From Aquisalimonas sp. 2447 (GTDB taxonomy: Bacteria > Pseudomonadota > Gammaproteobacteria > Nitrococcales > Aquisalimonadaceae): a stretch of 64,000 bases of DNA. The position numbers and the translations under genes are program-made. The stretch's first letter is position 1; each line of letters starts with the position of its first letter. The notes below the pieces were generated by a model. It saw nothing but the letters and a program-made list of their open reading frames with translations, was not told the origin of the DNA and ran no database searches. The stretch spans positions 2,076,501 to 2,140,500 of the forward strand of contig NZ_CP050695.1 in NCBI RefSeq assembly GCF_012044895.1. Reading direction: 5' to 3'. This document shows, in pieces, positions 1-64,000 of the stretch.

Positions 1-168
1 TCCCTGGTTGGTGTCGCGGCGAGCGTGTGGATTTCCCATCGGTAATCAGTGTCCTATGGTACAGAGGTTCCTGCGCTGCTGCAGCAGTCGGCTGACGGGG
101 ACAGGACACTAGACGGATGTTGTCATCGCGCTTCCCCGTCGGGAACGTTCTGGGTGAGAATACGCACC

Positions 169-1059
169 ATGAGATATCCCACTGTAGAAGAGTTTGTCGG
201 CAACACGCCCCTGGTGCGCCTCCAGCGCCTGCAGGGAGAAACGTCCAACACCATCCTGCTGAAGCTGGAAGGCAACAACCCTGCGGGTTCGGTGAAGGAT
301 CGCCCGGCCATGAGCATGATCCGCCGCGCCGAGGAACGCGGTGACATCAGGCCCGGCGACACCCTGATCGAGGCGACCAGCGGCAACACCGGTATCGCCC
401 TGGCCATGGCCGCGGCGATCCGCGGCTACCGCATGGTGCTGGTCATGCCCGAACACATGACCCAGGAGCGCCGTGCATCCATGCGCGCCTATGGCGCCGA
501 ACTGGTCCTGGTTTCCCAGGATGGTGGTATGGAAGAAGCGCGGGATCGCGCCATGGCCATGCAGGAGCGGGGCGAGGGCCGCGTGCTGGATCAGTTCGCC
601 AACGCCGATAACTGGCGTGCCCACTACGAGGGAACCGCCCCGGAGATCTGGCGTGATACCCAGGGCCGGGTCACCCATTTCGTCTCCTCCATGGGGACTA
701 CGGGGACCATCATGGGCACCTCCCGTTACTTCCAGGAGACGGCTCCCCACGTGGAGATCGTCGGCGTGCAACCTCGGGACGGCTCCCAGATCCCGGGGAT
801 CCGGCGGTGGCCGGAGGCGTATCTGCCGAAGATCTACGAGCCCGAGCGGGTGCACCGTATCATCGACGTGGGTCAGGACCAGGCCGAGGAAATGACCCGG
901 CGCCTGGCCGCGGAGGAGGGCGTGATGGCAGGCGTCTCCTCCGGCGGAACGTTGCATGCAGCGCTGGAACTCTCCGCGCAGGTGGAGAACGCCACCATCG
1001 TGAGCATCGTCTGCGACCGCGGCGACCGGTATCTCTCTTCCGGCGTTTTCCCGGCCTGA
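169..1059 (+). CDS. cysM: Cysteine synthase B (O-acetylserine sulfhydrylase)
   Basis: The 296-residue product is a cytosolic PLP enzyme that makes L-cysteine from O-acetylserine and sulfide or thiosulfate. The PLP lysine is K43 in NNPAGSVKDR, and the phosphate-binding loop is TSGNTG. Features typical of CysM rather than CysK are GIRRWPEAYLP and a C-terminal CDRGDRYLS. The frame stays open upstream to 49, but ATG 169 matches the CysM N-terminus, and the upstream extension shows no family similarity that I recognise. It is followed after 2 bp by the exonuclease gene and then rlmD, so it probably heads an operon. I could not assign its promoter in bases 1-168. Confidence 0.95.
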   Translation: MRYPTVEEFVGNTPLVRLQRLQGETSNTILLKLEGNNPAGSVKDRPAMSMIRRAEERGDIRPGDTLIEATSGNTGIALAMAAAIRGYRMVLVMPEHMTQERRASMRAYGAELVLVSQDGGMEEARDRAMAMQERGEGRVLDQFANADNWRAHYEGTAPEIWRDTQGRVTHFVSSMGTTGTIMGTSRYFQETAPHVEIVGVQPRDGSQIPGIRRWPEAYLPKIYEPERVHRIIDVGQDQAEEMTRRLAAEEGVMAGVSSGGTLHAALELSAQVENATIVSIVCDRGDRYLSSGVFPA

Positions 1060-1061
1060 CC

Positions 1062-1862
1062 ATGACTGTTTTCGTGTTCGACATTGAAACCGTCCCGGAT
1101 CTCGATGGCGTGCGGCGGTTGCACGATTTCGACGGCCTGGACGATGACAGCGTCACCGAGGCCGCGCTCGCCATGCGCCGGCAGGAAACCGGTGGTTCGG
1201 ATTTCCTCAAGCTCCACCTGCACCGCGTGGCAGTGATTTCCATCGCCATGCGCAGCGGCGACCGCTTCCGGGTGTGGTCGCTGGGCGAGGGTGGTGACGA
1301 TGAGGCGGATGTGATCCAGCGCTTCTACGACGGCATCGACCGCTTCACACCCACCCTGGTGTCCTGGAACGGCAGCGGTTTCGACCTGCCGGTGCTGCAC
1401 TACCGGGCCATGCTCCACGGCATCAGCGCTCCGCGGTACTGGGAGACGGGGGCCACCGAGCAGAGCTTCCGCTGGAACAATTACCTGAACCGGTTCCACG
1501 AACGCCACACGGACCTCATGGACATGCTCGCGGGTTTCCAGCCGCGCGCCAACGCACCGCTGGACGAGATTGCGACGCTGTGCGGCTTTCCCGGCAAGAT
1601 GGGCATGAGCGGCGGTCAGGTGTCCGAGGCCATCCGCCAGGGCAACTTCGCCGGCGTACGCGACTACTGCGAGACCGACGTGCTCAACACCTACCTGGTG
1701 TGGCTGCGGTTCCAGCTGTTCCGCGGGCACCTGGACGGTCCCGGCTACGCACGGGAATGCGCGCTGGTGCGGGACACCCTGGTCGCCGACGGTCGCGAGC
1801 ATCTGCACGCCTTCCTGGAGGCCTGGGAGCCGCATCGGCTTGAGGAAAGCGGGGATGTCTAA
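1062..1862 (+). CDS. Predicted 3'-5' exonuclease, PolB-exonuclease-like (DEDDy)
   Basis: The 266-residue product has the three exonuclease motifs of the DnaQ/PolB superfamily. ExoI is FDIETVPD at residues 6-13, ExoII is SWNGSGFDLP near residue 106, and ExoIII is YCETDVLNTY near 205, the tyrosine form. These carry the four acidic metal ligands. It most closely fits the stand-alone PolB-exonuclease-like family (PF10108). The substrate is unknown for this family, and a role in nucleic-acid proofreading or turnover is inferred. ATG 1062 begins exactly at the conserved beta strand. The 3' end overlaps the rlmD start by 8 bp, which suggests coupled translation. Confidence 0.8.
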   Translation: MTVFVFDIETVPDLDGVRRLHDFDGLDDDSVTEAALAMRRQETGGSDFLKLHLHRVAVISIAMRSGDRFRVWSLGEGGDDEADVIQRFYDGIDRFTPTLVSWNGSGFDLPVLHYRAMLHGISAPRYWETGATEQSFRWNNYLNRFHERHTDLMDMLAGFQPRANAPLDEIATLCGFPGKMGMSGGQVSEAIRQGNFAGVRDYCETDVLNTYLVWLRFQLFRGHLDGPGYARECALVRDTLVADGREHLHAFLEAWEPHRLEESGDV

Positions 1863-3186
1863 ACGTCGCCGTCGCTCCCGCGTTCCCATGGAGCCGCTGG
1901 ACGTGGCCGTCGATGGCATGAGCCACGAGGGCCGCGGCATCGCTCATGTGGATGGCAAAGCCACCTTCGTTCACGGTGCCCTGCCCGGGGAACAGGTGCG
2001 CATGCGCTACACCCGCTGCCACCGGCGCTTCGACGAGGGGCGTGTGGAGGCCGTACTGGAGCCCGCCCCGGAACGCATCGAACCCCGCTGCCCGAGCTTC
2101 GGTGTCTGCGGCGGTTGCAGCCTCCAACACATGCCGCCGGAGGCGCAGATCCAGTTCAAGCAGAGTGTCCTGCTGGAACAGTTCCAACAGTTCGGTGGCG
2201 TGGCGCCGGCACAGGTGCTGGAGCCGCTGACCGGGCCCATCTGGGGCTACCGCCGCAAGGCGCGTCTGGCGGTGAAGGATGTCCCCGCCAAGGGGCGGGT
2301 CCTGGTGGGCTTCCGCGAAAAGCACAGCCCCTATGTGGCCGACATGACCGAATGCCACGTCCTCGATCCTCGGGTGGCCGAGCGTCTCTCGGACCTGAGC
2401 GCGCTGGTGGCAGGGCTCTCCTGCCGCGACCGCCTGCCGCAGATCGAAGTGGCCATCGGCGACGACACCGTGGCGCTGGTGTTCCGTAACCTGCGCCCGT
2501 TCACCGAGGGCGATTACGCGGTTCTGGCGGATTTCGCCCGGGCCCACGACTTTGCCGTCTACGAGCAGCCCGGCAATGAGAACACGGTTGCTCCGATCTG
2601 GCCCCGTGAACCCCGCCTGGCCTACCGGCCAGCGCCCGGGGAGCCGGAGATCGTGTTCCAGCCCACGGACTTCACCCAGGTCAACCACGACATCAACACC
2701 GCCATGGTGGGGCGGGCCCTGGAGTACCTGGACCCGCAACCCGACGACCGGATCCTGGATCTCTTCTGCGGCCTCGGCAATTTCTCCCTGCCCCTGGCCC
2801 GGCGCGCGGGCACCGTGGTTGGGGTCGAGGGCGCTGAAGGGCTGGTGCAGCGTGCCCGGGACAACGCCGCGGCCAACGGGCTGGACAACGCCGCTTTCCA
2901 CGCCGCCGACCTCGCCCTGGACCAGGAACAGCCGGCCTGGTTGGCCGGGGGGTTCGACAAGATTCTGCTGGATCCACCCCGCTCCGGCGCGGCTGAGGTG
3001 ATCCCGCAGATTGCCGACCTTGGGGCCGGGACCATCGTCTATATCTCCTGCAATCCCGCCACACTGGCCCGGGATGCCGGCACGCTGGTCCATCACTACG
3101 GCTACCGCCTGGAGGCGGCGGGGGTGATGGACATGTTCCCCCACACCGCCCACGTGGAGAGCATGGCGGTGTTCCGGAAAGCTTGA
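1855..3186 (+). CDS. rlmD: 23S rRNA (uracil-1939-C5)-methyltransferase RlmD
   Basis: The 443-residue SAM-dependent methyltransferase forms m5U1939 in 23S rRNA. A TRAM RNA-binding domain occupies about residues 15-70. Next come the [4Fe-4S] cysteines C79, C85 and C88 (CPSFGVCGGC) and C167 (TECHVL). The SAM motif is LDLFCGLGNFSL, and the catalytic motif DPPRSGA is followed by SCNPATLARD with the nucleophilic cysteine. The start at ATG 1855 begins MSKRRRRSR, a basic N-terminus usual for RlmD, and overlaps the preceding gene. Neighbouring cysM and rlmD is a common gammaproteobacterial arrangement. Confidence 0.95.
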   Translation: MSKRRRRSRVPMEPLDVAVDGMSHEGRGIAHVDGKATFVHGALPGEQVRMRYTRCHRRFDEGRVEAVLEPAPERIEPRCPSFGVCGGCSLQHMPPEAQIQFKQSVLLEQFQQFGGVAPAQVLEPLTGPIWGYRRKARLAVKDVPAKGRVLVGFREKHSPYVADMTECHVLDPRVAERLSDLSALVAGLSCRDRLPQIEVAIGDDTVALVFRNLRPFTEGDYAVLADFARAHDFAVYEQPGNENTVAPIWPREPRLAYRPAPGEPEIVFQPTDFTQVNHDINTAMVGRALEYLDPQPDDRILDLFCGLGNFSLPLARRAGTVVGVEGAEGLVQRARDNAAANGLDNAAFHAADLALDQEQPAWLAGGFDKILLDPPRSGAAEVIPQIADLGAGTIVYISCNPATLARDAGTLVHHYGYRLEAAGVMDMFPHTAHVESMAVFRKA

Positions 3187-3237
3187 AACGCGTGTAATGC
3201 GACGAAAACGGGTTACAGGACACTGTAGGCAGGGACC

Positions 3238-3840
3238 ATGAGCAAGCCGCTGGATATCATCGACAGATCAGTCGTCTACGACGGATTCTTCAGCCTGGAG
3301 AAGATCCGCCTGCGCCATGGGCTGTTCGCCGGTGGCATGAGTAGCGAGATCACCAGGGAGCTGTTCCGTCGCGGGCGGGTGGCGGCGGTGCTGCCCTACG
3401 ATCCCGGGCTGGACGCCGTGGTTCTGGTGGAGCAGTTCCGCATCGGTGCCATGGAGGCATCGGCGGGGGCCTGGCTCCTGGAGACGGTGGCGGGTTACGC
3501 CGAGTCCGATGAGCCGGTTGATGCGGTGGCGCGTCGCGAAGCCGCCGAGGAGGCGGATCTCGAACTGCAGGAACTGCGACGCGTCTGTGACTACTACCCG
3601 ACGCCGGGGGCGTCGTCGGAACTGGTTAGCCTGTTCTGCGCCCGGGTGGATGCGTCCGCGGCGGGAGGCGTCCACGGACTGTATCATGAGGGCGAGGATA
3701 TCCAGGTGCACCTGGTGCCGTTCGAGGAAGCCATGGACCTGCTAGCCAACGGCGCCATCAACAGCGCCATGCCCATCATCGCACTGCAGTGGCTGGCGTT
3801 GCACCGGGAGGAACTGCGGGATCTCTGGCTGGACGACTGA
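3238..3840 (+). CDS. nudF: ADP-ribose pyrophosphatase (Nudix hydrolase) NudF
   Basis: The 200-residue Nudix hydrolase is expected to cleave ADP-ribose to AMP and ribose-5-phosphate. The N-terminal region (KIRLRHGLFAGGMSSEITRE) and the length match E. coli NudF. The Nudix box is G-YAESD-E-PVDAVAR-REAAEEADL, around residues 87-109. The penultimate box glycine is replaced by aspartate (EEADL instead of EExGL), while the catalytic REAAEE is intact. The ATG is preceded by a purine-rich AGGGA. The gene lies 51 bp after rlmD and converges with the next gene with only 10 bp between stop codons. Confidence 0.9.
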   Translation: MSKPLDIIDRSVVYDGFFSLEKIRLRHGLFAGGMSSEITRELFRRGRVAAVLPYDPGLDAVVLVEQFRIGAMEASAGAWLLETVAGYAESDEPVDAVARREAAEEADLELQELRRVCDYYPTPGASSELVSLFCARVDASAAGGVHGLYHEGEDIQVHLVPFEEAMDLLANGAINSAMPIIALQWLALHREELRDLWLDD

Positions 3841-3850
3841 TTGCGTCGGA

Positions 3851-4627
3851 TCAGCGGTCGATTCTCTCCACGCGCAGCCACCACTGGGTGCCTTCCTCGG
3901 AACGCCGGGTACTGTAACGACGCAGATCCCGTTCCTCGGACCGTTCCGCCTCCCCGGTGGAGCCCACCAGCAACCATTCTCCCAACTGTCCGCGTACCGT
4001 GGTGGTCACCCCGCTGCCGGAGCGGTCGCCGCTTTGCTGGAACGCCTCGCGAGTGGCGGCCAGTGCCACGGTGACATGGTCGCCGCGGACATCCGGCCGG
4101 GCATAGAAGCCGCGTTCGGCAGTGACGTACTCCCGGCTTTCGCCATGGCCCGGGCGGGCGCCGCCGAGGAGCAACTGCTCGCGGGTCCGGCCACGCTCCT
4201 CCCCGGCGGTGATGCGAACAGGCTCGCCGGACAGCCCGGTCACCACCTGTTCACCATCCGCCTGGCCGCGCTGACGTGTGCCGTGAATGCGGACCCCGTC
4301 CCGGTCGACACCGATCCCCTGGCGTTTCAGGTCCGTCGGCGAGCCGCTGCGCAGGGTGATCCGCACCGTCGTGGATGCGGAGTCCAGACGTTCCACGGCG
4401 GCACGGACCGCCGCCACGTCGTCCGCCGAGCCGCGCACCAGGATCTCGTAATCGTGGGGCACCATGGTGATGTCGTCGCCCACCAGGGATCGGACCTGAT
4501 CGATGACACTGGCCGCGGTACGGTGCTGGAGCTGCACGGACTCCAGCGAACGGGCCTGGGTGCTCGCAGCGCCGACGGCCAGGGCGACCGTCATCAGGGC
4601 CGCCAGCAGGGAGGAGGGCAGGGTCAT
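3851..4627 (-). CDS. Exported protein with a secretin-type N domain
   Basis: The 258-residue product has a Sec signal peptide: a hydrophobic core at about residues 5-20 and likely cleavage after TQARS. Residues 28-85 read LESVQLQHRTAASVIDQV through VRAAVERLD. This pattern fits the NolW/secretin short domain (PF03958) found in type II and III secretion and pilus secretins. No secretin pore domain follows. The rest is a beta-rich region of about 170 residues with many Thr/Val/Arg residues, ending WWLRVERIDR. Function is unknown; a periplasmic scaffold or accessory role is possible. The gene lies 19 bp after the next gene on the same strand, so the two probably form an operon. Confidence 0.6.
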   Translation of the reverse strand: MTLPSSLLAALMTVALAVGAASTQARSLESVQLQHRTAASVIDQVRSLVGDDITMVPHDYEILVRGSADDVAAVRAAVERLDSASTTVRITLRSGSPTDLKRQGIGVDRDGVRIHGTRQRGQADGEQVVTGLSGEPVRITAGEERGRTREQLLLGGARPGHGESREYVTAERGFYARPDVRGDHVTVALAATREAFQQSGDRSGSGVTTTVRGQLGEWLLVGSTGEAERSEERDLRRYSTRRSEEGTQWWLRVERIDR

Positions 4628-4646
4628 GGCATGCTCCGGGCCGCAA

Positions 4647-5132
4647 TCAAAGGTTTAGACGCCGAAGTTCAATGTCCGGTTCCCCTCGATCCCAGCGTTC
4701 GGTAAAACTCCGCTGCAGCCGGCGCGCCGTGGCACGGCCCTCGGGCTCCACCAGGGCAGCGTATCCGCTTCCCGCGTCCCAGCGGATCACGGCGCGGCCG
4801 TCGACGATCAGAAAGGCCGTATCATCGTCGGCGTGTTCGTCGGCGAGTCGGCGGATCTCCATGGCCGAGGTCAGCTGCTGGGCGAGGGTGGCCAAGCGGT
4901 GGCCGCGACGGGAAATTTCGCCACCATCACGGACCAGGATGCGGACCTCGGCGCGGCGGCCCCCGGTGACTGCCAGCTGACGCACGGCATCCACCACCTC
5001 AAGGCGGTCATACAGCGCCGGGTCCAGCTCCGGGCTGAGTATATCCACCTTGCGAAGGCCGGCGGTCATGAGTTCGTCCACGGCCTGGACCGCTTCGGCG
5101 ACGCTCTCCACACGATATCGGCTCGATTCCAT
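4647..5132 (-). CDS. Conserved hypothetical protein (DUF7931-like)
   Basis: The 161-residue protein has no signal peptide or membrane segment. It resembles small gammaproteobacterial proteins with an alpha/beta fold that often neighbour the secretin-domain protein seen downstream. Visible blocks are VDILSPELDPALYD, VRILVRDGGEISRRGH and FLIVDGRAVIRWD. This layout faintly recalls phospholipase-D-like or nuclease folds, but no HKD motif is present. Start ATG 5132 (MESSRYRVES) is chosen because the longer frame to 5192 would be translated out of a palindromic repeat. The biochemical function is unknown. Confidence 0.55.
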   Translation of the reverse strand: MESSRYRVESVAEAVQAVDELMTAGLRKVDILSPELDPALYDRLEVVDAVRQLAVTGGRRAEVRILVRDGGEISRRGHRLATLAQQLTSAMEIRRLADEHADDDTAFLIVDGRAVIRWDAGSGYAALVEPEGRATARRLQRSFTERWDRGEPDIELRRLNL

Positions 5133-5157
5133 CCGGTGCCCCCAATTGACAATACGG

Positions 5158-5276
5158 TTCAGTCGGAGAGGCGGCACTTCAGTCTCGGACACGCCGTGAA
5201 TACGTCCATGTAGGCTCGACTGCGGCCGTCCTGGCCGCAGACGGTCCGAGACTGAAGTGCCGCCTCCCCGACTGAA
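5158..5276. repeat. Long palindromic intergenic repeat with an inner hairpin
   Basis: Two 33-nt arms (5158-5190 and 5244-5276) are inverted copies with one mismatch. Between them, 5220-5227 and 5233-5240 form a second perfect 8-bp hairpin (CTGCGGCC, loop GTCCT). The element lies between purB and the DUF7931-like gene, both on the minus strand. It could act as a transcription attenuator or mRNA-stabilising structure, or be a non-autonomous mobile repeat. Confidence 0.8.
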
Positions 5277-5291
5277 TCACCGATTCCAGTC

Positions 5292-6665
<1,374 letters not shown>

Positions 6666-6706
6666 TTAACCTTGCTTGAGGGGGCGGCATTTGTTCCGGA
6701 GCGCGT

Positions 6707-6715
6707 ATTCTATCA
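6707..6715 (-). promoter_or_regulatory. Putative purB promoter, extended -10
   Basis: The minus strand reads TGATAGAAT, an extended -10 element (TGn plus TAGAAT) followed by an ACGCGC discriminator. It would start transcription about 40 nt upstream of the purB ATG. No good -35 was found, which is tolerable for extended -10 promoters. The fumC promoter should lie in the same 97-bp gap but could not be placed. Confidence 0.4.
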
Positions 6716-6756
6716 GCATGCGTCGAAACATCACCGTGGTGAAGGAGGGTTTGGCA

Positions 6757-8139
6757 ATGAGTGAGTTCCGCACGGAAAAGGACAGCATGGGTGAGCTGCA
6801 CGTCCCCGCCGATGCCCTGTACGGGGCGCAGACCCAGCGGGCCGTGGAAAACTTCCCGGTAAGCGGCATCGCCATGAGCAGGCCGTTCATTCGCGCCCTG
6901 GGGCTCATCAAGGCCACGGCGGCCGAAGTCAACCGCGACCTGGGGCTCATGGAGCCGGCGGTGGCGGATGCCATTGTCGCAGCGGCCACGGCGGTGGCCG
7001 AGGGTGAATACGACGCCCATTTCCCGGTGGACGTTTTCCAGACCGGCTCCGGCACCAGCAGCAACATGAACGCCAACGAGGTGATCGCGCACCTGGCGAG
7101 CCGGCAGGCGGGCATGACCGTTCATGCCAACGACCACGTCAACATGGGGCAGAGCAGCAATGACGTGATCCCCACGGCCATCCACGTGAGTGCCGCGCTG
7201 GAGTGCCGGCAGCGGCTGCTGCCCGCGCTGGAGCATCTGCAGCAGGTCATCGAGGCCAAGGCCGGCGAGCTTGCCGACGTGGCCAAGACCGGCCGTACCC
7301 ACCTGATGGATGCCATGCCGGTCACCCTGGGCCAGGAACTCGGCGGCTGGGCGGCGCAGATCAGCAGCAGCCGGCAGCGGCTCGCGGACACGCTGCCGCG
7401 GGTGGAGGCCCTGGCCCAGGGCGGCACCGCCGTGGGCACCGGGATCAATGCGCATCCCGACTTCGCCTCCCGCTTTGCCACTCGGCTCGCCGATCGCACC
7501 GGGCTCGGCTTCCACGCCATGGACGACACCTTCTACGGGCTCAGCAGTCAGGACACCGCCGTGGAACTCTCCGGGCAACTGCGCACCGCGGCAGTGGCCA
7601 TCATGAAGATCGCCAATGACCTGCGCTGGATGAACAGCGGCCCGCTGGCGGGGCTGGGCGAAATCAGCCTGCCGGCACTACAGCCGGGATCGAGCATCAT
7701 GCCCGGCAAGGTCAATCCGGTGATCCCGGAATCCGCTGCCATGGTGGCCGCCCAGGTCATGGGCAATGACACCACGGTGACGGTGGCCGGCCAGTCCGGA
7801 AATTTCCAGCTGAACGTGATGTTACCGGTGATTGCTCACAATGTACTGCAGAGCATTGATCTCCTGAGCAATACCGCACTGCTGCTGGGTGACCAGGCCA
7901 TCGCCGGCTTCGCGGTCAACCGGGCGAATCTGGATGACGCCCTGGCGCGCAACCCGATCCTGGTGACGGCACTGAACAGCGTCATCGGCTATGAGCTCGG
8001 CGCGAAGGTCGCCAAACGCGCCTACGCCGAGGGCCGTCCGGTACTGGACGTGGCCGAGGAAATGACCGACGTCGGCCGCGCCGAGCTGGAGCGGATCATG
8101 GACCCACGGGCACTCACCCGTGGCGGCATTCCGGAGTAA
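6757..8139 (+). CDS. fumC: Fumarate hydratase, class II
   Basis: The 460-residue iron-independent fumarase interconverts fumarate and malate in the TCA cycle. The signature GSSIMPGKVNPV contains the catalytic serine loop. The motifs TGSGTSSNMNANEV and AKTGRTHLMDAMPVTL supply substrate-binding residues. ATG 6757 is preceded at 6741-6748 by GAAGGAGG, a strong ribosome binding site, and begins MSEFRTEKDSMGEL as in other FumC proteins. The frame extends upstream to 6676 without family similarity. The gene ends in front of a palindromic repeat pair that separates it from the convergent reductase gene. Confidence 0.96.
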   Translation: MSEFRTEKDSMGELHVPADALYGAQTQRAVENFPVSGIAMSRPFIRALGLIKATAAEVNRDLGLMEPAVADAIVAAATAVAEGEYDAHFPVDVFQTGSGTSSNMNANEVIAHLASRQAGMTVHANDHVNMGQSSNDVIPTAIHVSAALECRQRLLPALEHLQQVIEAKAGELADVAKTGRTHLMDAMPVTLGQELGGWAAQISSSRQRLADTLPRVEALAQGGTAVGTGINAHPDFASRFATRLADRTGLGFHAMDDTFYGLSSQDTAVELSGQLRTAAVAIMKIANDLRWMNSGPLAGLGEISLPALQPGSSIMPGKVNPVIPESAAMVAAQVMGNDTTVTVAGQSGNFQLNVMLPVIAHNVLQSIDLLSNTALLLGDQAIAGFAVNRANLDDALARNPILVTALNSVIGYELGAKVAKRAYAEGRPVLDVAEEMTDVGRAELERIMDPRALTRGGIPE

Positions 8140-8187
8140 AGGCACCCGGCTGGCCCCCGCGCACCGTCCGGACTGTACGGCGGATCG

Positions 8188-8289
8188 TAGGGCGGACCTG
8201 TAGGGCGGACCTTCAGGTCCGCCGTCCAAGACATGCAAGCCAAAGAGGCCCGTCGACGCTCCATCGGCGGACCTGAAGGTCCGCCCTAC
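8188..8289. repeat. Paired inverted 24-bp palindromic repeats
   Basis: The unit at 8200-8223 is itself a hairpin (GGCGGACCT, loop TC, AGGTCCGCC). The unit at 8266-8289 is its exact 24-nt reverse complement. A truncated extra copy of about 12 nt (GTAGGGCGGACC) directly precedes the first unit from 8188. The element fills the gap between the convergent fumC and reductase genes and could terminate both transcripts. It resembles REP-like or MITE-like dispersed intergenic repeats. Confidence 0.85.
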
Positions 8290-8301
8290 GGTCGCAGGTC
8301 C

Positions 8302-9144
8302 TCATGCGACGGCGAAGCGGGCGAACTGTTGCTGGGCGCCGGCACCGGAGTCATCCAGGTACAGGGACTCCAGCACCAGATCCGTAGGCGGCGCGAGTGT
8401 CTCACCCTCGGCGATGGTGCTGTAGTGCTCGCCGGCGACGATCCGGTGACGCTGGGTCAGGAACAGGGTATCCAGCGCCCCCGCCTCCAGCAGACTGCGC
8501 AGAACGTAAGGCCCGGTCACCGAATAGGCCCGCGCATAGCCCAGCTCACCGAGGTGGCTTACCGCCGCGTCGCCGTGGACAGCCGGGCCGTCGTTCACGG
8601 CCACCACGTTGGCCCCGGAGGCCTCCAGGCGCCGCCGGGCTTCAGTGGGCGCGGCCTCCGTCGTCAGCACCGTTACCCGCCGTCCCTGCCGGAACAGGGC
8701 CTCGGGCAGATGAAAGTCCAGGCTGGCGGACAGAATGGCCACGTCCGGCTGCGGCGCAAGCCCCTGTTGCCGTCGCCAGACGTGGAGATCCCGGAACGGC
8801 GCCCGTGAACTCAGCGGTAGCACATCCTGGGCCGCGCCGAGGCGCAGATCGCGGAAATACCGGCCGCTGCTGATGAGGACGTCGGCGCGCGCCGCCAGTT
8901 CCTGAAACAACCGCCAGTCGCGGGGATCGCCAATGCTGGCGGGTACTCCCAGGCGGCCGGAGTCCGGGGCGGCGACCGCAATGCGCCCATCCAGGGTGGC
9001 GACGAAGTTGCTATAGACCCAGGGGCCGAAGTGACCACGGTCCGGTAACGCCATGTTCAGGTAAAGCCCCATCAGGGGCAGTGGCTCGCCTGGCCGCGGA
9101 AACACCGGTCGCACCGGGGCGCTGAAGTCGGGATCGTGGGTCAT
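8302..9144 (-). CDS. RibD C-terminal / dihydrofolate reductase-like pyrimidine reductase family protein
   Basis: The 280-residue product consists of one RibD-C domain (PF01872), the NADPH-dependent reductase fold used in riboflavin synthesis and related to dihydrofolate reductase. Typical segments are YSNFVATLDGRIA near the N-terminus, RADVLISSGRYFRD, and a C-terminal LDTLFLTQRHRIVAG. No deaminase domain is attached, so it is not a complete RibD, and its substrate is unknown. Start ATG 9144 has AGGA eight bases upstream, which is better than ATG 9153. No riboflavin genes lie nearby. It is divergent from the response regulator. Confidence 0.75.
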   Translation of the reverse strand: MTHDPDFSAPVRPVFPRPGEPLPLMGLYLNMALPDRGHFGPWVYSNFVATLDGRIAVAAPDSGRLGVPASIGDPRDWRLFQELAARADVLISSGRYFRDLRLGAAQDVLPLSSRAPFRDLHVWRRQQGLAPQPDVAILSASLDFHLPEALFRQGRRVTVLTTEAAPTEARRRLEASGANVVAVNDGPAVHGDAAVSHLGELGYARAYSVTGPYVLRSLLEAGALDTLFLTQRHRIVAGEHYSTIAEGETLAPPTDLVLESLYLDDSGAGAQQQFARFAVA

Positions 9145-9298
9145 GGCTTCCATCCTGCAACACAGCTGAGTCGCAGGACAGTAACAGAGCGCCGGGAGCG
9201 AAACATCCACGGATGACGTATCATGGCGCCGACGTGCATGGCACGGCGATGGCGAGCGATACACTGACGTCCCGACCGCACGGAAAGCGAGGAAATAG

Positions 9299-9937
9299 AT
9301 GCGCGTGGTATTGGTCGACGATCATCAGCTGGTCCGCACCGGCATCCGGCGCCTGCTGAGTGATACCGAAGAACTTGAAGTCGTAGGCGAGGCCGGCAGC
9401 GGTGAAGATGCGCTGCGCCTGGTCCGTGAGACGCGACCGGACGTTGTCCTCATGGACGTGAACATGCCCGGTATCGGGGGGCTGGAAGCCACACGGAAAC
9501 TCCTGCGGGTGGACCCGGAACTGCGCATCATCGCCCTGACCATCCACGTGGAGGAGCCCTATCCCAGTCGCCTGATGGAAGCCGGGGCCATGGGTTACAT
9601 CACCAAGGGCTGTAACGAGGGGGAGATCACCGATGCAATCCGCGCGGTCATGCGGGGTGAACGATACATCGGCGCCGACATTGCCCAGCAGATGGCGCTG
9701 GCCGGCTTCGATGGCACCCGTGACGGTGGTCTCGACAAGCTCTCCCAGCGGGAGATGCAGGTGATGATGATGGTGACGCAAGGCTATAAAATGCAGGAGA
9801 TTTCCGACACCCTGTGCCTCAGCCCGAAGACCATCAGTACCTATCGCTACCGACTCTACGAAAAACTCGGCGTAGAGACGGACGTGGAACTGACCCATCT
9901 GGCCATTCGACACGGCATGATCGAGCAGATGTCCTGA
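9299..9937 (+). CDS. uvrY: GacA/UvrY-type response regulator
   Basis: The 212-residue NarL/FixJ-family regulator has a receiver domain at residues 1-120. The phosphoacceptor is D53 in VVLMDVNMPG, with D7, D8 and K103 completing the acidic pocket. A LuxR-type helix-turn-helix covers about residues 145-205 (LSQREMQVMMMV, LSPKTISTYRYRLYEKLG). The C-terminal DVELTHLAIRHGMI is diagnostic of GacA/UvrY. In relatives it is activated by the hybrid kinase BarA/GacS and drives Csr/Rsm small RNAs; that kinase is not in this window. The conserved uvrY-uvrC-pgsA order supports the call. The ribosome binding site is GAGGAAA. Confidence 0.93.
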   Translation: MRVVLVDDHQLVRTGIRRLLSDTEELEVVGEAGSGEDALRLVRETRPDVVLMDVNMPGIGGLEATRKLLRVDPELRIIALTIHVEEPYPSRLMEAGAMGYITKGCNEGEITDAIRAVMRGERYIGADIAQQMALAGFDGTRDGGLDKLSQREMQVMMMVTQGYKMQEISDTLCLSPKTISTYRYRLYEKLGVETDVELTHLAIRHGMIEQMS

Positions 9938-9962
9938 TGCCCGAGACGGGCCGCGGAGAGCC

Positions 9963-10622
9963 ATGACCGAGCCAGCCCCCTTCGACCCGGACTGCCGCGC
10001 CTGTCCGCGTCTCGCCGGATTTCTGGATGAGATCCGCCAGTCGCATCCGGGCTATTTTGCCGCCCCGGTGCCCGCCTTCGGCGACCCACGGGGGCGCCTG
10101 CTTGTGGTGGGGCTGGCCCCGGGCATGCACGGGGCGAATCGCACCGGGCGGCCATTTACCGGTGACCATGCGGGCATCCTGTTGTACCGCACGCTCCACG
10201 AATTCGGCTTTGCCAACCAGCCCAACGGTGATGATCCGAAGGATGGCCTGACACTCCGGGATGCACGGATCATCAACGCGGTACGCTGCCTGCCGCCACA
10301 GAACAAGCCCACCGGCGGTGAGGTCCGCCAGTGCAACGGCTTCCTCCGACACGACCTGGACGCGGCGCCGGGCAACGCGGCGGTAATCACACTGGGGCAG
10401 GTCGCGCATCAGGCCGTGGTGCGCGCCTGGGGGCTGCGGCAGCGGGACTACCCGTTTGGCCACGGGCGCGAGTACGATCTCTCCGGTGGGCGCCGACTGA
10501 TTGCCAGTTATCATTGCAGCCGGTACAACACCCAGACACGACGCCTGACGCCGGACATGTTCCGCGGGGTGTTCGCCCGCGCGCGCACGCATCTCGACCA
10601 CGCAACCTGCGAAACCGCATGA
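9963..10622 (+). CDS. Uracil-DNA glycosylase, family 5 (UDGb)
   Basis: The 219-residue Fe-S DNA glycosylase is expected to remove uracil, and in characterised relatives also deaminated purines, from DNA. Motif A is GLAPGMHGANRTGRPFTGD. It lacks the catalytic acidic residue of family 4, which is the hallmark of family 5. Motif B is SYHCSRYNTQT near the C-terminus. Four cysteines suited to a [4Fe-4S] cluster are C13 and C16 (CRAC), NAVRCLPP and VRQCNGF. It starts 25 bp after the response regulator, and its stop overlaps the uvrC start (ATGA), which links it to nucleotide excision repair. Confidence 0.87.
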   Translation: MTEPAPFDPDCRACPRLAGFLDEIRQSHPGYFAAPVPAFGDPRGRLLVVGLAPGMHGANRTGRPFTGDHAGILLYRTLHEFGFANQPNGDDPKDGLTLRDARIINAVRCLPPQNKPTGGEVRQCNGFLRHDLDAAPGNAAVITLGQVAHQAVVRAWGLRQRDYPFGHGREYDLSGGRRLIASYHCSRYNTQTRRLTPDMFRGVFARARTHLDHATCETA

Positions 10623-12448
10623 GCGAAACGTCCTTCGACGCCCAGGCCCTGGTGCGCTCGCTGCCGGAGCAACCGGGCGTTTACCGGATGCTCGACAGCG
10701 ACGGCCAGGTGATCTACGTGGGCAAAGCCCGCAAGCTGCGGCGGCGTGTGGCGAGTTACTTCAACGCCTCGGTGAAGAACCCGCGCACCCGGGCGCTGGT
10801 GGCACAGGTGGCGGACATCAACTTCACGGTGACCCACACCGAAGCCGAGGCGTTGATCCTCGAGAACAACCTCATCAAGGAGTACAGCCCCCGTTACAAC
10901 GTGCTCCTGCGGGACGACAAGAGCTACCCCTACATCTATCTCTCGGCGCAGCAGCAGTTTCCGCGCCTGGGGTTCCACCGCGGCGCCCGTCGCACACCCG
11001 GGCGCTACTTCGGTCCGTTCCCCAGCGCCGGCGCAGTGCGCGAGACGCTCAGTCACCTGCAGAAGGTGTTTCCGGTACGCCAGTGCGAGGATACGTTCTT
11101 CGCCAACCGTTCACGGCCCTGTCTGCAATACCAGATCAAACGCTGCACCGCGCCGTGCGTGGGCTACATCTCCCCCGAGGAGTACGCCCGCGACGTGGAG
11201 CACGCCGTCATGTTCCTGGAGGGCAAGAGCGGGGAGGTCATCGACCGGCTGGTGGCGCAGATGGAACAGGCCTCGGAGGCCCTGGATTTCGAAGCTGCCG
11301 CGAGACTGCGGGACCGCATCGCCACCCTGCGGCGGATTCAGGAGAAGCAGGCCATCACGGGCGAGAAAGGGGATCTGGACGTGGTTGCCGGCCTCACCGA
11401 GGCGGGGGTGACCTGCATTCAGGTGTTCGTGATCCGTAACGGCCAGAACCTTGGCAACAAGAGCTTTTTCCCCAGGGCGCCGGACGCCACGGATACCGGT
11501 GACGTCCTGGCGGCGTTCATGGCGCGCTACTACCTGGGTCGGGACACGCCCAAGGAAATCCTGGTGAACATGGACGTACCCGAGCGGGACGTGCTCGAGG
11601 CAGCCCTCGGACAGGATGCCGGGCATGTGGTACACATCCGCCATCGTGTGCGGTCGGATCGGCGGCGCTGGGTGGAAATGGCGGTAAACAACGCCCGCAC
11701 CGCGCTGCAGAGCCGTGCGGCCCAGAACGCGGGGCAGGGCAGGCGCATGGAAGCGCTGCAGCAAGCCCTGGACCTGGAGGCAATGCCGGATCGGCTGGAG
11801 TGCTTTGACATCTCCCATACCGGCGGTGAGGCCACTGTCGCCTCCTGCGTCGTGTTCGATGCCGAGGGGGCGGTGAAATCGGACTACCGGCGGTTCAACA
11901 TTGCCGACATCGAGCCCGGCGACGATTATGCCGCCATGCGACAGGCACTGGAGCGGCGGTACCTGCGGCTGAAACGGGGCGAGGGTATTCTCCCGGACCT
12001 TTTGATTATCGACGGCGGGCAGGGACAGGTGCGCCAGGCCATGGAGGTTCTGGAAGAGCTGCAGGTGGACGGCGTGACGGTGCTCGGCATTTCCAAGGGC
12101 CCCGACCGGCGCCCGGGGGAGGAGAAACTCTATCTCCCCGAACGTGACGAAACAGTTATACTGCCGCCGGATTCCGCTGCGCTGCACTTGCTGCAGCAGA
12201 TCCGGGACGAGGCGCACCGGTTCGCCATTACCGGGCACCGGACCCGCCGGGGCAAGGCAAGACAGCGTTCGCAGCTGGATGACGTGCCCGGCCTTGGGCC
12301 AAAGCGCCGCCAGAACATCCTCAAGCAGTTCGGCGGCCTCAGGGCAGTCTCCCGCGCCGGAGTTGACGATCTTGCGCGGGTCCCCGGCGTCAGCCGGGAA
12401 TTGGCGCAACGGGTGTACGACACATTCCATGGAGATGCGAAGGACTGA
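10619..12448 (+). CDS. uvrC: Excinuclease ABC subunit C
   Basis: The 609-residue UvrC makes both incisions in nucleotide excision repair after UvrAB loading. The N-terminal GIY-YIG nuclease domain (PGVYRMLDSDGQVIYVGKA) is followed by a UVR domain at about residues 205-240 (EQASEALDFEAAARLRDRI). An RNase H-like nuclease domain (LECFDISHTGGEATVASCV, LLIIDGGQGQV) and a C-terminal double helix-hairpin-helix (DDVPGLGPKRRQNILKQFGG) complete it. ATG 10619 overlaps the UDG stop by 4 bp and gives the standard UvrC length. Confidence 0.97.
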   Translation: MSETSFDAQALVRSLPEQPGVYRMLDSDGQVIYVGKARKLRRRVASYFNASVKNPRTRALVAQVADINFTVTHTEAEALILENNLIKEYSPRYNVLLRDDKSYPYIYLSAQQQFPRLGFHRGARRTPGRYFGPFPSAGAVRETLSHLQKVFPVRQCEDTFFANRSRPCLQYQIKRCTAPCVGYISPEEYARDVEHAVMFLEGKSGEVIDRLVAQMEQASEALDFEAAARLRDRIATLRRIQEKQAITGEKGDLDVVAGLTEAGVTCIQVFVIRNGQNLGNKSFFPRAPDATDTGDVLAAFMARYYLGRDTPKEILVNMDVPERDVLEAALGQDAGHVVHIRHRVRSDRRRWVEMAVNNARTALQSRAAQNAGQGRRMEALQQALDLEAMPDRLECFDISHTGGEATVASCVVFDAEGAVKSDYRRFNIADIEPGDDYAAMRQALERRYLRLKRGEGILPDLLIIDGGQGQVRQAMEVLEELQVDGVTVLGISKGPDRRPGEEKLYLPERDETVILPPDSAALHLLQQIRDEAHRFAITGHRTRRGKARQRSQLDDVPGLGPKRRQNILKQFGGLRAVSRAGVDDLARVPGVSRELAQRVYDTFHGDAKD

Positions 12449-12455
12449 TCAACCG

Positions 12456-13037
12456 ATGCAGCTGAATTTGCCCAACAGCCTGACCCTGGCACGCATCGTC
12501 ATGATCCCGATCTTCGGGCTGGTGTTCTTTCTGCCCGTGGAGTGGGCCGGCCTGGTGGCCGCACTGGTCTTCGGCCTGGCCGCGGTCACGGACTGGCTGG
12601 ATGGTTACCTGGCGCGACGCTGGGAACAGACTTCGGCCTTCGGCGCGTTCCTCGACCCGGTGGCGGACAAGCTGATGGTGGCGGTGGCCCTGGTGGCGCT
12701 GGTTGCCGTGAATCCGTCGCCCTGGTTCGCCTTTGCTGCAGCGGTGATTATCGGCCGCGAGATTGCTGTCTCGGCGCTGCGTGAATGGATGGCGGAACTC
12801 GGCAAGCGTGCCACCGTGGCGGTGAGCATGATCGGCAAGTTCAAGACGGCGGCGCAGATGATTGCCATTGTCATGCTGCTCTACGGGGAGCCTGTGTTGG
12901 GTCTGCCGACTTCCATCCTTGGCCTTCTCCTGCTCTATATCGCCGCCGGGCTGACGCTCTGGTCCATGATTATCTACCTGCGTGCGGCCTGGGTGGTACT
13001 GGAGGGTAGCCCCAGGGAACCTGGCGGCGAGTCGTAG
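12456..13037 (+). CDS. pgsA: CDP-diacylglycerol-glycerol-3-phosphate 3-phosphatidyltransferase
   Basis: The 193-residue inner-membrane enzyme makes phosphatidylglycerol phosphate, the first committed step to phosphatidylglycerol and cardiolipin. The CDP-alcohol phosphotransferase motif is complete: DWLDGYLAR, then FGAFLDPVAD. About five hydrophobic segments are visible. ATG 12456 gives MQLNLPNSLTLARI, which aligns with E. coli PgsA. An in-frame ATG at 12429 is less likely. AAGGA lies 11 bases upstream. The uvrC-pgsA-tRNA arrangement is conserved in gammaproteobacteria. Confidence 0.96.
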   Translation: MQLNLPNSLTLARIVMIPIFGLVFFLPVEWAGLVAALVFGLAAVTDWLDGYLARRWEQTSAFGAFLDPVADKLMVAVALVALVAVNPSPWFAFAAAVIIGREIAVSALREWMAELGKRATVAVSMIGKFKTAAQMIAIVMLLYGEPVLGLPTSILGLLLLYIAAGLTLWSMIIYLRAAWVVLEGSPREPGGES

Positions 13038-13039
13038 AC

Positions 13040-13067
13040 TTGACAGTCTGTGCTCCGGGGCTAGAAT
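13040..13067 (+). promoter_or_regulatory. Sigma-70 promoter of tRNA-Gly
   Basis: TTGACA (13040-13045), a 16-bp spacer and TAGAAT (13062-13067) are followed by a GC-rich discriminator, AGCGCC, typical of stringently controlled stable-RNA promoters. The predicted start is near 13074, about 6 nt before the tRNA. The promoter begins 3 bp after the pgsA stop. Confidence 0.8.
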
Positions 13068-13080
13068 AGCGCCTCCTTAC

Positions 13081-13156
<76 letters not shown>

Positions 13157-13162
13157 GATCCG

Positions 13163-13197
13163 GAACCCCGGCCCATCCCGCCGGGGTTCGTTGTTTC
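13163..13197 (+). terminator. Rho-independent terminator after tRNA-Gly
   Basis: A perfect 10-bp GC-rich stem (13163-13172 with 13180-13189, GAACCCCGGC) with a 7-nt loop is followed by the T-rich GTTGTTTCT. It would separate tRNA-Gly from the next tRNA. Confidence 0.75.
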
Positions 13198-13276
13198 TGC
13201 TCCCGCAGAAGCAGGCCGCCAACAGCCGCGCCTCGTGGCCTCGGCGGACGAGCATGTTAGACTACGCCCCAACAAG

Positions 13277-13350
13277 GGCTCGGTGGCAGAGTGGTGATGC
13301 AGCGGACTGCAAATCCGCGTACGTCGGTTCGATTCCGGCCCGAGCCTCCA
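13277..13350 (+). tRNA. cysT: tRNA-Cys (GCA)
   Basis: This 74-nt tRNA has an acceptor stem GGCTCGG pairing with CCGAGCC, an anticodon loop CTGCAAA (GCA) and a T-arm loop TTCGATT, with CCA encoded. A possible extended -10 (TGTTAGACT) followed by ACGCCCC lies about 20 nt upstream, so it may have its own promoter. Confidence 0.96.
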
Positions 13351-13428
13351 TCCTATGATCGGCCCGTTCGTCATCTCCCGCGCGCCGTTCAGGTCGCCGG
13401 AGTGGCTGGCCTGATCGGATTCAACTGC

Positions 13429-13515
13429 GCGGGTGTGATGGAACAGGTAGACATAGCAGACTTAAAATCTGCTGGGCGTTCGCCCGTGCCGGTTCGAGTC
13501 CGGCCACCCGCACCA
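13429..13515 (+). tRNA. leuZ: tRNA-Leu (TAA)
   Basis: This 87-nt class II tRNA has an acceptor stem GCGGGTG pairing with CACCCGC, an anticodon loop CTTAAAA (TAA), a long variable arm (TGGGCGTTCGCCCG), a T-arm GGTTCGAGTCC and an encoded CCA. It follows tRNA-Cys after 78 bp. Confidence 0.96.
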
Positions 13516-13550
13516 TTTCCCGCGCCGGCCAGGTTCACGAGTGGCCAGCC

Positions 13551-14138
13551 ATGAGTGACGACGCCTCCGTCCTCTGGGACCGCCGCTACCAGGGCGTCAC
13601 GCCGCGGGACCGTCGGGCCGCGGAGGTGCTGGTGGAGAATACCCACCTTTTGCCGCACCAGGGCGAGGCCCTGGACCTGGCCGCCGGTGTTGCCGCCAAT
13701 GCCTTCGTGCTGGCCCGGCTTGGCATGGCAGCGGAGGCGTGGGACCAATCCGCAACGGCCACCCAGATCGTCGCTGCACATGCCCGGGAAACCGGCTTGG
13801 GGGTGGTCGCCCGCAACCGGGACGTTGTGGCTCAGCCGCCCGCAGCCCGCAGTTTCGATGTGATTGTCGTCAGCGCCTTCCTGAATCGTGATCTGTGCGG
13901 TGCCATAGCCGACGCGCTGCGTCCCGGCGGGTTGCTGTTCTATCAGACCTACTGCCAGACCCGGGTCACCCAGTCAGGCCCGTCCAACCCGGACTTCCTG
14001 CTGGCCGATGGCGAACTGCTGCAGCTGTTCGCGGGCCTTGCTCCCGTGGTATACCGCGAGGAGCAGTGCCTGGGTGACCCCTTTCGCGGTTTCCGTGATC
14101 GCGCCATGCTGGTAGCGCGTCAGCCAGAATCCGCCTGA
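13551..14138 (+). CDS. Class I SAM-dependent methyltransferase (TehB-like)
   Basis: The 195-residue protein has a Rossmann methyltransferase fold. Motif I is LDLAAGVAANAFVLARLG, motif II acidic strand AEAWDQS, and a motif-IV-like FDVIVVSAFLNRDLC precedes the strand LRPGGLLFYQTYCQTR. The arrangement resembles TehB and small thiopurine- or tellurite-type methyltransferases. Motif I has Ala where most members have Gly-x-Gly (AAGVAAN). The substrate is unknown. It begins 35 bp after tRNA-Leu and ends 15 bp before pyk. Confidence 0.75.
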   Translation: MSDDASVLWDRRYQGVTPRDRRAAEVLVENTHLLPHQGEALDLAAGVAANAFVLARLGMAAEAWDQSATATQIVAAHARETGLGVVARNRDVVAQPPAARSFDVIVVSAFLNRDLCGAIADALRPGGLLFYQTYCQTRVTQSGPSNPDFLLADGELLQLFAGLAPVVYREEQCLGDPFRGFRDRAMLVARQPESA

Positions 14139-14153
14139 CAGGAGCCAGCGGCG

Positions 14154-15575
14154 ATGCCGAGACGCACCAAGATTGTTGCCACCCTGGGACCCGCCACCGA
14201 TGCGCCCGAGGTGCTCGAGGCCATTGTCCGGGCCGGGGTCTCCGTGGTTCGGCTCAATTTCTCCCACGGACGTTCCGATGACCACCTGCTGCGCGTCCAG
14301 GCGGTGCGTGACGCGTCGGCACGCGCCGGTCGGGACGTGGCCGTCCTGGCGGATCTGCAGGGACCGAAGATCCGCATCGACCGCTTTCGCGAAGGCCCGG
14401 TTGAGCTGGTGGAAGGGGAGAGCTTTTTCCTGGACGCGGAACTCGACCCCGAGGGTGGCACCCGGGAGGGCGTTGGCCTGACCTACAAGCAGTTGCCGGA
14501 GGATGTCGACCCCGGGGATGTGCTGCTGCTGGACGATGGCCAGATCGTGCTGCAGGTGGAGCGTATTGAAGGGTCACGGATCCACTGCCGGGTGGACCTG
14601 GGCGGTCAATTATCGGACAACAAGGGCATCAATCGGCAGGGCGGCGGGCTCTCGGCGCCGGCGCTGACCGACAAGGACCGCGCCGACATCGCCACTGCGG
14701 CTGCCATGGCCGCTGATTATGTGGCTGTCTCCTTCCCCCGTTCCGCGGCGGACCTTGAAGAGGCCAGAGATCTGCTCACCGCCGCAGGAAGCGATGCCGG
14801 TATTGTCGCCAAGATCGAGCGGGCCGAGGCGGTGGCGGTCATTGAAGAGATTATCGGCGCATCGGATGCCGTGATGGTTGCCCGCGGTGACCTGGGTGTG
14901 GAAATCGGCGATGAGGAACTGCCAGGGGTGCAGAAGCGGATCATCGCGACGGCGCGGGAGATGAACCGGGTGGCCATCACGGCAACGCAGATGATGGAGT
15001 CCATGATCAACCACGCCAATCCGACCCGCGCGGAAGTCATGGACGTGGCCAATGCGGTGATGGATGGCACCGATGCCGTCATGCTCTCGGCGGAGACCGC
15101 CGCAGGTCGCTACCCGGTACGCACGGTGGAGGCCATGGCGCGGATCTGTCTCGGCGCCGAGCGTCAGCGCACCACCCAGCGCTCCCATCATCGCCTGGAC
15201 TCCCAATTCGGCCGTATCGACGAGGCCATCGCCATGGCGGCCATGTACACCGCCAATCATCTCGATGTCGGCGCCATCATTGCGCTGACGGAATCCGGTG
15301 CCACAGCGCTGTGGATGTCCCGGATCAGTTCAGGCATTCCCATCTACGCACTCACGCAGCATCCCACCACACGTCGACGCACCGCACTGTACCGGGGAGT
15401 GTTTCCGCTGGCGTTCGATATCATGCACCACGACGCGGCAGCAGTGGTGCGGGACGCGGTGGAGACCCTTAAGGGCGAAGGGCTGGTGGCCGAGGGTGAA
15501 CTGGTGATCATTACCAAGGGCGAGTTCTCCGGTATTTCCGGGGGCACCAACGCCATGAAAATCGTCCGCGCCTGA
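14154..15575 (+). CDS. pyk: Pyruvate kinase
   Basis: The 473-residue glycolytic enzyme converts phosphoenolpyruvate and ADP to pyruvate and ATP. The N-terminal RTKIVATLGPA, the nucleotide-binding LNFSHG, the active-site MVARGDLGVEIGDEELP and ITATQMMESMI are all present. The C-terminal allosteric domain (VGAIIALTESGATALWMSR) is complete. The length fits the type II (PykA-like) enzyme. A CAGGAG ribosome binding site lies at 14138-14143. A hairpin-forming sequence at 15595-15631 follows the gene. Confidence 0.96.
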   Translation: MPRRTKIVATLGPATDAPEVLEAIVRAGVSVVRLNFSHGRSDDHLLRVQAVRDASARAGRDVAVLADLQGPKIRIDRFREGPVELVEGESFFLDAELDPEGGTREGVGLTYKQLPEDVDPGDVLLLDDGQIVLQVERIEGSRIHCRVDLGGQLSDNKGINRQGGGLSAPALTDKDRADIATAAAMAADYVAVSFPRSAADLEEARDLLTAAGSDAGIVAKIERAEAVAVIEEIIGASDAVMVARGDLGVEIGDEELPGVQKRIIATAREMNRVAITATQMMESMINHANPTRAEVMDVANAVMDGTDAVMLSAETAAGRYPVRTVEAMARICLGAERQRTTQRSHHRLDSQFGRIDEAIAMAAMYTANHLDVGAIIALTESGATALWMSRISSGIPIYALTQHPTTRRRTALYRGVFPLAFDIMHHDAAAVVRDAVETLKGEGLVAEGELVIITKGEFSGISGGTNAMKIVRA

Positions 15576-15594
15576 TCCCCATCATGGCCCCGAC

Positions 15595-15631
15595 GGAATA
15601 TTGCACTGGTACATTTCCCCAGTACAATTCC
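15595..15631 (+). promoter_or_regulatory. Sigma-70 promoter of the liv operon inside a hairpin
   Basis: TTGCAC (15601-15606), a 16-bp spacer and TACAAT (15623-15628) form a good sigma-70 promoter for livG. The same bases form an imperfect hairpin: 15595-15609 pairs with 15619-15631 with a 2-nt bulge and one mismatch. If transcribed from pyk the hairpin might act as a terminator, and CGGGTTTTG follows it. Confidence 0.65.
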
Positions 15632-15662
15632 GGGTTTTGGCCATGAAGCCGGGGGGTTGGGC

Positions 15663-16445
15663 GTGATCAGGATCGAGCATGTCGCCAAGGCTTTCGGTGG
15701 GTTGCAGGCAGTTCGTGATGTATCACTTGAAGTTGAGCCTGGCAGCATCACCGGATTGATCGGCCCGAACGGGGCCGGCAAAAGCACCCTGTTCAACATC
15801 ATCGCCGGCCTGATTCCCGCCGACACCGGACGCATCTACCTGGAAGGGCAGGATATAACCGGGCGGCGCCCCCACCAGCTGTTCCACCAGGGGCTGGTGC
15901 GCACGTTCCAGGTGCCCCACGAATTCGCCCGCATGACGGTACGCGAGAATCTCATGGTGGTGCCGCCGGCGCAGGTGGGAGAAAACCTGCTGCAGAGCTG
16001 GTTCCGCTGGGGCAAGGTGCGCCGGCAGGAAAGTGCCGTCCGGGATCGGGCCGAGGACGTGCTGGAGTTCCTGTCGCTTGATCATCTTGCCGACGAACGG
16101 GCCGGGAACCTCTCCGGTGGCCAGAAGAAACTGCTGGACCTGGGGCGCACCATGATGACCGACGCCCGCGCGGTGCTGCTGGACGAGCCGGGGGCCGGGG
16201 TCAATCGCACGCTGCTGGGTAAAATCTCCGACGCGATCCAGCGGTTGAACCGAGAACGCGGTTATACGTTCTTCCTCATCGAACACGACATGGATCTCAT
16301 CGCCAAGCTGTGTGATCCGGTCCATGTCATGGCCAACGGCGGGCTCATCGCCTCCGGGCCGATGGCGGAGATCCGCGAGAACGCAGAAGTGCGCGAGGCC
16401 TATCTCGGCGGCGGCGTGAGCGCAACCATGGGTGCATCAGAATGA
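15663..16445 (+). CDS. livG: ABC transporter ATP-binding protein, LivG type
   Basis: The 260-residue ATPase is one of two for a hydrophobic amino acid uptake transporter (HAAT family). Walker A is GPNGAGKST, the signature is LSGGQKK, Walker B is AVLLDEPGAGV and the H-loop is LIEHDMD. The extended LivG-type insert around VRTFQVPHEFARMTVREN is present. GTG 15663 is preferred because a run of six G at 15651-15656 is correctly spaced from it, whereas TTG 15657 directly abuts that run. The 3' end overlaps livF by 4 bp. The amino acid substrate is inferred from family only. Confidence 0.85.
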   Translation: MIRIEHVAKAFGGLQAVRDVSLEVEPGSITGLIGPNGAGKSTLFNIIAGLIPADTGRIYLEGQDITGRRPHQLFHQGLVRTFQVPHEFARMTVRENLMVVPPAQVGENLLQSWFRWGKVRRQESAVRDRAEDVLEFLSLDHLADERAGNLSGGQKKLLDLGRTMMTDARAVLLDEPGAGVNRTLLGKISDAIQRLNRERGYTFFLIEHDMDLIAKLCDPVHVMANGGLIASGPMAEIRENAEVREAYLGGGVSATMGASE

Positions 16446-17146
16446 GTCTGCTCCAGGCAAACGACATCTACGGGGGCTACGGCGGCGCCGACATCCTCAA
16501 CGGCGCCAGCGTCCGCGTCGAAGACGACGAAATCGTGGTCATCATCGGTGCCAACGGCGCCGGCAAATCCACGCTCATGAAGGCGGTGTTCGGTCTGCTC
16601 CATGTGCGTTCCGGGCAGGTACGCTACCGGGGTGACGACATCACCAACAGCAAGCCGGAACAGATGGTGGGGCGTGGCATCGCTTACGTTCCCCAGGAGC
16701 ACAACGTCTTCCCCTCGCTGACGGTCCAGGAGAACCTGGAGATGGGCGCCTACGCCATCAAGGGGGATCTGCGGCCGCGGCTGGAGAAAGTGTTCTCCGT
16801 GTTTCCGCGCCTCCGTGAACGCCGCCGTCAGGATGCCGGGCTGATGTCCGGCGGTGAACGACAGATGGTGGCCATGGGGCGCGCGCTGATGATCGACCCG
16901 CAGCTGCTGATGCTCGACGAACCCACCGCGGGCCTGTCACCACGCCTGATCGATGACACCTTCGAGCGCATTCGTGAAATCCGGGCGCTGGGCATTGGCG
17001 TGCTGATGGTGGAACAAAACGCCAAACAGGCCCTGGGAGTGGCCGATCGCGGCTATGTGCTGGCCACCGGCGCCAACCGCTTTGAGGACACCGGGAAGAA
17101 CCTGCTCGACAACCGCGAAGTCGCGGAAATGTTCCTGGGGGGCTGA
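16442..17146 (+). CDS. livF: ABC transporter ATP-binding protein, LivF type
   Basis: This 234-residue ATPase is the partner of LivG. Walker A is GANGAGKST, signature MSGGERQM, Walker B LLMLDEPTAGLSP and H-loop MVEQNAKQAL, the last being typical of LivF. The ATG overlaps the livG stop (ATGA) and the permease gene follows after 5 bp, so the four transporter genes are one translationally coupled operon. Confidence 0.88.
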   Translation: MSLLQANDIYGGYGGADILNGASVRVEDDEIVVIIGANGAGKSTLMKAVFGLLHVRSGQVRYRGDDITNSKPEQMVGRGIAYVPQEHNVFPSLTVQENLEMGAYAIKGDLRPRLEKVFSVFPRLRERRRQDAGLMSGGERQMVAMGRALMIDPQLLMLDEPTAGLSPRLIDDTFERIREIRALGIGVLMVEQNAKQALGVADRGYVLATGANRFEDTGKNLLDNREVAEMFLGG

Positions 17147-17151
17147 CCGAC

Positions 17152-18021
17152 GTGTACATCCTGATCGAACTTCTGCAACTGAGCATTTACGGGATCGTTC
17201 TGGGCAGCATCCTGACCCTGGGTGCCATCGGCGTGTCCATGATCTTCGGCATCCTGCGCTTCGCGCACTTTGCCCATGGCGACCTCATCACCGTCGGCGC
17301 CTACGTGGGCATGGGCTTCCTGATGATGACTCACGCCCCGGTCTGGACCGCACTGCCCGCCGGCATGATCGGCGCAGCCATTGTCGCGGTGCTCATTGAC
17401 CAGACCGTGTACAAGCGCATCCGGCGGACGCAGCCGGTGATCCTGCTGATCTCCTCCTTCGGCATCGGCCTGATTCTGCGCAGCCTGGTCCAGGTCATCT
17501 GGGGGCCCAGCGTTTACAGCTTCCCGGGCGGCATTCAGCGGCCCTGGATGGTCTGGGAACTTGCGATCATTCCCAATCACCTGTGGATTCTTCTTGCGGC
17601 AGTGGTCATTGTCACCGCCCTGCACCTCTTCCTCACCCGCACGCGCATCGGCAAGGCCATGCGGGCCATGTCCGACAACATGGACCTGGCGCTGGTCACC
17701 GGCATCCCCGCCGAACGTGTGATCATGATCACCTGGCTGTTGGGTGGCGCGCTGGCTGCAGGGGCCGGCGTGCTGTTGGGCATGGACTCCCGGCTGACGC
17801 CGACCATGGGCTGGAACATCCTGCTGCCGGTCTTCGCCGCGGCGATTGTCGGCGGCATCGGCCGACCCTACGGGGCGATTGCCGGCGGCATGCTGATTGG
17901 GCTGGCCATGGAAATCTCGACCCTGTTCCTCGAGCCGTCGTACAAGCCGGCGGTGGCATTCCTCATCATGGTGGCGGTGCTCATCATCCGCCCGCAGGGC
18001 ATCTTCAAGGGGGCGTGGTAA
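17152..18021 (+). CDS. livH: Branched-chain amino acid ABC transporter permease, LivH type
   Basis: This 289-residue integral membrane permease has about eight hydrophobic segments. The LivH-type N-terminal segment GIVLGSILTLGAIGVSMIFG and the cytoplasmic loop RTRIGKAMRAMSDNMDLA with the EAA-like site GIPAERV are visible. It starts at GTG 17152, and its TAA overlaps the next ATG by one base (TAATG), indicating strong coupling with livM. It forms the membrane channel together with LivM. Confidence 0.88.
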   Translation: MYILIELLQLSIYGIVLGSILTLGAIGVSMIFGILRFAHFAHGDLITVGAYVGMGFLMMTHAPVWTALPAGMIGAAIVAVLIDQTVYKRIRRTQPVILLISSFGIGLILRSLVQVIWGPSVYSFPGGIQRPWMVWELAIIPNHLWILLAAVVIVTALHLFLTRTRIGKAMRAMSDNMDLALVTGIPAERVIMITWLLGGALAAGAGVLLGMDSRLTPTMGWNILLPVFAAAIVGGIGRPYGAIAGGMLIGLAMEISTLFLEPSYKPAVAFLIMVAVLIIRPQGIFKGAW

Positions 18022-18986
18022 TGGAAATCTCCGGCATCGCGGCGTACCTGGTCTCGTTTTTCACCTTCGTGGGCATCTACGCCATCCTGGCGCTGGGCCT
18101 GAACATGCAGTGGGGCTTCACCGGCCAGTTCAACATCGGCATCGCCGGTTTCTTCGCCGTGGGGGCATATACCAGCGCCATTCTCACCACGCCGGAAAGC
18201 CCCTGGCATGTTGGCGGTTTCCAGTACCCGTTCCTGATCGGCGTGGCGGGTGCGGTGATCGCCTCGGCACTGGTCGGCCTGATCATCGGCGCCATCACCG
18301 CCCGGTTGCGCACCGACTACCTGGCCATTGCCACCATCGGCATTGCCGAAACCCTGCGCCTCGTCATTGCCAACGAAGGCTGGCTCACCAACGGTGTGCG
18401 GGGCATGTCCAATATTGATCGGCCATTCAGCGATTTTTTTCAGGCCATCGGTCTGAGTTCCGCCATGGGTTCGCTCATTGTGGTGGCGGTGTTTCTGGTC
18501 GGCGTCTACTTCCTGGTGGAGCGCGCACGGCGATCTCCCTGGGGGCGGGTGCTGCGGGCCATCCGTGAGGATGAACCCGCCACCGCCGCGGCGGGCAAGA
18601 ACATCCGTCGGTTCCGGCTGGAGGCGTTCGTGGTGGGCTCAGCAATCATGGGCCTGGGCGGCGCACTGTACGCCCACTATTTCGGCTTCCTCAGCCCGGA
18701 GGCGTTCCTGCCGCTGTACGGCACGTTTCTGGTCTGGGTGATGCTGATCGCCGGTGGCAGCGGCAACAACAAGGGCGCGCTACTGGGCGCTGTGGTCATC
18801 TGGACGATCTGGTCCGGCAGCGAGTTCGTGATGAGTGCCGGTCTACCGGAAGGCTACACGGGCTATGCCGGACCGCTGCGTGTAATCCTCATCGGCGTGC
18901 TGCTGCAGGTGATCCTGATTACGCGGCCTGAAGGCATTCTGCCGGAGAAAGCACCACCCGCCATCGCCAAGGGGCGGCGGGATTAG
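18021..18986 (+). CDS. livM: Branched-chain amino acid ABC transporter permease, LivM type
   Basis: This 321-residue second permease has about nine hydrophobic segments. Typical LivM features are LALGLNMQWGFTGQFNIGIA, ARRSPWGRVLRAIREDEPA and the C-terminal RPEGILPE. The start overlaps the livH stop. It is the last gene of the operon. Transcription then meets a 13-bp hairpin and the convergent binding-protein gene. Confidence 0.88.
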   Translation: MEISGIAAYLVSFFTFVGIYAILALGLNMQWGFTGQFNIGIAGFFAVGAYTSAILTTPESPWHVGGFQYPFLIGVAGAVIASALVGLIIGAITARLRTDYLAIATIGIAETLRLVIANEGWLTNGVRGMSNIDRPFSDFFQAIGLSSAMGSLIVVAVFLVGVYFLVERARRSPWGRVLRAIREDEPATAAAGKNIRRFRLEAFVVGSAIMGLGGALYAHYFGFLSPEAFLPLYGTFLVWVMLIAGGSGNNKGALLGAVVIWTIWSGSEFVMSAGLPEGYTGYAGPLRVILIGVLLQVILITRPEGILPEKAPPAIAKGRRD

Positions 18987-19043
18987 TTGTGCGATAAGCC
19001 ACGTTCGTTGTATGTCGGAGCCCTGTGCGGCGAAAGGGTAGGG

Positions 19044-19080
19044 CTGGCCGTCGCGGAGCGCTGCTGCCCGCGACGGCCAG
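19044..19080. terminator. Bidirectional hairpin between livM and the binding-protein gene
   Basis: A perfect 13-bp GC-rich stem (19044-19056 with 19068-19080; CTGGCCGTCGCGG) with an 11-nt loop lies between two convergent stop codons. It has no clear T-tract on either strand, so termination may be Rho-assisted. Confidence 0.6.
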
Positions 19081-19089
19081 TGGAGCGAC

Positions 19090-20307
19090 TCAGTCTTCAG
19101 CAGGGGCGAACACGCGCACGGTGCGAATCTCGCCGTCTTCCACACGCCAGTGAGCGAACGTGCCGGGCACGTCCCCGTGCTCGTCGAGATCCACGCTGCC
19201 GGAGGCGCCCTCGTAATTGATCTCCTCGCCATCGGCAAGCAGTTGCAGGGCCTTTTCCCATTCGCCGGGATTCACCACCTCGCCGGGCGGATTGGCCACC
19301 GAACGCAGGTTGTCACGAATGGCCGTACGATCCAGGACGCCGGCCTGCTGCGCCGCCAGGGCGATCAGATAGACTGCATCGTAGGCCGTGTCCATGAACG
19401 GCTGGGGCGGCACCTCACCGTAGGCCTCGGAATAGGCAGCCTCGAAGTGCTGCGCCCCGGGAGTGTCCTCCAGGGCTCGCGGCACGGAGCCCACGGCACC
19501 TTCCATGAACTCGGCGCCAATGGCGTTGATCATGTCAGGCGACTGCAGGCCGTCGGTGAACACGAAGTTCTCGAACATGCCACCTTCCACGGCTTGCCGC
19601 AGTATGGTCTGACCGTTCTCCGGATACCCGATCAGCACCAGGCCCTCGGTATCACCACGGCTGACCCGCCGGAGTTCCCCGCGATAGGACGATTGACCAG
19701 GCTCGTAGGCGGCCATCTCGGAGACCGTGTGACCGCGGGCCTCGAAAGCGTCCCGGAAGTTTTCCGCGAGCCCGAGACCGTAGTCGTTGTTGATGTAGAG
19801 GATGGAGAGGTTGGAATAACCGGACTCCTCGGCGATCTCGGCAAGGGCGATGCCCTGGAACGCGTCCGACGGCACCGTGCGGAACAGGAAATCGTCGTCG
19901 TCGAGATCGGTGATGACCGGGGACGTCGAGGCACCACTGATCTGCGGAATGCCTTCCTGGCGACTCACGCTCTGGGCGACCGGGATGGTGACGCCGCTGG
20001 AGAGGGCGCCCACGAAAGCGTGGACACCTTCCACCGAGGCGAGGCGCTGGGCGGCATCAACGCCGGCCTGGGGGCTGGTCTGGGTGTCCCCGCCGACCAG
20101 TTGGATGTCCTCGCCGAGCACGCCTCCGGCGGCATTGATCTCGTCGACGGCCAGCCGGATGCCGTTTCGGGAGGTTTCGCCATAGTCCTGGAGGTCACCC
20201 GTGAGCGGCACCAGGGCGCCGATGCGGAGATTGTCAGCGGTTGCCCCGGCGCTGACCCCCAGCGACAGTGCGACGCCGAGTCCGATGGTCCAAGCGGTAT
20301 GTTTCAT
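19090..20307 (-). CDS. Periplasmic amino acid binding protein of a HAAT-family ABC transporter
   Basis: The 405-residue type I periplasmic binding protein has a signal peptide (GLGVALSLGVSAGATA, cleavage near ADNLRIG). It is LivJ-like: IGALVPLTGDLQDYGE, GIRLAVDEINAAGG, VGALSSGVTIPVAQ and ILYINNDYGLGLAENF. The start ATG 20307 has AAGGAGAAG just upstream. It is almost certainly the receptor for the convergent livGFHM system, although it is transcribed separately. Substrate specificity cannot be read from sequence; branched-chain amino acids or related amides are likely. Confidence 0.85.
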   Translation of the reverse strand: MKHTAWTIGLGVALSLGVSAGATADNLRIGALVPLTGDLQDYGETSRNGIRLAVDEINAAGGVLGEDIQLVGGDTQTSPQAGVDAAQRLASVEGVHAFVGALSSGVTIPVAQSVSRQEGIPQISGASTSPVITDLDDDDFLFRTVPSDAFQGIALAEIAEESGYSNLSILYINNDYGLGLAENFRDAFEARGHTVSEMAAYEPGQSSYRGELRRVSRGDTEGLVLIGYPENGQTILRQAVEGGMFENFVFTDGLQSPDMINAIGAEFMEGAVGSVPRALEDTPGAQHFEAAYSEAYGEVPPQPFMDTAYDAVYLIALAAQQAGVLDRTAIRDNLRSVANPPGEVVNPGEWEKALQLLADGEEINYEGASGSVDLDEHGDVPGTFAHWRVEDGEIRTVRVFAPAED

Positions 20308-20348
20308 TCGTCTTCTCCTTTTCCTTCGCGGTGCGAATTCAGTTCTTG

Positions 20349-20377
20349 AGAATACTGCCGCACCGGAGGGGCTGCAA
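20349..20377 (-). promoter_or_regulatory. Sigma-70 promoter of the binding-protein gene
   Basis: On the minus strand TTGCAG (20377-20372), a 17-bp spacer and TATTCT (20354-20349) form a good promoter. It gives a leader of about 35 nt containing the AAGGAG ribosome binding site. Confidence 0.6.
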
Positions 20378-20505
20378 ACGGCGATCCGGGACCCGGGCCG
20401 GCGGGCCCTGATGGCAGGTTTCCATGCGCAGGGCCGGCAATGGCAAACTACTGTTCGACCCCCGGCTTGTCCGGACACCCGATAGCAGCGACAGGAGACC
20501 ATTGA

Positions 20506-21882
20506 ATGGCCGATGCACGCGGTTCCATCCACGGTGAATGGTCGAGTGGACTGGTGTTCATTCTCGCCGCCACCGGCTCGGCGGTGGGTCTGGGTAACCT
20601 CTGGCGGTTTCCCTACCTGGTGGGCGAGAACGGCGGTGCGGCCTTCGTCATCATCTACCTGTTGTGCATCCTGCTGGTGGGCCTACCCATCATGATCGCG
20701 GAGATCACCATCGGTCGGCAGGGCAGACGCAGCCCCATCAACAGCCTGCTTGCCGTCTCCCGGGACGAGGGACGCAGCCGGTACTGGTCGCTCCTCGGCT
20801 GGCTTGGTGTTGCAGCAGGTTTCCTGATCCTGTCCTTCTACAGCGTGGTCGGCGGCTGGGCGCTATTCTACGTGCTGCAGTCATTGCTGGGGAGTTTCCA
20901 GGGCATTACCGCCGATGCGGCGGGTGAACTGTTCGAGACCTTCGTCGGCAGTCCCGTGGACGTGCTGATTTGGCACACGCTGTTCATGGTGATTCTGTTC
21001 GGCATCATTGCCGCCGGAGTGCGCAAGGGACTCCAGCGTGCAGTGACGCTGCTGATGCCGCTGCTGTTCGTGATCCTGTTGCTGCTGGTTGGCTACGGCA
21101 TGGCGGCCTCGGGCGCGTTTCAGGAGGCGGTTGCGTTCATGTTCCAGCCCGACTTCTCGGCGGTGGAACCGGGAACGGTTCTCACCGCCATGGGCCAGGC
21201 GTTCTTCACCCTCAGCCTCGGCATGGGGGCCATCATGGTCTACGGTGCCTACCTGCCCAGGAATGAATCGATTCCCCGCAGCGCCGGCTGGATCGTGGGC
21301 ATGGACACCGGCACCGCACTGCTGGCGGGCCTGGCCATCTTCCCCATCGTCTTTGCCGCCGGCATGGAGCCGGGCGAGGGCGGCCCGGGGCTCGTGTTCG
21401 TGACCCTGCCCATCGTCTTCGGCGAGATCTCCTTCGGCTTTGCGCTGGGAATCCTCTTCTTCGTGCTGCTGTCCGTGGCCGCCGTCACCTCGGGGATGTC
21501 CCTGCTGGAGCCGGCCACCGCCTATCTCACGGAGCAGGGCGGCAGCCGCATCCGTGCCGCCGCCATCATTGCCGGCCTGATCTGGCTGCTGGGAATCGCC
21601 TGCGGCCTGTCACTGAACGTCTGGGGCGATTTCCACCTCCTGCCGGGCATGAACGTCTTTGATGCGCTGGAGTTCGTCTCCAACGACATCATGCTGCCCC
21701 TGGGCGGCCTGCTGATCGCGATCTTCGTCGGCTGGCAGATGCGCGTCCACAGCGTTGCTCGCGAACTGGGTTTGAGTGACGAAAGCACCGGTTTCCAGTT
21801 GTGGTTGTTCGTGACCCGTTTCGTGGCCCCGGCCGCGGTGATCCTGGTGTTCCTGAACGCCCTCGGGCTGTTCGGGGGATAG
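20506..21882 (+). CDS. Sodium-dependent transporter, SNF (neurotransmitter:sodium symporter) family
   Basis: The 458-residue inner-membrane symporter has about 11-12 hydrophobic segments and a LeuT-like fold. TM1 carries the unwound substrate and sodium site GSAVGLGNLWRFPYLVGENG, followed by GRQGRRSPIN. Bacterial members take up amino acids with Na+. The exact substrate is unknown; amino acids are the usual cargo. ACAGGAG lies upstream of ATG 20506. It is divergent from the amino acid binding protein and sits 2 bp before the DUF192 gene. Confidence 0.88.
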   Translation: MADARGSIHGEWSSGLVFILAATGSAVGLGNLWRFPYLVGENGGAAFVIIYLLCILLVGLPIMIAEITIGRQGRRSPINSLLAVSRDEGRSRYWSLLGWLGVAAGFLILSFYSVVGGWALFYVLQSLLGSFQGITADAAGELFETFVGSPVDVLIWHTLFMVILFGIIAAGVRKGLQRAVTLLMPLLFVILLLLVGYGMAASGAFQEAVAFMFQPDFSAVEPGTVLTAMGQAFFTLSLGMGAIMVYGAYLPRNESIPRSAGWIVGMDTGTALLAGLAIFPIVFAAGMEPGEGGPGLVFVTLPIVFGEISFGFALGILFFVLLSVAAVTSGMSLLEPATAYLTEQGGSRIRAAAIIAGLIWLLGIACGLSLNVWGDFHLLPGMNVFDALEFVSNDIMLPLGGLLIAIFVGWQMRVHSVARELGLSDESTGFQLWLFVTRFVAPAAVILVFLNALGLFGG

Positions 21883-21884
21883 AG

Positions 21885-22415
21885 GTGGCAAAGAGGGGAC
21901 GGCGCCGTTGCGAGTGGCGAGATGCCGCCGTCAGCGGCGCCGTTGCTTTTGCGCTTCTGCTGATGAGCATCCCGGCATATTCACTGTCGGGCTGGCCGGG
22001 GGATGGCGAACCGGCATCCGCATGCGTCAGCGAAACAGATGCCGTGGCCAGCATGCCGCAGGGTCGAGTCCGGCTCGGTGAACAGCGGGAACTGACAGTC
22101 CGGATTGCGGCAACCGCCGAGCACCGTGCCGCCGGCATGCAGTATCTCTGTCCCGACGCCATCGCCGGCAATCCCATCCTGTTCGTCTTCGACTCGCCGG
22201 CACGTCCGGGTTTTCACATGCGCAATGTCCACGGCGGACTGGACATCATATTCATTGGCACGAACCGCACGATTACGGCCATCGAGCAGATGGTCTCCGA
22301 ACAGCCACACCTCACCAGGCCTGGAGAGCCCGTCATTGCCGCACTGGAAATGGCCGCAGGGGAGGCGGAAGCCCTGGATTTGACCAAGGGGCAGAACATC
22401 GAGTGGGACTACTGA
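21885..22415 (+). CDS. Exported DUF192 family protein
   Basis: The 176-residue product carries an N-terminal hydrophobic segment at about residues 16-35 (a signal peptide or anchor) and a DUF192 domain (PF02643). Recognisable motifs are RAAGMQYLCPD, ILFVFDSPARPGFHMRNV, LDIIFIGTNRTI and a C-terminal LDLTKGQNIEWDY. The family is small, periplasmic and of unknown function. GTG 21885 with GAGG immediately upstream is the start; it lies 2 bp after the symporter stop, so the two are co-transcribed. Confidence 0.78.
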   Translation: MAKRGRRRCEWRDAAVSGAVAFALLLMSIPAYSLSGWPGDGEPASACVSETDAVASMPQGRVRLGEQRELTVRIAATAEHRAAGMQYLCPDAIAGNPILFVFDSPARPGFHMRNVHGGLDIIFIGTNRTITAIEQMVSEQPHLTRPGEPVIAALEMAAGEAEALDLTKGQNIEWDY

Positions 22416-22538
22416 GGAGCCGCACAGTCACGTCCCCGAAGACGACCTTAGTGCCAACTCAACGCCATTTAACATAATCTTACTTATACGCAGCAGAAGA
22501 TCACTACTGGCGAGCATAAGGCTCTGGAACCTCGCGCG

Positions 22539-24401
22539 CTAATCTGCCTCCGCACTCTCGCCGTTGTTGCTGGCAACGGCGCGGGGATCCTTCGGATAAT
22601 ACCGCTCCGGCAGACGCTCCATGTGGGTGAAGTACCGCGTATCCTTGTACGGCATCTTCATGTAGCCCGACACGCCCAGTCCTTCGATGAGCGGTACCGC
22701 GGCAAGGATCTCGTCCAGGCGCTGACGGAACTCCTCCTCGCATGCGGGATCCAGCAATCGATAATAGCTGTGGATCTTCAGGTGGTACGGCAATGCCTCG
22801 AAGATGATCATGCCCGTGTGGTGAATCGTGTTCAGCGCTTCCAGCGAGCGCATGATCTCGTCTGGCAGGACCAGCAGCTCCTCGGGATCCGGGCCATCCT
22901 CGAAGTACGAATGTTCCCGCGTGCGATCCTCGGGCTCCGGCGCCGAACTCACTTCGTACGGCAGCCGCATGTCTGCGTCCGGAATGAATGGTGCGGCGGC
23001 GGTGTCCCGGTCGATGTGCAGCGTGTCGCGGGCATTGAACAGGCAGCTCTTGAATATGCCCTGGCGATAGATGGCCCGGGCCAGATTGACCATGTTGTTC
23101 ACCGCCGTGATGAATGCGGTCTTGCGTTCCGGGTCGTGGAGGTTCAACGAGGTGTCGATGTAGATACCCTCCTTCTCCCAGCGCACTGCCAGGCCGCCCA
23201 CCACCGGGTAGCGGCCCAGGCGGCTGACAGCAGCCAGGAATGCCTTCTCGGTGTCGCCCATGCCCTGCATGAAATTCCGGTAGTAGCGGTCCAGTTGCAC
23301 GTCATTGACGTCGCTGAGAGTCTCCTCGGCGCCCTCTTCCCGCAGGAACGATTTCCGCGAGCTGTATACCACCGTGTCGATCTCGCGGTCGGTGCGGCGC
23401 ATCCACACCGGCACTGCCGGCGTCGGCGCCGGCTCCGGCAGGTCGATCATCACGGTGCGGCCGATGCGCGGCATTTCCCGCAGGAAGTAGTCCCCGGCGC
23501 GTCGGCGCAGGTCGGTATCGGCATCCAGCATGCCCTCGAGCAGACGCGCGAACTCGATGGGCAGACCCAGCGACGTGGGCGGAATGGCGCGGTAGCCGAA
23601 ACGGCAGGATTGCCCGGAGGCCAGGGCATAGAGCGCGCCCGCCGCTCCCTGCTCGTCGAAACGTGGCGACGACAACGCGCCGTTCAGCTGCTCTTCGCCG
23701 ATGAAGTAGACATCGCCCAGGCGCGCATTGGTCTGCTGCAGGTTGTCCGACATCAGTTCCATGACCTTCGGTGCCACGAACTGGTAATTCTCGTCCACCT
23801 GGGCAAACACGGAAGAGCCCCAGTCGATCAGGGCAATGGTTTCGGTATTCTCGTCGAACACCAGGTTGGACGGCTTGATGTCGCCGTGCACGATGGGCCG
23901 CCCCGCCGGGCCGGCCTCACTGCGCAGGGCGCGCAGAATATCCGCGAGCTGGGCGCCGATACGCACGATCAAACGCGGAGGCAGGCGCCCCTCGCGCAGG
24001 GAGATCTCTTCCAGGTTGAACCCGGGGGCACGCTCCATGACCAGCAGCGACTGGTTACGTACCCGCTGGAAAGTGATCAACCGCGGCACCCGGGGGTGGT
24101 TGACCTGGCTGAGCATGAACGCCTCTTCTTCGAGGCGGTCCTGGATATGCTGCGGCAGGGTAATGCGGGTGAACTTGAAGACGTGCTCCACGCGGCGGCC
24201 ATCCGAACCGGTGACGGCACCGGCGAAGACGAACCCGTAGGCGCCCTTGCCGATCAGCTCAATGTCGCGGTAACCGAGCTGTTGCAACTGGTTGGTGCAC
24301 AGGGCCACCCAGTCCTTCAGCTTCTTGGCGTCACCGTGACTGAGCAGGTAAACGGACTGCTCTTCGGGAATGTAGAACTGCTGAATGGGGGCGTCGACCA
24401 T
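22539..24401 (-). CDS. Hanks-type serine/threonine protein kinase with a large C-terminal region
   Basis: The 620-residue cytosolic protein has no membrane segment. The kinase domain spans about residues 45-320: glycine loop GKGAYG (51-56), ATP lysine K76 in VFKFT, catalytic loop HGDIKPSN (172-179; D174, K176 and N179 all present) and DWG (193-195) replacing DFG. It is therefore probably active, not a pseudokinase. The arginine before the catalytic aspartate is missing (HGD, not HRD), so activation-loop phosphorylation may be unnecessary. Residues 345-620 form an unrecognised region with blocks YYRNFMQGMGDTEKAFLAAV and NLARAIYRQGIFKSCLFNAR. The gene begins 21 bp after bkdB on the same strand, so it is likely the last gene of the dehydrogenase operon. 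Its Shine-Dalgarno spacing is poor. Confidence 0.8.
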   Translation of the reverse strand: MVDAPIQQFYIPEEQSVYLLSHGDAKKLKDWVALCTNQLQQLGYRDIELIGKGAYGFVFAGAVTGSDGRRVEHVFKFTRITLPQHIQDRLEEEAFMLSQVNHPRVPRLITFQRVRNQSLLVMERAPGFNLEEISLREGRLPPRLIVRIGAQLADILRALRSEAGPAGRPIVHGDIKPSNLVFDENTETIALIDWGSSVFAQVDENYQFVAPKVMELMSDNLQQTNARLGDVYFIGEEQLNGALSSPRFDEQGAAGALYALASGQSCRFGYRAIPPTSLGLPIEFARLLEGMLDADTDLRRRAGDYFLREMPRIGRTVMIDLPEPAPTPAVPVWMRRTDREIDTVVYSSRKSFLREEGAEETLSDVNDVQLDRYYRNFMQGMGDTEKAFLAAVSRLGRYPVVGGLAVRWEKEGIYIDTSLNLHDPERKTAFITAVNNMVNLARAIYRQGIFKSCLFNARDTLHIDRDTAAAPFIPDADMRLPYEVSSAPEPEDRTREHSYFEDGPDPEELLVLPDEIMRSLEALNTIHHTGMIIFEALPYHLKIHSYYRLLDPACEEEFRQRLDEILAAVPLIEGLGVSGYMKMPYKDTRYFTHMERLPERYYPKDPRAVASNNGESAEAD

Positions 24402-24422
24402 GCTCCGTACCGTGACCGCGGA

Positions 24423-25727
24423 TCAGCGCAGGTGCAACAGCATGGCGTCCGGCGACTCCAGCAGGCGCTTCCAGCGATTGCAGAAGCGCGCCATGGTGCC
24501 GCCGTCAATGATGCGGTGATCGCCCGCCCAGCTCACCGGCAGGATCGCGCGCTTCACCACTCGATCCTCGGCGTCGAACCGCGGCAGGTACTGGGTTCGT
24601 CCCAGGGCGGCAATCGCCACCTCCGGCGCGTTGATGATGGGCGCCGCGTAGGTGCCGCCCAGGGCGCCGATGTTGGACAGGGTGATGGTACCGCCCTGCA
24701 GGTCCTGCCGCGTGACCCGGCCGGCACGGGCGGCCTCGACCAGACGTGCCACCTCCGTGGCGATCTCCAGCAGCGTCCTCTGCTCCACCTGCTTGACGTT
24801 GGGGACCACCAGGCCGGCCTCGCTGTCCACCGCCATGCCGATGTTGCAGTGGGGCTGGTAGTGAATCTCGGTGACCGCGTCGTTGACGCGACTGTTCAGC
24901 AGCGGGTAGTCCGACGTCGCTACGGCCAGGGCTTTCATGAAGAACGGCATGAGCGTGAGTCGTACGCCCTGCGCCTCGGCCTCGGGCCGGAGACGCTCCC
25001 GCAGCGCAATGAGGTCGGTGACGTCGATTTCCTCGCCGTAGATGAAATGGGGCACGGTGGCGGCGGCATGGGCCATGTGCTTGGCCATGGCCGCGCGCGT
25101 GCCCTTGATGGGCTCCACGCGCATCTCGCCCGGCGACGGCGCCGGCCCGGCCGCCGGAGCGGTGTCGGGCTCCTCCCTGCGGTCGCCGGCCGTGGTTTCA
25201 TCCAGGTGGGCGAGCACGTCGGCCTTGAGCACGCGGCCATGCTTGCCGGAACCGCGGATGTCGTCCAGGCGCAGGCCGTGCTCCCGAACCATCCGCCGCA
25301 CGGCCGGCGTGGCCGGCGTGCGCAGCCGCCCCGGGCCACCCGGCGCGGTGGCCACCGGGGTCGCCACCGGTTCAGCCTGCTCCGGCGTTGCCCGTGCAGG
25401 CTCCGCGGGGGGTGCCGGGGCCGACTCCGTGCGTGACTCGTCCTCCTGCTCCGGCTGGGGTCCTGCCGGCGGCGCCTTGTCGTCCTCGCCCTCGCCGGTG
25501 TCGTAGGCGAACAACGGCTCGTGCACCCGCGCGATTTCGCCCTCGCTGTAGTACAGGCGCGTGATTCTGCCCTGCTCCGGCGCCGGGATCTCCACCAGCG
25601 CCTTGTCCGTCATGACCTCCACCACGGGCTGGTCTTCGGCGACCACGTCCCCTTCCCGGACAAGCCACTTGGTGAGTTCGCACTCGACGATGCCTTCGCC
25701 GATGTCGGGCAGAATGAAGTCGGTCAT
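24423..25727 (-). CDS. bkdB: Branched-chain 2-oxoacid dehydrogenase E2 (dihydrolipoyl acyltransferase)
   Basis: The 434-residue E2 core transfers the acyl group from E1 to CoA. A single lipoyl domain lies at residues 1-78, with K42 in MTDKALVE as the lipoylation site. A Pro/Ala/Glu-rich linker follows, then an E1/E3-binding domain at about 137-173 (TPATPAVRRMVREHGLRL, GSGKHGRVLKADV). The acyltransferase domain has the catalytic H404 and D408 in DHRIIDG. It could alternatively serve another 2-oxoacid, but the E1 subunits match the BCKDH type. No E3 (lpd) gene is nearby. The kinase gene follows after 21 bp. Confidence 0.88.
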   Translation of the reverse strand: MTDFILPDIGEGIVECELTKWLVREGDVVAEDQPVVEVMTDKALVEIPAPEQGRITRLYYSEGEIARVHEPLFAYDTGEGEDDKAPPAGPQPEQEDESRTESAPAPPAEPARATPEQAEPVATPVATAPGGPGRLRTPATPAVRRMVREHGLRLDDIRGSGKHGRVLKADVLAHLDETTAGDRREEPDTAPAAGPAPSPGEMRVEPIKGTRAAMAKHMAHAAATVPHFIYGEEIDVTDLIALRERLRPEAEAQGVRLTLMPFFMKALAVATSDYPLLNSRVNDAVTEIHYQPHCNIGMAVDSEAGLVVPNVKQVEQRTLLEIATEVARLVEAARAGRVTRQDLQGGTITLSNIGALGGTYAAPIINAPEVAIAALGRTQYLPRFDAEDRVVKRAILPVSWAGDHRIIDGGTMARFCNRWKRLLESPDAMLLHLR

Positions 25728-25784
25728 GGTTGTTCTTCCTCGCTCCTCGCGCAGGGCGAACGGACGGCGCCGGTCCGGTCCCGG

Positions 25785-26762
25785 TCAGAATTCGACACTG
25801 GCCCTGATGGCCTCGAAGACCTTCAGGTGATCGGGCATGTACTCCTTTTCCAGGGCCAGCGGGAAGGGCGTATCCAGCCCGGTGACCCGCATCACCGGTG
25901 ATTCCAGGTACAGGAAACACCGCTCCTGGATGGTGGCTGCGATCTCGCCGCCGAACCCGCCGGTCAATGGTGCCTCATGGGTGACCACCAGGCGTCCTGT
26001 CTTGAGAACGGACTCTGCCACCGTCTCCGCGTCCCAGGGTAGAATCGTCCGCAGATCAATGACCTCGCAGGAGATGTTCTCCTTGTCTGCGAGCTCCACC
26101 GCCTGCTGCACCGCCTCCATCTGGGCGCCCCAGGCCACCAGGGTCACGTCCGAGCCCTCCTTGACCACCTCGGCCTCGCCCAGGGGAAGCTGGTAGTCGG
26201 TTTCCGGCACGTCACCCACCGAAGCGCGGTAGAGCCGCTTGGGTTCGAAGAAGATCACCGGGTTCGGGTCCCGGATGGCGCCCAGGAGGAGGCCCTTCGC
26301 CTGGTGGGCATTACGCGGCACGACGATCTTCAGCCCGGGGGTGTGCGCGAAGTACGCCTCGGGTGACTGCGAGTGGTAATGGCCGCCGGAAATGCCGCCG
26401 CCGTAGGGGGCTCGGATGGTCAGGCCGCCGACGTTGAAGAGATTGCCGGAGCGGTAGCGGTACTTGGCCGACTCGTTCACGATCTGGTCGAAGGCCGGGA
26501 AGATGTAGTCCGCGAACTGGATTTCTGCCACCGGGATCGAGCCCTGGGCCGCAAGGCCGTTGGCGAAGCCCACAATGCCCTGCTCCACCAGGGGCGTGTT
26601 GAAGCACCGCGCCTTGCCGTACTTATCCTGCAGATTGCTGGTGGCCCGGAAGACGCCGCCGAAACCGCCCACGTCCTCACCGAAGCACAGCACGCGCTCA
26701 TCGGTCTCCATGGCGATATCCAGGCCGTGATTGATGGCCTGCAGCATGTTCATCCTGGCCAT
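25785..26762 (-). CDS. bkdA2: Branched-chain 2-oxoacid dehydrogenase E1 beta subunit
   Basis: The 325-residue transketolase-like subunit forms an alpha2beta2 E1 that decarboxylates branched-chain 2-oxoacids with ThDP. Recognisable segments are [57 protein letters not shown] and [19 protein letters not shown]. The C-terminal [13 protein letters not shown] is complete. The start lies one base after the E1alpha stop, giving tight coupling and equal stoichiometry. A 57-bp gap precedes bkdB. Confidence 0.92.
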
Positions 26763-26763
26763 G

Positions 26764-27948
26764 TCAGTCGCCTCCGTTCACCTGGGACGCCGTCTTCGGG
26801 TAGCTGTCGGGGTACTTGCGGATATGCTGCCTGAGCCGATCCAGCTGCTCCGTGAGCGCAGGTGTGAGCTGGTCGTAGACATCGGTGACCAGGCTGTCCA
26901 GGGGGACGGAGGGGCGCTTCTCGGCGCGTTTCATGGTGTCGAGAATCTCCTTGCGCAGGGATTCCTGCAGGCTCTTGTCCTCGTCCTCGCTCCACCATTC
27001 GCGGCCGATCAACCACAGCCGCATGCGCAGGATCGGGTCCTTGTCCCGCCAGCCCTCCTCTTCCGTACGGCTGCGGTAGGCGGACGGATCATCGGAGGAG
27101 GAGTGCCCCGCAAGGCGGTAGGTCATGGCCTCGATCAGGACCGGGCGATCATCCTCCACGGCCAGGCGGCGCGCCGCTGCGGTCGCCTCGTGCATGGCGA
27201 GAATGTCATTGCCATCGACGCGGATGACATGCATGCGGTAGCCGAAGGCGCGCGGCGCCACGCCGTCGGCTGCGAACTGCTCCACCGTCGGTGTCGAAAT
27301 GGCGTAGCCGTTGTTGCGGCAGAGGAAGATCACCGGTGCCCGGTGCACCGCGGCCATGTTCAGTGCGGCATGGAAATCCCCTTCGGAGGCGGCACCCTCG
27401 CCGAAGTAGGTGATGGTGCAGTGCCCGTCTCCGGCGAGCTTCTGCCCGTAGGCGTAGCCCACGGCCTGCGGAATCTGCGTGGCCAGGGGCGAGGAGATGG
27501 TGACGTAGTTCAGGGTCGCCGACCCGTAGTGCACCGGCATCTGCCGGCCCTTGCCGTAATCGAGCTCGTTGCCGAAGAGCTGGTTCATGAACTCGTCGGT
27601 GGTGAATCCCCGGTAGGCCAGAGCGCCCTGCTCCCGGTACTGGGCCATGATCACGTCGTCGTCTTGCAGCGCCGCCGTGCTGCCGATCACCGCCGCCTCC
27701 TCGCCTGTGCACTGCATGTAGAAACTCAGCCGCCCCTGGCGCTGGGCCGCCATCATGCGCTCGTCCAGGACCCGCGTGAAGACCATGGCCCGGTAGATCC
27801 GCAGCGCCTTGTCCCGATCCAGCGGCGGCGTCTCGGCCCCCTCGCAGAGGGTTCCGTCCTCCTGCAGCAATCGGTAGGTGGGGATGCGGAATTCGTCGCC
27901 GGTGGTGAACTGCGGGATGCGGATCTCTTCCGGGGGGGTGTCTGTCAT
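26764..27948 (-). CDS. bkdA1: Branched-chain 2-oxoacid dehydrogenase E1 alpha subunit
   Basis: The 394-residue ThDP-binding subunit is the first gene of the operon. The ThDP/Mg2+ motif runs from GEGAASEG (183-190) to NN (212-213). After H282 comes a phosphorylation-loop-like segment, [11 protein letters not shown] (283-293). This closely resembles the loop of animal BCKDH E1alpha that BCKDH kinase phosphorylates, and S293 occupies the equivalent YRS serine. The C-terminus resembles the mitochondrial subunit ([31 protein letters not shown]). With a protein kinase in the same operon this is notable. Confidence 0.93.
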
Positions 27949-28039
27949 GGACGCGCTCCTCCTGTGCTCCGACCGCGGCGCAACGGCCCGGCCCGATACC
28001 CTGTTGTACTCGTTTTCCAGGAAGTTTGGTAATGCCCTA

Positions 28040-28067
28040 AATGTAGTACCCGTGTTCTGTAACCCAA
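28040..28067 (-). promoter_or_regulatory. Putative promoter of the bkd operon
   Basis: On the minus strand TTGGGT (28067-28062), a 16-bp spacer and TACATT (28045-28040) could be a sigma-70 promoter with a leader of about 85 nt. It lies in the 199-bp divergent region shared with the aminotransferase gene. Confidence 0.35.
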
Positions 28068-28147
28068 GCCCTTATGGGCCATGCCGGTGACCGCGCCTTT
28101 TCCGGTAGCATGAGGAGCCTGAAACCGAATGTACCCCGGAGTTTGGC

Positions 28148-29302
28148 ATGGCGCATCCGCAGTTCCCCCAGGATTCCGACATTGTCTACCTCAATCACGC
28201 CGGCGTCGGCGCCTGGCCGAAGCGCACCGGCGACGCGGTGACTGCCTTCGCCCGGGAGAGCGTCGCGCGTGGTGCCGCCGGCTACCCCGGCTGGCTGAAG
28301 GTGGAGCAGCGCCTGCGCGAGCGCTGTGCGCGTCTGATCAATGCGCCCTCCGCCGAGGACGTGGCGCTGGTGAAGAACACCTCCGAGGCACTGTCGTTCA
28401 TCGCCTACGGGCTCGACTGGCAGCACGGTGACGAGGTGATCATCAACCGCTCGGAGTTCCCCTCCAACCGCATCGTCTGGGAATCCCTGCAGAATCAGGG
28501 CGTCGTCGTGCGCGACCCGGCACTGGACGATACCGCCCATGCGACCCCGGAAGACGCCCTGATCGCCGCCATGGGCCCGCGCACCCGGCTGCTCAGCGTC
28601 AGCGCCGTACAGTACGGGGACGGTCTGCGCATGGATCTCCGGCGGCTCGCTGGCGCCTGCCGTGAGCACGGCGTGCTGTTCTGCGTGGACGCCATCCAGC
28701 AGCTGGGGGCGCTGCAGTTCGACCTCAACGAGGTGGATGCCGATTTCGTCGTGGCCGACGGCCACAAGTGGCTGTTGGGGCCGGAAGGCCTGGGGCTGTT
28801 TTACTGCAGGCCATCCCTGCGCGACACGCTCGGGCTCACGCAGTATGGCTGGCACATGGTCGCTGACGCCGGCAACTACGACACCAAGGAGTGGCGGCCC
28901 GCCGAGACCGCGCGGCGCTTCGAGTGCGGCAGTCCGAATCTGCTGGGTGTACACGGGCTGGAGGCGAGCCTGGCGGTGCTCCAGGACGAGGTTGGGATGG
29001 CGGCCGTCGAGGCCGGCGTGCGCAGCAACGTCCAGTACCTGCTGGAGCGGCTGGAGCGCAGCCCCGAACTGGAGACGCTCAGTGACACCAGCGACGCCCG
29101 GCGTTCCGGCATTGCTGTGTTCCGCGCCCCCGGGCGGGACAACAAACGATTGTATCGCTCCCTCATGGACGACGGCATCATCTGTGCTGCCCGCGGCGGC
29201 GGCGTGCGCTTCTCGCCCCACTTCTATCTCGAACCGGGGCAGTTGGACTACGCCGTGGAGCGTGCCGAAGTGCTCGCCATCAGCACACCAGCATCTACCT
29301 GA
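28148..29302 (+). CDS. Class V aminotransferase family PLP enzyme
   Basis: The 384-residue cytosolic protein is related to cysteine desulfurases and kynureninase-like enzymes. The N-terminal YLNHAGVGAWP, the PLP aspartate in CVDAIQQLG and the Schiff-base lysine in ADGHKWLLGPEGLG are clear. RRFECGSPNLLGVHGLEASL and a C-terminal RGGGVRFSPHFYLEP complete the fold. It lacks the cysteine-rich loop of NifS/IscS, so a sulfur role is not supported. The substrate is unknown. The divergent bkd operon suggests, without proving, amino acid metabolism. Confidence 0.8.
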   Translation: MAHPQFPQDSDIVYLNHAGVGAWPKRTGDAVTAFARESVARGAAGYPGWLKVEQRLRERCARLINAPSAEDVALVKNTSEALSFIAYGLDWQHGDEVIINRSEFPSNRIVWESLQNQGVVVRDPALDDTAHATPEDALIAAMGPRTRLLSVSAVQYGDGLRMDLRRLAGACREHGVLFCVDAIQQLGALQFDLNEVDADFVVADGHKWLLGPEGLGLFYCRPSLRDTLGLTQYGWHMVADAGNYDTKEWRPAETARRFECGSPNLLGVHGLEASLAVLQDEVGMAAVEAGVRSNVQYLLERLERSPELETLSDTSDARRSGIAVFRAPGRDNKRLYRSLMDDGIICAARGGGVRFSPHFYLEPGQLDYAVERAEVLAISTPAST

Positions 29303-29356
29303 GAAATGCGCGTTAATTGACCGTCAATAAAGGCAAAACGCCCTAGACAATCAAGG

Positions 29357-30166
29357 TCAAAGCGTTGCTTGCGGGTCCAACGGTGGTGCCGCGGGGAACA
29401 GGCGGTAGAAGTTCTCGGTGGTGTACTCTGCAACCGCATCCAGTCGTTCGCCGCGGATGTCGGCCAGACACTCCGCCACCTCGCGCACCCACGCCGGCTG
29501 GTTCTGCTTGCCCCGGTGGGGCACCGGCGCCAGATAGGGGCAGTCCGTCTCCACCAGAAGGCTGTCCTGGGGCAGTTTCCGGGCCACCTTGCGCAGGGCA
29601 TCGGCCTGGCGAAACGTGAGAATGCCGGACAGAGAAATATGAAACCCCAGGTCGAGGTACCGATGGGCTGCGGGGGTATCGTCGGTAAAGCAGTGAATGA
29701 TGCCGCCGACCGCGTCGGCACCCTCTTCCTTGAGGATGCGTCCGGTATCCTCCGGCGCCCCCCTGGAGTGAATGATCACGGGTTTGCCGGCGAGGCGCGC
29801 GGCACGCACCTGTTGCCGGAAGCGATGGTGATGCCATTCGCGATCCTCCGGTCCGGTGCACATGTAATCCAGACCGGTTTCGCCGATGGCCAGCACCTGC
29901 GGGTGATCCGCCATGGCGGCCAGTTCGTCAGGGGTGACTTCCCGCAGCTCGCGACCGCAGGGGTGTACGCCCACCGACGTGGAGATCTGTGGGTAGCGCT
30001 CCGCTAGGGCGAGGAGTTCGGGAACGCTGTCCAGATCCACACTGACGGTCATCAAGTGGCCGATACCCTGCTCACGAGCACGCTCCAGGTACGGCACCGG
30101 ATGGTCTGCTGCAGCGTCCAGCATGTGCAGATGACAATGGGAATCCACCAGCGGCAGTTGCGCCAT
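29357..30166 (-). CDS. tatD: TatD family metal-dependent hydrolase (YcfH type)
   Basis: The 269-residue TIM-barrel hydrolase has the metal-binding motifs VDSHCHLH, GETGLDY, IIHSRGA, IIHCFTD and VETDCPYLAPVPHRGKQNQP. Characterised relatives have 3'-5' exonuclease or deoxyribonuclease activity. It is the last gene of the pabC-mltG-tmk-holB-pilZ-tatD string, 35 bp after the PilZ gene. It converges with the aminotransferase gene across 54 bp. Confidence 0.9.
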   Translation of the reverse strand: MAQLPLVDSHCHLHMLDAAADHPVPYLERAREQGIGHLMTVSVDLDSVPELLALAERYPQISTSVGVHPCGRELREVTPDELAAMADHPQVLAIGETGLDYMCTGPEDREWHHHRFRQQVRAARLAGKPVIIHSRGAPEDTGRILKEEGADAVGGIIHCFTDDTPAAHRYLDLGFHISLSGILTFRQADALRKVARKLPQDSLLVETDCPYLAPVPHRGKQNQPAWVREVAECLADIRGERLDAVAEYTTENFYRLFPAAPPLDPQATL

Positions 30167-30201
30167 GGCTGTGACGATCTCCGAAAGGGCTGTGCGGGTG
30201 A

Positions 30202-30564
30202 TTACATGGTATGCGTCGGGCGCTCGGACTCCAGGGCGCCGGCCAGGTAGGTCTCGATCTTGTTGCGCGCCGGCGCGCCGTCCTTTTCACTGAACTGCAG
30301 GCCCACGCCAGCGGTGCGGTTACCCTGGGCGCCCTGGGGAGTGATCCAGATGACCTTGCCGACAATGGGGAGCTTCTCCGACTCCTCCATCAGACTCAGC
30401 AGCATGAACACCTCGTCGCCCAGGCGGTAGCTGTTGGTGGTGGGAACGAACAGTCCACCGTTGCGTACATGGGGCATGTACGCGGCGTAGAGCGCGTGCT
30501 TGTCCTTGATGGTCAGGGACAGAATCCCCTGCCGGCCTCCGCGGCCGCCTGCTCCGTCAGCCAT
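30202..30564 (-). CDS. pilZ: PilZ domain protein (type IV pilus assembly PilZ)
   Basis: The 120-residue single-domain protein is the PilZ that in Pseudomonas is required for type IV pilus assembly and is encoded between holB and tatD, as here. Motifs are LSLTIKDKHALYAAYMPHV, NGGLFVPTTNSYRLGDEVF and KVIWITPQG, with AGVGLQF near the end. It lacks the RxxxR/DxSxxG signature that binds cyclic-di-GMP. That is the known state of this PilZ subgroup, which acts by protein contacts (for example with FimX and PilB). The start at 30564 overlaps holB by 8 bp. Confidence 0.9.
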   Translation of the reverse strand: MADGAGGRGGRQGILSLTIKDKHALYAAYMPHVRNGGLFVPTTNSYRLGDEVFMLLSLMEESEKLPIVGKVIWITPQGAQGNRTAGVGLQFSEKDGAPARNKIETYLAGALESERPTHTM

Positions 30565-31540
30565 GGGCTGCCTCCCGTGGACAGATTTCACTCCAGCGGA
30601 TGAATAATGACTCCAGCACCAGCTGCGCGTTCAGCGGATGGTCAGCCAGCCGACGCTGCTCCAGGAGCTGGTCCAGATAACCGTGCAACTTCTCCGAGTC
30701 TAACGCCGCTGGCAGTTCATTCAGTCGACTGATTCTCGAATTGACGCCTGCGCCCTGCACCCGCGCCAGATCCATCATGACCGAAAGCAGCAGCGCCGTC
30801 ACCAGGCCCAGCTGGTCCTTGGACCAGCGGCCGGCGGCGTCCACAGGGGCCAGTCGGCCGCTGGCAATGGCGCTCAACTGATCCATCAGTTCATCCAGCG
30901 CCGCGGCGGCGCCCTGCTGCAACAGCGCCTGCGCCGCCAGGGGAGCATTGCCGGCCACACCCAGTAGCGCCACAGCTGCGTCGTTGCCCTGCTGGCGGAG
31001 CCAGTCTGCGGCGTCCGCGGCGTCCGGCGCGTGCACCTGGAGCACCTGGCAACGGCTGCGGATGGTGGCCGCCAGCCGCGACGGCTGATGAGCCACCAGA
31101 ACCAGCACCGTGCCGACGGGCGGCTCCTCCAGGGTTTTCAGAAGACTGTTGGCGGCGCTGTTGTTCATGCGTTCCGCGGGAGCCACGATGGCCACACGAT
31201 AACCACCGAACTGGCTCTTCAGCCCCATGGCGTGGCTCAGTTCCCGCACCGCGTCCACCTTGATCACTCGACTGCCCTCCTCCGGGGTCAGTTGGTGGAA
31301 ATCAGGGTGATTGCCCGCAGTCATCAGGCGACAGCCGTTGCACTCCGCGCAGGGCTCCGGCCGGGAACTGTCCTGGCACAACAGGGCGCAGGCGAGGTGT
31401 CTGGCCAGGGCGGCCTTGCCAAGGCCCTCGGGCCCGGCCAGTAGCACGGCGTGGGGCAGACGATCCCGTGTCAGCCGGCGGGCAAGGCTGCCCCAGGCCG
31501 ACTGCTGCCAGGGATACGGCGCGCCGCCTTGTTCAGTCAT
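30557..31540 (-). CDS. holB: DNA polymerase III subunit delta-prime
   Basis: The 327-residue clamp-loader subunit works with delta and tau/gamma to load the beta clamp. The Walker A-like GPEGLGKAAL has Ala where Ser/Thr normally coordinates Mg2+, consistent with delta-prime not hydrolysing ATP. The zinc-module cysteines are in CAECNGC and C at RLMTAG upstream sequence context. The sensor motif is IRSRCQ, the SRC arginine finger. The start ATG 31540 overlaps the tmk stop by 8 bp. The frame extends further upstream but would run through tmk. Confidence 0.92.
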   Translation of the reverse strand: MTEQGGAPYPWQQSAWGSLARRLTRDRLPHAVLLAGPEGLGKAALARHLACALLCQDSSRPEPCAECNGCRLMTAGNHPDFHQLTPEEGSRVIKVDAVRELSHAMGLKSQFGGYRVAIVAPAERMNNSAANSLLKTLEEPPVGTVLVLVAHQPSRLAATIRSRCQVLQVHAPDAADAADWLRQQGNDAAVALLGVAGNAPLAAQALLQQGAAAALDELMDQLSAIASGRLAPVDAAGRWSKDQLGLVTALLLSVMMDLARVQGAGVNSRISRLNELPAALDSEKLHGYLDQLLEQRRLADHPLNAQLVLESLFIRWSEICPREAAHG

Positions 31541-32183
31541 GGAGTCCAGACTCCCGGAGCCAGGTATCCAGCATCTGCTGGAGGGAGAGACGGACGTCCG
31601 CCTGACTTCCCGAGGCATCGACAACACGAACCCGCTGCGGCTCGTCGGTGGCCCGCCGTAGATAGCACGCGCGGACACGCTCGAAGAAGGCATCCTGCTC
31701 GCGCTCGAACCGGTCCGGTGCGCTGCGGCCGCCGGCCCGGGCCCGGCCCTGGCTCACCGGGAGATCGAGCACCAGGGTGAGATCCGGCCGCAGCGGCCCC
31801 TGGACCCAGTCCTCCAGCACTGCCACCCGTTCGTTTCCCAGTCCGCGGCCGGCACCCTGGTACGCGTAAGTGGCGTCGGTGAAGCGATCGCAGAGAACCC
31901 ATTGACCCGCCTCAAGTGCGGGTCGGACGACCCGGTGCAAGTGTTCCGCACGGGCGGCAAAGATCAGCAATGCCTCGGTGTCTGCGCACATGCCGTCGCC
32001 GGCGTGGTCCAGCAGCAGGCCGCGCACGGCCTCACCCAGATCAGTACCGCCAGGCTCCCGTGTTACCAGCGGCGCATGACCGCGTTCGGCGAGATGGGAC
32101 GCCATGGCCTCAAGCGCCGTGGTCTTGCCGGCGCCCTCCACGCCTTCCAGGGTAATGAACCGTCCGGAGCCTGTACCGCTCAC
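31533..32183 (-). CDS. tmk: Thymidylate kinase
   Basis: The 216-residue kinase phosphorylates dTMP to dTDP. The P-loop is GVEGAGKTT, the DRX motif is LCDRFTDATYAYQGAGRGL, and TREPGGTDLGEAVR is the substrate-binding segment. The LID contains an arginine-rich stretch (GRARAGGRSAPDRFE). Translation starts at GTG 32183, overlapping the mltG stop (GTGA). Confidence 0.95.
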   Translation of the reverse strand: MSGTGSGRFITLEGVEGAGKTTALEAMASHLAERGHAPLVTREPGGTDLGEAVRGLLLDHAGDGMCADTEALLIFAARAEHLHRVVRPALEAGQWVLCDRFTDATYAYQGAGRGLGNERVAVLEDWVQGPLRPDLTLVLDLPVSQGRARAGGRSAPDRFEREQDAFFERVRACYLRRATDEPQRVRVVDASGSQADVRLSLQQMLDTWLRESGLHD

Positions 32184-33208
32184 TCTTCACCGTCCCCCTG
32201 GCCGAGAATGTAACGCCGTACTGCGGCGTTGTGTTCCTCCAGCGTGCGCGAGAACTGGTGCGTGCCATCTCCCCTGGAGACGAAGTAGAGGTACTCCCCC
32301 GGCTTCGGATCCACCGCGGCCTCGAGGGCCGCCCCGCCAGGCATGGCGATGGGTGTCGGCGTGAGCCCGTGCCGGGTGTACGTGTTATACGGGGTGTCCG
32401 TGCGCAGATCCCGGGTGCGGATGCGACCGTCATAATCGTCCCCCATACCGTAGATCACGGTGGGGTCGGTCTGCAGTCGCATGCCCTGCTCGAGTCGCCG
32501 CTTGAACACCCCGGCAATCTCCCGGCGCTCATGCGCCGCGCCGGTTTCCCGCTCGATGATGGAGGCCAGGATCAGTGCCTCATAGGCGGACTCCAGCGGC
32601 AAGTCCTCTACGCGCTGCGCCCAGACGGCCTCCAGCCGCTCCTGCATTGCCCGGTGGGAGCGCCGCAGGATGTCCCGATCCGTCGTACCCCGGGTGAAAC
32701 TGTAGGTTTCCGGGTAGAACCAGCCCTCGGGATGCTCGCCCTCGCTTCCCAGTTCCGCCATGATCGTCTCGGCGTCCACGCCGTCCAGGGTGTCGACGAT
32801 GCGCGGGTCGGCCTCCAGTGCCGCAAGCAGTTGCTGAAATGTCCACCCTTCAACAATGGTGAAACGGTGTTGCACCACTCGGCCACGGGCAAGCCGGGTG
32901 ACCAGTTCCGGCGCCGTCATGCCCGACGGGATGCGGTACTCGCCGCTCTGCAGTCGCTCCGCTTCGCCGCTCAGGCGCCCGTGCAGGCGAAGATACAGCG
33001 GACGCTCGAGCAGCCCCTCGTGCTCCAGGTGATTCGCCACGGTGCGCATGGTGGCGCCACGCTCGAGCACGAACGTATGGGGCTCCGCGTCGCCGTGCAG
33101 CGGCGCCGCCGCCCAGCGCTGATAATCCAGGTACAGGAGCAGCGCCGCCAGCATGCCGACGGCAGTCAGCCCGGCCAGGCCCCAGAGAAGGATCCGTCCC
33201 ACGGTCAT
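32180..33208 (-). CDS. mltG: Endolytic murein transglycosylase MltG
   Basis: The 342-residue inner-membrane protein cleaves nascent glycan strands and so sets their length. One N-terminal membrane segment (ILLWGLAGLTAVGMLAALLL) precedes a LysM-like region and the YceG catalytic domain. The catalytic glutamate lies in LILASIIERETG, followed by GMRLQTDPTVIYGMG and TPTPIAMPGGAALEAA. The start overlaps the pabC stop (ATGA) and the stop overlaps tmk, as in E. coli. Confidence 0.94.
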   Translation of the reverse strand: MTVGRILLWGLAGLTAVGMLAALLLYLDYQRWAAAPLHGDAEPHTFVLERGATMRTVANHLEHEGLLERPLYLRLHGRLSGEAERLQSGEYRIPSGMTAPELVTRLARGRVVQHRFTIVEGWTFQQLLAALEADPRIVDTLDGVDAETIMAELGSEGEHPEGWFYPETYSFTRGTTDRDILRRSHRAMQERLEAVWAQRVEDLPLESAYEALILASIIERETGAAHERREIAGVFKRRLEQGMRLQTDPTVIYGMGDDYDGRIRTRDLRTDTPYNTYTRHGLTPTPIAMPGGAALEAAVDPKPGEYLYFVSRGDGTHQFSRTLEEHNAAVRRYILGQGDGEE

Positions 33209-34062
33209 GGTTGTCCCTCGGTCGTTCGCGTCGCCGGCGTACAGGCAAGGCGGTGATGATCAATCCAGTCCTGCAGGGACCGCGTCAGCGGTCCCACGGC
33301 CCACCGGCCATGTCCCTGCAACTCACGCACGGGCCAGACGCCGTTGACGCTGTTGCACAGGAAGACCTCGTCGCTGGACGCCAGTCCTTCCAGGGACAGC
33401 GGCTCCTGCACCACCGCCTGGCCCAGTTCCGCCAGGCGAATGATGATCGCTTCACGCATGACGCCGGCAATGCCGGCTGCATTCAGAGGCGGCGTTATCA
33501 CGGCGCCGTCGCGCACGGCGAAGAGATTGCTCATGCTGCCCTCAACCACCAGGCCCTTCTGGTCCAGCATGATGCCTTCCTGGGCGCCGGCAGCAGCCCA
33601 TTCGCAGCGGGCCAGAACCTGCTCCAGGCGATTGAGGTGCTTGATGCCAGCCAAGGCAGGCTGCTGGCCGAGGCGCGTGTGGCACAGCGTTGCGCTGACA
33701 CCGTCCTGCCAATGGCAAACGGAATGCGTCGGGGCCGGGTGCAGGGAGAGTAAGCGGCGCGGTTGTGGAGTCGCAGGACGGGCATATCCACGACCGCCAG
33801 AGCCGGCGGTCCAGATGATCTTGAGAACGCCGCACCCGGCTCCCTGCGCGGCAAGCGCCCTGGCCTCGTCGCCGATCAGCAGACTATCCGGCGCCGGCAG
33901 CCCCATTGCTTCCGCATCCCGGTGCAGGCGAGCCAGGTGCCGCTCCACCAGCCGCGGCTTGTGGTCGACCACGGCAACGGTCTCGAACAGCCCGTCACCG
34001 AACTGCAGCCCGCGGTCGTCGGCGGGTAGATGATCGCTGGCAACGCCGTCGATCCAGCGCAT
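33205..34062 (-). CDS. pabC: Aminodeoxychorismate lyase
   Basis: The 285-residue fold type IV PLP enzyme makes 4-aminobenzoate from 4-amino-4-deoxychorismate for folate synthesis. The PLP lysine is in AGIKHLNRLEQVLA. RGLQFGDGLFETVAV and GSMSNLFAVRDG are family motifs. It lies 8 bp after fabF and overlaps mltG, the standard order in gammaproteobacteria. Confidence 0.92.
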   Translation of the reverse strand: MRWIDGVASDHLPADDRGLQFGDGLFETVAVVDHKPRLVERHLARLHRDAEAMGLPAPDSLLIGDEARALAAQGAGCGVLKIIWTAGSGGRGYARPATPQPRRLLSLHPAPTHSVCHWQDGVSATLCHTRLGQQPALAGIKHLNRLEQVLARCEWAAAGAQEGIMLDQKGLVVEGSMSNLFAVRDGAVITPPLNAAGIAGVMREAIIIRLAELGQAVVQEPLSLEGLASSDEVFLCNSVNGVWPVRELQGHGRWAVGPLTRSLQDWIDHHRLACTPATRTTEGQP

Positions 34063-34070
34063 GGCGGCGT

Positions 34071-35312
34071 TTATTCGGGCTTGCGGAACAGTACCGTGCC
34101 GTTGGTCCCGCCAAAGCCGAAGGAGTTGGAAATGGCGACGTTGATCGCCTGCTCGCGGGCTGTATGGGGCACGTAATCGAGATCGCAGCCGTCCGCAGGG
34201 TTATCCAGATTGATGGTTGGCGGCAGCACCTTGTCGCGCATGGCCAGCACCGTAAAGACTGCCTCGACACCGCCGGCCGCGCCGAGCAGATGCCCGGTCA
34301 TGGACTTGGTGGAGCTCACGGCCAGTTTGTGCGCATGGTCGCCGAAGAGCCGCTTCACGGCCTTGGTTTCGGCCACGTCACCCACATGGGTGGAGGTCCC
34401 GTGAGCGTTGACATAGTCCACCTGCTCGGGATTGACACCGGCATCACGCAAGGCCGCCTGCATGCACCGCGCAGCCCCCTCGCCGCCTTCCGAAGGCTGG
34501 GTCATGTGGTAGGCATCGCCGCTCATGCCGTAACCGGCCAGTTCTGCATAGATGGGCGCACCGCGCTTGCGGGCGTGTTCGTACTCCTCCAGCACGAGCA
34601 CGCCGGCGCCATCGCTGAGCACGAAGCCGTCACGATCCTGATCCCAGGGTCGACTGGCGGCTTCGGGATCGTCGTTGCGGCTGGACAGTGCCTTGGCCGC
34701 GGAGAAACCACCCAGCCCCGTGGGGGTGGTGGCGAATTCGGCGCCTCCGGCAACCATGACGTCGGCATCACCGTAGGCAATCATGCGCGCGGATTCGCCG
34801 ATGTTGTGGGTGCCCGTGGTGCAGGCGGTGACGATGGCGACATTGGGCCCCTTCATGCCGTGGATGATGGAGAGGTGGCCCGAGATCATGTTGATAATGG
34901 CTCCGGGGATGAAGAACGGTGACAGCTTCCGCGGTCCGCCCTCCAGGTAGCCCTGGTGACCGTTCTCGATCCAGTTGATGCCGCCGATGCCCGAGCCGAT
35001 GGCCACACCGATACGCTCGGCATTGTCGTCGCTGACTTCCAGGCCGGAATCGGCAATGGCCTGGTTGGCTGCGGCAATCCCGTAGTGGATGAACGGATCC
35101 ATTTTCCGTGCATCCTTGGGGTTGATGTAGTCCTTGGCGTCGAAATCGATAATGGTGCCCCCGAAGCGCGTTGCAAACTTCGAGGTATCGAATCGATCGA
35201 TGGGGCGAATACCGCTGCGCCCGGCACAGATGTTATCCCAGGCGTCCTTGATGGAGTTGCCCACCGGGGAGATGATCCCCAGCCCCGTGACTACCACACG
35301 CCGCTTACTCAA
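34071..35312 (-). CDS. fabF: 3-oxoacyl-[acyl-carrier-protein] synthase II
   Basis: The 413-residue condensing enzyme elongates acyl-ACP, including the temperature-sensitive elongation of unsaturated chains. The active-site cysteine is in [10 protein letters not shown]. The catalytic histidines are in [11 protein letters not shown] and [16 protein letters not shown] 35312 begins [16 protein letters not shown]. The gene is separated from acpP by 110 bp containing a strong terminator-like hairpin. Confidence 0.97.
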
Positions 35313-35350
35313 GGTTCTGTCCTCGCTTCATCCCGTGGCGTCTCACCGCA

Positions 35351-35392
35351 GAAAACACGTGAAGGGTGACGGGAGCCCCGACACCCTTCACG
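35351..35392 (-). terminator. Terminator/attenuator between acpP and fabF
   Basis: A perfect 11-bp stem (35392-35382 with 35368-35358; CGTGAAGGGTG) with a 13-nt loop is followed on the minus strand by TGTTTTC. It sits directly after acpP and before fabF, so it should cut fabF transcription relative to acpP. Confidence 0.7.
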
Positions 35393-35422
35393 TTCAATCC
35401 TGCATGCAGCGTCCCGAGCCGT

Positions 35423-35662
35423 TTACTTGCTCAGGTTGTTCTCGACGTAGTCGATGGCCTGCTGCACGGTCGTGATCTTCTCGGCCTCTTCATCGGGAAT
35501 TTCGCATTCGAATTCCTCTTCCAGGGCCATCACGAGCTCGACGGTGTCGAGGGAATCGGCACCGAGATCGTCAACGAAGGAGGCCTCGGAGGTGACTTCC
35601 TCTTCCTTGACCCCGAGCTGCTCGACAACGATCTTCTTGACGCGCTCTTCGATACTGCTCAT
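35423..35662 (-). CDS. acpP: Acyl carrier protein
   Basis: The 79-residue acidic four-helix protein carries growing acyl chains on 4'-phosphopantetheine. S37 in [11 protein letters not shown] is the attachment site. Its codons are strongly biased to GAG, CTC/CTG and ATC, suggesting high expression. It lies between fabG and fabF as usual, with 176 bp of non-coding DNA upstream that may hold its own promoter. Confidence 0.98.
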
Positions 35663-35709
35663 AAACCCTTACTCCCGATTGAGGCCGGTCCTGAAAACAT
35701 GCCCGGCGT

Positions 35710-35738
35710 ATTCTATGCAAACAGATTCGTTGTTGCCA
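35710..35738 (-). promoter_or_regulatory. Putative acpP promoter
   Basis: On the minus strand TAGAAT (35715-35710), followed by ACGCC, is a good -10. The -35 candidate at 17-bp spacing is TGGCAA (35738-35733), matching only half of the consensus. It would give a leader of about 40 nt. Confidence 0.35.
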
Positions 35739-35838
35739 CAGTCGCCGGTGACTCTGCCGGCGCTGATTCAGGATGCGACTTTCCGGAAAACCGCATTCTT
35801 TTCGTTAGCGGGCCCCGTTACAGCCCCGCGTTTGCTGC

Positions 35839-36585
35839 TCAGCTCATGTACATGCCGCCGTTGACGTGCAGCGTCTGTCCGGTGATGTATTCCCCCGCAT
35901 CCGACGCCAGGAACGCGACCGTGGCGGCGATGTGCTCCGGGCGGCCTAATGTGCCCAAGGGGATCTGCTGCGTCAATTCCTGCCGCTGTTCGTCGCCCAG
36001 GGCCCGGGTCATGTCCGTGTCGATGAACCCCGGCGCCACCGCGTTGGCGGTAATGCCCCGGCTGCCCACCTCCCGGGCGATGGAACGGGTATACCCCTGA
36101 ATTCCGGCCTTGGCTGCAGCATAGTTCGCCTGACCCGCATTGCCCATGGCGCCGACCACGGAGGAGATATTGATAATCCGCCCCCAGCGCGCCTTCATCA
36201 TGCCCCGCAGACACGCCTTGGTGACGCGGTAGACCGAACTCAGGTTGGTGTCGATGATATCGTCCCACTCGTCGTCCTTCATGCGCATCATCAGGTTGTC
36301 ACGGGTGATGCCGGCATTGTTGACCAGGATGGTCGGTGTGCCGTATTCGCCGGCGATGCGATCCACAACGTCCTTGATGCTGGCCGGGTCAGTCACATTC
36401 AGGGTCATGCCCTGTCCGCTGGCGCCGGATTCGCCGAGATAGGCGCTGATGCCCCCTGCGCCCTTGTCGGACGTGGCCGTACCGATCACGGTATGCCCCT
36501 GGGCGGCCAGCGCTTCGGCGATGGCCCGTCCAATCCCCCGGCTCGCCCCCGTTACCAGGGCGATGCGTGTCTCTGCTGCGCTCAT
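35839..36585 (-). CDS. fabG: 3-oxoacyl-[acyl-carrier-protein] reductase
   Basis: The 248-residue short-chain dehydrogenase performs the first reduction of the fatty acid cycle with NADPH. The cofactor motif is TGASRGIGRAIAEAL, with NNAGITRDNLMMRM, the catalytic serine in NISSVVGAMGNAGQ and YAAAKAG. It follows fabD by 11 bp. Confidence 0.97.
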   Translation of the reverse strand: MSAAETRIALVTGASRGIGRAIAEALAAQGHTVIGTATSDKGAGGISAYLGESGASGQGMTLNVTDPASIKDVVDRIAGEYGTPTILVNNAGITRDNLMMRMKDDEWDDIIDTNLSSVYRVTKACLRGMMKARWGRIINISSVVGAMGNAGQANYAAAKAGIQGYTRSIAREVGSRGITANAVAPGFIDTDMTRALGDEQRQELTQQIPLGTLGRPEHIAATVAFLASDAGEYITGQTLHVNGGMYMS

Positions 36586-36596
36586 GACTGCCTTCC

Positions 36597-37526
36597 TTAT
36601 CCGAGGATTTTCGCCAGCGTGGTCGGGTCAAACACGGGTTTCCCCTCCACGCGCTTATCAATGCGCCGTGCCAGGCCGGCAAGCACCTTGCCCGGGCCAC
36701 ACTCCACCAGCGTGGTTACACCGTCGTCGGCCAGGCGCTGAACGGTCTCCACCCAGCGCACGGGACGGTGGATCTGCCGGACCAGCCGCTGACGAATGCC
36801 GTCGGGATCATCGCAGGTACTGACATCCACGTTGTGAATCACCGGGATTGTCGGCGCGGCGATGCGGACCTCTGCCAGGCGCTGTGCGAGCTTGTCCGCG
36901 GCCGGTTCCATCAGGGCGCAATGGGACGGCACGCTCACCGGCAGCGTCATGGCCCGCTTCGCACCGGCCTCCTTGGCCGCGGCCACCGCACGCTCGACGG
37001 CGCCGGCGGCGCCGGCAATCACCACCTGCCCAGGCGCATTGAAATTGACGGCTTCCACCACCTCGCCCTCAGCAGCCGCGAGGCAGACCTCCCGCACGGT
37101 GTCGTCGTCCAGACCGAGAATCGCCGCCATGGCGCCCTGCCCCTGTGGCACGGCCTCCTGCATCAGCCGGCCGCGCTCCGCGACCAGGCTGACCGCGTCG
37201 GCAAACTCCAGTGCCCCGCCGCAGACCAGCGCCGAATACTCGCCCAGGCTGTGTCCGGCGAGCGAGGCAGGCGGCGGGACGTCCTGCTCGGCCAACACAC
37301 GCCACACGGCCACACCGGCTGCCAGCATGGCCGGCTGGGTCAAGTCGGTTCGGTTGAGTTCGTCCTCGGGGCCGTGACTGACCAGCTCCCAGAGATCCAG
37401 CCCCAGAGCGTCGGAAGCCTCGCTGAAGGTCTGCTGTACCCGTGGATGCGCCTCGGCCAGTTCACCGAGCATACCCACCGACTGGGACCCCTGCCCCGGG
37501 AACACGAATGCCGCTGTGCTGCTCAT
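36597..37526 (-). CDS. fabD: Malonyl-CoA:ACP transacylase
   Basis: The 309-residue enzyme loads malonyl units onto ACP. N-terminal FVFPGQGSQSVGMLGEL, the nucleophile serine in GHSLGEYSAL, the arginine region GRLMQEAVPQGQGAMAA and the histidine in PSHCALMEPA are all present. It is located between fabH and fabG. Confidence 0.97.
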   Translation of the reverse strand: MSSTAAFVFPGQGSQSVGMLGELAEAHPRVQQTFSEASDALGLDLWELVSHGPEDELNRTDLTQPAMLAAGVAVWRVLAEQDVPPPASLAGHSLGEYSALVCGGALEFADAVSLVAERGRLMQEAVPQGQGAMAAILGLDDDTVREVCLAAAEGEVVEAVNFNAPGQVVIAGAAGAVERAVAAAKEAGAKRAMTLPVSVPSHCALMEPAADKLAQRLAEVRIAAPTIPVIHNVDVSTCDDPDGIRQRLVRQIHRPVRWVETVQRLADDGVTTLVECGPGKVLAGLARRIDKRVEGKPVFDPTTLAKILG

Positions 37527-37567
37527 GAATAGTTCTCCCCTCGTGCTGGCTGCGTTCGTTGCGCAGC

Positions 37568-38539
37568 TCAGTAGCGAATCAGTGCCGAGCCCCAGGTAAA
37601 GCCACCCCCGAAGGCCTCTAACAGCAGTAGCTCGCCGGGCTGGATGCGCCCGTCGCGCACCGCGGTGTCCAGTGCAAGTGGAATGGAGGCGGCCGAGGTA
37701 TTGCCGTGCTCGCCGACGGTCTGAACCACCTGCTCCATGGGCAGGCCGAGCTTCTTGGCGGTGGCCTGGATGATGCGGATGTTCGCCTGATGCGGGATCA
37801 GCCAGTCCACGTCGGCCTTTTCCAGGCCGTTGGCGTCAAGGGTTTCGTCGACGATCCGCCCCAGTGTACGCACCGCAACCTTGAACACCTCGTTGCCGCG
37901 CATCTTGAGTTTGGCCTGACTGCCCTGCAGCGCATCCTGGCCCTGGGACACACCCCAGGGCACGTTCAGGAGATCCTCGCAGCCACCGTCCGCATGGAGG
38001 TGCGTGCTGAGAATCCCGGCCTCGTCGGCGGCTTCCAGCACCACGGCCCCCGCACCGTCCCCGAACAGCACGCAGGTGCCGCGGTCATTCCAGTCGATGA
38101 TCCGGCTCATGGTTTCCGCCCCGATCACCAGGGCCGTCCTGGCCCCACCGGTGCGGATGAAGCGGTTGGCCACATCGAGCGCAAACACGAAACCGGAGCA
38201 GGCAGCGGAAACGTCGAAGGCCACGGCGCCGGGATGGATGCCGAGCCCCGCTTGGATCAGGCAGGCTGTGCTGGGAAAGATGCGGTCCGGGGTACAGGTG
38301 CCGAGTACCACCAGGTCAATGTCCGTGGGCTGCAGGCCAGCGGCATCCAGGGCGCGGGAAGCGGCGATCATGGCCAGATCGCGGCAGGTCTGGTCATCGG
38401 CGGCGATACGCCGCTCACGGATGCCCGTGCGCTCCTGAATCCAGCGATCACTGGTGTCGACCAGCCCCTCCAGTTCGGTGTTGGTCATCACCCGTTCCGG
38501 CAGGTAGCTGCCCGTGCCCTTGATGCGCGCGTATGTCAC
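37568..38539 (-). CDS. fabH: 3-oxoacyl-[acyl-carrier-protein] synthase III
   Basis: The 323-residue enzyme starts fatty acid synthesis by condensing acyl-CoA with malonyl-ACP. The catalytic triad is cysteine in [11 protein letters not shown], histidine in IPHQANIRI and asparagine in [10 protein letters not shown]. Translation begins at GTG 38539, overlapping the plsX stop (GTGA). With a branched-chain 2-oxoacid dehydrogenase elsewhere in the window, the primer specificity (acetyl versus branched acyl-CoA) is an open question. Confidence 0.97.
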
Positions 38540-39564
38540 GTGTCCTGCCTTTCCGAAAGCAGTTGATCAAGACGCTCGTCGATCAGCGACGGCACCCCGG
38601 CATCGGCCTCCATCATGGCAGTCTCGATGGCATGGCTGAAAGCGGTGATGTCGGCGCCTCCATGGCTCTTGAGCACGATACCACGCAGCCCGAGGAGGCT
38701 TGCACCGTTGAACTGCCGTGGATCGATGCGCGTGCGCAGGCGCCGCAGCACGGGCAACGCGATCAGCCCCGCAAGCCGGGAGAGCGGCGAGCGTCGGAAC
38801 TCCTCGCCCATGTAGTGGGAGATGATGGACGCCACACCTTCACTGGTCTTGAGTGCGACGTTGCCGACAAAACCGTCGCAGACAATGATGTCGGCCGTGC
38901 CCTTAAAGATGTCATCCCCCTCAACGTAGCCGACATAGTTCAACCGGCTGCCGGCAAGGATCTGCGCGGCCTGCTTGACCTGGTCGTTGCCCTTGATCTC
39001 TTCCTCGCCGATGTTCAGCAGCCCCACCCGTGGGCGGTCCATGCCGTCAAGGGCTTCTGCGAGCACTGCCCCCATGACCCCGAACTGGAACAGGTGCTCG
39101 GCACTGCAGTCCACGTTGGCGCCGAGATCCAGCATCCGCGTGTAGCCGCCGATACTCGGCATCGTCGTACAGATGGCGGGACGGTCGATCCCGGGGAGAG
39201 TCTTGAGAACGTAACGGGCGGTCGCCATGAGCGCGCCGGTATTGCCGGCGGAGACCGCAGCATCCGCGCAACCGTCCTTGACGCGGTCGATGGCGACCCG
39301 CATCGAAGAGTCTTTCTTGGTACGCAGGGCGTGGGACGGCGACTCGTCCATGTCCACCGTCTGGGACGTGGCAACGACTTCCAGGCGCGACGGCTTCTCG
39401 GTGCCTGCACGGGCGAGCTGCGCCCCAATGGCGGCTTCGTCCCCCACCAGAGTGAGCTGCACGTGCTGATGACGGCCCAGCACCCGCAGGGCCGCCGGAA
39501 CGGTCACCTCGGGGCCAACATCTCCGCCCATGGCGTCCAGTGCGATTGTCGTGGCTGCAGCCAT
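38536..39564 (-). CDS. plsX: Phosphate acyltransferase PlsX
   Basis: The 342-residue peripheral membrane enzyme makes acyl-phosphate from acyl-ACP for phospholipid synthesis. Motifs are [14 protein letters not shown] at the N-terminus, [37 protein letters not shown] and [18 protein letters not shown] 39564 is preferred; a GTG five codons upstream (39579) is also possible but has an AGGA abutting it. It lies 85 bp after rpmF. Confidence 0.94.
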
Positions 39565-39649
39565 GTGCCCGTGTGTCACTCCTGATACCCCGAGGCAGCC
39601 GTGTTGCCACCGTCAGCCGGGGGCTGGTAACAGCTACTGCGGCGTCCCG

Positions 39650-39829
39650 TTACTCGGTGTCGGTTTCCATGACCTTGCGGCCACGGTAGTAGCCTTCCGC
39701 GCTGATATGATGACGCCGATGCGTCTCGCCCGTGGTGGGCTCAACCGACAGGGTCGGCTTCTTCAGGCCATCGTGGGCACGGCGCATGCCGCGCTTGGAA
39801 CGGGATTTCCGATTCTGTTGAACCGCCAT
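39650..39829 (-). CDS. rpmF: 50S ribosomal protein L32
   Basis: The 59-residue basic ribosomal protein reads [20 protein letters not shown] at its start, followed by the family core [17 protein letters not shown] and GYYRGRKV. It lacks zinc cysteines, as in the gammaproteobacterial form. It lies 17 bp after yceD and before plsX, the classic yceD-rpmF-plsX order. Confidence 0.97.
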
Positions 39830-39846
39830 GGGTCGACTCCTTGCTG

Positions 39847-40374
39847 TTAATCGTTCTCACCATCCCCGCTCTTGAGCGAGGACAACACTGCGAACGGATT
39901 ATCCCGCCTGCTACCGTCTCCGCCGGGTTGATCCGGAGTCAACGGGACACAGTGCGGGTCATTTTCGTGGCGCGCGATCACCGGCAGCGCCAGTATCAAC
40001 TCGTCCTGCACCAGCTCGATCAGCCGGACTTCACCTTCCGGACATATCAGCGGGTCCAGATCCTCCGGCAGCGCGTCCGCTTCGTCCTCAGCAGCAATCA
40101 CTGCGGCATGCACGTGCGCAGTCAGATCGAGGCTCATGCGCTCCAGGCAGCGCTGGCATACCAACGTCACCGTTGCAGTGACAACGCCGGATACGATGAT
40201 CCGTCGACCACTGTCACGACTGAACCGCAACTCCACCCCGGCACGGCCGGAGGTTTCGACAAGCAGCCCGCCGAGCCGATCGAGATCGGCGAGTTCCACC
40301 TGCCCGGACACGACCCTGCCCTGCCGCGCGAATCGCAACGCATCCAGTGTGGCAGGCAGGCTCCCGGCAGTCAT
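39847..40374 (-). CDS. yceD: YceD family protein (DUF177), 23S rRNA accumulation protein
   Basis: The 175-residue protein is required for normal 23S rRNA accumulation in E. coli and plants. The C-x2-C motif is VCQRCLERM. The C-terminal [27 protein letters not shown] and the N-terminal [13 protein letters not shown] align with E. coli YceD, which supports ATG 40374. A sigma-70 promoter lies so close upstream that the transcript could be leaderless, and no Shine-Dalgarno sequence is visible. Confidence 0.93.
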
Positions 40375-40383
40375 AAGGCGCGC

Positions 40384-40412
40384 ATGTTAGCCCCGCGCCC
40401 GATGCCTGTCAA
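40384..40412 (-). promoter_or_regulatory. Sigma-70 promoter of yceD-rpmF-plsX-fab
   Basis: On the minus strand a consensus TTGACA (40412-40407), an exact 17-bp spacer and TAACAT (40389-40384) end only 9 bases before the yceD ATG. The expected start is about 40376-40378. Confidence 0.75.
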
Positions 40413-40434
40413 AGCGCCTGCGGAGGCCCGGGGC

Positions 40435-40464
40435 TTGACGGCTGGTCCTCGCCGGGGCTCCAAT
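40435..40464 (+). promoter_or_regulatory. Putative maf promoter
   Basis: TTGACG (40435-40440), an 18-bp spacer and TCCAAT (40459-40464) lie 35 bp upstream of the maf ATG in the 125-bp divergent region shared with yceD. The -10 is weak. Confidence 0.35.
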
Positions 40465-40499
40465 CCCCCGACCGCCCGTCCGCCAGGGATCCAACAACC

Positions 40500-41084
40500 A
40501 TGAATCAACCCCGGATCGTTCTCGCCTCCGGTTCCACGCATCGCCGCGCTCTGCTGCAGCGGCTGCTGGACCAGTTCCAGATCGATGCGCCGAATATCGA
40601 CGAAACGCCCGGCGTTGACGAAACCGCGGATCGTTACGTGACGCGCCTGGCCGAAGCCAAGGCCCGGGCGGTGGCCACGGACCATCCGCAGTCACTGATC
40701 ATCGGCTCGGATCAGGCCTGCGTCTTCAAGGAGCAGATACTCGGCAAACCGGCGGGACACAGGGAGGCGGTCGAGCAGTTGCGCAACGCCTCCGGGCGCA
40801 TCGTCACATTTGTCACCGGGCTGTGCCTGCTTAACACCGACACCGGCGCATGCCAGGTGGATGTCGTACCGTTCCGGGTGCGCTTCCGCCGCCTCTCGGA
40901 CGATGCCATTGAACGGTACCTAGCCCGGGAGCCGGCATACGACGCCGCCGGGAGCTTCCATTCCGAGGGGCTCGGCATCGCCCTGTTCGAGCGCCTGGAA
41001 GGCGCAGACCCCTCTGCCCTGGTCGGCCTGCCCCTGATTCGCCTGGTCAGCATGCTGGCCGAGGAAGGGGTTGAGCTACCCTGA
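40500..41084 (+). CDS. Maf-like nucleotide pyrophosphatase (YceF type, 7-methyl-GTP pyrophosphatase)
   Basis: The 194-residue Maf/HAM1-fold enzyme has the family N-terminus IVLASGSTHRRALLQRL. SDQACVFKEQILGKP and the C-terminal AGSFHSEGLGIALFERLEG, with LVGLPLIRL, assign it to the YceF subgroup. YceF members hydrolyse m7GTP rather than dTTP/UTP. Divergence from yceD is conserved in relatives. Confidence 0.88.
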   Translation: MNQPRIVLASGSTHRRALLQRLLDQFQIDAPNIDETPGVDETADRYVTRLAEAKARAVATDHPQSLIIGSDQACVFKEQILGKPAGHREAVEQLRNASGRIVTFVTGLCLLNTDTGACQVDVVPFRVRFRRLSDDAIERYLAREPAYDAAGSFHSEGLGIALFERLEGADPSALVGLPLIRLVSMLAEEGVELP

Positions 41085-41131
41085 AAACAGGGGGCGCATT
41101 ACCCCTGATACGCTCCCGGGCAACCCCGCAT

Positions 41132-42070
41132 TCACTCCAGGTGATTGGGACCAAGCACATGCTGGGCGAAGGATTCGCCCAGCGCCGTGCCCATGCCGCG
41201 CCCGAAGCGCTCCAGGAGGTTGGGGCGCTCGGTGTAGTCACGAATGGATTCGACCCCGATGACGTCGCGCACCACATGCTGCATGCCACCGATCTCGTCA
41301 GCCAGGCCCAGCTCGAGGCTGCGGGCGCCGGTCCAGACCTCGCCGGAGAAGATCTCGTCGTTGTCCGCAAGCCGGTCCCCGCGACCCTCGCGCACGGCGG
41401 CGATGAACTGTTGATGGATGTCGTCGAGCAGCCGCCGCAACCGCTCCACATCCTCCGGGTCTTCCGCGGAGAAGGGGTCCATGAAGGCCTTGTTGTCGCC
41501 GGCGGTGTGCAGCCGGCGCTCGATCCCGAGCCGTTCCATGGCCTCGTGGAAGCCGAAGCCGTTCATCATGACGCCGATGGAGCCCACCATGGTTGCCTGG
41601 TCCACGAAAATACGATCGGCAGACACCGCCAGGTAGTACGCACCGGAAGTGAACATATCTCCCGCCACGACGTGCAGCGGGGTGTCGGGATGCTCCTCCT
41701 TGAGCCTGCGGATTTCCTGGTTGATCCGGCTCGCCTGCACCGGACTGCCGCCGGGGCTGTTGACCTTGAGAATCACACCCCGGGCTTCCGGTGCTTCAAA
41801 GGCGCGGCGCAGTGCGCGATTGACCTTCTCGGAATCATTGACGCCTCCGGGCATGATGGCGCCGTCGACTTCCACCATGGCAGCGTGGGCGCCCGGCGCC
41901 GTGTCCGTGGCACCTGGCAGCCAGCCCATGACGATGACCAGCACCACCACCAGGTAGGCCAGGAACAGCGACTTGAACACAATGCCCCATCGCCGTGTGC
42001 GCCGGCGTTCGCGAATCCCTTCCAGGGCAACTTCCCGGAGCGCGTCGCGCTCCCAGCGATCTTCCTGCAT
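41132..42070 (-). CDS. sppA: Signal peptide peptidase SppA-type S49 protease
   Basis: The 312-residue inner-membrane serine protease has one N-terminal membrane segment at about residues 32-50 (LFLAYLVVVLVIVMGW). The S49 domain contains LKVNSPGGSPVQASRINQEI, the nucleophile serine in DMFTSGAYYLAVSAD, and MVGSIGVMMNGFGFHE. It is the short single-domain form of about 300 residues, not the 67-kDa E. coli SppA. The catalytic lysine is expected further downstream. It degrades cleaved signal peptides in relatives. It lies 18 bp after rluC. Confidence 0.87.
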   Translation of the reverse strand: MQEDRWERDALREVALEGIRERRRTRRWGIVFKSLFLAYLVVVLVIVMGWLPGATDTAPGAHAAMVEVDGAIMPGGVNDSEKVNRALRRAFEAPEARGVILKVNSPGGSPVQASRINQEIRRLKEEHPDTPLHVVAGDMFTSGAYYLAVSADRIFVDQATMVGSIGVMMNGFGFHEAMERLGIERRLHTAGDNKAFMDPFSAEDPEDVERLRRLLDDIHQQFIAAVREGRGDRLADNDEIFSGEVWTGARSLELGLADEIGGMQHVVRDVIGVESIRDYTERPNLLERFGRGMGTALGESFAQHVLGPNHLE

Positions 42071-42088
42071 GAGTTGGTCACTCCTTGT

Positions 42089-43054
42089 TTATGACTCGTC
42101 CAAAGCGTCCAGTACCGTCCGCAACTCCGCCGGGAGCTCGGCGTGGAAAAGACGGTCGTGCCCTGACTCCGGGTCCTGCCACTGCAGGCTGCTCGCATGC
42201 AGGAAAAGGCGCCGGAGCCCCTTCGCCTTCAACCGCCGGTTCCACTGCTCATCACCGTAGCGGTCGTCACCTGCCACCGGATGCCCTGCATGTGCTGCAT
42301 GCACCCGTATCTGATGGGTCCGCCCGGTGCCGATCCATACGTCGGCCAGGGTGGCGTCAGCGAAGACCTCAGAGCGCCGGAAAATGCTCCGCGCAGTCTG
42401 CCCCGAGGTACTGACCTGTACCGTGCGCTCCCCCTGCTGGCGAGCATTGCGGTCGAGCCGGGCTTCCACGGGCAGCGGGTGTCGCGGCAACCGCCCCTGC
42501 ACCAGGGCGAGATAGCGCTTTTCCAGCCCGCCTTCACGGATGACTCCGTGCAGCCGCCGGAGTTCACTCCGCCGTTTCGCGATCAGCAGACAACCGCTGG
42601 TCTCGCGGTCAAGTCGATGGACGAGTTCGAGGTACGGTGCGTCCGGGCGCAGACCGCGAAGGACCTCGATCACCCCCCACTGAATGCCACTACCCGAATG
42701 CACGGCAAGGCCGGAGGGCTTGTTCAGGACCAGCAGGCGCTTGTCTTCATGCAGAATGGCGCATTCGAGCTGCTGCGCAAGCTTCTGCGGTGGCCCACCA
42801 CTGCCCTGGCGCGGCGCGTCCTGCTTCACTGGGGGAATGCGGACGGTATCACCGGCCGTCAGTCGCGCTCCGGAGCGAACACGGCCGCCATTGACGCGCA
42901 CTTCACCGCGGCGCAACAGGCGGTGAACCCGGGCCTTGGGAATTCCCTTGAGTTCCCGCGCCAGGAAGTTGTCGATCCGCTGCCCTTCGGAGCCCGCACC
43001 CACCTCGACATGGCGCACCGGACTCACGGCTCCACTGTGCGTACCTGCGTTCAT
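42089..43054 (-). CDS. rluC: 23S rRNA pseudouridine synthase RluC
   Basis: The 321-residue synthase modifies U955, U2504 and U2580 of 23S rRNA in E. coli. An S4 RNA-binding domain is seen at about residues 20-80 (RIDNFLARELKGIPKARVHR). The catalytic aspartate is in LVHRLDRETSGCLL, and KRYLALVQGRLP and GRTHQIRVHAAHAGHPV complete RluA-family motifs. Its divergent position next to rne is conserved and distinguishes it from RluD. Confidence 0.92.
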   Translation of the reverse strand: MNAGTHSGAVSPVRHVEVGAGSEGQRIDNFLARELKGIPKARVHRLLRRGEVRVNGGRVRSGARLTAGDTVRIPPVKQDAPRQGSGGPPQKLAQQLECAILHEDKRLLVLNKPSGLAVHSGSGIQWGVIEVLRGLRPDAPYLELVHRLDRETSGCLLIAKRRSELRRLHGVIREGGLEKRYLALVQGRLPRHPLPVEARLDRNARQQGERTVQVSTSGQTARSIFRRSEVFADATLADVWIGTGRTHQIRVHAAHAGHPVAGDDRYGDEQWNRRLKAKGLRRLFLHASSLQWQDPESGHDRLFHAELPAELRTVLDALDES

Positions 43055-43495
43055 GGCGGGGGATGATAGCAGGTCCGGTGGCGCCCCACAGCGTCACCGG
43101 CAGCAAATGCCACGCGGGGCGGCACTGCGGGCTTCGCGTTTGCTGCAGAGCCTTGACACTGCTATATTTGCCGCACTTTCGAGGCTCCGTCACCGGCAAT
43201 ACCGACGGGCCGTCGAAAGGGGATGCAAGGTTTCCGGGTATCCGCCGCGGCGGAGACCTGATTTCAATGGTTTCGCGGTGCGTTCCTGCAGCAGGAATCA
43301 CCCCAACGAGAACCGCTCCCATGGCTTCTTTTCGACTGTTGACGCCGAACATGGTCCTGTTGCGCATTGTCGCGCTGCTCGTTCCCGAGCCGACCCGTTC
43401 GTGCGCGCGCCCACTGCGTGCCGCGCACCGTCGCACCGTGACCAGAAGCGTCCACCAGATCGTGGCCATGGTTGAGCGCCGGAGATTCGCAACGT
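43055..43495 (+). promoter_or_regulatory. rluC-rne divergent region: rne promoter and long 5' leader
   Basis: This 441-bp non-coding region holds a good sigma-70 promoter: TTGCTG (43140-43145), a 17-bp spacer and TATATT (43163-43168). A separate TTGACA at 43153 overlaps it. A start near 43175 would leave a 5' leader of about 320 nt before the rne ATG. E. coli rne has a similarly long leader (361 nt) through which RNase E represses its own mRNA. A small hairpin is visible at TTCCTGCAGCAGGAA. Confidence 0.6.
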
Positions 43496-46400
43496 ATGAA
43501 AAGAATGCTCATCAACGCCACCCAGCCCGAAGAGTTGCGGGTGGCCATGGTCGACGGTCAGAAACTCTACGACCTGGATATTGAAACCCCAGCCAGGGAG
43601 CAGAAGAAGTCCAACATCTACAAGGGCAAGATCACCCGGGTCGAGCCCAGCCTGGAAGCCGCCTTCGTCCAGTACGGCGCCGAACGGCACGGTTTCCTCC
43701 CGTTCAAGGAGATCGCCCGCAGCTACTACCAGGGCAACGGCGGTAGCGGCGACAGTGGGCGCGTCAGCATCAAGGACGTCATCAAGGAAGGCCAGGAGGT
43801 CGTTGTCCAAGTGGACAAGGAAGAGCGCGGCACCAAGGGCGCGGCGCTCACCACCTACGTCAGCCTCGCCGGGCGCTACCTGGTCCTGATGCCCAACAAC
43901 CCGCGCGCGGGGGGCGTCTCCCGGCGCATCGAAGGTGATGACCGCGATGAGATCCGCGACGCCCTGCGGCAATTGGACACGCCGGACGGCATGGGGCTGA
44001 TCGTGCGTACCGCCGGGGTCGGCCGCAACATCGAGGAACTGCAGTGGGATCTCAACTATCTTCTGCAGCTCTGGGACATGATCAAGGGCGCTGCCGACGA
44101 ACGCCCTGCCCCCTTCCTGATCTACCAGGAAAGCAACGTCATCATTCGCGCCCTGCGCGACTACCTGCGCCAGGACACCGGTGAGATCCTGATCGATGAT
44201 CCGGAGGTCTACGCCACCGCCCGCGATTTCATCCAGCAGGTGATGCCGCAGTTCAGCGCGCGCCTCAAGCACTACGATGACAGTGTGCCGCTGTTCACGC
44301 GCTACCAGATCGAAAGCCAGATCGAGTCGGCCTTCGACCGCCAGGTCCAGCTGCCCTCCGGTGGCGCCATCGTCATCGATCACACCGAAGCGTTGATTTC
44401 CATTGACATCAACTCGGCGCGTGCCACCAAGGGCAGCGACATCGAGGAAACCGCCCTCAACACCAACCTTGAGGCCGCTGACGAGATTGCCCGGCAGTTG
44501 CGCATCCGCGACCTTGGCGGGCTGATTGTCATCGACTTTATCGACATGGGCCCCAACCGCAACCAGCGGGACGTGGAACAACGCCTCCGCGAGGCTGTGA
44601 AAATGGACCGGGCGCGGGTGCAGGTGGGTCGCATATCCCGTTTCGGTCTGCTGGAAATGTCCCGTCAGCGCCTGCGCACCTCGCTGGGGGAAACCAGTCA
44701 GGAAGTCTGTCGTCGCTGCAATGGTCAGGGCACCGTGCGCAGCGTCGAGTCGCTGTCCTTGTCGGTCCTGCGGCTGCTCGAAGAAGAAGCGATGAAGGAC
44801 AAGACGGCGAAGGTACTCGCGCAGCTGCCCGTGGACGTGGCCACGTTCTTGCTCAACGAGAAGCGCGAGACACTCGGCCTGATTGAGTCCCGGCATGCTG
44901 TCCAGGTCATCCTGATCCCCAACCGGAATCTGGAGACGCCCCACTATTCCGTGGACCGCATCCGGGGCGACGACACCACTGCCGACGATTCCAGTTATCG
45001 GCTCGTTGCCGCCGACAAGGAAGCCGAACAGCACTACGGTACACAGGATTCCAAGCGCCGCAGCGAGGAGCCGGCGGTTCGCGCCATTGCCCCTTCGGCG
45101 CCACCGGCGCCGGAGCCGGAACCGGAGACTGCGGCAGCCACCCCCCCTGCCGCCGCAGCGGAAAGTCACGCCAGTCACAGCGACCGGCGTCCGACCACTG
45201 GCCTCACCGGGGTGTTCAAGTGGCTCAGTTCCGTGCTTGTCGGGGACAACGGCACCCCGGCGTCCACTGCCGAAAGCAGCGCTGCGAACCAGGAGACCGC
45301 CGCCGCCACCAAGGACACCAGCAGCTCGACGACTGCGCAGGAAGACCGCTCCTCGACGCAGGCGCGGGGCGCCAGCAATCGTGGCGGCAACCGGAGCCGT
45401 CGTGGCAGCGGTTCCTCCCAGCCCAGGAGCGGCAGCACAGGGTCCGGCAAGGGTGCCAAGTCGTCCAGCACGGCAACGGAGCAATCCGCGACGACTCCTG
45501 CCAAGCAGAAGCCCGCGGCAAAGAAAAGTGACCCGGAGCCCGCGGCAGACACCTCCACCACCGGCAACGACAAGCGCAGTGAACCCAGTGCGGCAACCGC
45601 CGAGGCTAGCGCCGCCGACGAACAGGCGCGGTCCGGCCGCAGTCGTCGTGGCCGCCGCGGGGGCAGACGTCGTCGCCGCGGTTCCGGTCAGGGCGGGGAG
45701 GACACCGGCCAACAGCAGGAATCCACCACACAGGCGCAGGACGGGAACGGATCGGCGTCGGCGGCGAGCGAAGCCCGGGACGGCGGTTCCGGGGCGAGCG
45801 AGACCAAGTCACCGAAGCCAACCGATACCGCAGCGCAGGAAACTGCCGCGACGGACACGTCCACTGGCACGAACGGCGACGCCAGACAGACGGACGATTC
45901 TGGCGAGGAAGGCCGTCAGCGCCCACGTCGGCGCGGCGGACGAGGACGGCGTCGGGGTGGCAGCAACCAGGCTGCAACGGACGGCACCGAAGGTACTGCG
46001 GACGCAGTCGGAAGCGCAAAGCCGGCAGAAGCTGAAAACACACCGGCCTCGAAGGACAGTACCCCGGCGGATAACCGGACGGACACCGCCGCGTCTGCGA
46101 ACACCGAGGCACCGGCGCCCACGGCCAAAGCGGAAAACAAGGATCCCAGGCAGCGCAACGGACGGCCGCGGATTCCTGCGGGGACGAGTACGGAAACGAC
46201 TGCCAAGACGGCTGCCGCCACGACTGACGCCGAGGAGCCCACCGCCGTGAAAAGCGATGGTACGGCGCCGTCCGGGGCCACCGGTGCGGCCGATGCGGCC
46301 GATGTTGCGGTAGCGGACACAGTGGTCGCATCCAGTGGGACGGAGTCCGCCGAAGTCGAGCCGTCGCGCCCGGGTGACGAGTCCGCGCCGGTGGCCACTC

Positions 46401-46687
46401 AGGACCAGCAGGACTCCTCCAGCGACTTCACCGCCGAACGGCAGCCCCAGGGTCCGGCAGCCACCGACCTGACCACGGCGATGGAGCCCGGACCGCTGTC
46501 AGAGACTCCGGACGCGCCGGAAAAGGCGGACACCAGCCATCAGGATGGGCAATCGACCACGTCTGCGCCGGTTCCCGAGGCGGATAGCCAGGCGCCGGAA
46601 GACGATGAGGATGCCACCAGGGAGGAATCCGGGACGGATGACTCACCCAGGAAGGCGAGCGAAGAAGAGACCGGCGGCAGGAGCTGA
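43496..46687 (+). CDS. rne: Ribonuclease E
   Basis: The 1063-residue endoribonuclease is the core of RNA decay and rRNA/tRNA processing. The catalytic half holds an S1 domain ([19 protein letters not shown]), a 5' sensor and a DNase I-like domain with catalytic aspartates in [10 protein letters not shown] (about 302) and IVIDFIDMG. The zinc link CRRCNGQG lies near residue 405. Residues from about 520 on are low-complexity, rich in Ala, Thr, Ser, Asp and Glu. They carry two arginine-rich RNA-binding patches, [15 protein letters not shown] (near 715) and [14 protein letters not shown] (near 808). The degradosome-binding segments of E. coli are not recognisable. ATG 43496 gives the normal [10 protein letters not shown] start. 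Confidence 0.96.
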
Positions 46688-46695
46688 CCCCGCTG

Positions 46696-46733
46696 TGCCC
46701 GGTGCCGTGCATCCGACGCGGCACCGGGGCTTT
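46696..46733 (+). terminator. Rho-independent terminator of rne
   Basis: GCCCGGTGCCG (46696-46706) pairs with CGGCACCGGGGC (46718-46729) with one bulged base, and TTTT follows at 46730-46733. It lies 9 bp after the rne stop and faces the convergent phosphatase gene. Confidence 0.75.
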
Positions 46734-46781
46734 TCCCGAAGATGGTCCCGGAACTCCCCCGCTTTCCCTCCCGAAGGGCTT

Positions 46782-47258
46782 TCAGAGACCGTGCTGCCGG
46801 CGCAGATGCTCCAGGAACCCGCGGGCCCCCTCCTCCACCAGATCCAGCACGCGCTCGAATCCCCGGTCGCCACCGTAGTAAGGATCCGGCACTTCGTCCT
46901 GGGACGCTTCGGCCGCGAATTCCAGGAACATGCGGACCTTGTCTCTCTGCGCCTGCGGAGCCTCGGCGAGAAGTATGTCGAGATTACCCCGATCCATCAC
47001 CAACAGGTAATCGAAGTAGTCGTAGTCGGAGAGTTCCACCTGCCGGGCGCGTAAATCGCTGATGTCCACCCCGCGCTTGCGTGCCGCCTCCTGGGCACGC
47101 GGATCTGGCGGCCGCCCGACGTGGTACCCGTGGGTGCCGGCAGACTCGGTCTCCACCTGCCCATCCAACTGCGCCTCACGCAACAGCTGACGGAACACAC
47201 CCTCCGCCGTCGGCGAGCGGCAGATATTGCCCATGCACACGAACAGAACGCGAATCAT
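46782..47258 (-). CDS. Low-molecular-weight protein tyrosine phosphatase
   Basis: The 158-residue phosphatase has the CX5R signature near the N-terminus (VLFVCMGNICRSPTAEG) and the general-acid aspartate in VPDPYYGG. Relatives act on tyrosine-phosphorylated proteins, including polysaccharide-export kinases; no such kinase gene is in the window. The start ATG 47258 is exactly the family N-terminus MIRVLFVCMGN. It lies 34 bp after kdsB. In Pseudomonas the corresponding gene is in the same lpxK-kdsB cluster and is followed by murB, which is absent here. Confidence 0.9.
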   Translation of the reverse strand: MIRVLFVCMGNICRSPTAEGVFRQLLREAQLDGQVETESAGTHGYHVGRPPDPRAQEAARKRGVDISDLRARQVELSDYDYFDYLLVMDRGNLDILLAEAPQAQRDKVRMFLEFAAEASQDEVPDPYYGGDRGFERVLDLVEEGARGFLEHLRRQHGL

Positions 47259-47292
47259 CGATGCTCTCCAACAGTCAGTTTCCGGGGAAGGA

Positions 47293-48042
47293 TCAGCCCT
47301 CGCGCAGAAGGCCCGCCACCCGTTCCAGGTCAGCGGGGGTGTCCACGCCCGGGCCGGCATCGCCATGGACCTCCGCCGCGTGGATCGACAGGCCGTGCCA
47401 GAGCACGCGCAGTTGTTCCAGGGACTCTGTCTCTTCCAGAGGGGCGGGTTCGAGTGCCGGATAGCCGCGCAGGAAGCCCGCCCTGTAGGCGTAAATGCCC
47501 AGATGACGCCACCACCCTGCCAGTTGCTGCGGACGCCCTTGCCGCTCGCGGTCCCAGGGAATCGGTGCACGACTGAAGTACAGTGCGTGTCCTGAGCGCG
47601 ACCGAACCACCTTGACCACGTTCGGATCATGCAGTTCATCAGCGCCGTGCAGGGGCGTGACCAGGGTCGCTACCGACGTCTCCGGATTGGCTTCCAGATT
47701 GGTCACCAGCGTGCGAATGAAGGCCGGCGGCATCAACGGCTCATCGCCCTGGACGTTGACCACGACTTCGTCATCGTCCAGGCCGAGAATGCTCACGACC
47801 TCCGCCAGGCGATCCGTGCCTGAGGTATGGTCCGCGCGCGTCATGACCACGTCCACGCCAAGTTCCCGGCAGCGGGCCTCGATGCGCTCATCGTCGGTGG
47901 CAACGGTGACCCGCCCCGCTCCGCTTTCCCGGCCGCGTTCCACCACATGGCGCACCATTGGCCAGCCGGCGATCTCGGCCAGCGGCTTGCCGGGAAACCG
48001 GCTGGAGCCGTAGCGCGCGGGAATCACCACCTGAAAATTCAT
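47293..48042 (-). CDS. kdsB: 3-deoxy-manno-octulosonate cytidylyltransferase
   Basis: The 249-residue enzyme activates Kdo with CTP for lipopolysaccharide inner-core synthesis. N-terminal VVIPARYGSSRFPGKPLAEI is the nucleotide-binding segment, with VNVQGDEPLMPP and LYFSRAPIPWDR also typical. The start overlaps the lpxK stop (ATGA). Confidence 0.95.
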   Translation of the reverse strand: MNFQVVIPARYGSSRFPGKPLAEIAGWPMVRHVVERGRESGAGRVTVATDDERIEARCRELGVDVVMTRADHTSGTDRLAEVVSILGLDDDEVVVNVQGDEPLMPPAFIRTLVTNLEANPETSVATLVTPLHGADELHDPNVVKVVRSRSGHALYFSRAPIPWDRERQGRPQQLAGWWRHLGIYAYRAGFLRGYPALEPAPLEETESLEQLRVLWHGLSIHAAEVHGDAGPGVDTPADLERVAGLLREG

Positions 48043-49055
48043 TGTTCGCGTCTCCGATGACCGTCACTGAAGCGCTCCAGGGCGCCCCGCACTCGCGCCT
48101 TGAGCGCCCGCTCGGTCTCGGCGGTCAACACGGTCTCTGCCGGCACGGCCCAATGGCGTGGGCCGGCATGGGTCCGACACTTGACGGCGTCCTTCTCTGT
48201 CATGAACACCGGTAGATCGTCATCGAAGTTCACGTCCTTCGCAGCGAAAGGGTAATGATCCGCGAATGGATGCCGGATGGTCTCGATGCCGTAGCGGCCG
48301 AGCGCGGCGAAGAACCGGTCCGGGTTGCCGATGCCGGCGATGGCGTGAGCCTGTTCGCCGGCAAAGTCGGTAAGCGGCCTGGACTGGCCGTCATCGGCAA
48401 CACTGACGGCCCGCGAAATCCGCAATGTGAAATAGTAGGGCGTCAACCACGACGGACCGCCGTTGGCCACCAGCAGATCAACACTGCGCAGTCGCCGCCG
48501 CGGCTCCCGCAGGGGGCCGGCCGGCAGGCAGTGTCCGTTGCCCAGACCACGCGCAGCGTCGATGACAACCACTTCCAGATCACGGTTCAGCCGGTAGTGC
48601 TGCAGACCATCGTCAGAGATCACAACATCGCAACCATAAGCCTCCAGTAGCGCCCTCGCCGCCTGCACGCGATCCGGACCGGCCACCACCGGGCAGCCGC
48701 TGCGCTGCGCCAGCAGCACGGGTTCGTCACCCACGTCATACGGGTCGCTGTCCGCGTTCACCAGCTGCGGCCACTCCTTCGACTGACCGCCGTATCCTCG
48801 GGTAATGATTCCCGGGTGCTTGCCCATGGATCGCAGATAGCGCGCCATCCATAGCACCAGCGGGGTCTTGCCGGTACCGCCGACGAATATGTTGCCGATG
48901 ATCAGTACCGGCGCTGCAACACGTTCCCGCTGCAGCACGCCCCAGCGGTAGGCCTGGCGACGGATGGCGGCGACAACACGGTACAACCACGATGCCGGAA
49001 GCAGGGCCAGGGAGCGCGACGTGTTGCGCAGCCAGAATTCCGGGAACCCGGTCAC
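48039..49055 (-). CDS. lpxK: Tetraacyldisaccharide 4'-kinase
   Basis: The 338-residue inner-membrane kinase phosphorylates the lipid A precursor to lipid IVA. The P-loop is IFVGGTGKTPLV, followed by ITRGYGG, VISDDGLQHYRLNRD and a C-terminal FMTEKDAVKC. Translation begins at GTG 49055, overlapping the exbD stop (GTGA); the N-terminal membrane-associated helix LALLPASWLYRVV follows. Confidence 0.94.
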   Translation of the reverse strand: MTGFPEFWLRNTSRSLALLPASWLYRVVAAIRRQAYRWGVLQRERVAAPVLIIGNIFVGGTGKTPLVLWMARYLRSMGKHPGIITRGYGGQSKEWPQLVNADSDPYDVGDEPVLLAQRSGCPVVAGPDRVQAARALLEAYGCDVVISDDGLQHYRLNRDLEVVVIDAARGLGNGHCLPAGPLREPRRRLRSVDLLVANGGPSWLTPYYFTLRISRAVSVADDGQSRPLTDFAGEQAHAIAGIGNPDRFFAALGRYGIETIRHPFADHYPFAAKDVNFDDDLPVFMTEKDAVKCRTHAGPRHWAVPAETVLTAETERALKARVRGALERFSDGHRRREQ

Positions 49056-49468
49056 TCGTCCTCCGGAACCGTGGCAATGGAGAGACTGGAGATGTCGGCA
49101 CGGCCCGCCGCGTCCAGGGCGGTGACCAGGGACTGATGTGGCGTGCGGCCATCCGCCCGGATGATCACCGGAGCCTCCGGGTTGTCCGCCAGCGCTTGAT
49201 TGAGGGCACGCTCCACGGTTTCCGCCTGCTGATTCGCCAGGGCATTGCCGTTGACGAAATAATCGCCCTCGGCGTTGATGGTCAGTTCGATGGGGCTGTA
49301 GGCACGCTGCCCCGGGTCCAGTGAAGCTTCCGGCAGCGTCAATTCCATATCCGCCTCGTTGAGGAAGGTCGCACTGACCATGAAGAAGATCAGCATCAGG
49401 AAAACCACGTCGATCAGTGGCGTCAACGTGATTTCCGGCTCCTCCCGGCGTCGTGGCCGCAGGTTCAC
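49052..49468 (-). CDS. exbD: Biopolymer transport protein ExbD/TolR family
   Basis: The 138-residue protein has one membrane helix near the N-terminus with the proton-path aspartate in TPLIDVVFLMLIFFMV, and a periplasmic domain. It pairs with the ExbB-like protein to form a proton-driven motor. No tonB gene is visible here. The gene lies between exbB (4-bp overlap) and lpxK (4-bp overlap), an order known in Pseudomonas. Confidence 0.92.
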   Translation of the reverse strand: MNLRPRRREEPEITLTPLIDVVFLMLIFFMVSATFLNEADMELTLPEASLDPGQRAYSPIELTINAEGDYFVNGNALANQQAETVERALNQALADNPEAPVIIRADGRTPHQSLVTALDAAGRADISSLSIATVPEDE

Positions 49469-50109
49469 GACCGCCCTCCGGCATCGCCCTCAACAGCGCT
49501 GCGCTCCCTCTGCCCCTGGATGACTTCCACCAGTTTCAGCGCTTCCTGCTCCATCTCCACCATGTGCTCGTCCACCAGGCCCCGGAAATAGCGATACGCC
49601 ATCAGCGCCGGAATGGCGACAATAAGTCCGGCAGCTGTGGTGAGCAGCGCCTCCGAGATGCCGCCGGCAAGATTGGCAGCGTCACCCACGCCGTGAGCGG
49701 TAATGGCGCTGAACACGCGAATCATGCCGATAACGGTGCCCAGCAGGCCCAGTAGCGGCGTAATGGAGGCAATCGTCCCGAGAGTATTCAGAAACCGCTC
49801 CAGACGATGGGCCTCATGGCGCCCGGCATCTTCAATGGCCTCGAGCATGATATCGCGGCCACTGCGCATGTTCGTGAGGCCCGCGGCCAGCACCCGCCCC
49901 AGGGACGAACCCTCCCGCAGCTGGCGCAGCTGCTGCGCATCCAGCGTGCCGTTCTTGACCTGATGCCAGACGTGAGCCACCAGGTGTGGCGGCAGCACGC
50001 GTCGCCGCTGCAACGCCCACACCCGCTCGCCGATAATGGCCAGAGCCAGCACCGAGCAGAGGATGATGGGGACCATCACCCAGCCGCCTGCCGCAATCAT
50101 TTCCAGCAC
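49465..50109 (-). CDS. exbB: MotA/TolQ/ExbB proton channel family protein
   Basis: The 214-residue inner-membrane protein has three hydrophobic segments; the last two are NTLGTIASITPLLGLLGTVI and GISEALLTTAAGLIVAIPAL. It forms the stator with ExbD. GTG 50109 (MLEMIAAGGWVM) is chosen because AGAGGA lies 7 bases upstream; the longer frame to 50181 adds a charged, non-conserved stretch. A 177-bp region separates it from comEC. Confidence 0.9.
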   Translation of the reverse strand: MLEMIAAGGWVMVPIILCSVLALAIIGERVWALQRRRVLPPHLVAHVWHQVKNGTLDAQQLRQLREGSSLGRVLAAGLTNMRSGRDIMLEAIEDAGRHEAHRLERFLNTLGTIASITPLLGLLGTVIGMIRVFSAITAHGVGDAANLAGGISEALLTTAAGLIVAIPALMAYRYFRGLVDEHMVEMEQEALKLVEVIQGQRERSAVEGDAGGRS

Positions 50110-50286
50110 GCCGAGATCCTCTCTGTGTCGTTGTTCCCTCGGGAAAAGTCGAACCATCCCCGCAATCAGGCCGGGCAACAATCGGCAATTGCACCGAATC
50201 CCGGGACAAGCCTGCGCCAGCCGGTAGCGCGGCGAGCCCGCATGATAAACGATTCATGGCCCCGACCGAAGGGCGCCCAGGGCACG

Positions 50287-52473
50287 TCACCGTCGATTCC
50301 ACCAGCCGGCGTGCTGCCGGCGCGGGCTGATGTGGAGACCGTCACGGGCAACCAGTTCCACTGCCCCGTCTCGCCCGGTGATCAGCACCTCCACCCCGCG
50401 GCGTTCCAGCCGGGCAACGGTTTCCGGATGCGGCAATCCGTGGCGATTGGGGGCGTCCACGGACACGATGGCGACTTTCGGCGCCAGGGCGTCGAGCATC
50501 GCCGGGCTCACCGCATCGCGGTGGCCGGCGGCGGGCAGGACCACAGCATCCACGGGTGGCAACATATCCCACTGGATGGCCTGCCCCGGCTCGAGTCCGG
50601 TCGCCAGGAGCAGGGTTGCCGAAGGCCCCTGGATCAGTAGCAGACAGGCATCAACGGCAAGCAGTCCATCGAGGAAGCGCAGGCTCGCCTCCCACGCGCC
50701 TTGCTGCCACGTATCGCCTTGCTCACACCTGCGCCGGTCATCGCCCGCTGCGGCGCGCCATGCCCCTGCATGCAGGTAGAGGTGTTCCGCACCGCCCCGG
50801 TGTCCTGCCTGGTCCCGGGTCAGCACCAACCCGTCGGCTCCGCCTGGCGCCCGTCGAGCGAGCAGCGCGTTGACGGCATCGCCGCGACGCCCCGCATCCA
50901 CCACGGCAACGCCTGCGGAGCTTTCCAGCACTGTTGCATGGCCGTGACCGACATCCAGGACGGTCGCTCGCCACTCTTCCGGAGTCCCGTGAGCATGTGT
51001 TGCGGTGAGTACGGCGGTGGCCAGGGGAAACGCAAGAAGCCGCGGGGTGATAGCGCCGGGCAGCAGGACCAGCAGACTGCAGGCCGCGAGTAGCACCCAC
51101 GCTCGACCTGCTTCCGGAACTCCCGGCCGCGGCAGTCCGGCCGCTGCGTTATGCAGGGCGTCGACGAAAGCGAGAAAGAGCCACAGGACCCAGGCAGCCA
51201 GCTCCGCGACAAAAGCACCTGCTTCCGGCGCAAGCACCACCAAAGCCGACGCCAGCAGCGTCAGCGGCACCGCGAACAGGCCGACCAGGGGGATCGCGAC
51301 CAGGTTGGCCACCGGCGCAAGCACCGCCGCATGCCCGAACAACGCCAGGGTCAGCGGCACAATGGCGATGCCGAGCTGCAGCTGCAGCGCAGGCCAGCGC
51401 CAGGCGTCCGGTGCACCGGGTGTTCCGCGCAGAAGCAAGCCCAGGCAGGCGACCGCGGCAAAGGACAACCAGAACCCCGATGCCAGAGGTGCCAGTGGAT
51501 CAATCAGCAGCACACCGGTCAGGGCCACTACCAACAGGTACAGGGGGCGGGCAGGACGGCGGGCGGCGACCGCCAGGAGGACCACGGCCAGCATCAGCAG
51601 GGCACGCTGGGTGGGAATGGTAAACCCGGCCAGGGCGGCATAGGTGGAGGCAGTCACCAGCCCCACCACTGCCCCAGCCACCGGTGCCGGTATGCGCGCG
51701 GCGACGCCCAGCAGGCGCCAGCCCCAGGTCCCGAGTAGCAGGCCCAGGCCACCTGCAAGCCCGACGTGGAGACCGGATATCGCGACCAGATGGTTCGTGC
51801 CCGTGTGCAGCAGAGCGTCCCAGGTGCTGCTGTCCAGGAAGCGCCGGTCGCCCACGCCCAGGGCGGCCAGCATGGCTCCCGCCTGCTCGTGGTTGACCGC
51901 AGCCCGCAGTTGCCGGGACAAGCTCGCGCGGACCTGGTCCAGCCCGAGCCCGGCTTCCGCCAGACGCTGACCATCCACCACCGTACCGGTTGCGTCCAGA
52001 CGTCGGGTAATCAGCCAGCGCTCCCGATCGAAACTGCCCGGGTTGAGGCGGCCATCCGGTGGACGCAGGGCAAGCTCGAGGCGCCAGTGCTCGCCCTCGG
52101 CCGGTGGCCGCGACACCCCGTACCAGATCAGCTGCGCGCGGCGCACGCCCCCGAGTTCATCGGGCTGCGGGAAGCGGACGACGAACCGTGTGTATCGCTC
52201 GCCGTGCTGCACCAGGTCGGTGACCCTGGCATTCACGGTGACGTCCCGCGGCGCCTCCAACCGGTGCTCCAGCGCCAGCGTGGCATGCAACGCGGACCAG
52301 GCCAGACCAGCGCAGACCGCCGCCGGCGCCAGCCAACGCCCCCTGACAGCCACGCCAAAGGCCACTACACCGAGCACAAGCGCCCAGAACGGTGCCTGCG
52401 GCAACGTCCTCGCCAGATGGAAGGCAATGGCACCGGCAGTGAATGCCGAGCAGATCAGCAGGGGCGCGCTCAT
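50287..52473 (-). CDS. comEC: DNA internalization protein ComEC/Rec2 with a degenerate metallo-lactamase domain
   Basis: The 728-residue polytopic protein is predicted to form the inner-membrane channel for single-stranded DNA in natural transformation. An N-terminal DUF4131 region, the Competence domain with about ten hydrophobic segments (HLVAISGLHVGLAGGLG motif) and a C-terminal metallo-beta-lactamase-like domain are in the usual order. The lactamase domain starts VLDVGHGHATVLES. However, the expected HxHxDH motif reads TRDQAGHRGG, and the later HHGS-type motif reads AAGHRDAVS. Most metal ligands are therefore missing. ATG 52473 gives MSAPLLICSAFTAG. Confidence 0.9.
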   Translation of the reverse strand: MSAPLLICSAFTAGAIAFHLARTLPQAPFWALVLGVVAFGVAVRGRWLAPAAVCAGLAWSALHATLALEHRLEAPRDVTVNARVTDLVQHGERYTRFVVRFPQPDELGGVRRAQLIWYGVSRPPAEGEHWRLELALRPPDGRLNPGSFDRERWLITRRLDATGTVVDGQRLAEAGLGLDQVRASLSRQLRAAVNHEQAGAMLAALGVGDRRFLDSSTWDALLHTGTNHLVAISGLHVGLAGGLGLLLGTWGWRLLGVAARIPAPVAGAVVGLVTASTYAALAGFTIPTQRALLMLAVVLLAVAARRPARPLYLLVVALTGVLLIDPLAPLASGFWLSFAAVACLGLLLRGTPGAPDAWRWPALQLQLGIAIVPLTLALFGHAAVLAPVANLVAIPLVGLFAVPLTLLASALVVLAPEAGAFVAELAAWVLWLFLAFVDALHNAAAGLPRPGVPEAGRAWVLLAACSLLVLLPGAITPRLLAFPLATAVLTATHAHGTPEEWRATVLDVGHGHATVLESSAGVAVVDAGRRGDAVNALLARRAPGGADGLVLTRDQAGHRGGAEHLYLHAGAWRAAAGDDRRRCEQGDTWQQGAWEASLRFLDGLLAVDACLLLIQGPSATLLLATGLEPGQAIQWDMLPPVDAVVLPAAGHRDAVSPAMLDALAPKVAIVSVDAPNRHGLPHPETVARLERRGVEVLITGRDGAVELVARDGLHISPRRQHAGWWNRR

Positions 52474-52596
52474 CCTTGAGCAATCTCTTCCTGGGCTGGT
52501 CATCGTGATGCTGCCCCACGACGACATGGATTCCGGGAACCCGGGTGGTTCGAGTTATTATGGGCACATTCGTCACCGATAGCCCAGAGAGAGCAC

Positions 52597-53223
52597 GTGC
52601 CGAGAAAGTTCTTCCGCCGCTACCTGCCCGATTCGGGAAGCGTCCGCCGCCACCAGCGCATGCAGCTGTTCGGACGGTTGCTGCACGCCCCTAACCTCTG
52701 GCACCTCAATCGCCACTCCGTGGCCGGTGGTCTCGTCATCGGTCTGTTTCTGGCCTTCATGCCCATGCCGTTCCAGATGATCCCCGCGGCGGCCCTGGCC
52801 ATTCTCCTGCGAGTGAATCTGCCCATGGCGCTTGCTGGCGTGTGGGTCTCCAACCCGCTCACCATGGCACCAATGCTCTACTTCCAGTACCGGATGGGCA
52901 AGCTCCTGATGGGCGAACGCATCCGCGAGACCGGGTTCGAGCCGACGCTGCAATGGTTCTGGGCAGAGCTCACGCTGATCTGGCAACCACTGCTGCTGGG
53001 CAGCACGCTTTGCGGCATTGTGGCCGCACTGGCCGGGTACGGCTTCATTCACCTGCTCTGGCGGATCAATATCCGTCGCCACCTTCGGCGGCGCAAGGAA
53101 AAACGCGCTGCTCGCGCCGACGCCCTGCACAGGCAGGCTGCCGCCGTCAGCTCAGACGCCCGTCATCAATCCTCACCGTCCGGTCCATACGCCGCGCAAG
53201 GTCGAGATCGTGGGTCACCATGA
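52597..53223 (+). CDS. DUF2062 family membrane protein
   Basis: The 208-residue protein has two or three hydrophobic segments ([20 protein letters not shown], and [20 protein letters not shown]) and the family motif [14 protein letters not shown] basic tail is rich in Arg. The function is unknown. The GTG start at 52597 has AGAGAGAG upstream. It is convergent with lolD and overlaps its 3' end by 77 bp. The overlap lies in the variable C-terminal tail of this protein. Confidence 0.8.
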
Positions 53224-53836
53224 CCAGGCTGGTGCCGAAATCCCTGTTCAGCTCGCGTAGCAGACCGAACACTTCATCGGCGGTCTGCCGGTCAAGATTC
53301 CCGGTGGGCTCATCCGCCAGCACGCAGGCGGGCTCGGTGACAAGGGCTCGCGCAATGGCGGTGCGCTGACGCTCACCACCAGAGAGTTCCCCCGGCTTGT
53401 GGCCGCTACGGTGCCCCAGGCCCACCCGTTCCAGCACGCGTTCCGCAGCCTCGCGGGCTTGGTGACGATCGGCCTTGCGGATCAGCAGCGGCATTGCCAC
53501 GTTTTCCACCGCCGTGAACTCCGGGAGAAGGTGGTGGAACTGGTAGATGAATCCGATGGCACGGTTGCGCAGGAATCCCCGCTCCCGCGCCCGCAGGGCG
53601 TACACCGCTTCACCCTGCACGTACACCGTGCCCTCCGTGGGCGCATCCAGACCGCCGAGAATCTGTAGCAGCGTACTCTTGCCAGAGCCGGAGCGACCGA
53701 CGATGGCAAGCTGTTCGGCATGCGCCACGGTGAGCGTCACATCCTCGAGCACGCGGATGTCCTGCGGCCCCTCACGGAATACTTTGCCGACACCTTCGCA
53801 CTGAATCACCGCATTGTGCATGGGGGTCTCACTCAT
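53147..53836 (-). CDS. lolD: Lipoprotein-releasing ABC transporter ATP-binding protein LolD
   Basis: The 229-residue ATPase powers extraction of outer-membrane lipoproteins. Walker A is GRSGSGKST, the LolD-specific segment [22 protein letters not shown] is present, the signature is [10 protein letters not shown] and Walker [15 protein letters not shown] 53836 overlaps the lolC stop by 8 bp. The stop lies inside the convergent DUF2062 gene. Confidence 0.93.
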
Positions 53837-55079
53837 AGCGCAAAGCCTCCGCCGGCTCCGTGCGCGCACCACGCCACGCCGGATAAATGGTGGCCAGCAG
53901 AGCCAGCACCAGCGCCACGGCCGCAATCCGGCCTACGTCCTGGGAGCGCAGATCCGATGGCAGATCACTGAGCCAGTAGATGTCGGGGGCAAGGAAGGCG
54001 ATGCCCAGCAGCGACTCCAGCGCCGGCACGATGGTCTCCACGTTCAGCGCCAGCGCAACACCGCCGGCGACGCCGAGGATGGTGCCAACCACGCCGATCA
54101 CCGTCCCCTGGACCATGAACACGCCCATGATCGTTCCCGGGCTCGCGCCCAGCGTGCGCAGTATGGCGATGTCACTGCGCTTGTCGTTCACCACCATGAC
54201 CAGGGTGGAGACGATGTTGAATGCCGCCACGGCGATGATCAGCGTGAGAATGACAAACATGACCGTCTTCTCTGTCTGCACGGCCCGGAAGAAGCTCGCG
54301 TGCTCCTGCGTCCAGTCGCGCACGCGCAGGCCGCTGCCTTCAAGGTCCCGCCCGACTTCCCTGGCCAGCCAGGGGGCGTCCATGAGATCGCGGAACTGCA
54401 ACCGGACGCCGGAAACGCCGTCTCCGAGGCGCATGATGGTCGCCGCATCGTCCATGTGCACCAGTGCAACGCCGCGGTCGTACTCGAACATGCCGACATC
54501 GAAGGTTCCCGCAACGTGAAAGCGTTTCAGCCGCGGGACAATGCCGGCCACGGTGGCACGCGCCTCCGGAGTGACCACGGTGACCCGGTCACCGGGCCGG
54601 ACGCCCAGCTCCCGGGCCAGGGCCCAGCCCAGAATGATGTTGTACTCGCCGGGCTGCAGGGCGTCGGCGGCATCACCGTCAATGTGCTCCATTACCCGGG
54701 AGACATCGCCTTCCTGATCGGGCAACACGCCCCGGAGCTGACCGCCGCTGACCTGACCACCCCGGGTCATCATCACCTCGCCACTGACGTAGGGCGCAGC
54801 GCCGAGCACCTCCGGGTGCGCCCGCGCGCGCTCAACGACGCTCTCCCAGTCCTCCATGCCACCTTCGCGGGCTTCCACCGTTGCATGGGCAATCATGCCG
54901 AGGATCTTGTCGCGGAGTTCCCGCTCGAAGCCGTTCATCACCGACAACACGGTGATGAGGGCGGTCACCCCCAGGGCAATGCCCAGGATGGAGCTCAGCG
55001 AGATGAAGGACACGAACTGGTTACGCCGCTTGGCACGGGTGTAACGCAATCCGATAAACAGTTCCAGCGGACGAAACAT
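53829..55079 (-). CDS. lolC: Lipoprotein-releasing ABC transporter permease LolC/LolE (LolF-like)
   Basis: The 416-residue permease has four membrane segments: one N-terminal ([20 protein letters not shown]) and three after residue 270. A large periplasmic domain lies between them and contains [18 protein letters not shown], the region where the LolA-binding Hook of LolC is found. Only one permease gene is present, so it may act as a LolF-like homodimer with LolD. ATG 55079 with AAGGAA upstream is the start. The signature [16 protein letters not shown] is typical. Confidence 0.9.
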
Positions 55080-55139
55080 GGTCGGTTCCTTGTACATCGA
55101 CTTTCCGCAAGACCGGGACAATGTCCCGGGCACGCTTGC

Positions 55140-55871
55140 TCAGGCCGTCTCCGGCAACGCCGGACAGACCACCGGCAACGGCCGCTCCAGGGTGATGGTG
55201 CCGACACCCACCGTGGCACCCAGGGCATAGACCTCTACTCCGGCGGCCATGGCCGCCCTGAGCGCCCGGCCATAGGCCGGATCGATCGCATCGGCAGGCC
55301 GGACTTCCGTGACGTCATTCCGTTGCACGCAGAACACCAGCGCCGCGCGGGTGCCCCCGCGGACCACCTCCGCCAGATGGTCGAGATGGCGCTTGCCACG
55401 GCTGCTCACCGCATCCGGAAACAGCGCGATACCCTTCTCCACGGCGGCGGTGACGTTCTTGACCTCGAGATAGCAGTCCGGTTCCCGTGGATGGTCCGTC
55501 AGCAGAAAATCGAACCGGGTTCCCGTATCGGCCAGCCGCACCTCCGGCTTCATCCGCTGGTAGTCGGCAAGCGCAGGGATGTGGCCTTTCGCCACCGCTT
55601 CCCGCACCAGGGGATTGGCGCGCCCGGTATGGATGCCGACCATGACCCCGTCACCCAGCTCCACCAGTTCCCAGGTCAGCGCATACTTGCGCCCGGGTCG
55701 ATCGGAGTGGCTCAGCCAGACACGGGAGCCCGGCTCGCGACAGCCCATCATCGACCCTGTATTCGGGCAGTGGCAGGTAACCATGCGCCCGTCCTCCAGG
55801 GCCACGTCGGCGAGAAAACGCTTGTAGCGTTGCTGGAGCACAGCGGGGATCAGCGGTTGCGGCAAATCCAT
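55140..55871 (-). CDS. sfsA: Sugar fermentation stimulation protein SfsA
   Basis: The 243-residue protein contains the SfsA fold: an OB domain (RYKRFLADVALEDGRMVTCHCPNTGSM-type start, split here) and a nuclease-like domain with DFLLTDHPREPDCYLEVKNV and EKGIALFPDAVSSRGKRH. SfsA homologues have been described as DNA-binding or nuclease-related. No link to neighbouring genes is obvious; it precedes lolC by 60 bp. Confidence 0.9.
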   Translation of the reverse strand: MDLPQPLIPAVLQQRYKRFLADVALEDGRMVTCHCPNTGSMMGCREPGSRVWLSHSDRPGRKYALTWELVELGDGVMVGIHTGRANPLVREAVAKGHIPALADYQRMKPEVRLADTGTRFDFLLTDHPREPDCYLEVKNVTAAVEKGIALFPDAVSSRGKRHLDHLAEVVRGGTRAALVFCVQRNDVTEVRPADAIDPAYGRALRAAMAAGVEVYALGATVGVGTITLERPLPVVCPALPETA

Positions 55872-55961
55872 GATTTCGGCGCGGGGGTGGCCCTGACTCC
55901 GTGGCTAAAGACTGCGGAGTCTACTAACGTTGGCCCCGGAATTGCCAGCATGGGCCTCGGT

Positions 55962-55989
55962 TTGTTCCGCGGACCGCCGGTGCTATGAT
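55962..55989 (+). promoter_or_regulatory. Putative promoter for the agmatine-deiminase cluster
   Basis: TTGTTC (55962-55967), a 16-bp spacer and an extended -10 TGCTATGAT (-10 hexamer at 55984-55989) lie 29 bp upstream of the small periplasmic protein gene. Confidence 0.5.
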
Positions 55990-56018
55990 TCCGTCAGGAT
56001 CGTGACTGGAGAGAAAGG

Positions 56019-56309
56019 ATGTCCCGGATTTGCCGCTGCCTTTTGCTTGCGGGTCTCGCCGGGTCCATTGCCATGGGCCCCGCCGCTGCCGACACGCTGC
56101 TGATCGATGCCCTCCGCGATGCCGAGCGGGAGGCCCGGGAGATGCCTCGTCATGGCGCCACCATGGATCGCGTGGAGCAGCATTTCGGGGAACCCGAGGA
56201 GCGGCGGCCGGCCGTCGGTGATCCGCCCATTACCCGTTGGGATTACGAAGGTTACAGCGTCTACTTCGAGCACGATCGCGTCCTGCGTACCGTGCAGCGC
56301 CGTCAGTAA
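56019..56309 (+). CDS. Small exported protein of unknown function
   Basis: The 96-residue product has a signal peptide (CLLLAGLAGSIAMGPAAA, cleavage near ADTLL). The mature part contains MDRVEQHFGEPEERRPAV and ITRWDYEGYSVYFEHDRV. This pattern resembles small SmpA/BamE-like periplasmic proteins, with G-x-P after a helix and a Y-x-V-x-F strand. ATG 56019 is preceded by GGAGAGAAAGG. The gene lies 7 bp before the agmatine deiminase gene. Confidence 0.7.
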   Translation: MSRICRCLLLAGLAGSIAMGPAAADTLLIDALRDAEREAREMPRHGATMDRVEQHFGEPEERRPAVGDPPITRWDYEGYSVYFEHDRVLRTVQRRQ

Positions 56310-56316
56310 CCCGCGC

Positions 56317-57348
56317 GTGGACCAGGCAGTCCGGCTCCCGGCAGAGTGGGAACGCCAGGCGGCAGTCCTGTTCACCTGGCCGCGTCCGGACGGCGACTGG
56401 GGAGATGCCATTGCAGAGGCCGAGCAGGCCATGCTGGCTCTGGCAGCCACCGCTTCCCGTTACCAGCCTGTCATCATCACGGTCCCCGGGGCGGCCGCGG
56501 CCACAACTCTGCCGGACCGAATTGCCGCAGCCGGTGGCCGTGCTGAAAACATCCACTGCCATGTTGCCCCCGCTGATGATGTCTGGGCCCGGGACCACGG
56601 TCCAATCACCGTATTGGAGCCCGACGGTGAGCGACGGCTCCTGGACTTCACTTTCAACGGCTGGGGCGGCAAGCACGCCGCCGCCGCCGACAATGCACTG
56701 ACGGCCCGCCTGCATCACGGCAACGCCTTCGGCGCGGCCGATTACCGGGCCCTGGATATCGTTCTCGAAGGTGGTGCCATCGACACCGACGGTGCCGGCA
56801 CGCTACTCACCACCAGCCAGTGCCTGCTGCATCCCGGCCGCAATCCCGGCCGGGACCGCGCCTGGTACGAGGCGATGTTCGCGCGGGAACTCAATATTCA
56901 TCGCGTGCTGTGGCTGGACCACGGCTGGCTGGTCGGCGACGACACCGACGGTCATGTGGACATGCTCGCCCGGTTCGTGGATGGCAGCACGATCGCCTAC
57001 ACCGTCTGTGATGATCCCGACGATCCGCACTACCGCCCCCTGCAGGACATGGCGGAGGAACTCGGGCGGCTACGGGACCGCGACGGTGCACCTTATCGCC
57101 TCGTTCCCCTGCCCTGGCCCGCCCCGGTGACATCCGTCGATGGTCGCCGTCTGCCAGCGACTTACGCAAACTTTCTCATTCTCAATGACGCCTTGCTCGT
57201 GCCCGCCTACGGCATTCCGCAGGACGAGCAGGCCCGGGCCTTGCTGGCCGACCTGTTCCCGGCCCGGGAGGCCATCAGCCTCGATGCCCGTGTGCTCATC
57301 GGGCAGGGTGGCGCCCTGCACTGCGCGGCCATGCAGATTCCCGGCTGA
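56317..57348 (+). CDS. aguA: Agmatine deiminase
   Basis: The 343-residue guanidino-group enzyme converts agmatine to N-carbamoylputrescine and ammonia. Family motifs are LPAEWERQAAVLFTWP at the start, DDVWARDHGPI, EGGAIDTDG, HGWLVGDDTDGHVD, and the nucleophilic cysteine in GQGGALHCAAMQIP. It starts at GTG 56317. With the following amidase it makes putrescine without urease-type chemistry. The closely spaced genes suggest one operon with the small exported protein. Confidence 0.92.
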   Translation: MDQAVRLPAEWERQAAVLFTWPRPDGDWGDAIAEAEQAMLALAATASRYQPVIITVPGAAAATTLPDRIAAAGGRAENIHCHVAPADDVWARDHGPITVLEPDGERRLLDFTFNGWGGKHAAAADNALTARLHHGNAFGAADYRALDIVLEGGAIDTDGAGTLLTTSQCLLHPGRNPGRDRAWYEAMFARELNIHRVLWLDHGWLVGDDTDGHVDMLARFVDGSTIAYTVCDDPDDPHYRPLQDMAEELGRLRDRDGAPYRLVPLPWPAPVTSVDGRRLPATYANFLILNDALLVPAYGIPQDEQARALLADLFPAREAISLDARVLIGQGGALHCAAMQIPG

Positions 57349-57366
57349 GGCGGCTCGCCGTTGTGG

Positions 57367-57393
57367 TTTTGCCGGCACCAACATTAGTACAAT
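57367..57393 (+). promoter_or_regulatory. Possible internal promoter before aguB
   Basis: A good -10, TACAAT (57388-57393), lies 33 bp before the amidase ATG in the 78-bp gap. The -35 candidate TTTTGC (57367-57372) is weak and spaced 15 bp. Confidence 0.3.
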
Positions 57394-57426
57394 GCCCGCC
57401 CGTTCGGCGCCGACTCCGGAGACTCC

Positions 57427-58320
57427 ATGGCGACTGATGGCAACTGCGTCGCAGCCCTGGTCCAGCATCAATGTGAGGACGACCCGCAGGTGAATCTGGC
57501 GCGCTCCGAGGCAGGCATTCGGGAGGGCGCTGGCCGTGGCGCGGACTTGATCCTGCTGCAGGAACTCCACCGCACGCCCTACCCTTGCCAGCAGGAGGAT
57601 CCAGCGGTATTCGACCTGGCCGAGCCGGTGCCCGGCCCCACCACAGACCACCTGGGCAGGCTGGCTCTGGAACTCGGCGTAGTCATCGTCGGCTCGGTAT
57701 TCGAGCGCCGCGCCGCCGGCCTGTACCACAACACGGCCGTGGTCCTGGAAACGGACGGACGGCTGGTGGGCACCTACCGCAAGATGCACATTCCGGACGA
57801 TCCGGGGTACTACGAAAAATTCTACTTCGCTCCCGGTGATACCGGATTCGAGCCGGTGGATACCTCGGTGGGCCGCCTGGGGGTGCTGGTCTGCTGGGAT
57901 CAGTGGTTCCCCGAGGCCGCCCGCCTGATGGCCCTGGCCGGGGCCGACATGCTGCTCTACCCTACGGCGATCGGCTGGGCCGCGGAGGACGACGCGGCGG
58001 AGCGGGAGCGCCAGCGCGACGCCTGGACAACGGTCCAGCGCGCCCACGCGGTAACCAACGGGATGCCAGTGCTGGTCTGCAACCGCTGCGGCCACGAGCC
58101 CGATCCCCAGGGTCTCGGCAGCGGCGCCCGGTTCTGGGGCAGCAGTTTCGTCGTCGGGCCGCAGGGCGAGTTCATTGCCCGCGCTGGAACCGAGGAACCG
58201 GAGGTGCTACTGGCGACGCTGGATCTGCACCGCAACGACACGGTGCGGCGCATGTGGCCGTTCCTTCGCGACCGCCGTGTGGATGCCTACGACCATCTGC
58301 TCCTGCGCTTCCGTGACTGA
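57427..58320 (+). CDS. aguB: N-carbamoylputrescine amidase
   Basis: The 297-residue nitrilase-superfamily enzyme hydrolyses N-carbamoylputrescine to putrescine, CO2 and ammonia. The Glu-Lys-Cys triad is E in LILLQELHRTPY, K in TYRKMHIPDDPGYYEK, and C in LVCWDQWFPEAARL. These segments are characteristic of AguB rather than other nitrilases. The downstream neighbour is a DAHP synthase gene 41 bp away. Confidence 0.93.
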   Translation: MATDGNCVAALVQHQCEDDPQVNLARSEAGIREGAGRGADLILLQELHRTPYPCQQEDPAVFDLAEPVPGPTTDHLGRLALELGVVIVGSVFERRAAGLYHNTAVVLETDGRLVGTYRKMHIPDDPGYYEKFYFAPGDTGFEPVDTSVGRLGVLVCWDQWFPEAARLMALAGADMLLYPTAIGWAAEDDAAERERQRDAWTTVQRAHAVTNGMPVLVCNRCGHEPDPQGLGSGARFWGSSFVVGPQGEFIARAGTEEPEVLLATLDLHRNDTVRRMWPFLRDRRVDAYDHLLLRFRD

Positions 58321-58361
58321 GCCCTCTCACACCAACCACCCGGCACCGAGGTGAGTCTGTC

Positions 58362-59483
58362 ATGATCCTCATTCTGGAACCCGACACTGATGCCACGAGC
58401 GAGACCTACCAGCGGCTCATGGCCTACCTGGATGAACTCCAGGGCATCGACCACCGCGTGCACCAGGTCCACGGGGCCGAACAGGTGCTCACCGAGGTCT
58501 ACCTCATCGGCAGCACCGCCAGCCTGGATGAGCGGGAGATGGCCAGCCTGCCGGCGGTGGAGCGGGTCATTCGCATCTCTGACGCCTACCGTATCCTCGG
58601 CCGCCACAAGGACGATCACCGGGAGGCCAGCTTTTCCTACAACGGCGTCGAGTTCAGTCAGGACAACCTCCATGTCTTTGCCGGCCTGTGCGCCGTGGAC
58701 AACCGGCAGAACGTCGAGCGCATGTTCCAGGTCCTGGCCGAGCACGGGCAGACCTGCGCCCGCATGGGCGCCTACAAGCCCCGCACCAACCCGTACTCGT
58801 TCCAGGGGCACGGCGCCGACTGTCTACCCTGGGTGTTCGAACTGGCGGGGAAGTACGGCATCCGGGTGGTCGCCATGGAGATCACCCATGACCGCCAGAT
58901 CGACGAGATCCAGCAGGCCCTGGAGGCCACAGGCCATCCCACCGGCGTGATGCTGCAGATCGGCACCCGCAACACCCAGAACTTCGAACTGCTCAAGTTC
59001 GCCGGCCGGCAGAGTCAGTTCCCCGTGCTGCTCAAGCGCGGCTTCGGTATCACCCTGGAGGAGTCGCTGAACGCCGCCGAGTATCTCGCCACTGAAGGCA
59101 ACAGCAGCGTGGTGTTCTGCCTGCGCGGCATGAAAACCAACATGGGCGACCCGCATCGGAACTTTGTCGATTTCGCCCATGTCCCTGTGGTCAAGCGGCT
59201 CACGCGCATGCCCGTGTGCATCGACCCATCGCACTCCGTGGGCTCCAGGGCCGCCTCGCCGGATGGCCTCATGGACATGATGCACACCACCGCCCAGGGC
59301 GTGATCGCCGGTGCCAACATGGTGCTGGTGGATTTCCACCCGGAGCCGAAACGCGCCCTGGTGGACGGACCGCAGGCGCTGACACCGGATGAAATGCAGT
59401 ACTTCCTTGACGACGTACGCATCGCCCGGGAGGCCTACGAGCGCCGTCGGGATCTCGCCACCGCCCACCTTGCCGGGAACTGA
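58362..59483 (+). CDS. Divergent type I-beta DAHP synthase (3-deoxy-7-phosphoheptulonate synthase)
   Basis: The 373-residue protein has an N-terminal ferredoxin-like regulatory domain (residues 1-90) and a TIM barrel. The barrel keeps the DAHP synthase signatures GAYKPRTNPYSFQG (K139), LQIGTRNTQNF, PVLLKRGFGITLEE and CIDPSHSVGSR (H291). C110 and D335 fit metal ligands. Residues that differ from the I-beta consensus are GLC instead of GPC, CLRG instead of CERG, and VDFHP (D324) where glutamate is usual. It would make DAHP for aromatic amino acids, but a shifted specificity is possible. Confidence 0.75.
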   Translation: MILILEPDTDATSETYQRLMAYLDELQGIDHRVHQVHGAEQVLTEVYLIGSTASLDEREMASLPAVERVIRISDAYRILGRHKDDHREASFSYNGVEFSQDNLHVFAGLCAVDNRQNVERMFQVLAEHGQTCARMGAYKPRTNPYSFQGHGADCLPWVFELAGKYGIRVVAMEITHDRQIDEIQQALEATGHPTGVMLQIGTRNTQNFELLKFAGRQSQFPVLLKRGFGITLEESLNAAEYLATEGNSSVVFCLRGMKTNMGDPHRNFVDFAHVPVVKRLTRMPVCIDPSHSVGSRAASPDGLMDMMHTTAQGVIAGANMVLVDFHPEPKRALVDGPQALTPDEMQYFLDDVRIAREAYERRRDLATAHLAGN

Positions 59484-59494
59484 TTCTGAGAGCG

Positions 59495-62400
59495 ATGAAC
59501 GATCAACTGCCAAGCCCCCTGTCACCGGGCGTTCCGCGGGACGGTCGCCAGATGAGCTGGACCGGCCTGCCCGGCAGCGCCCCGGCGCTGGCCCTGAGCC
59601 GGCTGCTGGAACGCCGCACGGGCCTGGTCCTGGCGGTCACGGCCACCTCTCAGGAGGCCCAGCGCCTGGAGACGGAACTGCGCTTCTATCTCGACGAAGC
59701 GACCCCGATCCTGCCCTTCCCGGACTGGGAAACCCTGCCGTACGACGTGTTCTCACCCCATCAGGACATCGTCTCCCAGCGCCTGGCAACCCTGTACCAA
59801 CTCCCGGCCACCGGGCATGGCGTGCTGATCGTCCCCGTGCCGACCCTGATGCAGCGTCTGGCACCCCGCAGCTATCTGGATGCCGCCGGACTCATGGTCC
59901 AGCAGGGCGACAGGATGGATCTGGACCAGATGCGCACCCAGCTGGAACAGGCGGGCTACCGCAACGTGCCGGAAGTAATGGAACACGGCGAGTTTGCCGT
60001 CCGCGGCGCTCTGCTGGACCTGTTCCCCATGGGCAGCACCGAGCCCTACCGAATCGACCTGTTCGACAACGAAATCGATACCATCCGCACCTTTGATCCC
60101 GAGACCCAGCGCACCGTGGATCGCATTAGCGAGGTGCGGCTACTCCCGGGGCGTGAATTCCCGGTGGACGATGAGGCCATCACGCGATTCCGCAAGGGCT
60201 TCCGCGCCGCTTTTGCCGGTGATCCCACGCGCAGTCGCATCTACTGCGATGTCAGCGACGGTGTGATGCCCAACGGCATCGAGTACTACCTGCCGCTGTT
60301 CTTTGAGGAAACCGCCACACTGTTCGACTACCTGCCGGACAGGACCCTCCTGTACTTGGAGTCGGATGCGCTGGTGGGCGTGGACGAGTACTGGGGCGAG
60401 ATACACACCCGCTTCGAACAGCGCGGACACGACCGTGACCGCCCGCTGCTGCCCCCGGAACAGCTGTTTCTGGAACCTGAACACCTCAGTTCCCGACTGC
60501 AGGCCCTGACCGGCGTGCGGGTCGAGCAGGAGAGCGAGGACGAACTGCGCCGCGGACCGGCGCCCGGGCGCACCCGCCACGCCGGTCGCCCCCTGCCCGG
60601 GCTGACGGTGCACGAGCGCAGCGACGAACCGGACCGGCAGACCATTGATCGATTCATCACCGGCTTCGATGGCCGCTGTCTGTTCGTTGCCGAAACCGCC
60701 GGACACCGGGAAACGCTGCTGGAGTCGCTGCAGCGCCAGGGCATCCATCCGCGCACGGTAACTGGTTGGCGCGAGTTCCTGGATGGCGACACGCCTGTGG
60801 CCATGACCGTGGCCGCGCTTGACCGCGGCCTGATTCTGGACGATCCCGGACTGGCGGTGATCCCCGAAGCAGCCCTGTTCGGGGACCGCGCGCAGCAGCG
60901 CCGACGGCGACGGCAGCAGGAGCGCGACCCCTCACTGATCATCAAGGATCTCAATGACCTGAGCATTGGTGCTCCAGTGGTTCATGAGGATCACGGTGTC
61001 GGCCGCTACATGGGGCTCCAGCGCCTGGATGTCGGCGATTTCCCCACCGAATTCCTGACCCTGGAATACGCCGGCGGCGACAAGCTCTATGTGCCCGTGT
61101 CGTCCCTGCATCTGATTAGCCGCTACACCGGTGCCGAGGAGTCCCAGGCACCACTGCATCGCCTCGGCGGCGAGCAGTGGGAGAAGGCCCGGCGCAAGGC
61201 CGCGGAGAAGGCCCGCGACGTGGCCGCGGAACTGCTGGATGTCTATGCCCGGCGGGCGGCACGCAGTGGTCAGTCCCTGAGCAGCGAACCGGACGAGTAC
61301 GCACGCTTTGCCGAAGCGTTTCCCTTCGAAGAGACACCGGACCAGCAGGATGCCATTGACGCTGTGTTGGCGGACCTCGCCTCGGATCAGCCCATGGACC
61401 GCGTGGTCTGCGGCGACGTGGGTTTCGGCAAGACCGAGGTGGCTATGCGCGCAGCCTTTGTCGCGGTACAGGCCGGACAGCAGGTGGCCATGCTGGTACC
61501 CACCACCCTGCTCGCCCAGCAGCACTACCAGACCTTCCGCGACCGCTTCGCGGACTGGCCGGTGCGCATCGGCGTGCTGTCGCGGTTCAACAGTGCCCGG
61601 GAGATGAAGGAAACCCAGGCGGCGCTGGCCGACGGCACCCTGGATATCGTCATCGGCACCCATCGGATGCTGCAGAACGGCGTCGAGGCAAAACAACTGG
61701 GTCTGGTGATTGTCGACGAGGAGCACCGCTTCGGCGTGCGTCACAAGGAGAAGCTCAAGCAGCTCCGCGCCGAGGTGGATCTGCTCACCCTCACGGCAAC
61801 ACCGATACCCCGGACACTGAATATGTCGCTTTCCGGGCTGCGGGAGCTCTCCATCATTGCCACACCGCCGGCGCGGCGCCTGGCCGTGAAAACCTTCGTC
61901 AACGAGTGGAACGACACCCTGATCCAGGAGGCCTGCCTGCGCGAGATCAAGCGCGGCGGCCAGGTCTATTTCCTGCACAACGATGTGGACACCATCGCCC
62001 GCACCGCTGAATACCTGGAGGACATGGTTCCCCAGGCCCGGGTGGGCGTTGCCCACGGCCAGATGCCGGAGCGGGACCTGGAGCGGGTCATGCTGGACTT
62101 CTACCATCAGCGCTACAACGTGCTGGTGTGCACCACCATCATCGAGTCCGGCATCGACATTCCCAATGCCAACACCATCATCATGAACCGCGCTGACCGC
62201 TTCGGTCTCGCCCAGTTGCACCAGCTCCGCGGCCGGGTCGGGCGCTCCCATCACCGCGCGTACGCCTACCTGATCGCCCCTCCGCGCAAGGCCATGACGG
62301 CGGATGCGGGCAAGCGTCTGGATGCCCTGGCCGCCCACGAGGATCTGGGCGTCGGCTTTACCCTCGCCAGCCACGACCTGGAGATCCGCGGCGCCGGGGA

Positions 62401-62977
62401 ACTGCTCGGCAGCGGCCAGAGCGGGCAGATGGCCGAAGTGGGCTTCAGTATGTACAACGATTTGCTGGAACGGGCGGTGAAGGCGCTGAAGAGCGGCAGG
62501 GAACCCGCCCTTGATCGCCCCATGCACCACGGCGCCGAGGTGGACCTGCGCCTGCCGGCCCTTATTCCCGAGGACTACCTGCCCGATGTTCACGCCCGCC
62601 TGGTGCTGTACAAGCGCATTGCCAACGCCCAGAGCGAGGAGGCGCTCAAGGACCTGCAAGTGGAAATGATCGACCGTTTCGGCCTGCTGCCGGAGCCCAC
62701 GCGGAATCTGTTCCGGGTGACGTCACTGAAGCTGCGGGCCGAAGCCTTCGGCATCGTGCGGGTGGAAGCCGGCGTGGACAACGGCACCATCGTGTTCGGC
62801 GACGAAGCCCTGGTGGATCCGGGCGCACTGGTGGAGCTGATCCAGAAGCAGCCGCAGCGTTATCGCCTTGAAGGGCAGCATCGTCTCAGGGTGTTCCAGG
62901 AGATGCCGGGGCACGAGGAGCGCTTCACCGTCATGGAGGACCTCCTGGGGCGGCTGCGCGTGCGTGACGCCGCCTGA
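59495..62977 (+). CDS. mfd: Transcription-repair coupling factor Mfd
   Basis: The 1160-residue ATP-driven translocase removes stalled RNA polymerase and recruits UvrA. The N-terminal UvrB-like region (residues 1-350), the RNA polymerase interaction domain near 500 (VVHEDHGVGRYMGLQRLDV), and the RecG-like motor follow in order. Walker A is GDVGFGKTEVA, Walker B DEEHRFG, and SGIDIPNANTIIMNRADRFG is motif V. The C-terminal TRCF domain is complete. It starts at ATG 59495, 11 bp after the DAHP synthase gene, and has normal family length. Confidence 0.97.
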   Translation: MNDQLPSPLSPGVPRDGRQMSWTGLPGSAPALALSRLLERRTGLVLAVTATSQEAQRLETELRFYLDEATPILPFPDWETLPYDVFSPHQDIVSQRLATLYQLPATGHGVLIVPVPTLMQRLAPRSYLDAAGLMVQQGDRMDLDQMRTQLEQAGYRNVPEVMEHGEFAVRGALLDLFPMGSTEPYRIDLFDNEIDTIRTFDPETQRTVDRISEVRLLPGREFPVDDEAITRFRKGFRAAFAGDPTRSRIYCDVSDGVMPNGIEYYLPLFFEETATLFDYLPDRTLLYLESDALVGVDEYWGEIHTRFEQRGHDRDRPLLPPEQLFLEPEHLSSRLQALTGVRVEQESEDELRRGPAPGRTRHAGRPLPGLTVHERSDEPDRQTIDRFITGFDGRCLFVAETAGHRETLLESLQRQGIHPRTVTGWREFLDGDTPVAMTVAALDRGLILDDPGLAVIPEAALFGDRAQQRRRRRQQERDPSLIIKDLNDLSIGAPVVHEDHGVGRYMGLQRLDVGDFPTEFLTLEYAGGDKLYVPVSSLHLISRYTGAEESQAPLHRLGGEQWEKARRKAAEKARDVAAELLDVYARRAARSGQSLSSEPDEYARFAEAFPFEETPDQQDAIDAVLADLASDQPMDRVVCGDVGFGKTEVAMRAAFVAVQAGQQVAMLVPTTLLAQQHYQTFRDRFADWPVRIGVLSRFNSAREMKETQAALADGTLDIVIGTHRMLQNGVEAKQLGLVIVDEEHRFGVRHKEKLKQLRAEVDLLTLTATPIPRTLNMSLSGLRELSIIATPPARRLAVKTFVNEWNDTLIQEACLREIKRGGQVYFLHNDVDTIARTAEYLEDMVPQARVGVAHGQMPERDLERVMLDFYHQRYNVLVCTTIIESGIDIPNANTIIMNRADRFGLAQLHQLRGRVGRSHHRAYAYLIAPPRKAMTADAGKRLDALAAHEDLGVGFTLASHDLEIRGAGELLGSGQSGQMAEVGFSMYNDLLERAVKALKSGREPALDRPMHHGAEVDLRLPALIPEDYLPDVHARLVLYKRIANAQSEEALKDLQVEMIDRFGLLPEPTRNLFRVTSLKLRAEAFGIVRVEAGVDNGTIVFGDEALVDPGALVELIQKQPQRYRLEGQHRLRVFQEMPGHEERFTVMEDLLGRLRVRDAA

Positions 62978-63042
62978 CCACAGTGGCGGCACGGCGGCGC
63001 AACGGGCACACTGGAACAAATCGGAACGCCTGGAGTCATTCG

Positions 63043-63783
63043 ATGCATCGTAATCTGCAACGGCGGTTTGCCGGTGCTGCAGCGCTTAGCCTGGCCTTTA
63101 CCATGGTGCTGGCGCCGGCATCGGTGGGCGCGGATACCGACCTCTACCGGGTCGAAGTCATCATCTTCACCCAGGAGGGTGACGACCCCGACAGCCCGGA
63201 ACGCTGGCCCGTGAGACCGGATCCGGTGGCATTCCAGGAGTATGCCGAACTGCGGGAGGACGCCAGCCCCGGAGAAACGGCGTTCCGCCATCTGGACGGA
63301 GCCGATCTGGAACTGCGTGCAACCGCACGCCGGCTGGACGATGCCAGCGGCTACCAGGTCCTGGAACACCTTGCCTGGGTACAGCCAGGCGTCGAACGGG
63401 AACGGGCAGCCGCCGTTGCCATCCCTCCCGGGCAAAGTCCGGCACCGGATCCCGCCGAGGACAACGGTGCACCGGAACTGGCCGCGGCCATGGACGAGGA
63501 ACTGGACGACAGCCTCGAGCTCGCGCCGCGGCCACCCGAGGGCCTGTCCGGGGGAATCAGGGTCGCCCGCGAGCGGTTCCTGCACGTGCAAACGGATCTC
63601 CGCTGGCTGGAAGCCGGCGATGACCAGCCCGAACCCCGGGCGGCCCTTGCCAGCGTTGCACTGGAGGATCCCGAACCGGTGGTGGTCATGCAGGAGCGTC
63701 GTCGCATGCGCAGCGACGAACTTCATTACCTGGACCACCCGCGCCTGGGGTTACTGATCCGCGTGAAACCCGTCGAAGACTAG
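63043..63783 (+). CDS. CsiV-like exported protein
   Basis: The 246-residue product has a signal peptide (AAALSLAFTMVLAPASVGA) followed by LYRVEVIIFTQEG and a C-terminal RRRMRSDELHYLDHPRLGLLI. These match the CsiV/peptidoglycan-binding family (PF10972) whose genes usually follow mfd. In Vibrio CsiV assists the D-amino-acid stress regulator CsiR. Whether that role applies here is unknown. ATG 63043 has TGGAG eight bases upstream. Confidence 0.8.
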   Translation: MHRNLQRRFAGAAALSLAFTMVLAPASVGADTDLYRVEVIIFTQEGDDPDSPERWPVRPDPVAFQEYAELREDASPGETAFRHLDGADLELRATARRLDDASGYQVLEHLAWVQPGVERERAAAVAIPPGQSPAPDPAEDNGAPELAAAMDEELDDSLELAPRPPEGLSGGIRVARERFLHVQTDLRWLEAGDDQPEPRAALASVALEDPEPVVVMQERRRMRSDELHYLDHPRLGLLIRVKPVED

Positions 63784-63806
63784 GGAAACGCATAACAATT
63801 CCCTAG
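63780..63806. terminator. Bidirectional hairpin spanning both stop codons
   Basis: CTAGGGAA (63780-63787) and TTCCCTAG (63799-63806) form a perfect 8-bp stem with an 11-nt loop. The CsiV stop lies in the left arm and the convergent gene's stop in the right arm. Confidence 0.6.
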
Positions 63807-64000
63807 AAATGCCAGCGGGCGGTGACGCCGCCCTCGTGCAACAGATCGTCCGGAACGCTCCAGTACTGGGTCTGGGCGTCCGCCAGCAGGTCCAGTCTCT
63901 CAGTGAGCCGCAGACCAAGGCCGAAGCCGAAGACCAGGCGCCCCTGGGTCCGGCTGCGCACGTCGTTATCCAGGTGCCTGACCACCCCGCCCAGGCGCAC
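63803..64000 (-). CDS. C-terminal end of an outer-membrane beta-barrel protein (partial)
   Basis: Only the last 65 codons are inside the window; the 5' part lies beyond the right edge. Alternating hydrophobic strands (RLVFGFGLGLRLTERLDLLADAQ is longer than needed; the key pattern is GFGLGLRL) and a terminal GVTARWHF ending in aromatic Phe fit the final strands and BAM recognition signal of an outer-membrane barrel. The protein's identity cannot be determined. Confidence 0.65.
   Translation of the reverse strand: MRLGGVVRHLDNDVRSRTQGRLVFGFGLGLRLTERLDLLADAQTQYWSVPDDLLHEGGVTARWHF

Follow-up and report, generated by a model that had tools for sequence, protein, structure and literature searches.

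The window analyzed here, a stretch of 64,000 nucleotides from Aquisalimonas sp. 2447, carries the genes of a branched-chain 2-oxoacid dehydrogenase (BCKDH) complex followed by a gene for a Hanks-type protein kinase. The pairing of this kinase with the bkd genes is not a local accident: the co-occurrence search proposed in the initial annotation showed the kinase to be tied to one BCKDH clade across many genera. We lean slightly towards reading the gene product as a dedicated BCKDH kinase with a Hanks fold, which acts on the mitochondrial-type complex and most likely on its E1alpha subunit. The four genes are as follows.

26764..27948, minus strand: BCKDH E1alpha, 394 aa, mitochondrial-like (Pfam E1_dh, 319 bits)
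25785..26762, minus strand: BCKDH E1beta, 325 aa (Transket_pyr, 141 bits; Transketolase_C, 136 bits)
24423..25727, minus strand: BCKDH E2, 434 aa, with one lipoyl domain, an E3-binding domain and an acyltransferase domain (Pfam)
22539..24401, minus strand: Hanks-type protein kinase with a C-terminal extension, 620 aa (open reading frame and Pfam)

The co-directional order E1alpha, E1beta, E2 and kinase (27948-22539) and the position of the kinase gene 21 bp beyond the E2 stop codon (gap 24402-24422) were as initially described. The Pfam matches include the E1 and E2 parts of a BCKDH complex, namely E1alpha, E1beta, and an E2 matching 2-oxoacid_dh (271 bits), Biotin_lipoyl, and E3_binding. The best solved relative of the E1alpha was the human BCKDH E1alpha 1dtw (387 bits), versus 206 bits for 1qs0, that of Pseudomonas putida, and 148 bits for human PDH E1alpha; judging from these scores, the subunit is mitochondrial-like. 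The substrates preferred by the complex are presumably branched-chain 2-oxoacids; branched-chain transport permeases encoded elsewhere in the window agree with such a substrate. Scanning for promoters and terminators yielded no site between E2 and the kinase gene and none upstream of E1alpha, the counts not being above chance.

No phosphatase gene adjoins the kinase gene, as had been pointed out: the flanking genes fall into the Pfam families for DUF192, SNF-type symporters, and class-V aminotransferases. The neighborhoods of the homologs gave a similar picture, since no phosphatase occurred among the families listed (25 of the 62 matched) when 94 of the 156 downstream ORFs found, picked by hand to drop near-duplicates, were run against Pfam. 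That these scans revealed no phosphatase partner weighs against the reading preferred here. The downstream ORFs include acyl-CoA dehydrogenases (4/94) and MerR regulators (3/94), neighbors of the kind expected beside leucine breakdown and in keeping with branched-chain substrates.

Linkage was analyzed in the best 80 of at least 564 loci from named genomes (tblastn, 1e-3), some of the 564 being possibly other kinases. In this set, which belongs mostly to Halomonas, Billgrantia, Litchfieldella, and Marinobacter, the E2 gene lies upstream of the kinase gene on the same strand at all the 80 loci, E1alpha is in view at 76, and the reading frame of the kinase is intact in every case (600 aa or more). 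The gap between E2 and the kinase has a median of 21 bp, and amounts to 150 bp or less at 66 loci and to 350 bp or less at 76; at four loci, other ORFs are located between the two genes, the kinase gene being still downstream and on the same strand. A named Aquisalimonas homolog is 95% identical. Aquisalimonas is a genus of the Ectothiorhodospiraceae (NCBI taxonomy), the family that the initial annotation had rightly singled out, beyond which the feature extends, and some salt-loving bacteria carry the pairing.

The genomes sampled were those of Pseudomonadota only, and the E1alpha clade was defined by an identity of 58% or more. Both the kinase and the E1alpha clade were present in 29 of 398 genomes of the phylum, while neither occurred without the other; the kinase was not found in any of the 369 genomes lacking the clade. 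It was found in none of the 60 genomes having only a more distant E1alpha (identity of 43% or less), 51 of which were re-searched with the same result. The BCKDH of P. putida is composed of E1alpha, E1beta, and an E2 with lipoyl and E3-binding domains, and thus resembles the present complex, but its E1alpha is a distant relative. In family f174 (81 genomes, 24 genera), both genes were present in 60 genomes and neither in 21, without any discordant case; in the genus Aquisalimonas itself, three genomes carry both (G000, G006, and G008) and two carry neither (G005 and G007). No genome with a full kinase gene and without the E1alpha clade was found among those sampled; in one genome of the class (G413), part of a kinase gene lies at the end of a contig, and a search at E 1e-20 yielded no E1alpha there.

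The initial annotation had named a kinase lying mostly away from bkd as the case that would tell against its reading. Such an arrangement was found in family f197 only, where the two are more than 1 Mb apart in all the 21 single-contig genomes carrying both, and not in the other groups sampled; the kinase and bkd genes are also unlinked in 7 of the 29 genomes of the phylum sample. All the 68 genomes of f197 have the E1alpha clade and 61 have kept the kinase. This family therefore cannot show whether the kinase depends on BCKDH, but since seven of its genomes, from two genera, have the E1alpha clade without the kinase, BCKDH does not need the kinase; no replacement kinase was recognized by eye beside bkd in these seven genomes.

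Since linked genes can co-vary by moving as one block, and most of the loci are linked, joint presence or absence at linked loci is ambiguous. A general Hanks-type kinase might have settled behind bkd in an ancestor and spread or been lost with it as a unit, its substrates lying elsewhere. The kinase tree, in which the Aquisalimonas copies group with those of Litchfieldella (support 0.72), is what would be expected in the case of block transfer, and the genomes of f197 with E1alpha only also fit this reading; a plasmid search gave no match. A general kinase should not, however, be missing from every genome without the E1alpha clade (369 in the phylum and 21 in f174), be retained more than 1 Mb away from bkd, or remain downstream of E2 at loci where other ORFs intervene, and we regard this explanation as quite improbable.

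The kinase itself comprises three parts of interest.

23787..24272, minus strand: kinase domain, residues 44-205 (Pkinase PF00069, 59.1 bits against a cut-off of 31.7)
23865..23888, minus strand: catalytic loop HGDIKPSN, residues 172-179, non-RD (sequence and comparison of 117 sequences)
22578..23390, minus strand: C-terminal region, residues 338-608, without a Pfam family (profile search and low-confidence models)

The Pkinase score bears out the Hanks-type assignment made at the outset. The residues D174, K176, and N179 and the glycine loop (G51, G53, and G56) are all present, and the fact that K76, E93, D174, K176, N179, and D193 are invariant in 117/117 sequences, as are G51, G53, and G195, suggests that the kinase is active, as had been proposed. 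In all the 117 sequences, the catalytic motif is HGD rather than HRD and the metal motif is DWG rather than DFG. We take these to be variant positions of the Hanks-type motif, the non-RD kinases being a precedent for the missing Arg of HRD. Along with a match to APH (31.7 bits, above the APH cut-off), the same atypical motifs would also suit a protein that does not actually work as a protein kinase, whether a pseudokinase scaffold for the complex or a small-molecule kinase or nucleotide-transferring enzyme with the kinase fold. This is very improbable in our opinion: the Pkinase score exceeds that of APH, and the ATP-binding, metal-binding, and catalytic residues are conserved throughout, whereas a protein serving only as a scaffold should have lost some of them.

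The predicted structure of the whole kinase is poor (mean pLDDT 61.8), and the 50 matches listed by Foldseek with this model were all kinases. Similarity in the kinase domain is shared with the defense kinases PD-T4-6, MAD6, and PglW (PADLOC: PD-T4-6, 67.8 bits; mad6, 64.5 bits), but membership of the MAD6 or PglW families was ruled out, since the scores are far below the NCBIfam equivalog cut-offs (47.1 of 460 bits and 41.1 of 990 bits, respectively), and the genomic context is metabolic. The C-terminal region gave no Pfam match at E values up to 5 and is predicted with low confidence to be of the alpha/beta type (mean pLDDT 64.1, pTM 0.61). It possibly consists of two alpha-beta-beta-alpha-beta modules in the models, and its two halves align weakly with each other (hhalign probability 52%), which may or may not reflect an internal duplication. 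Foldseek found nothing at E values up to 0.001 with the model of this region, and the best VIA-align Z score, 5.6, was at noise level.

On the side of the presumed substrate, the E1alpha shows one candidate site.

27070..27120, minus strand: E1alpha loop, residues 277-293 (17 aa), with S283 and S293 as candidate phosphoacceptors (counterpart, in the alignment, of the loop phosphorylated in human BCKDH E1alpha; conservation in 81 sequences)

This loop shows the pattern HS[ST]SDD in 10 of 14 distant E1alpha sequences and in all the seven kinase-less sequences of the same clade. Because kinase-less E1alpha keep it, the serine loop is no evidence for phosphorylation by the kinase, and it was rejected as a feature separating kinase-linked from kinase-less E1alpha. 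The initial proposal that a Hanks-type kinase controls BCKDH is supported in part: the fold, the competent-looking residues, and the association with one clade stand, whereas the loop is indecisive. Every kinase-bearing sequence seen except one has Ser or Thr at position 293, where just 2 of the 14 distant sequences have Ser; this residue follows ancestry, since Ser or Thr stays in 6/7 kinase-less sequences of the clade. When the seven kinase-less E1alpha were compared with 38 kinase-bearing ones, the two groups were told apart by positions 279 and 303 alone, which lie within the loop or next to it. With 93 kinase-bearing sequences, a set including genomes G635 and G529 twice, 303 no longer did so, while 279 (V in 6/7 kinase-less, L in 93/93 kinase-bearing) and 201 (T or A in 6/7, V in 93/93) remained; this count left out alignment columns holding fewer than 6 letters from kinase-less or 30 from kinase-bearing sequences.

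The kinase might also be a dedicated partner of BCKDH with another target, i.e., the lipoyl domain or linker of E2, E1beta, E3, or an inhibitor protein distinct from these, and the sign of its action could be activation. The data on co-occurrence and linkage would suit any component of the complex as the target, and residue Q45 of E1beta is replaced by K in 6/7 kinase-less genomes and in 0/93 kinase-bearing sequences. An inhibitor protein serves as the target in actinobacteria, where PknG controls a 2-oxoacid dehydrogenase via OdhI, without direct E1 phosphorylation (PMC8546545). The change at position 45 may, however, reflect lineage history, and the neighborhoods contain no recurrent inhibitor gene: when the ORFs of 109 loci were clustered, a noisy procedure, the kinase and the bkd trio were alone in appearing at most of the loci. 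We consider this alternative unlikely, if less so than a general kinase. As signatures of the kinase, position 45 of E1beta and positions 279 and 201 of E1alpha were dropped, being weak and tied to lineage.

For the dedicated kinase that we prefer, we infer the following mode of action. The kinase would be made with, or in step with, the mitochondrial-type complex and would phosphorylate it, most likely in the serine loop of E1alpha at the active-site entrance; being non-RD, it would probably not have to wait for phosphorylation of its activation loop. Phosphorylation might then lower BCKDH activity under conditions that call for saving branched-chain substrates, and the C-terminal region would probably serve for docking or sensing, perhaps with E2 or a ligand as its partner.

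In mitochondria, the E1alpha of BCKDH is under phosphocontrol, and such control of 2-oxoacid dehydrogenases is textbook knowledge there; we know of no description of it in the case of bacterial BCKDH. The mitochondrial BCKDK/PDK class is that of the GHKL kinases. The present protein likewise appears, by association, to be dedicated to a BCKDH with an E1alpha of the human type and a serine loop, but it matches Pkinase, and neither a GHKL ATPase family nor a BCDHK adaptor domain was found in it with Pfam at E values up to 0.1; its phosphorylation of E1alpha is a prediction. It is best regarded as an analog of mitochondrial BCKDK rather than a homolog. PMC1262709 names the BCKDH kinase and sets the mitochondrial PDH and BCKDH kinases apart from the Ser/Thr kinases as a class. 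The bacterial system that comes closest, PknG-OdhI, works indirectly: PknG, an actinobacterial Hanks-type kinase likewise extended at its C-terminus, controls a 2-oxoacid dehydrogenase complex through OdhI/GarA, an FHA protein that inhibits 2-oxoglutarate dehydrogenase; PknG has TPR repeats, and its gene adjoins glnX and glnH (PMC8546545). The kinase described here shares the fold, the extension, and the link to a 2-oxoacid dehydrogenase, but differs in that the complex is BCKDH, the gene lies inside the BCKDH cluster, and the C-terminal region is without a Pfam match. No description of it was found in the literature covered, which included passages of PMC3219624, PMC1262709, PMC3223726, and PMC5343134, most subscription journals being outside the scope.

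Two unrelated kinase folds may even have converged on one regulatory serine of E1alpha, a gammaproteobacterial Hanks kinase with a new C-terminal docking domain shutting the complex down independently of mitochondria, a tentative proposal which we would sooner doubt than accept. Already a bacterial BCKDH kinase of another fold would allow the convergent evolution of enzyme control to be tested directly in culturable species open to gene deletion (Halomonas, Marinobacter). It would also provide a substrate for a whole family of unassigned kinases, represented here by the 80 best loci out of at least 564, some of which may be other kinases, and would matter for the engineering of branched-chain catabolism in Halomonas.

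The bkd genes of the window and the kinase gene form a run of four minus-strand genes, each defined by its open reading frame and by Pfam:

27948-26764, minus strand: E1alpha gene
26762-25785, minus strand: E1beta gene
25727-24423, minus strand: E2 gene
24401-22539, minus strand: kinase gene (620 aa)

The intergenic gaps are, in this order, 1, 57 and 21 bp, in agreement with the four co-directional genes and the 21-bp E2-kinase gap of the initial annotation. E2 carries one lipoyl, an E3-binding and an acyltransferase domain (Pfam), and the kinase domain matches PF00069 with 59.1 bits (cut-off 31.7). The genes on either side run in the opposite direction, which sets the four apart as a separate block. 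Only 1 base separates a GGAG stretch from the kinase ATG, whereas a ribosome-binding site normally lies farther off. A few kb past the kinase lie genes for branched-chain amino acid transport (two permeases and a periplasmic binding protein) at 17152-18983 (+) and 19093-20307 (-); the window thus holds uptake and breakdown genes, the substrates of which are possibly the same.

In the kinase, G51, G53, K76, E93, H172, D174, K176, N179, D193, G195, D249 and G252 are invariant in all 117 sequences analyzed, including that of the window, and G56 is kept in 114. D174, K176 and N179, noted at the outset in the window protein together with the glycine loop, are among the invariant residues. The reading frame is at least 600 aa long in all 80 named homologs (the best 80 of at least 564 loci). 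Hanks kinases mostly have Arg and Phe at the positions matching G173 and W194. In this kinase, G173 is invariant in one set (85/85) and present in at least 99% of the 117 sequences, and W194 occurs in 117/117. With G173 in place of Arg the kinase is non-RD and, judging from the family at large, its switch is probably not the phosphorylation of the activation loop. No Pfam or NCBIfam model names this particular family, and models of defence kinases match it in the kinase domain alone. No description of this kinase was found in the literature searched, and the excerpts of two proteobacterial regulon papers list bkd operons with no mention of a kinase (PMC3223726, PMC5343134).

A tblastn search at 1e-3 yielded at least 564 kinase loci, some of which may encode other kinases, and the best 80 were used; being the closest relatives, they are a biased sample for linkage. 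All 80 have a homolog of the window's E2 gene upstream of the kinase in the same orientation, and E1alpha is in view at 76, the contig or fetched stretch ending first in the remaining four. From the E2 stop to the kinase start the median distance is 21 bp; 66 loci have 150 bp or less and 76 have 350 bp or less. At the other four (L029, L053, L063 and L068) the distance is 0.7 to 7.6 kb, with other ORFs inside. Two Halomonas genomes have genes resembling toxin-antitoxin systems in this interval, namely a nucleotidyltransferase/HEPN-like pair and a HigA-like antitoxin, named by eye (L029:8042-8936 and L053:9664-9978). Five family f143 genomes carry a small gene 3' of the kinase that looks glyoxalase-like by eye; this includes L180, where the kinase is no longer at the bkd locus:

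L110:7567-7962, glyoxalase-like gene
L180:5588-5959, glyoxalase-like gene
L183:7935-8312, glyoxalase-like gene
L184:5581-5964, glyoxalase-like gene
L185:6914-7294, glyoxalase-like gene

The proposed tie of the kinase to the bkd locus held in these 80 loci and in family f174 (judged to be Halomonadaceae), where kinase and E1alpha lie within about 5 kb in 55 of 60 genomes, but failed in family f197, which from gene context we suspect to be Shewanella: in all 21 single-contig genomes having both, the kinase is more than 1 Mb from bkd (the other 40 consist of several contigs). The two are likewise at least 289 kb apart, or on separate contigs, in 7 of 29 genomes of the phylum sample. The two genes therefore usually form a cluster; where they have come apart, most genomes still retain both.

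The co-occurrence of kinase and bkd was examined in several samples, as the initial annotation proposed. In the class sample (369 genomes), the full kinase is present in all five genomes with an E1alpha of at least 60% identity and in none of the 11 with one of at most 42%. In the phylum sample (398 genomes), 89 carry E1alpha at E 1e-60: 29 have an identity of at least 58% and the other 60 one of at most 43%, the range between being empty. The kinase (E 1e-20) occurs in exactly those 29. Family f174 (24 genera) has both genes in 60 of 81 genomes, neither in 21, and no discordant case. One of its genomes, G929 (genus g485; 95% complete, 230 contigs), lacks both, and all five of its sampled congeners have both: in three the genes are separated by roughly 17 to 28 kb, and in two they lie on different contigs. 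The absence of the kinase without this BCKDH thus rests on 369 phylum and 21 f174 genomes lacking both; movement of the genes as a block would give the same pattern of joint absence. In f197, E1alpha is present in 68/68 genomes and the kinase in 61; as all have E1alpha, this family cannot reveal whether the kinase depends on BCKDH. The seven genomes without the kinase come from two genera (L195-L201); having this BCKDH clade, they offer natural controls for the kinase's effect. E1alpha and kinase distances are correlated (0.95, 101 sequences; 0.79 for the 15 unlinked or loosely linked), a correlation that vertical descent alone would produce. In one f197 genome (G852; L212, L215), the single damaged case seen, the kinase is in two pieces, divided at residue 514, and E1alpha, about 1.5 Mb away, is likewise interrupted near residue 77; these breaks may be sequencing errors. 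In G413 of the class sample (L019), a kinase C-terminal fragment lies at a contig end, with a gene behind it that looks by eye like one for an acyl-CoA dehydrogenase, and no E1alpha was detected at E 1e-20; this may point to a link with leucine breakdown or reflect an assembly gap.

The full-length kinase is present in 4 of 54 genomes of the window's order. In the genus, which NCBI taxonomy places in Ectothiorhodospiraceae, three genomes (G000, G006, G008) have kinase and E1alpha and two (G005, G007) have neither, G005 showing a single E1-like match of 28% identity. The closest named homolog belongs to a metagenome-assembled Aquisalimonas (95% identity). The kinase tree groups the three Aquisalimonas copies with two Litchfieldella in one clade (support 0.72). 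In the E1alpha tree, most of the 20 names listed for the parent clade of 25 (support 0.85) are Marinobacter, although by distance the nearest E1alpha is that of Litchfieldella. The block was probably acquired by transfer.

Among solved relatives, the window E1alpha scores 387 bits with 1dtw, 222 with 1um9, 206 with 1qs0 and 148 with human PDH E1alpha; the best E1alpha from a kinase-less phylum genome gives 275 bits with the window protein. The entry 1dtw is human BCKDH E1alpha and 1qs0 that of P. putida. On these scores, the window protein is classed as mitochondrial in type, far nearer the human enzyme than that of P. putida. Its 17-residue serine loop (277-293) aligns without gaps with the human loop YRIGHHSTSDDSSAYRS, which carries the two BCKDK sites, numbered 292 and 302. 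At kinase-linked loci, S283 and S285 are conserved in 81/81 E1alpha sequences and S293 in 80/81. As the loop is also kept in kinase-less E1alpha, its presence is required by the proposed mechanism but does not argue for it.

That this BCKDH sometimes occurs without the kinase, and the full kinase was not seen without it, fits an accessory regulator, and the kinase likely serves this BCKDH. It would be made in step with the complex, dock on it via its own C-terminal region and phosphorylate E1alpha, which would lower flux as required by the branched-chain amino acids or the acyl-CoA products derived from them. Direct phosphorylation of the complex seems reasonably probable; the E1alpha loop as the site is a more tentative proposal. 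The main rival, modeled on PknG and OdhI (excerpts of PMC8546545), is that the kinase might act on a different target, inside the complex or near it. Neither the kinase fold nor the concept of a BCKDH kinase is novel; what appears to be new is their combination in bacteria. The E1alpha clade to which the gene at 26764-27948 belongs could also serve to re-examine the origin of mitochondrial BCKDH.
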